A stretch of 32,216 nt of DNA from Candidatus Melainabacteria bacterium (GTDB lineage Bacteria > Cyanobacteriota > Vampirovibrionia > LMEP-6097): contig JABHOV010000056.1 of assembly GCA_018695135.1 (NCBI GenBank), positions 1-32,216 on the forward strand, in the 5' to 3' direction. The position numbers and the translations under genes are program-made. Shown piece after piece: positions 1 through 32,216 of this stretch. Each line of letters starts with the position of its first letter. The first letter of the stretch is position 1. Below the pieces are notes generated by a model. It saw nothing but the letters and a program-made list of their open reading frames with translations, made no database searches and was not told where the DNA came from.

Positions 1-1188
1 AATATTTTGATGCATCACACCGTAACGCAATATCTCCAGATTCTTTAAACCAGGGATCATAGAAAAGACTCGTGTTTGCTCACCCCACTTAAGATTAGTT
101 TGAAAACCAACAATGTTGTAAAGTGACGCTGCCACATTATCCTGACGCAACTGCACCACCGCAACAGCCTGACGATCTGGATGTCGAGGATCGGTTAAAC
201 CAACTGGCTTGAGAGGTCCGAAGCACATTGTTTGACTGCCTCTCTCAGCGATTGCCTCTATAGGCATGCAACCCTCAAAGAATTTAACAGTCTTGCCCTT
301 TTGTCCAACTTCTGCGTTACGCTCAGTTTTCGTAGTATTACGGGGCTTCTGTTCCTCATTTGATGACTCTTTGTTTTCACCATCCCTGAACATCTCCGGC
401 TCAGTCAACTCAGCCTTCACACTCTTCGCGGGCCTTGAATTTGAACAAAATTGCTGCGGCTGTTGTTTCTCCATAGATTCTAGTTCAAAATCCTTCAATG
501 GCGCTCGTTCAGCTCCCATCAATGCTTCATAAAACGCATCAAACTCAGCCTGATCATAAAACGGACAATTAATATAGTCTGCAGTCTCGCCTTTATCATA
601 ACGAGAAGCCTTAAACGCTATATCCATATCAATTGATTCAGCACTTACAATAGGGCTAGCAGCGTCAAAGAAATGCAAAAAAGGCGAACTAGAATCAGAA
701 CCCGATTGGTTTAACAACTTAGTAATATTCTCAGCAAGATGCGGCGACGTCAGTGGCCCTGATGCCACTATCACAATCCCCTCTTCTTTAGTTAAGTCAT
801 CACGATACTCTTCTCTAACTAATTCAATACAAGGATGAGTAGTAATAGCATCTGTAATTATTTGCGCAAACAAATCTCTATCAACGGCAAGCGCTTGCCC
901 AGCTGGCACTTTGGCTTCTTTGGCCCCGCGAATAATCAAACTATCAAATTCTTGCATCTCATGGATCAAAACACCACGTGCTGTAGTCAAAAACTCAGAG
1001 CCCAGTGAATTAGAACAAACCAATTCAGCGAGGTTATCAGTATGATGCGCTGGAGTCTTGACCTTGGGGCGCATTTCATAGAGCTTAACTTTCCAATCAA
1101 GTCCTTGTTTTTGAATTCCTTGAGCTAATTGCCAAGCAGCTTCTGTGCCTGCAAGTCCTGCTCCTATAATTTTGATTGTTTTAGTCAT
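1..1188 (-). CDS. trmFO: Methylenetetrahydrofolate--tRNA-(uracil-5-)-methyltransferase TrmFO, partial (C-terminus beyond left edge)
   Basis: Reverse-strand translation from ATG at 1188 reads [23 protein letters not shown]...[31 protein letters not shown]...[15 protein letters not shown]...[10 protein letters not shown], matching TrmFO motifs (FAD GxGxxGxEAA, [20 protein letters not shown]). ATGA overlap with the upstream gene's stop. Confidence 0.95.
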
Positions 1189-2366
1189 GATGACGCTCCA
1201 TTCTTTTGCTCTATCAAGCCCAATAAGTATCGCACTCCACTTTGATAATAATTGTTCACGACTCTGGCAATCTCACTAACAATATCATTATCAAGACCTT
1301 CTGCCAGATCAAGCATATGATTGATTGGGTCCAAAGGATATTCAATTACACTAGTAATTTCCTCAGCCGTAAATTGTTCATCAATATGATGATCAAGAAT
1401 ATATGCGAAGGTCTCAAGCTTCTCAACAGCTCTAGCAAATGCAGCGGCAAAGCCTTTACCTTCTTCAAATGCTTCAAAGAAAACCATCAAACGATCTGTA
1501 GCAACTTGAGCCCTTGGTTTAATTTGATGCGGTTGATTACTCACATCATCTAAATACTTTTTAATATTGGTTATGGCATCATTACCATTGCTATCACCAA
1601 AAGCTTTCCTTCCATTATCCAAAAACTCTTGATACTTTTTAGAATCAGATCTCAGAGCAGAATCTATTTTAAAGAGTAGAAGATTCTTTGAAATTCTTTC
1701 TTCTAGCGCAATCCTGTCCTCGCGACTGTGGCGATCCGGCACCGCTCTTGCTTCACTGTCAGTAGTAAATTCCCCAAAAGCTTCCCCTGCATCATGAATC
1801 TTAATCATCCAGGCAACAATCTCTCCAAAACGGCTTTCAGGTTTAACTCCTGCATCTTGCATAAAACGCCAAGCCAAGTCTATCGATCCATCTAAATGCT
1901 GTTTCAAGCTTGGTTGTTTATTGATATAAGGACAATTACGAAAGCGTTTAGGTACAGCAAGATCATTATGCAAATCATCTAAAGCGTCAGAAAGCACTGA
2001 GCTATCAAAATCCTTAATATCAGAAATTACTTTTTCTCTAAGCCAGTTCGACTGATACGGGACTGGATAAACAGGATCAGCTCGCAACTCAGCTAGCGAA
2101 TGAGCCTCATCCAAATATCGTGGGTCAGAAAGCCTTAGATCACCTTCTGATTTAATTAAATCTGCCTGAATTGGAATAAAATTAATTACTTGCTGCAAAT
2201 TAGCATCTATATCAGGCTGCATCAAATCTTCTGCAGATCGTGATTCTCTTATTAAAGTAGGAGCAGGAATACCATGAGCCTCATCCAGTCTACGCTCCAC
2301 GGTTCTATGACCGAAGCCCATCAATTTGAGCAGTCTATCTTTCGCATCAAAGGACCCAATAACCAT
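1185..2366 (-). CDS. HD-domain-like hypothetical protein
   Basis: 393-aa ORF with [12 protein letters not shown]...[15 protein letters not shown], an HD-phosphohydrolase-like H...HD pattern. SD-like GGAGAGAG upstream of the ATG. Confidence 0.6.
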
Positions 2367-2418
2367 AAATCTCTCTCCAATTACCTAGCATTATATATTA
2401 GCAAGCTCCTTGACCACA

Positions 2419-5400
2419 TTAGTCATGGTTTGTTATTTTACCATAAGCACCAGCACCAGGGGTCAAAACCCTCAATCTATCAGTCTTTTTGACCTCAATA
2501 GAAGTCTTGCCCTCAAGTTTAAGACTAGGCGCGTCAGCCTTATCAAGCCAGTTCTCCCCCTTGGCTCCGTCTTCCCCGCCCTCAAGGCCATAAGGAGCAT
2601 AAACTCTTCTCTCTGTTAAAACTGAGACTTGCAAGTTATCAAGAAACTCAAAAACTCTCACAAGACCATCTCCACCATTAAATTTACCCTTGCCTCCTGA
2701 ACCCTGGCGAATAGAAAACTCCCTAAGAATCACTGAGTATCTTGTTTCAAGAATCTCTGGATCCGTAATTCTTGTATTAGTCATATGAGTATGAACGCCA
2801 GAAGCTCCATGCCAAGTAGGTCCAGCACCTGAGCCGCCGCCAATAGTTTCATAGTAACCAAAGTGCTCATTACCAAAAGAGATATTGTTCATGCAACCTT
2901 GCGAAGCAGCGCAAGTGCCAAAGGCTTTGAAGATCACATCGACAATTCTTTGACTAGTAAGTACATTACCTGCAACTACCGCTGCATCATCTGGTGGTTT
3001 CAATAACGAGCCCTCCGGAATAATAATTGTAATTGGTTTCAAACAACCTTGATTGAGCGGGATCTCTTTATTGATCATGGCTCTAAGTGCATAAAGAATC
3101 GCCGAACTAGTAACCGCTTCTGGTGTATTGAGATTATTTTTGAGCCGTGCAGCAGTGCCAGTGAAATCAAAGATAGCTGAACCTGTTGTTTGATCGATTT
3201 CTACTTTGAGTTTAATTATAGAGCCATCATCAAGATAGTCTTGAGCCTCTAGACTGGATTGCTTGATACCTGTTAATGACGTACGCACCGCATTCTCCGC
3301 TGTCTTTTGAATCTCCATCATATAGAAGAATACTTGCTCTTGTCCAAACTCCTTGATAAGAGCTTCAATCAACTCTATACCTTTTTTGTTTGCGGCTACT
3401 TGTGCTCTCAGGTCAGAAATATTGTCTTCAAGTGTTCTTGAGGAAGCTAACAATTCGCGCAAACTTGTTTCTTGAAATTCTCCAGCATCAACTAATTTAA
3501 AACTCTTGATTGCCACTCCTTCTTGATCCAAACTCGTTGAGAAACTAGGCATCGAACCAGGACTAATACCACCGATATCTGCGTGGTGAGCGCGATTGGC
3601 GACGTAGAAGATAGGCTCAGCATCAGCAAATACTGGTGTGATCACTGTTAAATCAGGCAAATGTGAGCCGCCCATGGCAGGATGATTTGTCAAAAAACTA
3701 TCGCCAGGCATAAACTCAGTATTTTCAATTTGTTTCTGTACGGCGTGTCCCATTGACCCTAAATGGACGGGTTGATGCGGTGCGTTAGCAACAAGAGCTG
3801 CATCCTTATCAAAAATCGCACAAGAAAAATCAAGCCGTTCTTTGATGTTAGTTGAGATAGAAGTCTTTTGTAGAGAGCGTCCCATTTGCTCAGCGATAGA
3901 CATAAAGCGGTTGGCAAAGATTGTCAAGCTGATGGGGTCAACTTGAGGGAAATTGGGAGGGGGCAGGCGGGAAAGGGGCTGTACATTAATCTCAAGGTCG
4001 CCTTGTTGATTCAAAATTGCAAGGGAATTAGGCTCAACAATTATAGTTGCCGTGTCTTGCATGATGATAGCTGGACCTTGAATCTCCTGACCTTGAGTTA
4101 AATTATCAAAAATATAAACCGGAGCTTGTTGCCACTTATCAAAATAGATTTGAGTTACAGTAGCCTGGATTGCTTCGCTATCGCTCGCAATGACAATGGG
4201 ATTTCTAATGACAGCCGAAGACTTAACAAGCCTTACCCTCACATCATCAACCAAAATCTCTCTATCTGTTAAATCAAAACCAAACTCTCGAAGATATTGT
4301 TCTTTAAAAGCCCTGGTGTAATCTCTATCCTCAGGCTCTTTGATCATGAATTGCGTATCAGTGCCTTGATAACGCAGATTGAGATATTTAATAATTATAC
4401 ACTGTTTAATTATTTCAATCCCTTCAAGTAAAGAAGAAAACTCTGCTTCAAGCTCTGGATTGCTGCGTCGCAGCTCCGCTGCTCCTCGCAATAACGCTGG
4501 TTTTTGCCTTTCAACCACTTCATCGGCCAATGCAAGCCCATAGGCAGATAGTATCCCTGAATACTTATGAATAATCACCTTGGTAATCCCAAGGTCTCTA
4601 GCAATAGCACAGGCATGCTGACCACCAGCCCCGCCAAAACAAGCAAGACTATGAGTTTTAATATCATGTCCTTTCATAATTGAAATCTCTCTTATTGGTC
4701 TTGCCATTATTTCATTCGCTACTGTTACAAAACCCTGGGCAATTTCTTCAACAGTCAAATCTAAATTATTCTCCTGGCGCAAGTTCTCAAAAGCACTAAT
4801 CGCAGCAGCTTTATCAAGCGGCTGATCAGCGTTCTCTCCAAAGACCTTAGGGAAATACTCTGGGATCAATCGCCCCAGAACCAAGTTAGCATCTGTGATT
4901 GCAAGATGCCCGCCCTTGCCATAAGAAACCGGACCAGGGTCAGCACCAGCACTCTCTGGTCCCACCCTAAACATACCGTTGTCATAAAACAATCTTGAAC
5001 CACCACCAGCAGCTACCGTTTTGATGTCAAGTTGCGGTGCTTGAATTCGGTGACCGTTGATCACTGATGCAAAACTCATTTCAAATTCATCAGCATAACG
5101 CGATACATCTGTTGAAGTGCCGCCCATATCAAAGCCAATCACTGGATTAGCACGTCCACTAGCACTCCCCAGTGACGAAAGTGCCACCACACCTCCAGCT
5201 GGACCTGACAGAATAGAGTTATAACCAGCAAAACTTTCAACCCTTGTCAAACCAGCATCAGACTTCATAAACATCAACTCTGTCTTGGCTAAGCTATCAC
5301 TAAAACCATTCTTGAAATTATTTACATACTGTTGTAAAACAGGACTCAAATAAGCATCGATACAAGTGGTATCAGCACGTGGCACTATTTTGATCATTGG

Positions 5401-6018
5401 ACTAATTTCTGAAGAAATAGAGACTTGCTTGAAACCCATTGACAGAGCAAGGTCCTTAAGTGTCAACTCATGCTGAGGATGGGCATAAGAATGGATCAAA
5501 GCTATAGCCAGATTATCAATGCCTGCATCTAGCAGCTCTTGTAATTGCTTGCAAGCTTGATCTAGATCTAATTCTTTTTCAACTCCACTAGCCAAAACTC
5601 TCTCATCTAGCTCTATCACACGCGAATAAAGCTGCTGAGCTTTTATAATTTCAAGATCAAAGATCTTAGGACGGTTTTGATAAGCAATTTCTAGTAGATC
5701 AGCAAAGCCTTTAGTTGTTACGAATGCGAATTTAGCTCCTTGATGTTCAAGCAAAGCATTAGTCGCAACAGTAGTACCCATTCTAATAGTTTCTATATGA
5801 TAATGATCACAACTTGCAGGGAATTGTTTATAGGGATCTTTTAAGATAGCCAAGTCATGATCCTGCAACAAGACTCTACGAATCGCTTCCCGAGGAGCAT
5901 CTGCATAATTCATTGGATCTTCCGACAATAATTTAACGACTCTAGAACCTGTGCTTGTAAGTACATAGCAATCTGTAAAAGTGCCCCCCCTATCAACAAA
6001 AAATTGATATTTCTTCAT
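2419..6018 (-). CDS. Fused hydantoinase A/B family protein (5-oxoprolinase, ATP-hydrolysing, OPLAH-like)
   Basis: 1199-aa ORF. HyuA half: FVDRGGTFTDCYV, GFDMGGTSTDVSRY, DPGPVSYGKGG. HyuB half: RFMSIAEQMGRSLQKTSISTNIKERLDFSCAIFD, RAHHADIGGISPGSMP, GGGSGAGPTWHGASGVHTHMTNTRITDPE. Confidence 0.93.
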   Translation of the reverse strand: MKKYQFFVDRGGTFTDCYVLTSTGSRVVKLLSEDPMNYADAPREAIRRVLLQDHDLAILKDPYKQFPASCDHYHIETIRMGTTVATNALLEHQGAKFAFVTTKGFADLLEIAYQNRPKIFDLEIIKAQQLYSRVIELDERVLASGVEKELDLDQACKQLQELLDAGIDNLAIALIHSYAHPQHELTLKDLALSMGFKQVSISSEISPMIKIVPRADTTCIDAYLSPVLQQYVNNFKNGFSDSLAKTELMFMKSDAGLTRVESFAGYNSILSGPAGGVVALSSLGSASGRANPVIGFDMGGTSTDVSRYADEFEMSFASVINGHRIQAPQLDIKTVAAGGGSRLFYDNGMFRVGPESAGADPGPVSYGKGGHLAITDANLVLGRLIPEYFPKVFGENADQPLDKAAAISAFENLRQENNLDLTVEEIAQGFVTVANEIMARPIREISIMKGHDIKTHSLACFGGAGGQHACAIARDLGITKVIIHKYSGILSAYGLALADEVVERQKPALLRGAAELRRSNPELEAEFSSLLEGIEIIKQCIIIKYLNLRYQGTDTQFMIKEPEDRDYTRAFKEQYLREFGFDLTDREILVDDVRVRLVKSSAVIRNPIVIASDSEAIQATVTQIYFDKWQQAPVYIFDNLTQGQEIQGPAIIMQDTATIIVEPNSLAILNQQGDLEINVQPLSRLPPPNFPQVDPISLTIFANRFMSIAEQMGRSLQKTSISTNIKERLDFSCAIFDKDAALVANAPHQPVHLGSMGHAVQKQIENTEFMPGDSFLTNHPAMGGSHLPDLTVITPVFADAEPIFYVANRAHHADIGGISPGSMPSFSTSLDQEGVAIKSFKLVDAGEFQETSLRELLASSRTLEDNISDLRAQVAANKKGIELIEALIKEFGQEQVFFYMMEIQKTAENAVRTSLTGIKQSSLEAQDYLDDGSIIKLKVEIDQTTGSAIFDFTGTAARLKNNLNTPEAVTSSAILYALRAMINKEIPLNQGCLKPITIIIPEGSLLKPPDDAAVVAGNVLTSQRIVDVIFKAFGTCAASQGCMNNISFGNEHFGYYETIGGGSGAGPTWHGASGVHTHMTNTRITDPEILETRYSVILREFSIRQGSGGKGKFNGGDGLVRVFEFLDNLQVSVLTERRVYAPYGLEGGEDGAKGENWLDKADAPSLKLEGKTSIEVKKTDRLRVLTPGAGAYGKITNHD
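4165..4194. repeat. Half-length family C palindromic element inside the HyuAB gene
   Basis: ctggattgcttcgctatcgctcgcaatgac; encodes VIASDSEAIQ in frame. Confidence 0.65.
4455..4495. repeat. Family C-like palindromic element inside the HyuAB gene
   Basis: ctggattgctgcgtcgcagctccgctgctcctcgcaataac; encodes LLRGAAELRRSNPE in frame. Confidence 0.5.
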
Positions 6019-7193
6019 AGATACTTCTTTAAAGCCGCTACCAATCTATCCAAATCCTCAGTACTATGAATCGCTGAGACCTGCACTCTAATGCGAGCTT
6101 TGCCTAATGGCACAACTGGATAGCAAAAACCAACAACATAAATACCTTCCTGATAAAGCTTCTGAGCAACAGCCATTGCTTTGACCTCATCATAAATCAT
6201 CACCGGCACAATAGCATGCTCACCTGGCACAATATCGATTCCAGCTTCTGTTAGTTTCTCTCTAAGGTATTTGCTATTTGTTTGAACTTGGGCTATCAGT
6301 TCAGAACCCTTGTTGAGCAGTTCTAAGACCTTGATTTCTGTCCAGACAATTGCCGGAGCTAGTGAGTTAGAAAAAAGATAAGGTCTAGATCTTTGTCTCA
6401 AAAGATCAGCAATACTACTATGACAAGCAGTAAACCCCCCAGAAGCCCCTCCCAGAGCCTTGCCAAAGGTACCAGTAACAATATCTATTTTGCCAAAAAC
6501 ATCACAATGCTCAGCTGTCCCTCGACCACTCTTACCAACAAAACCTGTTGCATGAGAATCATCAACCATAACAAGTGCATTATATTTTTCTGCTAATTCG
6601 ACTATTTTGGAGAGATTAGCAATAACTCCATCCATACTAAAAACACCATCTGTAACAATCAAACGTATACGACTTGTTTCGCTCTCTATCAGCAAAGCCT
6701 CAAGCTGCTCCATGTCATTATTCTCATAGAGCTTACGTTCTGCCTTACAAAGCCTAATACCGTCAATAATGCTCGCATGATTAAGCTTGTCACTAATAAC
6801 CACATCTTCTTTATTCAATAGCGTTTCAAACAAACCACCATTGGCATCAAAACAAGAGGAATAAAGTACAGCATCCTGGCAACCAACAAATTCAGCGACC
6901 TTTTGTTCTAACTCTCTATGAATAGTCTGGGTACCACAAATAAACCTAACAGAGTTAAGTCCAAAACCATAATTATCAAGTCCATCTTTTGCAAAATCAA
7001 CCAGCTGCTTGGAGCCGCCAAGACCAAGATAGTTATTCGCGCACAAGTTCAAAAAAGTCGCCTCTTTTTTATCAGCAGCAATAGTTTGTATCTCGCGCCC
7101 TTGAGTAGAACTAATCAATCGCTCTGTTTTATAAATACCCTTGGCTTTAATTGCTTCAAGTTCTTGTTCAAAGAGTGAGATGGGATTGGACAT
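6015..7193 (-). CDS. kbl: Glycine C-acetyltransferase (2-amino-3-ketobutyrate CoA ligase)
   Basis: 392-aa PLP fold-type I protein: LCANNYLGLGG, YSSCFDANGGLFETLL, VDDSHATGFVGKSGRGTAEH, TFGKALGGASGGF. Located next to tdh. 4-nt overlap with the downstream HyuAB gene. Confidence 0.95.
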   Translation of the reverse strand: MSNPISLFEQELEAIKAKGIYKTERLISSTQGREIQTIAADKKEATFLNLCANNYLGLGGSKQLVDFAKDGLDNYGFGLNSVRFICGTQTIHRELEQKVAEFVGCQDAVLYSSCFDANGGLFETLLNKEDVVISDKLNHASIIDGIRLCKAERKLYENNDMEQLEALLIESETSRIRLIVTDGVFSMDGVIANLSKIVELAEKYNALVMVDDSHATGFVGKSGRGTAEHCDVFGKIDIVTGTFGKALGGASGGFTACHSSIADLLRQRSRPYLFSNSLAPAIVWTEIKVLELLNKGSELIAQVQTNSKYLREKLTEAGIDIVPGEHAIVPVMIYDEVKAMAVAQKLYQEGIYVVGFCYPVVPLGKARIRVQVSAIHSTEDLDRLVAALKKYL

Positions 7194-7199
7194 CGTTCA

Positions 7200-7205
7200 A
7201 TTATA
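7200..7205 (-). promoter_or_regulatory. Putative -10 box (TATAAT) of kbl, 6 nt from the ATG
   Basis: ATTATA on + strand = TATAAT on - strand; spacer 7194-7199; ATG at 7193. Confidence 0.5.
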
Positions 7206-7214
7206 ACTCACTAT

Positions 7215-7383
7215 GGTCGCTTCGCTCCCGGCTGTGGTCGCCTTTTAGGCTCTCTGGTTGCGCTTCGCTGCCTCTGATGTTTAATGTTTTCAAGCAGGCA
7301 TCTTTGATGCTGCAAACAGTCCTAGCTTTGCTAGGACGCAACCAGGGAGCCTAAAGGCGACCACAGCCGGGAGCGAAGCGACC
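7215..7383. repeat. Large foldback element between divergent kbl and tdh
   Basis: Left arm 7215-7262 and right arm 7337-7383 are near-perfect inverted repeats (ggtcgcttcgctcccggctgtggtcgcctttaggct[c/t]..ctggttgcg). The loop holds small hairpins gcatc-ttt-gatgc (7298-7310) and gtcctagc-ttt-gctaggac (7319-7337). Confidence 0.9.
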
Positions 7384-7405
7384 TAAAGTAGCGAACGAAG
7401 TGAGC

Positions 7406-7411
7406 TATACT
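7406..7411 (+). promoter_or_regulatory. Putative -10 box (TATACT) of tdh, 6 nt from the ATG
   Basis: tgagcTATACTttgataATG. Confidence 0.45.
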
Positions 7412-7417
7412 TTGATA

Positions 7418-8440
7418 ATGAAAGCCCTCGTTAAAAAATCAGCTGCCAAAGGTATTTGGATGGAAGATGTACCACTACCTAAGCCTGGACTCAATGAGGT
7501 TCTAATCAAAGTCATCAAAACAGCGATATGCGGGACTGACTTGCATATTTACAAATGGGATGAATGGTCACAAAAAAACATTAAAGTCCCAAGAGTAATA
7601 GGACACGAGTTTTCTGGAATTATCACTGAGCTTGGTGAGGCTGTACAACATTTTGAACTTGGCGATAGAGTAACTGCTGAGGGGCATATTGTTTGTGGTA
7701 TTTGTAGAAATTGCAAAAGAGGTATAACTCATCTTTGTGCAAATACAATCGGCATAGGTATTCATCGTGATGGAGCCTTTGCTGAATACATTAGCGTTCC
7801 AGCAGCCAACCTAGTTAAATTAGACGCTGCGATCTCTGACGATATTGCAGCAATCTTCGATCCCTTTGGTAATGCGGTACATGCCGTGCTGTCTTTCCCA
7901 ATGGTCGGCGAAGATGTGCTTATTACCGGTGCTGGTTTAATTGGCAACATGGCTGTAGCTGTTTGCAAAGCAGTTGGTGCCCGCAACATAGTAGTTACTG
8001 ACGTCAATGACTATAGATTAGAAATTGCCAAAAAAATGGGTGCAACACGAACCATCAATCCTCAAAGAGAAAAACTCGACAAAGTAATGAATGAATTATC
8101 CATGACTAATGGTTTTGATATCGGACTAGAAATGTCAGGTTCTGCTGATGCCTTTAACTCTATGCTTAAATATATGTTCCACGGCGGCAAAGTCGCTCTA
8201 TTAGGGCTATTGCCAAGCTCCACACAAATCGACTGGGATAATGTGATCTTCAAAGGATTACAACTCAAAGGTATCTATGGCAGAGAGATGTTTGAGACTT
8301 GGTACAAAATGGAACAGCTCATTAAAGGCGGTATCGATATTTCACCTATCATTAGTCATAATTATTCAATTGAAGAATTTCAACAAGGTTTTGAAATTAT
8401 GGAATCAGGCAATTGCGGCAAAGTCATCCTTGAGTGGTAA
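7418..8440 (+). CDS. tdh: L-threonine 3-dehydrogenase
   Basis: [32 protein letters not shown]...[17 protein letters not shown]...GHEFSG...[29 protein letters not shown]. Zn-binding Cys cluster present. The ORF track start at 7400 is a GTG next to the repeat; ATG 7418 is preferred. Confidence 0.95.
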
Positions 8441-9478
8441 TCAAGCTGCCTGTGCTAGCAATTCTGACTTTTTAACATTGTCGTTAAATAGATACGTACC
8501 ATCCACCTGTCTACGTGTCATTAAACCAAAACAATACAAACCACCGTTATAGAACGGCATAATCATATTGTCAATAATATCCTGAGTTTCTTTATTTGAA
8601 ATAAATCGCTTGATAGTATCACCAACTGCATGTAATAAATAGCAAACTCCAACGCCTCTTGCAGACGGGTCTTTCTCAAACAATAATCCAATATCTGCAA
8701 GTATCCCAGCGGCATTTCTAAAAATACCCAAGACTCTATTTAATAAATTTCGTTTAGTACCATTCAAAAGTGCCAGCCCACTAATAAGCATTTGAGCGTG
8801 CGAAGCGACTGCTAAAGTATGTCCTGCATCATTTTCCCCACCAAGAAGATCTTTTTTAAATCCTTTAAAATCACCTTTAAACAATTTATTAAGCCCACCA
8901 TTGATCCAAGCCTCTTTGAAGAATTCGATACTAACATCGATATTGGCAATGAAGTTGTCTTTGAGGCTAAGTCCCTTTTTGACCCGAGGTAAATTAATTG
9001 AATGCAGTTGGTTAAAAGCTGAACTTAAACCTCTAAACAAATGGTAATGATTTAAATCAACAAAAGTATTCATTATAGGTTCAGCTATTCTACCAATAAA
9101 ATCAAAAGTGAAATTATTTTTGAGAGCTTCATAAGCCAAACTCAGATAGACAGAGGAATTGATCAACTTGGTAAATCTTGTAGAATTAGCGGCCCATGCT
9201 TTACCTTTCGTTGCATGAGCTTTAGATTTAGAAAGCATAGTCGCTGTTGCCAAATGCCAAAGAGACGATAAACCATAAGCCCAAGGTGGCATTTTGTTTC
9301 TAACCAAATCCTGCCAAGAGTTTTTTGCAGCCGGCTTGGCTGGCTTCTGCTTAATTGGCTCTTGATGAAGCTGCGGATCTATAGCAGTAGAAGCTTGCTC
9401 AACAAAAGCAATGCCTGGCTTGGTATCAAAATCATTTGATACTAATGCTGTTTGCGAATTAAGCTGTGCTAGAGTCAT
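8441..9478 (-). CDS. Hypothetical protein, possible distant paralog of the upstream gene
   Basis: 345-aa ORF overlapping the upstream ORF by 4 nt. Similar layout to that ORF: polar N-terminus, then an NKM... start of an alternating hydrophobic region. Confidence 0.7.
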   Translation of the reverse strand: MTLAQLNSQTALVSNDFDTKPGIAFVEQASTAIDPQLHQEPIKQKPAKPAAKNSWQDLVRNKMPPWAYGLSSLWHLATATMLSKSKAHATKGKAWAANSTRFTKLINSSVYLSLAYEALKNNFTFDFIGRIAEPIMNTFVDLNHYHLFRGLSSAFNQLHSINLPRVKKGLSLKDNFIANIDVSIEFFKEAWINGGLNKLFKGDFKGFKKDLLGGENDAGHTLAVASHAQMLISGLALLNGTKRNLLNRVLGIFRNAAGILADIGLLFEKDPSARGVGVCYLLHAVGDTIKRFISNKETQDIIDNMIMPFYNGGLYCFGLMTRRQVDGTYLFNDNVKKSELLAQAA

Positions 9479-10596
9479 GCTACCTGCTGAGCTAAAAGCT
9501 CAGACCCCCTTCTAGAAGCAATCTCGCCTATCACTTGAGGCTGGCTAGCTGCAGGCTTGGTATCCTGCAACTTTTCAAGTTGATTCTTAGACTTACGTTT
9601 ATCAGCGTCAGCCATTTCATGTTGATTCTGATGTAGCCTCAACCAGTGTCTACCAATACCATCAAAAATAAATGTTAATGGCACAAAAGCCTCTTTGTAT
9701 GCCGGCATCAACTTAGATAACCAATCAGCCACAGTACCGACGAAGAGTGCCATTCCAGATTTAAAGAGGTCCTTACGCCCTTCTTTATAATGACCAAAAT
9801 TGAGCTGCTCAATATCCATAGCAATACCTGCAACATCTCTAATTAAAGTTGGAACCTGTTCTTTACCAGTAAACATCCAAGAGAGCGCACCAAAATTAGC
9901 AAAAAATCCACCCATTGTCGCCCACATCGCCTTCTTACTATCCATAAAATTGGTCAGAACATCAGCAGAAAATAAGTTCTTAAAGAACTTGCCATAGCCT
10001 TCTACTAAATGCTTAAGGTGATCTTCAAAACTATCAAAACTCTTTCTATCATTTGCAATATTGAGAGCGTTTGCTGTATTATAAGTACCAGAAGCTGTAC
10101 CACGCGCAAGGTAAGTATTGTCCTGATTGACAGTACCAGCTATCAAAATGTCATTAAAGTAACCCAAAGCAGATAAGTAATTCTTCGTGTAGAGTCGCTC
10201 GATAATAGTAATAACACTTGTTGTAACTAAAAACGCTTTGGTTGCAAAAGAGCCAACACCTTTGGCAAATTTCTTAGAAGCATCCTCAAAACCTAAAAGC
10301 CATGAAGCGAAAGAAAAAACATTACCGCCAATGTTTCCCCAATTCATCATAAAAGGAAAAATATCCTTGACCATTTTATTATTAATGAAAGCCTTAATAT
10401 AGTCATCAGTATCAGCTGCGGCTGGCTTTGTAACAACAGGACTAATTGGTTCAGTAAAATAACTTTCTTCTCTAGTTTCTGGAGACGCATTATCCTGTAA
10501 ATCAGCCACTGCTGATCCTAAATTAGTATTGATATTATTTGCGCCATTAATCACGACGAATTTAGGCCTTTTGTAAAAATACAAAATACCTGGCAT
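9475..10596 (-). CDS. Hypothetical protein
   Basis: 373-aa ORF with multiple moderately hydrophobic helices and no recognised family. Confidence 0.7.
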   Translation of the reverse strand: MPGILYFYKRPKFVVINGANNINTNLGSAVADLQDNASPETREESYFTEPISPVVTKPAAADTDDYIKAFINNKMVKDIFPFMMNWGNIGGNVFSFASWLLGFEDASKKFAKGVGSFATKAFLVTTSVITIIERLYTKNYLSALGYFNDILIAGTVNQDNTYLARGTASGTYNTANALNIANDRKSFDSFEDHLKHLVEGYGKFFKNLFSADVLTNFMDSKKAMWATMGGFFANFGALSWMFTGKEQVPTLIRDVAGIAMDIEQLNFGHYKEGRKDLFKSGMALFVGTVADWLSKLMPAYKEAFVPLTFIFDGIGRHWLRLHQNQHEMADADKRKSKNQLEKLQDTKPAASQPQVIGEIASRRGSELLAQQVA

Positions 10597-10640
10597 AATT
10601 ATACAATACGTATTTAGGTGTCTCTCTTAACCTTCCACCG

Positions 10641-10856
10641 ACGTCTCAACCTTTACCACTTTTGAGATAAGATCTCACCCGCTGCGTGACATACGCCACT
10701 TTTAAGATAAATAGTATTTTTACGAGATCAAACATGGAAATACCACTGTGATATCCGATTTATCTTAAAAGTGGCGTATGTCACGCAGCGGGTGAGATCT
10801 TATCTTGTGCCGTATGGTTATTTACTTAAGATATTCGTGCTTTTGCCCTGAGACGT
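10641..10856. repeat. Foldback/MITE-like element with perfect 48-bp inverted repeats
   Basis: Arms 10665-10712 and 10758-10805 are perfect inverted repeats with a 45-bp loop. An outer short inverted pair acgtctca (10641-10648)/tgagacgt (10849-10856) flanks them. Confidence 0.88.
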
Positions 10857-10877
10857 GGGTGTCAATCAGGGTGACGA

Positions 10878-11786
10878 TCACTCAATTAACTGATTAATAG
10901 CCCCTTGATGCCAAAAACAATGCTGAGGGTTATGAAAACCATAATTCAAGCTCTTGCTATTCGCGCCCAATCGATTAGCAAACACTTTTGTTAAACCTGG
11001 GTCACAGAAAAAATCAGTAAAACAATGAGTAAAATAGTAATTGCTGACATTAGAGCGATCGAACCTAGCCATGGTATTTTCAGTTGCACCTATCATCGCC
11101 TTATCAAAAGCTGTACCATTTTGCTCTTTAGCAAAGAAACCATCAAGAGCAAAATCCTGCCATTGCTTGTAAAACTTGATGACATTAAAAAATTCTCTGG
11201 GCTTAGTACCCCAAAAAGTATTAATCACTAAAAACATATTCAGAAACAAAGCCATCGGTTTAAATATCAGCATCGCTGGATATTTCATAAATCCAACTGC
11301 AATTAACTTCTCAAGAATTGCCATCAAGGTTTTAAGCATCAGCAAAAAAAAATCAATCACTGGGAAAACTACAAGGTTGTAAACAAAAAGAAAGGGATAG
11401 AAGAAGTACTTGAGAATATCCAAAATCCAAAGAGCTAAAGCATTGACATGTAAAGGCACTTGTAAAAAAATCAACTTGGAATTAACAATATTCCGATAAA
11501 GCTCAGGATTCACACTAGCATAAAACTTGGGCTCTGAGAGGATTTTAAGCAATAACATCGAACCCATTGAATGGCTTAGGATTGTCGTGTTTTGTTTTAC
11601 CCTATGCTTAAGCCTGGAAAATAAATTACTTGCAGCTTCCAATAAACTGTTAGCTCCTCCAGCATCAACTTCGAAAAACTCAACTTGATAACCTTGATTC
11701 TTATAATAATTGATTTGATCAAACCAATTTGATTTTCCTGAGCAAGATCCTGCGATGATAATTAACTGTTTTTCTTGTTCAGACAC
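10878..11786 (-). CDS. Alpha/beta-hydrolase-like protein
   Basis: 302-aa ORF (GTG start) with nucleophile-elbow-like TTILSHSMGSMLLLKIL, a C-terminal candidate catalytic His (GFHNPQHCFWHQ), and a hydrophobic insertion in the middle. Confidence 0.6.
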   Translation of the reverse strand: MSEQEKQLIIIAGSCSGKSNWFDQINYYKNQGYQVEFFEVDAGGANSLLEAASNLFSRLKHRVKQNTTILSHSMGSMLLLKILSEPKFYASVNPELYRNIVNSKLIFLQVPLHVNALALWILDILKYFFYPFLFVYNLVVFPVIDFFLLMLKTLMAILEKLIAVGFMKYPAMLIFKPMALFLNMFLVINTFWGTKPREFFNVIKFYKQWQDFALDGFFAKEQNGTAFDKAMIGATENTMARFDRSNVSNYYFTHCFTDFFCDPGLTKVFANRLGANSKSLNYGFHNPQHCFWHQGAINQLIE

Positions 11787-11829
11787 TCGTATTCATATTA
11801 TAGATGGTAAAAGTCGAGAGACGCATTCC

Positions 11830-11894
11830 GCAAAACAAAGTTTTGCTAGTGATGTTGACAAAAAAAGTAGAAACGATGCAAAGCAGAAGTTTCT
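11830..11894. repeat. Two-hairpin repeat, family B, copy 1
   Basis: gcaaaac-aaa-gttttgc (11830-11846), spacer tagtgatgttgacaaaaaaagt, then agaaac...gtttct hairpin (11869-11894). Second copy at 22646-22712 in inverse orientation. Confidence 0.85.
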
Positions 11895-11936
11895 CTAACT
11901 GAGAAAATCGTAACTTCGCAAAACGATCAACAAACT

Positions 11937-12947
11937 TTATACTAAAGCTGTTGCTTTTTCAAAATCTTCTTGAGTAGGAAGCTTGAATTCACCTGAATCA
12001 TTGAAACCAGCATTTCTTTCTCTGTCATATTTATCAAACTGCTCTCTAGCCACGATATCAGCTACTTTGGCATATCTCAAAGTAGTTCTAATATCACTAT
12101 GACCAGCTAATTTCTGAAGAACTCTAATATCGATATGACCAACTCTTTCAGTACAGAAAGTATGTCTAAGCTGGTGAATAGTCAGTGGTGTGCTGTCAGG
12201 ATTCTTAATTCCTTTCGAAGCTTGTTTAAATAATTGATTAGCTCTGTGATAACCAAGACGAGTACCGTTGTTTGTTGTAAACAAAGCACCTTCATTTCTC
12301 AAAGCCTGAGCTTCTTCAATTGTTGTCGCTTGGAATAAAACTGAACGATCCGGAACTCTCTTTTCTAAGTACTTTCTAAAAAGTTTTTCTGTATGCTGAG
12401 ACATGTAAGTTACTCTTGCTCTGTTACCTTTACCAGCACGAACTTGAATAACACCATTGCGAATGTCCTGAACATTGAGTGCAAGCGCTTCAGAAATTCT
12501 CAAACCACTTGAATAAAGTAAGTCAAATAAGAACTCCTCTCTGATTGACTTTGATTCAGCCATTATCTGTCCAACAATTTCTCTATCTAAATATCTAATG
12601 ATGTCTTTTGAGTTAGTCTCACCAAGATCTTTGTTTGGTTTACGTCTCTCAACATTTTTGATCGGGTTTTCAATCAACTTAGATTGTTTGATTAGCCAAT
12701 TAAAAAAACAACTAATCGTTGCATAGTGCCTGTTCTGTGTTGAAACACTAACCCTCTTGCCAGTTCTTGTCGTCAACGCATCTAAGTAAACCTTAAGCTC
12801 GGGCGATTTGATTTCTAGTGGTTTGGTTTCACCATAAGTAGCAGTAAACTTCTCAAGGTCAAGCCTATAAGCCTTAATTGTATCGTTATCTTTTTCCAAC
12901 GACTCTACATATTGTTCTACTAAATCTTTTACTTGTTCTTCTTTCAC
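11937..12947 (-). CDS. Tyrosine recombinase/integrase (XerC/XerD-like)
   Basis: 336 aa: LLYSSGLRISEALALNVQDI, TIHQLRHTFCTERV, LQKLAGHSDIRTTLRYAKV (R...HxxR...H...Y catalytic residues), SAM-like N-terminal domain. GTG start with SD (agaggg). Confidence 0.93.
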   Translation of the reverse strand: MKEEQVKDLVEQYVESLEKDNDTIKAYRLDLEKFTATYGETKPLEIKSPELKVYLDALTTRTGKRVSVSTQNRHYATISCFFNWLIKQSKLIENPIKNVERRKPNKDLGETNSKDIIRYLDREIVGQIMAESKSIREEFLFDLLYSSGLRISEALALNVQDIRNGVIQVRAGKGNRARVTYMSQHTEKLFRKYLEKRVPDRSVLFQATTIEEAQALRNEGALFTTNNGTRLGYHRANQLFKQASKGIKNPDSTPLTIHQLRHTFCTERVGHIDIRVLQKLAGHSDIRTTLRYAKVADIVAREQFDKYDRERNAGFNDSGEFKLPTQEDFEKATALV

Positions 12948-13048
12948 TTCTGTGTCCCTCTTATTTTATCTTTTTTTTTGTTTTCCCGTTAGGTGTTTTC
13001 CCTAATTATCATTTATGTTATTTTATTCTAGCATCTTTTCTTAAAAGA

Positions 13049-13852
13049 TCAAATAAATTCTGACAAGTAAGGCTCATAGTCTACCGTCTTAAGAGACAGA
13101 GGCTTAAGAACCATTCCTTTCACTAACTTAGCAATCTCCACAGCATTTCTGATTCTAGATGGAAGATGAATAGTCTGGAAATTAAGTTCAATTTCATTAC
13201 CATTCTCTATCTTGGCTACAGATTTGTATACTAAATCCCTTGCTCTTTGAGCTACGGTCTCGGTATCTAAGTTAGAATCTTGTTCAATATCAAATGGGAT
13301 CACTGATCCATCGGCTTTATAGCGAAGATCTACCCTTGCTTCAAAAGCAACGCGCACATTGGTCCAAGAACCAACTTCTTTAAGTGCCGGACTTACTGGT
13401 CCAATTAAAGTTAACCATTTACTAAATTCTTGTATTGACTTTGCAACCGTCTCAGCGACTGAATAATTACTTGCCATTTGTTGATACAAATAACCATGAG
13501 CTCTCACTTGTTGCAACTCAAGATTGTGAGTTTTTGCAAGTGCAGCAAGACCACCAAGCTGGAATAATATAGTCGCTCTTAGTTCTTCATTAGTTAATTG
13601 GATTTTGCGCTCACCGTAACCAATTAAATCAGGGTAAGAAATTAAAGCACCTAATGCAAGTTCACCGTTTTCTTTGACTTTTTCAAGAGACTTATTAATT
13701 AAAGCTGGTTCACCAGCATGAGCGCCAGTAGAAACATTAACTGATGTTGCAAAAGGCATAATTTCCTGTTCAGTTAAGAACTCAGCAACGCCTTGGCCTA
13801 TATCTAGGTTAAGATCGATTTGACGAGAGATAAATGGGTCTGTTTGTGTCAT
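13049..13852 (-). CDS. Divergent LamB/YcsF family protein (5-oxoprolinase subunit A/PxpA-like)
   Basis: 267 aa: IDLNLDIGQGV, SVNVSTGAHAGEPALI, ISYPDLIGYGERK, QQVRAHGYLYQQM, FEARVDLRYKADGS, resembling PxpA motifs (DLNxDxGE, ACGFHAGDP, VKPHGALY, EVFADR.Y...G.L) but diverged. Confidence 0.8.
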   Translation of the reverse strand: MTQTDPFISRQIDLNLDIGQGVAEFLTEQEIMPFATSVNVSTGAHAGEPALINKSLEKVKENGELALGALISYPDLIGYGERKIQLTNEELRATILFQLGGLAALAKTHNLELQQVRAHGYLYQQMASNYSVAETVAKSIQEFSKWLTLIGPVSPALKEVGSWTNVRVAFEARVDLRYKADGSVIPFDIEQDSNLDTETVAQRARDLVYKSVAKIENGNEIELNFQTIHLPSRIRNAVEIAKLVKGMVLKPLSLKTVDYEPYLSEFI

Positions 13853-13858
13853 GCCTTT

Positions 13859-13864
13859 ACTATA
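13859..13864 (-). promoter_or_regulatory. Putative -10 box (TATAGT) of the LamB/YcsF gene, 6 nt from the ATG
   Basis: - strand: taaTATAGTaaaggcATG. Confidence 0.4.
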
Positions 13865-13929
13865 TTACGAATTATGCAAGAAGGAAAGCAAACAGCTTGT
13901 CCTCGGTCATAATTCTCTCCCTTGAGCAA

Positions 13930-14919
13930 CTAAAAATAATATATCACATGGGGGTCATAAAATATAGGTAATACACTATTATTTTTAGTAATTAAGCTTG
14001 ATTTGAATGAATTCATGTCCAAATTGGCTCTTGCCTGCTTAACTATCACTGGTTGACCCTCATATTGACAGTAAATGAGGACTTCACTAGCCAGCACTTC
14101 AATATTAGATACCAGCACTTCAATGGATTCTTGTTGCGAAGCTGATTGCTCTAAAGCAAAAAACTCGGGCCGAATACCTATTTGCCGCCCATTGAGCATA
14201 AAAATATTAGTTGCAGGTGCGCCAATAAAACCGGCAACAAAAACATTAGCTGGATTTGAATAGATTTCTTCTGGGCTAGCAATCTGTTGAATCTCACCAT
14301 CATTTAGCACAACTATCTTATCGGCCAAACTCAGGGCTTCAATTTGATCATGGGTAACATATATAAATGTTGCTGATGATTCTTTATGCAAATTAAAAAG
14401 TTCATGACGCATCTGAGTGCGTAACTTAGCGTCTAAATTACTCAGCGGTTCATCCAATAAAAATATTTTGGGTTTCTTTGCCATTGCCCGAGCTAGCGCT
14501 ACTCTTTGCCTTTGACCACCCGAAAGCTCTTTGGGTTTACGTTCCAAGTACTCAAGCAAACCTAATTTTGCAGCGAGTCTTTTTACAGTTGCATCGATCT
14601 CTGACTTGGCAGCTCCTGCAATTTGCAAAGGAAAGGCAAGATTGTCATAAACTGATTTGTGCGGGTAGAGCGCGTAGTTTTGAAAAACCATCGACAAGTC
14701 TCTATCCTTGGGAGCAAGCTCTTGAATCTCTCTATCACCATGTTTGATCAGCCCAGAATCTGCTTCTTCTAAGCCAGCAATAATGCGAACTAGTGTTGTC
14801 TTACCGCAACCACTCGGACCCAAAAAAACTATAAACTCACCATCCTCTATCTCAAGATTGATATCTTTGAGTATTAGATTGTCACCAAAACTTTTGCGGA
14901 TGTTTTTTAATTGCAGCAT
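13930..14919 (-). CDS. ABC transporter ATP-binding protein, MalK/UgpC type
   Basis: 329 aa: FLGPSGCGKTTLVRIIAGLE (Walker A), MVFQNYALYPHKSVYDNLAFPL, ELSGGQRQRVALARAMAKKPKIFLLDEPLSNLDAKLR, C-terminal TOBE-like region. Confidence 0.93.
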   Translation of the reverse strand: MLQLKNIRKSFGDNLILKDINLEIEDGEFIVFLGPSGCGKTTLVRIIAGLEEADSGLIKHGDREIQELAPKDRDLSMVFQNYALYPHKSVYDNLAFPLQIAGAAKSEIDATVKRLAAKLGLLEYLERKPKELSGGQRQRVALARAMAKKPKIFLLDEPLSNLDAKLRTQMRHELFNLHKESSATFIYVTHDQIEALSLADKIVVLNDGEIQQIASPEEIYSNPANVFVAGFIGAPATNIFMLNGRQIGIRPEFFALEQSASQQESIEVLVSNIEVLASEVLIYCQYEGQPVIVKQARANLDMNSFKSSLITKNNSVLPIFYDPHVIYYF

Positions 14920-14935
14920 ACAGGTAGCACCTGTA
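14919..14935. promoter_or_regulatory. 17-bp palindrome at the translation start of the ABC ATPase gene
   Basis: tacaggt-agc-acctgta; overlaps or abuts the ATG at 14919. Could be an operator or an RBS hairpin. Confidence 0.4.
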
Positions 14936-14940
14936 TTTTA

Positions 14941-15456
14941 TCAGCTAATTGAAACATCTTGCTTTATGGCTTGCTTCCACGTGTCCTTAAGATCTTTCAC
15001 AAGATCAACAACCTCATCTATCACCTTGGGATCTTTGCCGATGTTCGCCTTAAACAATCTCATCTTCATAAAAGTATAAAGCTCTGACATTGGGGTTGCA
15101 AAATCCTTACTCGCTTCAACATCCAAGGTATCTTGCATATAATTCAAAATATCAATAGCCATACCCATATAATTTGCATAGTCTGACCAGTTAGCTAACT
15201 TATTATTCTCATTCTTGCGAATCTCTTCTTTGGACATATGTAGCCATTGAAGACAACCTTCATATAGCAAAATCACTAATTGAATTGGACTTGAGGTCTC
15301 AACAACGTTTTTCAAGAACTTTTTCTTGATACCTGATAATTTATTGACCTTTTTACTAAGCTCCAAATTTGCCTCTCTTATTTTGATACTGTCACTGAAT
15401 GTTCTATATAGTCGGCATTTTATCAGTGAAACACAAGCACAATCAACAAAAATCAT
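14941..15456 (-). CDS. fliS: Flagellar export chaperone FliS-like protein (true start may be internal, e.g. TTG at 15366)
   Basis: NVVETSSPIQLVILLYEGCLQWLHMSKEEI...NYMGMAIDILNYMQDTLDVEAS...MSELYTFMKMRLFKANIGKDPKVIDEVVDLVKDLKDTWKQAI follows the FliS pattern (tasPxxLilmLYdga...i..L...L). An SD-like agagagg precedes the TTG at 15366. Confidence 0.8.
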   Translation of the reverse strand: MIFVDCACVSLIKCRLYRTFSDSIKIREANLELSKKVNKLSGIKKKFLKNVVETSSPIQLVILLYEGCLQWLHMSKEEIRKNENNKLANWSDYANYMGMAIDILNYMQDTLDVEASKDFATPMSELYTFMKMRLFKANIGKDPKVIDEVVDLVKDLKDTWKQAIKQDVSIS

Positions 15457-15527
15457 CTTTTTGAACTAGCTGCTCATGCATATAGGCCAGAGCTTTACAG
15501 GAATAACTATATTAGAAGGAAAGAAAT

Positions 15528-16649
15528 ATGGCAAAAGCACAAATTGAAAAAGACGAACCTATAATTATCAAAAAGATAATTAAGAAAGTAGCAGGACATG
15601 GACATCATGGTGGTGCCTGGAAAGTTGCTTATGCCGATTTTGTTACGGCGATGATGTGTTTATTCTTACTTTTGTGGTTAATTAATGTTGACCCAAGTGC
15701 AAAATCAGCCGTTGCTAATTTCTTTAAACAACCAACTCAAACTGGACCTATGCAAGGCAATGTTTTCATTTTCGGAGGTGCCAAAAGACCTGGTAATCCA
15801 GGGAAAATGGAAGGTGGTGCTAGCTTCCTTGAATTCCAAAAACTCGTACTCTCTGGGCAAAACAAAAAAGAAATACAAAGTAAAATGAAAAACGACCTGC
15901 AGAAACAATTAGAAATTAGCTCTGATGAAAAATTACTCAACAAAGTTGAATTTAATTTAGTGGAACAAGGTATCTTAATTGAAATCAAAGATGATGAAAA
16001 TATGGAAGTCTTTCCCTCTGGCTCAGCAGCATTGACAGGAGAAGCAAGAGCACTGATAGACAAAGTTGCTAACGTAATCAAGAACAAAATTAGCTCTATC
16101 GTTGTTGCAGGACATACAGATAGCAAAGATTTTTCTTATGGAAATTACGACAACTGGAATCTCTCAACTGATAGAGCAATTGCAATCAAAACTCGCTTGA
16201 TCTACGATGGAGTAAACCAAACTAGATTTGCCAGAGTGGAGGGTTATGCTGATAGCCAACTTAAAGATCCTGAACTTCCACTAGCTGCAGCTAATAGGAG
16301 AATTACTATTCTTTTACTGCAAGATGGTGAAGAAAAAAACTTAAAACCAAAATATCTTGATGAACAAGTTAGCTTTGGTAAAGAAGTTAAAGCAGCAAGA
16401 AAAAGAGAATCTGAGAAAAAACAAAGTGGTAACTTAAGTATCAAAGAATATGGTGCATCAGCTGGTAGGTCACACAAGCCTCTTAGTCTAGATGAATTAA
16501 AACGTCAAAAAGCACGCCAATCATTCAGAAAAAGACATCCGACTGGAACAGGTTCTGTGCCTGCAGCTGGTGGACACGGTGAAGAAGCTAGTAGCGGTCA
16601 CGAAGCTCCACCAGCACCAAGTGGTGGTGGTGATGGAGGAGGTCATTAA
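15528..16649 (+). CDS. motB: Flagellar motor protein MotB (plug/TM plus OmpA domain, with Gly/His-rich C-terminal tail)
   Basis: GHHGGAWKVAYADFVTAMMCLFLLLWLINVD (MotB TM) and OmpA-like VVAGHTDSKDF...NWNLSTDRAIAIKTRL...VEGYADSQ...NRRITILL. SD gaaggaaag. Confidence 0.93.
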   Translation: MAKAQIEKDEPIIIKKIIKKVAGHGHHGGAWKVAYADFVTAMMCLFLLLWLINVDPSAKSAVANFFKQPTQTGPMQGNVFIFGGAKRPGNPGKMEGGASFLEFQKLVLSGQNKKEIQSKMKNDLQKQLEISSDEKLLNKVEFNLVEQGILIEIKDDENMEVFPSGSAALTGEARALIDKVANVIKNKISSIVVAGHTDSKDFSYGNYDNWNLSTDRAIAIKTRLIYDGVNQTRFARVEGYADSQLKDPELPLAAANRRITILLLQDGEEKNLKPKYLDEQVSFGKEVKAARKRESEKKQSGNLSIKEYGASAGRSHKPLSLDELKRQKARQSFRKRHPTGTGSVPAAGGHGEEASSGHEAPPAPSGGGDGGGH

Positions 16650-16653
16650 CTAA

Positions 16654-18423
16654 ATGTCACTTAGCTTAACTATAATTTCAATAACTATTGTTCTTGTAGT
16701 CATCTTTGTTGCTGGCTTTCATCAGATAGTTAGCACGGTACACTTCCTGGCTAAATTCTTTCACCTCGGTCGTTTTTTTGATTTTAGTCCAGCTAATTCA
16801 TTAAGTTCAATTTTTTATCTCTACGATCATAATGACATCAAAGGCTGGAGACAATGGATCAGTAAACAAGACTTAGAAACTCAGGAAGCTGCTATCGCAT
16901 TACTCATTACTCACTTAGAAAAAAATCCCGGTACATGGGGACTAATCAGCCCTCAAGCAATCAGAGCGCTAGCTGTCTTTGCCGAAGATCGAAATGATCC
17001 ACGTGGAGCGAAACTAGTTAAGAAAATCACAACAATGATCGATACCTGTAAAAAGATCTGGGACAAATATATTATCACAGACAAAATCTATCAAGCATGC
17101 TGGGAAGCACTCATCGAAATCGATACGGAACTAGCTCAAACATTAATACTCAAAGAACTTGAAAATCATAAAGATAATTATGAGATCAATACAAGCATGG
17201 TTAAGTCTTTCGCGCTTTTTGAACAAGATCTGGATATCAGTGCAATCCTTTGCACAATACTAACTGATCCCAGAGAAGCTTTCAAAGTTAAGAAACAAGT
17301 GTTAGAAATTATGGCAGAAGAGAGAAGTGAAGAAGAAACAAACAAAACTATCACTGAGACTCTTGAAAACATAACTCAAAGTGAATATGCAAATACAAAT
17401 GATGACACAGACAAACTCTTCACTGGGCTTTTAAGTCTACTAGGAGACAATCTTGACGATAATATCATTCAACTGGTCATACAAGTCTGCCAACATAAAC
17501 ATCTTGGCAAATTTGCTATCGATTCATTAGCTAGTGTGATCACAGAACAACCTGATCTATTTGATCCAGAAACTTTATATCTACTCACAGAAATTGAACA
17601 TGCTGAAATCGCAAATGTCTTCCAAGCCATTGCCAAAAACTTTGCTCTCAACACTGCTGAAATTAGGCTCTGTCTCAACGATGATCTTCCAGTCTATATA
17701 CCATTCAAGGTAGAACTCTTGGCTCATGAAAGTATTAAAGAACTACCTATTACTGCTGCAATGAACGAACTTTATGAGCAAACCAAAACGGCATTCACAG
17801 AAGCAGAAAGACAAACGGTTCTACTCATGAGTGGGTCTGCAGAATTAGATAAACTACATTTTGCTCGAGCTATAGCCGCAGAGAATCAGTGGACGTTTCT
17901 CTACGCACAATATCAAGACTTACACAGTTCTGATATTGTGTTTAATGACTTTCACGATAAGATACAAGCGCTTAGACCAATACTCGTTTATATCAGTGAA
18001 ATAGATTCATTATTACAATCAAGCGATGTTGATTTCATGAATAAAATAAAAAAGCTAGCTAATGATTCACGTACAGAATTCATTATGACAAGCAATAAAG
18101 AAGCAGCTGAATTAGTAATTCCAGAAAAACTAAAACCATACTTTAGTACAAGCACCTGCGATATTCCACAACTTAGACAAATAGGCAAAGCATCTATCTT
18201 CAAAAACAAACTTGAAAAAATACAACAAAAAAACCAATCTGGTAATTTTAATATGGAAAATATTATTGGTTCAATAAGAGCTAATTCCCGATTGGAATAT
18301 GGTGCTGCATTAGTTAAATACTTCAAAGCTGGCTTACTTACGGAAGGAAAAGTAATTGAATTAAAACGATTCGAAGAGCTCGAAGCTATTGCTAAAAAGA
18401 CAAAGAAGGTAGACAATGCTTGA
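16654..18423 (+). CDS. Membrane-anchored protein with degenerate AAA+-like domain (paralog 1)
   Basis: N-terminal TM (LTIISITIVLVVIFVAGF), helical repeat-like middle. C-terminal segment QTVLLMSGSAELDKLHFARAIAAENQWTFLYAQ...ILVYISEIDSLLQ...TEFIMTSNK aligns by eye with AAA+ Walker A/B/sensor 1, with key residues altered. Confidence 0.7.
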   Translation: MSLSLTIISITIVLVVIFVAGFHQIVSTVHFLAKFFHLGRFFDFSPANSLSSIFYLYDHNDIKGWRQWISKQDLETQEAAIALLITHLEKNPGTWGLISPQAIRALAVFAEDRNDPRGAKLVKKITTMIDTCKKIWDKYIITDKIYQACWEALIEIDTELAQTLILKELENHKDNYEINTSMVKSFALFEQDLDISAILCTILTDPREAFKVKKQVLEIMAEERSEEETNKTITETLENITQSEYANTNDDTDKLFTGLLSLLGDNLDDNIIQLVIQVCQHKHLGKFAIDSLASVITEQPDLFDPETLYLLTEIEHAEIANVFQAIAKNFALNTAEIRLCLNDDLPVYIPFKVELLAHESIKELPITAAMNELYEQTKTAFTEAERQTVLLMSGSAELDKLHFARAIAAENQWTFLYAQYQDLHSSDIVFNDFHDKIQALRPILVYISEIDSLLQSSDVDFMNKIKKLANDSRTEFIMTSNKEAAELVIPEKLKPYFSTSTCDIPQLRQIGKASIFKNKLEKIQQKNQSGNFNMENIIGSIRANSRLEYGAALVKYFKAGLLTEGKVIELKRFEELEAIAKKTKKVDNA

Positions 18424-20293
18424 TTCTCTTCTGGACGATCAATTAAGCCTCTTTGGTCTCTTTATACTGGTTGTGGCCATATCAGCCTATGTACTCTTAG
18501 AAAACTCTGACTTATTTTCTTTTGGAACAGAAGCAAAGAGTAAGTCTAATGCAACTATGGCAACAGCCTCAAATCATGCATTAAGCAGGATGTTTTATAA
18601 ATATAATCACGAATCCGAAAAAGACTGGATGCAATGGATTAAAGAAGAAAGTCAAAGCAACAAAAATAAAGCACTAAAATTATTAAACGATCACTTTGAT
18701 GCACCAGCCAAGCATTGGGGTGCAATTACTCTTGAAGCTCTTGAAGCAATGCCTATATTTAAAGAGGAGGGTGCTGGACACATTATTGCAAAATTCTTTA
18801 TCCGCTCGGGGAAACTCTGGAATGAATACAGAAGTATACCTAATTATTATAAGAAAGCTGCTGAGGTACTTAGTATCATTAGCCCACAACTTGCACTCAA
18901 AAATTTAAGTGAGGAATTTGATCGCAGATCAAGTATCCAATCTGAATTAGAACGCAAAAAAATAATTATCGATGTACTACCGAAGCTCGGTCCCTTAGGG
19001 GCTGGTTTAATAGTCGCCATTATTACCAATAATCTAGAAGTCTTTAGTGTAAGAACACAAGCTCTTAGATCAATCAACAAGTTTGAACCAACAAGCCAAG
19101 ATAATATTATTCTTGAATCCTTAAAACAAGAACTCAAGCGCTTTGGCAATATTGACAAAGCACCTGACGGGAATGATAAGGAAATTCTGGAAGACTTGTT
19201 TAGCTATGCTGCTTTCAACATAGCAAAAAAAGAGTTTCTTGCCATATTCAAAGTAGCCTGCAATTCTAATTTGGACATTCACAAATTGGCAACAGATCCA
19301 TTAATCAAAAGAATACGTTTAGAAAAAAACGATCTTGGTATTGCTGAAATTTATGCAATGACCTTACTGACAGACAATCCACAAAACCAATTACGCAGAG
19401 CGATTGCTAGCATTCATGGGTTAGAGTCAGATGAGATTGAAAGTATTTGTATAACCAAACTGAGAGAAGATCCAATATCGGAAGAAATTCTTAGAGAAGA
19501 AAATCCACTTGAGGTCCGCTCCCGCATTCCCAGACCCTTTTATAAAGAATATGAGAGCTTTAAAAAACTGTTTGCGATTCCAACTGTCATACCACAAGTA
19601 TCATGTCAAAAAGCATATGGTGGAGTTCTATTAACTGGCAATGATGAAATCACAAAACTTTATTTTGCAAAAGCATTTGCTCGAGAATCTGGTCTCAATT
19701 TTGGCTACATCAATATTGCAAACATCAATGGTAAAGAGGATTACAATAAATTAAGCTCTATGTTTACAGATCTACGTAAGCCTTACCTGATTTACATTAC
19801 CCATCCTGAGCTTATGTACCCTTCTGACAAAAGTCAAACCGCAAGCTACAGAAGCAAATTTGCTCAAAGTCTTTATATACAAGCTCTTGATACAAAATCA
19901 TTCTTAATAGGATCAATTAACAAAAGTGCCGAAGAAATACAAAGTGAGACTACCATGATGGCAATAAGTCAATTGCGTAGTAATTTCTTCTCCCAAGTAT
20001 CAGAGATAAATCAAAAAGAAGAAAGCTTCAAATCAAAAATCATCGAAGACTGCTTCAATTCAATCAATCCTCATCGACTAGAAAATAAAATGGAGCTAGG
20101 TCACCAACTACTAGAGAAATCCAAAGGTCAACACCCTCTTAGTTTTAGCTTTGAAGCACTTAAGTTACTAAGTGTCATGCTACTTGTTTATGGGCACAGT
20201 AGCTCAGTAGCAGAAGTGGAGAAAGTAATCAAAAGATTTGCAGTTGGAGCCCCTGAGAAACAAAATCAAATAGAGCAGCCGGATGAGACTTAA
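18416..20293 (+). CDS. Membrane-anchored protein with degenerate AAA+-like domain (paralog 2)
   Basis: N-terminal TM; MFYKYNHESEKDWMQWIKEESQSNKNKALKLLNDHFDAPAKHWGAITLEALEAMPIF parallels IFYLYDHNDIKGWRQWISKQDLETQEAAIALLITHLEKNPGTWGLISPQAIRALAVF of paralog 1. GGVLLTGNDEITKLYFAKAFARESGLNFGYI...PYLIYITHPELMY is degenerate AAA-like. 8-nt overlap with paralog 1. Confidence 0.7.
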   Translation: MLDSLLDDQLSLFGLFILVVAISAYVLLENSDLFSFGTEAKSKSNATMATASNHALSRMFYKYNHESEKDWMQWIKEESQSNKNKALKLLNDHFDAPAKHWGAITLEALEAMPIFKEEGAGHIIAKFFIRSGKLWNEYRSIPNYYKKAAEVLSIISPQLALKNLSEEFDRRSSIQSELERKKIIIDVLPKLGPLGAGLIVAIITNNLEVFSVRTQALRSINKFEPTSQDNIILESLKQELKRFGNIDKAPDGNDKEILEDLFSYAAFNIAKKEFLAIFKVACNSNLDIHKLATDPLIKRIRLEKNDLGIAEIYAMTLLTDNPQNQLRRAIASIHGLESDEIESICITKLREDPISEEILREENPLEVRSRIPRPFYKEYESFKKLFAIPTVIPQVSCQKAYGGVLLTGNDEITKLYFAKAFARESGLNFGYINIANINGKEDYNKLSSMFTDLRKPYLIYITHPELMYPSDKSQTASYRSKFAQSLYIQALDTKSFLIGSINKSAEEIQSETTMMAISQLRSNFFSQVSEINQKEESFKSKIIEDCFNSINPHRLENKMELGHQLLEKSKGQHPLSFSFEALKLLSVMLLVYGHSSSVAEVEKVIKRFAVGAPEKQNQIEQPDET

Positions 20294-21220
20294 CTAAACG
20301 TAGGCACTAAATTCAGCAAGACCTGAGCTAAGAACTTCTTTCCCCAGATGATTCTTGCCCTTGAATTCAAAACTAGTGCCTTGCCATTTACCTTGATAGG
20401 TCAAACTATCCATCGGTTTAACAATATCTGAGAAACGTACTCGATAACGCTTGATAGAACCTGGCTCCTTGCCTGCCATAAATAAATTTGCTCCAAGTGC
20501 CATAGTTGCCATACCGTGAAGTATATTACCGCCCAATCCTACCTTGCGTCCAAAATCTACATCTAAATGAATAATATTGAAGTCTCCACTAGCACCGGCA
20601 TAGACTTGAGGCATATATTTATCGATAAAGACTTTGTACTGGTCGCCATTATTATAATGAGCATCTTGTACTGCTCTATCTAAAGCAATATCAGTACCGC
20701 TAAGTTCTTGAATCTCAGCTAATGCCTTCATTTGCTTAGCTTTAGCACGCGGGCATGGAGGAGCCATGCTCATTAATTTCACCATGAGTTTTTCTTTGAA
20801 ACTAAAATCCTTATCATTACCACCACGAATAACAAAAGTCCAAATACTCGTACAAACATCTTCACCAGCTTGATTAGTAGAATCTGAAACCATCACAATA
20901 AAATCATGGGGACCTTTTTGGAAGATCTTTTCTATTCTTGCTTTGGTGGTGATGGTATCTCCAACACGTACTGGCTTGTGATAAATAAACTCTTGCTCAC
21001 CATGAACCAACTTGGCTAAATTGAGCTTGAGATCTTGATCAAATAAAACAGACCATAATAATTCATGCCCGTAAACAACAGGAAAGGTTGGTGGTGCTAT
21101 CTCCTTGAATTTTTCTTGGTCAGCCTTGGTAGCAATCAAAAACTCAAGTAGTTTTTCTTTGCCTACTGTATAAACAAGGTCTGGATATTTTTTACCGATG
21201 AATTTTTCTGAGATTGCCAT
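20294..21220 (-). CDS. MaoC-like dehydratase, double hotdog (N-terminal MaoC-N plus C-terminal MaoC)
   Basis: 308 aa: FIGKKYPDLVYTVGKEKLLEF...YHKPVRVGDTITTKARIEKI...; VYAGASGDFNIIHLDVDFGRKVGLGGNILHGMATMALGANL (MaoC signature SGDFNxxHxD). Confidence 0.9.
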   Translation of the reverse strand: MAISEKFIGKKYPDLVYTVGKEKLLEFLIATKADQEKFKEIAPPTFPVVYGHELLWSVLFDQDLKLNLAKLVHGEQEFIYHKPVRVGDTITTKARIEKIFQKGPHDFIVMVSDSTNQAGEDVCTSIWTFVIRGGNDKDFSFKEKLMVKLMSMAPPCPRAKAKQMKALAEIQELSGTDIALDRAVQDAHYNNGDQYKVFIDKYMPQVYAGASGDFNIIHLDVDFGRKVGLGGNILHGMATMALGANLFMAGKEPGSIKRYRVRFSDIVKPMDSLTYQGKWQGTSFEFKGKNHLGKEVLSSGLAEFSAYV

Positions 21221-21226
21221 AAATTA

Positions 21227-21232
21227 AGTATA
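21227..21232 (-). promoter_or_regulatory. Putative -10 box (TATACT) of the MaoC-like gene, 6 nt from the ATG
   Basis: - strand: gctaTATACTtaatttATG. Confidence 0.4.
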
Positions 21233-21274
21233 TAGCAGTATCATATTGGTTTTGAGCTATAGCCCCCGAAGTCT

Positions 21275-21383
21275 TATACAAAATGGATTTTCAAAAAAGC
21301 AATCTCGCAAAGTCAGCAGCTTCCTTGAAGCTGAACTGTACTCACTTTGCTACAAAACCTTTTTCGAGAAATTATTTTGTATA
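21275..21383. repeat. Nested palindromic intergenic element
   Basis: tatacaaaat (21275-21284)/attttgtata (21374-21383); gcaaagt (21307-21313)/actttgc (21344-21350); cagcttc-ctt-gaagctg (21317-21333). Confidence 0.7.
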
Positions 21384-21399
21384 TACTTCTAGCTTTCAA

Positions 21400-21906
21400 T
21401 CAACGGTCGAGCAATACAGGTAAAGCCCTTAATCCACAAACAAAGACCGTCAAATAAACAATAATCATGGTTGCAGCATGTGCAGGCAGCATAATTACCA
21501 AAGCAAAACTAGCAAGCTTGAGACTACCATAACTAGCCCGCATCACTCTACTAGAACGCAGCCAAGAATTACCTAATGGTTTAACGTGTTTCATTGATAA
21601 GTAATCAACAATCACACCCCTTAGTAGAAAAAATCCAAAAACCCAATAGGGTAACAAATTCATCATCGCAAAGAAAAGCCAATAAGCTAGTTCAATCACG
21701 CGATCAGCGAGTATATCTAATTTGGCTCCAAACTCTGTACATTGGTCGAACTTGCGAGCAATTATTCCATCTAGCCCATCTAAACCAATAACAATAATGG
21801 TTAGTATCAAAAAATTCAATTGATCTGCATTAACTGAGAATTGATAAAAAGCATAGAATGCTAATAGAATACGGAAGTAACAAATTGTGTTGGGGATATT
21901 GAGCAT
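21400..21906 (-). CDS. CDP-alcohol phosphatidyltransferase family protein
   Basis: MLNIPNTICYFRILLAFYAFY...GLDGLDGIIARKFDQCTEFGAKLDILADRV, matching D-G-x2-A-R-x8-G-x3-D-x3-D. Start re-assigned to ATG 21906 because TATAAT lies 6 nt upstream. Confidence 0.9.
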   Translation of the reverse strand: MLNIPNTICYFRILLAFYAFYQFSVNADQLNFLILTIIVIGLDGLDGIIARKFDQCTEFGAKLDILADRVIELAYWLFFAMMNLLPYWVFGFFLLRGVIVDYLSMKHVKPLGNSWLRSSRVMRASYGSLKLASFALVIMLPAHAATMIIVYLTVFVCGLRALPVLLDR

Positions 21907-21912
21907 TACTTT

Positions 21913-21918
21913 ATTATA
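21913..21918 (-). promoter_or_regulatory. Putative -10 box (TATAAT) of the CDP-alcohol phosphatidyltransferase gene, 6 nt from the ATG
   Basis: - strand: cgtTATAATaaagtaATGctcaat. Confidence 0.5.
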
Positions 21919-22096
21919 ACGTTTTGCCTTAATTTTGCTCACTCGGGAGCAAGCTCACCGAGTTTTATCCGCAGAAATTATTGTTTCCTTCGAAAACAAA
22001 CGGCAAAACCTTGGCTCTCTCTCGCTTCATCCGAGGGAGCAAGCTCCCTGGTTTTCAGCTACTTTCGAATAAAGCAATGTGGTTGCGCTCATTACA

Positions 22097-22179
22097 TTCG
22101 CTGGTTGTGATCGGCTTTCAGCCTCTCTGGCAGGGCGTAGCCCGCAAACAGCAAATCCTTGATTTGCACAACCAGCGAA
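22097..22179. repeat. Compound hairpin repeat (family A-like)
   Basis: ttcgctggttgtg (22097-22109)/cacaaccagcgaa (22167-22179) encloses ggct-ttc-agcc (22113-22123), gggc-gta-gccc (22133-22143) and gcaaatc-ctt-gatttgc (22151-22167). Confidence 0.8.
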
Positions 22180-22187
22180 GCACAACC

Positions 22188-22237
22188 GACCAGATCTATC
22201 AACAAGCTAAATATTTAGCTTGTTGATAGATCTGGTC
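22188..22237. repeat. Perfect 50-bp palindrome (24-bp arms, 2-nt loop) overlapping the 3' end of aroH
   Basis: gaccagatctatcaacaagctaaa-ta-tttagcttgttgatagatctggtc. Confidence 0.95.
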
Positions 22238-22583
22238 TTAATTTAGCTGCCCCGCCTAAATAAACATGCTTCACTTCTGATCTATGTTTCTCACTTTGCA
22301 CTTGAATCAAAATTCGAATACATTTAGCTAAGCCACCGTCTATATCAGGTTCTTGAGAAGTAAAGAAAGGTACATCTGCCCAATTCATCCCCAACCTAAT
22401 GGCGGCAGATGCATTATAAGCAGTGAGGTCTGAAGTCATAGTCAAAAAGACCATAGTAATTTGTTCTGGGCCAATATCGTTTTCTCTGACAATTTGCTGC
22501 ACCATTGCAACACTAGCTGATTTAATATCATCTGCGTTGTTAGCGTTAATGGTTGTTGCTCCACGTATGGCAATTGCTTGCAT
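22215..22583 (-). CDS. aroH: Chorismate mutase, AroH type
   Basis: MQAIAIRGATTINANNADDIKSASVAMVQQIVRENDI...TMVFLTMTSDLTAYNASAAIRLGMNWADVPFFTSQEPDIDGGLAKCIRILIQVQ...VYLGGAAKLRPD, characteristic of monofunctional AroH. Confidence 0.95.
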   Translation of the reverse strand: MQAIAIRGATTINANNADDIKSASVAMVQQIVRENDIGPEQITMVFLTMTSDLTAYNASAAIRLGMNWADVPFFTSQEPDIDGGLAKCIRILIQVQSEKHRSEVKHVYLGGAAKLRPDLSTS

Positions 22584-22589
22584 TCTATT

Positions 22590-22595
22590 ATTGTA
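22590..22595 (-). promoter_or_regulatory. Putative -10 box (TACAAT) of aroH, 6 nt from the ATG
   Basis: - strand: gcTACAATaatagaATGcaagc. Confidence 0.4.
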
Positions 22596-22645
22596 GCTCA
22601 CTCATGTAATAGACTTACTGCGAAAGTCCCCTCTATCTTTACTAA

Positions 22646-22712
22646 CGGAACTAGTGCTTTGCACCGTTCCGACCTTTTTTGTATCGACATCACTAGCAAA
22701 ACAGAGTTTTGC
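22646..22712. repeat. Two-hairpin repeat, family B, copy 2 (inverse orientation to copy 1)
   Basis: cggaac...gttccg (22646-22671, 26 bp) and gcaaaac-aga-gttttgc (22696-22712, 17 bp), with conserved spacer tagtgatgtcgatacaaaaaaggt on the - strand. Confidence 0.85.
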
Positions 22713-22737
22713 AGGATGTCTAATAATAGATATAATA

Positions 22738-23310
22738 TTAGCCTCTGGCTGTAGCTAATTGCTGAGGGCTAGAGTCGGCAGAAAAGGTCGCTGCACTATT
22801 TGAATTCGTTACAGTTGGCGATACACGATACTTAAGCCCAAAATCCAATCCAGTAGTCTTGGCAATAAGAGGCAAAACTTCAGTATTAACCATATTCGTT
22901 AATTGAGATAAAGCAGATCTCAGTATTGTTCGTGATTTTACTAATAAATCCTGATGTTCTGGTTGATTAAATTCAGTAGACTTATCAAATCCCTTGGACT
23001 TAGCCATTAAACTAGTCAGGTTATCTAAAAAACTATAAGCACTACTAACAGTAGTCGTGAAATTACCAATCATAGACTCGTAACCACGTAACAAACTCAG
23101 CTTATCGATTCTAACAGCTGGAGCTAGTTCACTTTTCAATTGTCCATGACTAACTGACGCAATATTTTCATTAAAAGTATTAAAAATAGGTTGCGTAGAT
23201 TTTAAAAAACCTATCCTATTCTTCTGTAAGGCCGCTCTAACTTCATCAGCACTGAAGCTATCTGCTTGAACTAATCTTGAGGCTAAAACCTTTGGAGAAT
23301 TAATTGACAT
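22738..23310 (-). CDS. Hypothetical protein
   Basis: ORF of 200 aa in the track, with a likely internal start MSINSPKVLASRL at 23310 (TACAGT-N6-ATG). Helical, no recognised family. Confidence 0.6.
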   Translation of the reverse strand: MSINSPKVLASRLVQADSFSADEVRAALQKNRIGFLKSTQPIFNTFNENIASVSHGQLKSELAPAVRIDKLSLLRGYESMIGNFTTTVSSAYSFLDNLTSLMAKSKGFDKSTEFNQPEHQDLLVKSRTILRSALSQLTNMVNTEVLPLIAKTTGLDFGLKYRVSPTVTNSNSAATFSADSSPQQLATARG

Positions 23311-23415
23311 AAAGCCACTGTAAAACAGATAAAGCGCCATTGCGTATTCTCTTATTCATTTTTAACATATTATGATATATTCATTGTTTATAATATCTTC
23401 ATACGCACCCAGAGT

Positions 23416-23421
23416 TATAAT
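23416..23421 (+). promoter_or_regulatory. Putative -10 box (TATAAT) upstream of the hemH leader/ncRNA
   Basis: cagagtTATAATagagttgttctg; -35 weak. Confidence 0.45.
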
Positions 23422-23587
23422 AGAGTTGTTCTGAAAAGTTCAAGAGCATTCAGGGAAGATGGAAAGCCCTTATCCATGGTAAAAGAACAGAGTCCCCGAA
23501 ATGCGAGACTGAAGGTTTTATCCGAAGTTTGCTCAGGCAAATGAGGACTCGCGTAACGCAGCTATTGAACTCTTTCCGGACAACTCT
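23422..23587 (+). ncRNA. Structured RNA candidate (6S-like rod or novel hemH leader)
   Basis: Closing stem agagttgt (23422-23429)/acaactct (23580-23587), continued by gaaaagttcaa/ttgaactctttc. Inner gagtcc/ggactc and tttgc-tcag-gcaaa. No long ORF. Preceded by TATAAT. Confidence 0.5.
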
Positions 23588-24673
23588 ATGATGGCAAAAG
23601 GCATTCTACTACTACAAATGGGCGGACCTGCTTCAAGCTATGGAGTGGAAGATTTTCTCAATAATTTATTCAATGATCCTTATATCATCCAGCTACCAAG
23701 TTTTATCAAACCATTTCAAAAAAATCTCGCTGCGTACATCGCAAGAGAAAGAGCTCCCAATGTCGCAGTCAACTACGACATGATTGGTGGCAAGTCACCG
23801 ATACTTTTTGAGACTCAATGCCAAGCTAAGGCTCTTGAAAAAAGACTCGGTGGAGAATACAAGTGCTATATCGCCATGCGCTACTCATCTCCCTTCCTCA
23901 AAGAAACTTTGCCGCAGATGGAAACTGATGGAATTGATGAGCTAACAGTCATTCCACTCTACCCACATTATTCAACCGCCACTTCCGGCTCAAGTATCAT
24001 CGAATGCTTAGAGATGTTCTCAGAGACTGGCTTTGACCAAAGAGCCAAAATAAACTATATAGAATCTTGGCACGACAATCCATTTTTTATTGAGCTGTTA
24101 ACAAGACGACTAGAAGATGCCATTGGTGATCTTAAAGAAGCTTATATTCTTTTTTCTGCTCATGGTTTGCCAGTTAAATACATCGACAATGGTGATCCCT
24201 ATCAAAAACAAATCCAAGATAGTGTCGCTTTGATTTGTCAAAGACTGGCTGACTCGCTCAATCTCAAAATCTATCCAGATAAATTAGTCTCTGATCATTT
24301 AACTCTCAATTACTGTATTAGCTACCAAAGTAGAGTAGGACCCGTGAAGTGGCTAGACCCCAATACTGAAGACAAGATCAAAGAGCTTGGTGACAATGGT
24401 TGCAAGAACTTGATCATCCTACCTGTGAGTTTTGTTGGCGATCATATTGAAACCCTGCATGAGCTTGGTATTGAATACAAAGAAGTCGCTGCCCAAAGTG
24501 GTATCATTGACTACCGGATCACTAGATTACCCAAAGCTAATCCCTTATTGATAGAGGCGCTCGCTAACGTCATTGCGAGAAGCAATGCGACGTGGCAATC
24601 TAATGCAAAGTCTGACTCTCTCCACTGGATTGCTTCAGCAAAGCCTCGCAATGACGATAAAATTCAGACATGA
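23588..24673 (+). CDS. hemH: Ferrochelatase
   Basis: KGILLLQMGGPASSYGVEDFLNNLFNDPYII...MRYSSPFLKETL...VIPLYPHYSTATSGSSI...ILFSAHGLPVKYIDNGDPYQKQI...YQSRVGPVKWLDPNTEDKI...FVGDHIETLHELGIEYK. Confidence 0.96.
   Translation: MMAKGILLLQMGGPASSYGVEDFLNNLFNDPYIIQLPSFIKPFQKNLAAYIARERAPNVAVNYDMIGGKSPILFETQCQAKALEKRLGGEYKCYIAMRYSSPFLKETLPQMETDGIDELTVIPLYPHYSTATSGSSIIECLEMFSETGFDQRAKINYIESWHDNPFFIELLTRRLEDAIGDLKEAYILFSAHGLPVKYIDNGDPYQKQIQDSVALICQRLADSLNLKIYPDKLVSDHLTLNYCISYQSRVGPVKWLDPNTEDKIKELGDNGCKNLIILPVSFVGDHIETLHELGIEYKEVAAQSGIIDYRITRLPKANPLLIEALANVIARSNATWQSNAKSDSLHWIASAKPRNDDKIQT
24568..24656. repeat. Palindromic interspersed element (family C) encoding the HemH C-terminal tail
   Basis: 12-bp perfect terminal inverted repeats cgtcattgcgag (24568-24579)/ctcgcaatgacg (24645-24656); inner aagcaat/attgctt. 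Confidence 0.88.
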
Positions 24674-25746
24674 AAGCACTAGCATACAATCCAAACTCAG
24701 AAAAGACCTCATTTCTAGAACTCATAGAAACTAACAAACCTGAGCTCAAAGCCAACAATGCCATAGTCAAAGTCACTGGCGTCGGCATTTGCGGTTCTGA
24801 TTTGCTCAAACTCAATAGAGCACTAGTTAAGCCTGGGACTATTCTTGGTCACGAAATGGTAGGAATTATTGATGAGATTGCTCCAGAAATGTCTCAGCAA
24901 TATGGTTTCAAACAAGGAGATCGCATTCTGAGTTCTCACCATGTGCCTTGCCTTGAGTGTGACTATTGTTTGCGCGGCAAAGAAAGCCTCTGCACTAAAT
25001 TCAAAACAACTAATTTCAATCCGGGTGCTTTTTGCGAGTACCTCGAACTAAGTGAAGATCATCTGAAGCACACCGTGCAAAAAATCCCTGGTGGGATGAC
25101 AGATGAAGTGGCGAGTTTTACTGAGCCCGTGGCGTGTTGTATCAAGGCGGTCCGTCATTGCGAACATATGATGGTTGTGGCAAGACCTTATCTACAAAGC
25201 GCAAGTTTGACCCATCATGGACCGAAGGTCCCTGATGCAATCCAGACAAAGGTCTTAGTTATAGGACTGGGGTCAATTGGTCTGATCATGGGGCAAGTGA
25301 TTCGACATGATTTTCCAAATTCACAAATTACAGGACTAGACTTACAAGAAACTAGACTCAAGCTTGCCTTGGAATTAGGTTTTGACCAGAGTCTCTCTGC
25401 ATTACAAACCGATAACATCTTTAACATCATCTTTCTTTGTGCTGGAGCCAACGCCACAGTCGACCTAGCTAGCAAACATGCAGCTAATGGAGCAATAATA
25501 GTAGTATTCTCTTCGACTCCAGACGAAACTCATTTCTCTAATAATGATATTTACTATAAAGAACTTACGGTCATGAGTAGCTACTCACCCAATCTAGAAA
25601 ATCTCAAAGAATCTCTTGAGCTCTTGTCCAAGGGAGAGATTAAGGTGGATAAATTAATTAGTCATAGAAGCAATTTGAGTGAACTCGGAGCAAATATCCG
25701 AGATTGCTCTAGCAAAGGCATAAAGACCTATCTTGATATACAATAA
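24670..25746 (+). CDS. Zinc-dependent alcohol/sorbitol dehydrogenase-like protein
   Basis: GVGICGSDLLKLNR, GHEMVGIIDEI, HHVPCLECDYCLRGKESLCTKF, FTEPVACCIKAV, VLVIGLGSIGLIMGQ. ATGA overlap with hemH. Confidence 0.92.
   Translation: MKALAYNPNSEKTSFLELIETNKPELKANNAIVKVTGVGICGSDLLKLNRALVKPGTILGHEMVGIIDEIAPEMSQQYGFKQGDRILSSHHVPCLECDYCLRGKESLCTKFKTTNFNPGAFCEYLELSEDHLKHTVQKIPGGMTDEVASFTEPVACCIKAVRHCEHMMVVARPYLQSASLTHHGPKVPDAIQTKVLVIGLGSIGLIMGQVIRHDFPNSQITGLDLQETRLKLALELGFDQSLSALQTDNIFNIIFLCAGANATVDLASKHAANGAIIVVFSSTPDETHFSNNDIYYKELTVMSSYSPNLENLKESLELLSKGEIKVDKLISHRSNLSELGANIRDCSSKGIKTYLDIQ
25153..25247. repeat. Family C-like palindromic element in-frame within the ADH gene
   Basis: cgtcattgcgaac at the left and gatgcaatccagac at the right; internal atgatgg/ccatcat and ggacc-gaa-ggtcc. 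Sits between the catalytic-domain EPVACC and Rossmann GLGSIG segments. Confidence 0.6.
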
Positions 25747-25751
25747 AACCA

Positions 25752-26048
25752 ATGGACTATCATTTTGATAAATACGAAAAACGCTTAATAGATTATCTCA
25801 AAAAGTTAAATCTCAATGGTTCTAGCATTTTACTTTTTGGATCGAGGGCTCGAAGAGACCATAGTGAAGGATCAGATATTGATATTGCTATCGACAATCT
25901 ACCTGAAACTATTAAATTATCTAAGATACAGGAAGAATTAGATAAACTCAACCTGCCTTATCACATTGATTTAATTGATCTTAACTCTGTTGATCAAAAG
26001 TTTTATAATAAATGCTTGCAGGAGGCAATCAATATACAAGATGTCTAA
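25752..26048 (+). CDS. MNT-type nucleotidyltransferase (MntA-like antitoxin)
   Basis: SSILLFGSRARRDHSEGSDIDIAIDN matches GSx10DxD; 98 aa; overlaps a HEPN-family partner. Confidence 0.88.
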   Translation: MDYHFDKYEKRLIDYLKKLNLNGSSILLFGSRARRDHSEGSDIDIAIDNLPETIKLSKIQEELDKLNLPYHIDLIDLNSVDQKFYNKCLQEAINIQDV

Positions 26049-26439
26049 ACTAAAAACAAAACACGAAAATGCCACTAAAGCTCTTCACGCTTTAAAACAA
26101 ATGCTAACAAGAGATCATAATGATGAGGCTGTTAGAGATTCTATAATCAAACGCTTTGAATTTACTGTTGAGCTCTCTTGGAAACTCTACAAAGTTTTTT
26201 TTGAGATTAGCTCTCACAAAATCAATTTTCCCAAAGATGTTTTTCGTGAAATGCTTGAATACAAAATCCTCAGCAGCCAAGAAATTGAACAAGCACTCAA
26301 TATGATTGATGCACGTAACACAACTGCTCATGAATACAGTGAAAGCAAAGCCACAAACCTAGTTGAAGAAATCCCTCAATATATTCCAATTCTTGACAAA
26401 ATGCTTAATTATAAAGGTTTACTAGAAAGTATCCAGTAA
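26041..26439 (+). CDS. HEPN-like protein (HI0074/nucleotidyltransferase substrate-binding family)
   Basis: MSKLKTKHENATKALHALKQML...KRFEFTVELSWKLYKVFFE...IDARNTTAHEYSE (Rx4HxY). ATG 26041 overlaps the MNT stop by 8 nt. Confidence 0.88.
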   Translation: MSKLKTKHENATKALHALKQMLTRDHNDEAVRDSIIKRFEFTVELSWKLYKVFFEISSHKINFPKDVFREMLEYKILSSQEIEQALNMIDARNTTAHEYSESKATNLVEEIPQYIPILDKMLNYKGLLESIQ

Positions 26440-26462
26440 AAGAACTTCTCTTTATCTTTTGC

Positions 26463-26468
26463 TATAAT
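26463..26468 (+). promoter_or_regulatory. Putative -10 box (TATAAT) of the class V aminotransferase gene
   Basis: tttgcTATAATcaaggttcttATG. Confidence 0.4.
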
Positions 26469-26478
26469 CAAGGTTCTT

Positions 26479-27579
26479 ATGGCCTCCCTCACAAAACAAA
26501 AACATCCCTACCTCATGATCCCTGGACCTACTCCAGTCCCTCAAGAGGTTTTGCAAGCACTCGCTGAGCACCCACTTGGGCACCGCTCCAAAGAATTTTC
26601 TAAGATATTTATGTCAGCAACTGAAAAGCTTCAGTGGTTAGGACAAACCAAGAATGATGTTTTTATTTACACAGCATCAGGTACTGGTGCAATGGAAGGA
26701 GCGATTGCAAACACCATCAACAGAGGCGACAAAGTACTTTGCCTAGCGATTGGCGTTTTTGGTCAACGCTTCGCTGATATCGCAAAACTCTATGGCGCTG
26801 AAGTTACAGTAGTCAAAGCAGATTCTGGCAAGTGTATCAGTCCTCAAGAATTAAAAGAAGCTCTCGCTAAAGACAAGTTCAAAGCCGTTACTCTAACTCA
26901 CTCAGAGACCAGCACTGGGACAGCAAACGATATCAAAACATTAGTGCCTCTTATTAAAGAGCACGGCGCGCTTAGTATCGTTGACGTAGTTACTTCACTT
27001 GGTTGCATGGATGTGCGCATGGATGAGTGGGGCATAGATGTGATGCTTTCTGGTTCACAAAAGGGTTTTATGATTCCTCCAGGCTTGAGCTTTATTTATG
27101 TCTCAGAAAATGCTTACAAAGCTAAAGCAAGTTGTACTAGTCCTTGTTACTATTTTTGCTGGACTCAAGCTCGCAAAGCTCTCAATGACAACACTACACC
27201 GTGGACTCCCAATGTCTCTCACATAGTGGCTTTGGAACTTGCTTTGCAGATGATGGTTGAAGAAGGACTTGAAAATATCCTGGCTCGCCACACTAGAGTT
27301 AGAGACAAGTTGCGTAATGGGCTTAGAGATCTTGGTCTTAAACTATTGACTGAAGACAGTTCAGCCTCTTGCGCGATCACTGCTATCTACCCGCCTGAAG
27401 GAGTTGCAGTACCGGATATTCGCAAAGCCTTTCAAGAAGATCACAATATAATCATTGCCAACGGACAAAAAGAACTCAAAGACAAGATCTTCCGTATGGG
27501 TCATCTTGGATTTGTAAGTGATGAAAATATAGATATGGGCTTGAATGCGCTCAAGGCTGTTCTCAATAAGCTAAAATAG
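26479..27579 (+). CDS. Class V aminotransferase (alanine-glyoxylate/serine-pyruvate aminotransferase-like)
   Basis: YLMIPGPTPVPQEVLQALAEHPLGHRSKEFSKI...ASGTGAMEGAIANTINRGDKVL...THSETSTGTANDIK...IVDVVTSLGCMDVRMDEWGIDVMLSGSQKGFMIPPGLSFI. Confidence 0.94.
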   Translation: MASLTKQKHPYLMIPGPTPVPQEVLQALAEHPLGHRSKEFSKIFMSATEKLQWLGQTKNDVFIYTASGTGAMEGAIANTINRGDKVLCLAIGVFGQRFADIAKLYGAEVTVVKADSGKCISPQELKEALAKDKFKAVTLTHSETSTGTANDIKTLVPLIKEHGALSIVDVVTSLGCMDVRMDEWGIDVMLSGSQKGFMIPPGLSFIYVSENAYKAKASCTSPCYYFCWTQARKALNDNTTPWTPNVSHIVALELALQMMVEEGLENILARHTRVRDKLRNGLRDLGLKLLTEDSSASCAITAIYPPEGVAVPDIRKAFQEDHNIIIANGQKELKDKIFRMGHLGFVSDENIDMGLNALKAVLNKLK

Positions 27580-27634
27580 GCTATTTTACTAAGATATCAG
27601 ATATTTTAACAGATGCACCCTTCAAATTATCGGG

Positions 27635-27640
27635 TATAAT
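27635..27640 (+). promoter_or_regulatory. Putative -10 box (TATAAT) of the DUF4143 ATPase gene, 6 nt from the ATG
   Basis: cgggTATAATaaagagATG. Confidence 0.5.
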
Positions 27641-27646
27641 AAAGAG

Positions 27647-28900
27647 ATGACTCTTCGAATTATCGCCCGATTGAGATATAACAAGCTCAAAGAGCTGCTA
27701 AAAGAGCCTGAAATTATACTAATAACCGGGGCCAGGCAAGTAGGCAAGACTACTTTGATGCGCAAGCTTGAGCAAGAATTACAAATACAAGGTGAGCAGA
27801 CTATCTTTCTTAACTTGGATATTGAAGCTGACTCGAGGTATTTTGAATCACAAGCGAAGCTAATTAAAAAACTAGAACTTGATTGTTCTAAAGACAAAGC
27901 ATATGTGTTTATAGATGAAATACAACGAAAAGAGAACGCTGGTCTTTTTCTCAAAGGCTTGTACGATATGAAACTAAACTACAAGTTTATAGTTTCTGGT
28001 TCAGGCAGCTTAGAACTCAAAGAAAAAATCTCTGAATCTTTAGCTGGTAGAAAGAGATCTATCGAACTAAGACCGGTGAGTTTTGTTGAATTTCTCAATT
28101 TCAAAACCGAATACAAATACGAAAATAAACTCGGCTCATTCTTTGAAATCGAAACCGAAAAAGCGAAGCTATTGCTACAAGAATATCTCAACTTTGGTGG
28201 CTACCCTAAAGTCGTCACCTCTACAAGCCTAGAAGAAAAACAAAGAGCGATAGCTGAAATCTACACAAGCTATTTAGACAAAGATATCAAAGCACTACTC
28301 AATCTAGAAAGACCAGACGCTTATACCAAAATGATTCGAATACTCGCTGCACAACTCGGGCAAACTCTTAACTACAGTGAACTTGCTTCGCAGACTGGAC
28401 TTGCCACTGAAACACTCAAGAAATATCTCGACTACGCCGAAAAAACTTTTGCTATCCAAATCATCAGTCCTTATTTTAAAAACAAGACAAAAGAAATCAC
28501 AAAATCACCAGAAGTCTATTTCAATGATATTGGTCTAAGAAACTATACTATCGATGAGTTTGGCTCTATTACTAATGAAACAGAGTATTCCTTTCTTTTT
28601 GAAAACCTCATATTAGATATTCTCAAAGAAAACAATCTTAATAGCTCTAGAGAAATTCATTTCTGGCGTACTACAGACAAAGCCGAAGTGGATTTTATTA
28701 TTGACTCCGCTAAAACAGTAGTACCTGTGGAAGTGAAGTATTCTCATTACCAGAAAGCTAAAATACCAAGTTCACTTAAAAGTTTTATCAAAAAATATAA
28801 GCCCAAAGAAGCTTGGCTAATCAACTTAGGGCTTAGAGAAGAGCTTGAATATGAAAATTGTAAAGTTAGATTTATCACTTTAGCTGATCTGTTGACCTAA
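27647..28900 (+). CDS. AAA_14/DUF4143-type ATPase
   Basis: ITGARQVGKTTLMRKLEQEL, YVFIDEIQRKENAGLFLKGLYD, KFIVSGSGSLELKEKISESLAGRKRSIELRPVSFVEF, and C-terminal FWRTTDKAEVDFII...VVPVEVKY. Confidence 0.93.
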   Translation: MTLRIIARLRYNKLKELLKEPEIILITGARQVGKTTLMRKLEQELQIQGEQTIFLNLDIEADSRYFESQAKLIKKLELDCSKDKAYVFIDEIQRKENAGLFLKGLYDMKLNYKFIVSGSGSLELKEKISESLAGRKRSIELRPVSFVEFLNFKTEYKYENKLGSFFEIETEKAKLLLQEYLNFGGYPKVVTSTSLEEKQRAIAEIYTSYLDKDIKALLNLERPDAYTKMIRILAAQLGQTLNYSELASQTGLATETLKKYLDYAEKTFAIQIISPYFKNKTKEITKSPEVYFNDIGLRNYTIDEFGSITNETEYSFLFENLILDILKENNLNSSREIHFWRTTDKAEVDFIIDSAKTVVPVEVKYSHYQKAKIPSSLKSFIKKYKPKEAWLINLGLREELEYENCKVRFITLADLLT

Positions 28901-28979
28901 AACAAGACCTTTGATAGAGACCACGAGATAAACTTGACTCCAAGCACCTTTTATTGATACTCTTATCTCAAGCAAGGCA

Positions 28980-29519
28980 ATGAATAAAATACTACCAGCA
29001 TTAACATTAGCAGCAGCTAGCTTATTTACCATCAGGGGTCAAGATCTTGAGGCAGCAGAGCCTGCAGCAAAACCAAATCCTATTTATTCTGCAGATGAAC
29101 AAACCACTCAAGTTGTTCCAAGCCAAAGACCAGCAGTAAGCTCACGCAGTCAAGCAGAAGTTTTGGCACAAAGAATTAAGCCAAACTTGCTCAAAAAACC
29201 AATAAGTAACTGGATGTTTAGACCAAGCTATGCTGGACAAGGGCAAGAAACCATCAAACCACTTACTCAAGGCTATCCTAAAAGTCAATCTAGAGTAGAA
29301 CCAGCCACAAGAGGCAACTGGATTCTTGGACCCAATGGTAGAGTCTACCGTCCAGGTGAAACTATCTATCCAAGATCACCAGGTTATAGTTATTATGACA
29401 GAAGTTATTGGCATGGAAGATCGCTGCCAGGAACGGACCCTCGTTTCGATCCACACAGAAGTTCTTCGCTAAGACTCAGTCCTCAATCCCGCCAAAATCT
29501 CTTTCGCTTCAGTCGCTAA
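28980..29519 (+). CDS. Hypothetical secreted protein
   Basis: Signal-peptide-like N-terminus MNKILPALTLAAASLFTIRGQDLEAAEP; low-complexity Pro/Arg/Ser/Tyr-rich mature part; 3' end overlaps hemC antisense by 51 nt. Confidence 0.6.
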   Translation: MNKILPALTLAAASLFTIRGQDLEAAEPAAKPNPIYSADEQTTQVVPSQRPAVSSRSQAEVLAQRIKPNLLKKPISNWMFRPSYAGQGQETIKPLTQGYPKSQSRVEPATRGNWILGPNGRVYRPGETIYPRSPGYSYYDRSYWHGRSLPGTDPRFDPHRSSSLRLSPQSRQNLFRFSR

Positions 29520-30416
29520 AAACAGCTCGCCGAATTCTTGACCAAGCCGTTCTGGCTGAGCCACTGAACCGCTATGTTCTAAACGAATAATTTGAGAACC
29601 ATCAAGACTAGCAACAATGCCAATAAGCTCAATTATTGCATTCTCGCCAAAACCTCTCAAGGAAGAATGAACACCAATGGGCACCTGACAACCACCTTGC
29701 AGCGATCTTAAAAATGCTCGCTCTGCTTTAACTATCGCTTCATCAACTGGAGAGTTGAGGCTTTTACGCAGAAACTCACGCAAGTCGTTACGACCAGATT
29801 TGATTTCGATAGCAAGAGCTCCTTGACCAACCGCTGGTAAAATCTCAAGTGGGTTCAAGTACTCACCAATCGAGTCTTGCATGCCAAGGCGATTGAGTCC
29901 TGCTGCTGCAAGTACAATGCCATCATATCCATTGGCTGGATTATTGAGTTTTTTAAAACGAGTTTGCAAGTTACCACGAATATCTACAAAGTTGATTTGA
30001 GGGTATTTATTTTGGAGCTGAGCGATTCTTCTTAAACTAGAAGTGCCGATTGTTTTAGCTTGCTTGAGTGATGAAACCCCACTATAGCCAGAAAAACAAA
30101 CCACGTCACGAATATCTTCACGACTACTAGTAACGCAAATCTCCAAGCCTTCAGGCAATTGCGTTGGCAAGTCTTTCATGGAATGAACCGCAAGATCTAT
30201 AGTCCCAGCCAATAATTCATTTTCAAGTTCTTTAGTAAATAATGCTTTGTCACCTATTTTAGAGAGCGCAGTATCAAGGATCTTGTCACCCTGAGTTTTA
30301 ATTTCAATAATCTCAATTGCAAGATCAGGATATTGCAGAAGCAATATGTCCCGGACCCAACGAGTTTGGACTAAAGCAAGCTTGCTATCTCTAGTTCCAA
30401 TTTTAAGATTCTTCAT
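29469..30416 (-). CDS. hemC: Hydroxymethylbilane synthase (porphobilinogen deaminase)
   Basis: KIGTRDSKLALVQTRWV...IKTQGDKILDTALSKIGDKALFTKELENELLAGTIDLAVHSMKDLPTQLPEGL...GTSSLRRIAQL...ERAFLRSLQGGCQVPIG. Confidence 0.97.
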   Translation of the reverse strand: MKNLKIGTRDSKLALVQTRWVRDILLLQYPDLAIEIIEIKTQGDKILDTALSKIGDKALFTKELENELLAGTIDLAVHSMKDLPTQLPEGLEICVTSSREDIRDVVCFSGYSGVSSLKQAKTIGTSSLRRIAQLQNKYPQINFVDIRGNLQTRFKKLNNPANGYDGIVLAAAGLNRLGMQDSIGEYLNPLEILPAVGQGALAIEIKSGRNDLREFLRKSLNSPVDEAIVKAERAFLRSLQGGCQVPIGVHSSLRGFGENAIIELIGIVASLDGSQIIRLEHSGSVAQPERLGQEFGELFLATEAKEILAGLRTES

Positions 30417-30744
30417 AAATTAATTCATCTCTTAGAATCACTATTTCTTTTCTTAAAGTGGGTACATGGTCAACCAAAATATCTAAAATTACATCCCACT
30501 CAACATCAAAATATCTATGTACAACCTTATCTCTAAATCTACTGATGCTCTTCCAGTCTAAATCAGGAACCAAGTCTCGACTCTTCTCACTAATAGCTTT
30601 AGCAGCTTCACCAATAATAATCAAATAATTGAGCATTCCATAACGATAGGTCTCATCATGAGCATACTTATTCTCACTAAAATCTCGATCAATTTTATCG
30701 AGAATAGTTAATATATCTTCTACTCTTTCTCGATCATGTCGCAT
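30403..30744 (-). CDS. HEPN-domain protein, HepT/DUF86-like toxin
   Basis: MRHDRERVEDILTILDKIDRDF...LNYLIIIGEAAKAISEKSRDLVPDLDWKSISRFRDKVVHRYFDVEWDVILDIL; Rx4HxY motif RDKVVHRY. Confidence 0.9.
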   Translation of the reverse strand: MRHDRERVEDILTILDKIDRDFSENKYAHDETYRYGMLNYLIIIGEAAKAISEKSRDLVPDLDWKSISRFRDKVVHRYFDVEWDVILDILVDHVPTLRKEIVILRDELIYEES

Positions 30745-31037
30745 ATAGGTATTGCCTCCAGAAGAACATGTTCTTTAAGTCTTGATTTTAAAGAAGATGC
30801 TGTTCCTAGATCAACTTCCATCCCCAATAAGTCCTCCAAATCAACTAATAAACCACCAGGAAACCAAGCTGATCTTTTTTCTTTTGGTCCTTTATCGATC
30901 AAAAAATCTATATCACTATTCTTATGAAAATCCTTCCTTGCAACTGAGCCAAAAAGACGAATGTTTTCAGCACCATGCTTATCAGCCAACTTAAGAATGT
31001 CAGGAGCTTTCTTTTGGACTAAGCGATAAAGATCCAT
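30720..31037 (-). CDS. MNT-type nucleotidyltransferase (MntA-like antitoxin)
   Basis: ENIRLFGSVARKDFHKNSDIDFLID matches GSx10DxD. ATG at 31037 (MDLYRLVQKK) avoids overlap with pyrH; 25-nt overlap with the HEPN gene. Confidence 0.9.
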   Translation of the reverse strand: MDLYRLVQKKAPDILKLADKHGAENIRLFGSVARKDFHKNSDIDFLIDKGPKEKRSAWFPGGLLVDLEDLLGMEVDLGTASSLKSRLKEHVLLEAIPICDMIEKE

Positions 31038-31041
31038 AAAC

Positions 31042-31758
31042 TTATTGTACCAAAGTACCAACTTCAAGCCCTGTTACGATATCTCTTACAGCACCTGGTC
31101 GAGCAAAATCAAAAACCGAAATTGGAATATGTTTATCTCGACAAAGCGCAATTGCAGAAGTATCCAATACCTTCAGGTTGCGAATGATCAAATCTTGATG
31201 CGTTAGCGTATTGATTTTTTTGGCATTAGGATTCTCTCTTGGATCAGAATCATAAATACCATCGACACCATTTTTGGCTGTCATCATCAAATCACAATCC
31301 ATCTCAGAAGCTCTCAAAGCTGCTGCTGTATCCGTTGTAAAAAATGGATTACCGATACCACCACCAAAAATTACCACTCTACCTTTGGAAAGATGGCGCT
31401 GCGCGCGTCTACGAATATATGGTTCAGCAATAGAATTCATGGTAATTGCTGTTTGTACTCGAGTTGCGACTCCACGCTTTTCAAGTACACCCTGCAGCAC
31501 CAAAGCATTCATGATAGTGGCAAGCATACCGACATAGTCAGCTGCAGCTCTATCCATACCTAGCTCAGTAGATTTTTGTAAACCTCTAAAAATATTGCCG
31601 CCACCAACAACAACACAAACCTGAACTCCAAGTGTGGTTACCATTGAGATTTCTTCAGCGATACGATCAACAATTTCGGTTGCAATCCCCAAAGAGCCTT
31701 CTCCGCACAAAGCTTCTCCGCTTAATTTAAGTAGTATTCGTTTGTATTTAACTTCCAT
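31042..31758 (-). CDS. pyrH: UMP kinase
   Basis: YKRILLKLSGEALCGEGSLGIATEIVDRIAEEI...VCVVVGGGNIFRGLQKSTELGMDRAAADYVGMLATIMNALVLQGVLEKRG...RVVIFGGGIGNPFFTTDTAAALRASEMDCDLMMTAKNGVDGIYDSDPRENPNAKK. Confidence 0.97.
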   Translation of the reverse strand: MEVKYKRILLKLSGEALCGEGSLGIATEIVDRIAEEISMVTTLGVQVCVVVGGGNIFRGLQKSTELGMDRAAADYVGMLATIMNALVLQGVLEKRGVATRVQTAITMNSIAEPYIRRRAQRHLSKGRVVIFGGGIGNPFFTTDTAAALRASEMDCDLMMTAKNGVDGIYDSDPRENPNAKKINTLTHQDLIIRNLKVLDTSAIALCRDKHIPISVFDFARPGAVRDIVTGLEVGTLVQ

Positions 31759-31768
31759 GCGTGGGTTT

Positions 31769-31774
31769 ATTATA
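31769..31774 (-). promoter_or_regulatory. Putative -10 box (TATAAT) of pyrH
   Basis: - strand: gcTATAATaaacccacgcATG. Confidence 0.45.
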
Positions 31775-31818
31775 GCAATTTACCTGGAAGCAGGCTGCTT
31801 GAGGTCGCTGCCGCTCCC

Positions 31819-32044
31819 GGTTGCGTTCGCCTCTGGCTCTCTGGTTGCGGAGCTTTAGCTCCTGCCTCTTTTAATGTTATTCACTGTAAGAAGCAGCATA
31901 GAACGGTTGTGGCATAACACCAGAAATTCATGGAAAAGTCAAGTCCCGTTCTGGACTCGAAGAGTCCTTGAGCGCAACCAGTCCTAGCTTTGCTAGGACG
32001 CAACCAGTCGCACAGAGTGCGACGCAACCGCTCGCGAAGCGAGC
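31819..32044. repeat. Compound modular hairpin element (family A) between rpoD 3' end and pyrH
   Basis: Hairpins ggagc-ttta-gctcc (31849-31862), ggactc-gaa-gagtcc (31953-31967), gtcctagc-ttt-gctaggac (31981-31999), gtcgca-cagag-tgcgac (32007-32023), gctcgc-gaa-gcgagc (32030-32044). GCAACC(A) spacers at 31974, 32000 and 32024; GGTTGC on the left side. Confidence 0.85.
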
Positions 32045-32045
32045 A

Positions 32046-32216
32046 CTATACTTGACTCAAATAGCCTTCTAATTTCTCAAACTTCGTCGGTTCACGCAAT
32101 TTCTTCATCGCTTTGAATTCGATCTGACGAACACGTTCACGAGTGATATTAAAAATGCGACCAACTTGTTCTAGAGTACGGGCTTGTCCATCCTCAAGAC
32201 CATATCTGAGCTTGAG
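32046..32216 (-). CDS. rpoD: Primary RNA polymerase sigma factor, C-terminal region 4 (partial)
   Basis: Reverse translation [56 protein letters not shown], a typical sigma70 region 4. Confidence 0.93.

Follow-up and report, generated by a model that had tools for sequence, protein, structure and literature searches.

FtsH and the classical AAA clade (p97/Cdc48, Msp1 and the proteasomal ATPases) have an AAA core and a lid in the same order as two paralogous proteins, here called A and B, whose genes follow the stator gene motB in a genome of the Caenarcaniphilales (Melainabacteria). FtsH carries a membrane anchor upstream of its AAA domain, as do A and B (A of the g2/g5 genomes excepted, see below). 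Unlike FtsH and the classical AAA proteins, A and B have lost the Ser/Thr and a Gly of the P-loop and most of Walker B, have no counterpart of the pore loop or the arginine fingers, and have a long helical region between the anchor and the AAA domain. The zinc metalloprotease domain of FtsH is absent from A and B, which end shortly past the lid, and neither was matched by a peptidase family.

The Torsin cofactors LAP1 and LULL1 are membrane-anchored and have a degenerate AAA domain without ATP-binding motifs (PMC5425593). They resemble A and B in their anchored, degenerate AAA domain and are a precedent for a partner role, but they give an arginine finger to the active Torsin ATPase, whereas A and B have no classical finger motif in the alignment with FtsH, although a finger at another position may exist, and no gene for an active partner beside them. 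LAP1 and LULL1 are eukaryotic, and homology is not claimed. The plastid FtsHi proteins are described as pseudo-proteases (PMC8197885). In the plastid FtsHi/Ycf2 motor complexes, membrane-anchored FtsH relatives that have lost their activities are part of heteromeric assemblies; these complexes are not flagellar, in which they differ from A and B. Ycf2-FtsHi structures were among the Foldseek matches of B, a match to the AAA fold only.

FlgX is a lineage-specific stator chaperone of Campylobacter jejuni that serves MotA/MotB and guards them against FtsH (PMC6686046). Its role matches the one proposed here for A and B, and it is taken as a precedent with no claim of homology; A and B differ in being a pair, in being much larger and in having an AAA fold. 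PflA, PflB, FcpNO and PflD of C. jejuni are lineage-specific stator scaffolds, and several have an inner-membrane anchor (PMC11870540). As is proposed for A and B, these accessory proteins keep stator units in place within a single bacterial lineage; they are periplasmic, however, whereas A and B have the AAA fold and a predicted cytoplasmic orientation. No flagellar component of this architecture and no prior description of A or B were found in the literature searched, which covered few subscription journals.

Gene layout and protein architecture

The window (the whole stretch of DNA analysed, 32,216 nt) is part of a 2.05 Mb draft genome; flagella genes were reported earlier in Caenarcaniphilales (PMC4040986). 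motB (373 aa; 15528-16649, forward strand) encodes a stator protein with a MotB plug and an OmpA-like domain (Pfam MotB_plug, 3.9e-16; OmpA, 5.5e-14), and was matched to NCBIfam PRK09041 at 5.6e-55, under the curated cut-off. Gene A (589 aa; 16654-18423, forward strand) follows after a gap of 4 nt, and gene B (625 aa; 18416-20293, forward strand) overlaps A by 8 nt; the coordinates agree with an earlier note on this DNA, which had described two ORFs of these lengths and spacings behind motB. On the reverse strand, fliS (14941-15456; TIGR00208, 8.5e-22; Pfam FliS, 1.1e-26) is divergent from motB and keeps its place in relatives, and a MaoC/HadAB-like dehydratase gene (20294-21220) is convergent with B, its place and opposite strand also being kept. 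The dehydratase gene adjoins B throughout the order, and a flagellar link is not evident. Further upstream, a tyrosine recombinase gene of the phage integrase family (11937-12947) looks resident and not like a recent mobile element, because it is kept in two other genomes (G001, 97%; G005, 81%).

A and B were 23% identical over 552 aa (E 9e-22) and are thus paralogs. By a simple NG86 estimate against the sister species, dN/dS was 0.23 for A, 0.14 for B and 0.08 for motB. Given these values, A and B are translated, real genes under purifying selection, and they evolve faster than motB.

Near its N-terminus, each protein has a single strongly hydrophobic segment, whose 19-residue mean hydropathy is 2.73 in A and 2.65 in B. 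In A this helix is the predicted membrane anchor (residues ~3-29; 16660-16740, forward strand; residues 2-35 are helical in the model). The anchor is followed by the signature [IM]FYxYxHxxxxxWxxWI, which in A lies in IFYLYDHNDIKGWRQWI (residues 48-75; 16795-16878, forward strand) and of which the histidine and the two tryptophans (H59, W65 and W68) are invariant in 28 members. The hydrophobic segments agree with the N-terminal transmembrane segments of the earlier note, and the shared motif, given there as [I/M]FYxYxHxxxKxWxQWI, is real.

The AlphaFold models had a mean pLDDT of 86.6 (A) and 83.3 (B). A is all-helical up to about residue 345, where the AAA domain comes next; this middle region (residues 48-345; 16795-17688, forward strand) is HEAT-like by weak profile matches only (HEAT-type proteins of the PDB at E 0.002-0.04), which are leads and no more. 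The H-W-W signature and helical middle region of B span 18575-19462 (forward strand), in the same layout as A. Likeness of the helical region to FliG was also considered, and no similarity was found. The N-terminus of B is acidic and basic residues follow its helix, which by the positive-inside rule suggests that the bulk of the protein faces the cytoplasm (N-terminus out, C-terminus in).

In the g2/g5 genomes (L075, L078, L079 and L080), A has no hydrophobic segment and keeps its place behind motB. Where measured, its frame extends merely 0-12 codons upstream, and a longer, anchored form is therefore unavailable. An A protein that lacks the transmembrane segment in a kept position fits A being held by B.

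The C-terminal AAA domain

The C-terminal domain, with its lid, spans residues 360-575 of A (17731-18378, forward strand); that of B spans 19502-20224 (forward strand). A profile of the AAA region was built from 28 family members and compared with known structures and with proteins of the same genome. It matched p97/Cdc48 chains at E 3e-12 (the sum over two domains; best single domain 5e-6), in an alignment that keeps P-loop, Walker B and sensor-1 in register. With hhalign it matched the genome's own FtsH at 92.8% (E 4e-7, 190 columns, lid included) and another AAA protein of the genome at 95.0% (E 4e-8, lid included); the latter was also reached unaided by HMM search (E 1.1e-6). Two negative controls from the window, an ABC ATPase and an AAA_14 protein, scored 0.5% and 0.7%, and a chance P-loop look-alike was rejected on the difference between these P-loop proteins and the true AAA proteins (93-95%). 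KAP or STAND NTPase identity was likewise rejected: two members match each, more weakly than AAA.

In the AlphaFold model of A, the strands and helices of the domain follow the AAA order, with pLDDT mostly >90. Foldseek retrieved AAA proteins at E ~1e-6 with the models of A and B; the best structural matches were p97 and PAN, and the TM-score normalised to isolated PAN AAA domains reached 0.60 (A) and 0.58 (B). The structural alignments with p97 are long, have a large rmsd and are not to be over-read. Pfam AAA (PF00004) stayed below its gathering cut-off of 21.2 bits (A, 15.5 bits, E 0.024; B, 16.6 bits, E 0.012), with the sub-threshold matches at the right place, and it matched 7 of the 28 AAA-domain pieces at E up to 1 (best 1.1e-5). 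The AAA core fold and helical lid, which the earlier note had assigned by eye, are confirmed at fold level by the p97 and FtsH profile matches, the AlphaFold and Foldseek results and the silent P-loop controls; the profile and Foldseek checks that it had proposed for the domain found AAA similarity by both routes (E 3e-12 and ~1e-6).

The similarity to FtsH raises an alternative in which A and B would act on FtsH itself, as protease-less FtsH-like partners or decoys that shield new MotA/MotB from degradation. The profile aligns with the genome's FtsH across the lid, a membrane anchor is common to FtsH and A/B, and protection of stators from FtsH has been reported for FlgX, albeit by other means (PMC6686046). 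However, the other AAA protein, and not FtsH, gives the best profile match within the genome, and p97 and PAN are the best structural matches; we regard this alternative as improbable.

Loss of catalytic residues

The P-loop reads GSAELDKL in A (residues 394-401; 17833-17856, forward strand) and GNDEITKL in B, and the Walker B regions read VYISEID and IYITHPE, respectively. Two P-loop residues, the first Gly and the Lys (G394 and K400 in A), are invariant (28/28). The residue before the Lys is Asp or Glu in 26 members and Thr in 2, and Gly in none; the residue after it is never Ser or Thr (0/28). The Walker B DE is intact in a single member, an A ortholog (L077, LYLDEVE), and the catalytic Glu is kept in 3/28; in A of the window the Asp is replaced by Ser and the Glu is retained. 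The earlier description of the catalytic motifs as broken thus extends to the P-loop of the whole family (28/28); for Walker B there is the nuance that A keeps the Glu and L077 the DE. At the pore-loop segment the hhalign alignment with FtsH has a gap, and the RPGRFDR arginine fingers of FtsH have no counterpart, as judged from this single alignment and not from an assembly structure.

ATP hydrolysis by the family appears very unlikely, because the Gly and the Ser/Thr that flank the P-loop Lys are gone in 28/28. Nucleotide binding is disfavoured on the same kind of sequence evidence. It would be needed if A and B were ATP/ADP sensors that bind nucleotide through the invariant Gly and Lys and so set stator engagement, a reading to which the invariance of G394 and K400 (28/28) and the intact Walker B DE of one A ortholog lend some support. 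We nevertheless consider it quite improbable: the Asp or Glu before the Lys in 26/28 should repel phosphates, the Mg-binding Ser/Thr is absent in 28/28, and the arginine fingers have no counterpart.

Conservation beside motB

The order was sampled in nine genomes of five genera. motB was present in all nine, and the run motB-A-B was present in 9/9, in one of them (G002) over two contigs, with motB and most of A at one contig end and the rest of A and B at another; we infer that these pieces form one run. In the eight unbroken runs the genes are on the same strand at spacings of -8 to +9 nt, and stop and start often overlap. Orthologs of A and of B are ~20% identical across genera. Besides motB-A-B, just fliS and the dehydratase gene are neighbours common to the g1/g3/g4 and g2/g5 groups. 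motA is on another contig (C8), which leaves A and B as the conserved partners of motB on its strand.

These data bear on the possibility that A and B, with no part in motility, stay beside motB by evolutionary accident, as members of a short segment (fliS-motB-A-B-dehydratase) whose order has been frozen. The place of the convergent dehydratase gene is equally conserved, and the sample is nine genomes only. We hold this possibility to be highly improbable, however, in view of the same strand, the near-zero spacing and the often overlapping stop and start in all unbroken runs, and of a gene order kept despite strong sequence divergence.

A maximum-likelihood tree of the family gave three groups, X (support 100/99), B (93/94) and A (83/81); its branches are long, so that the deep joins are uncertain, and the G002 piece C187:26-409 was left out. 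The left-out piece is a further family member of which the AAA part only is present, in a 142-aa open frame. The A and B clades are separate, with one row per genome each, and the A-B pair is therefore ancestral to the order. Because the tree sets the dispersed paralogs apart from the A and B clades, the motB-linked pair is a single coherent unit that has been vertically kept.

A search with a model of the helical region gave no convincing relative among 373 further genomes of the class or in a sample of the phylum; a number of these genomes encode MotB-like proteins. Partial matches in G028, G057, G353 and G518 (19-28 bits, helical region only) and a short match of B in G021 were taken as chance. 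A scan of named genomes with A gave matches confined to the same order, and no relatives of the family were found in plasmids and viral contigs. As for the stator proteins themselves, MotA (L127:7806-8669) was closest to TIGR03818 (MotA1) and MotB to PRK05996/PRK09041, and the window MotB (15528-16649) was matched only weakly by MotB-like proteins from the class's other families. On these matches, the genes for MotA and MotB may be of foreign origin.

Dispersed paralogs

Further members (X proteins), one to three per genome, are present in five of the nine genomes and have the same layout and broken P-loop as A and B. On the question, raised in the earlier note, of whether homologs always sit beside motB, the A-B pair does so in 9/9 genomes, but extra paralogs are found elsewhere in these five, which by the note's own refuting criterion, homologs away from flagellar genes, counts in part against its reading. 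One type of X locus lies near flagellin (G000, G001, G002 and G005), one near fliG (G000 and G001) and one near a chemoreceptor gene (G005). Others lie by PNPase/HAD/dCMP deaminase and fatty acid desaturase genes, by proC/sodB and by gidB/tpiA; three independent X loci have no flagellar gene nearby. Flagellar genes are scattered through the genome (motA on C8, flgL on C41, flhA on C103 and C66), and for this reason the closeness of X to flagellar genes is suggestive. Genome G000 has two flhA-type export genes (L129 and L130; C103:20219-22219 and C66:17596-19584), both just below the FlhA cut-off and with a poorer match to SctV; the genome may have two export systems, flagellar or type III, or one of the genes may be a diverged copy.

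The X proteins could mean that the family is a general membrane pseudo-AAA scaffold used at several sites, with co-expression as the only tie between the motB-linked pair and the motor, and no contact between the pair and the stator. The extra paralogs share the architecture and the broken P-loop, and some are found by PNPase/HAD, proC/sodB or gidB/tpiA. Against this, the motB-linked A and B are the sole family members in the four g2/g5 genomes, which makes the minimal set a motB-linked one, and several of the X proteins are encoded close to a flagellin, fliG or chemoreceptor gene. On balance we judge this explanation unlikely.

Proposed role at the stator

We tentatively favour, at somewhat less than even confidence, a reading of the conserved operon-like layout in which A and B serve the MotAB stator as a pseudo-AAA scaffold or chaperone that is peculiar to this lineage and does not hydrolyse ATP. 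A and B would be produced together with MotB as a membrane-anchored pseudo-ATPase pair specific to the Caenarcaniphilales. One helix would anchor each protein in the inner membrane, N-terminus out and C-terminus in, and would place on the cytoplasmic face a helical solenoid and an AAA domain of the FtsH/p97 type that is unable to hydrolyse ATP. A and B would assemble through their AAA domains, as a heteromer or ring, and may contact MotA/MotB or the rotor; by binding, and not by ATP-driven threading, the assembly would keep MotAB stator units at the motor, position them there or protect them. A more specific form, in which paired pseudo-AAA proteins, anchored in the membrane and facing the cytoplasm, build a ring or collar around MotAB stators as a novel motor part that holds them, and in which the paralogs near flagellin and fliG serve other flagellar sites, is in our view doubtful.

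Gene adjacency is the sole link of A and B to their putative function at the stator, and as a counterpoint the convergent dehydratase gene, with no evident flagellar tie, adjoins B as faithfully. On sequence grounds the pair may be a scaffold, a chaperone or an FtsH shield.

Add-on motor parts that hold or protect stators differ by lineage, and each new one shows how the motor has been adapted. The recruitment of a degenerate AAA fold to stator holding would be unusual if true, and none is described in the literature searched. Across its 28 members the family has lost its catalytic residues, while two P-loop positions, the first Gly and the Lys, are still invariant. From their sequences and gene order, A and B look like an apparently undescribed, lineage-specific accessory part of the flagellar motor, and they give direct access to the flagellar motor of a sister line of the cyanobacteria that does not photosynthesise.
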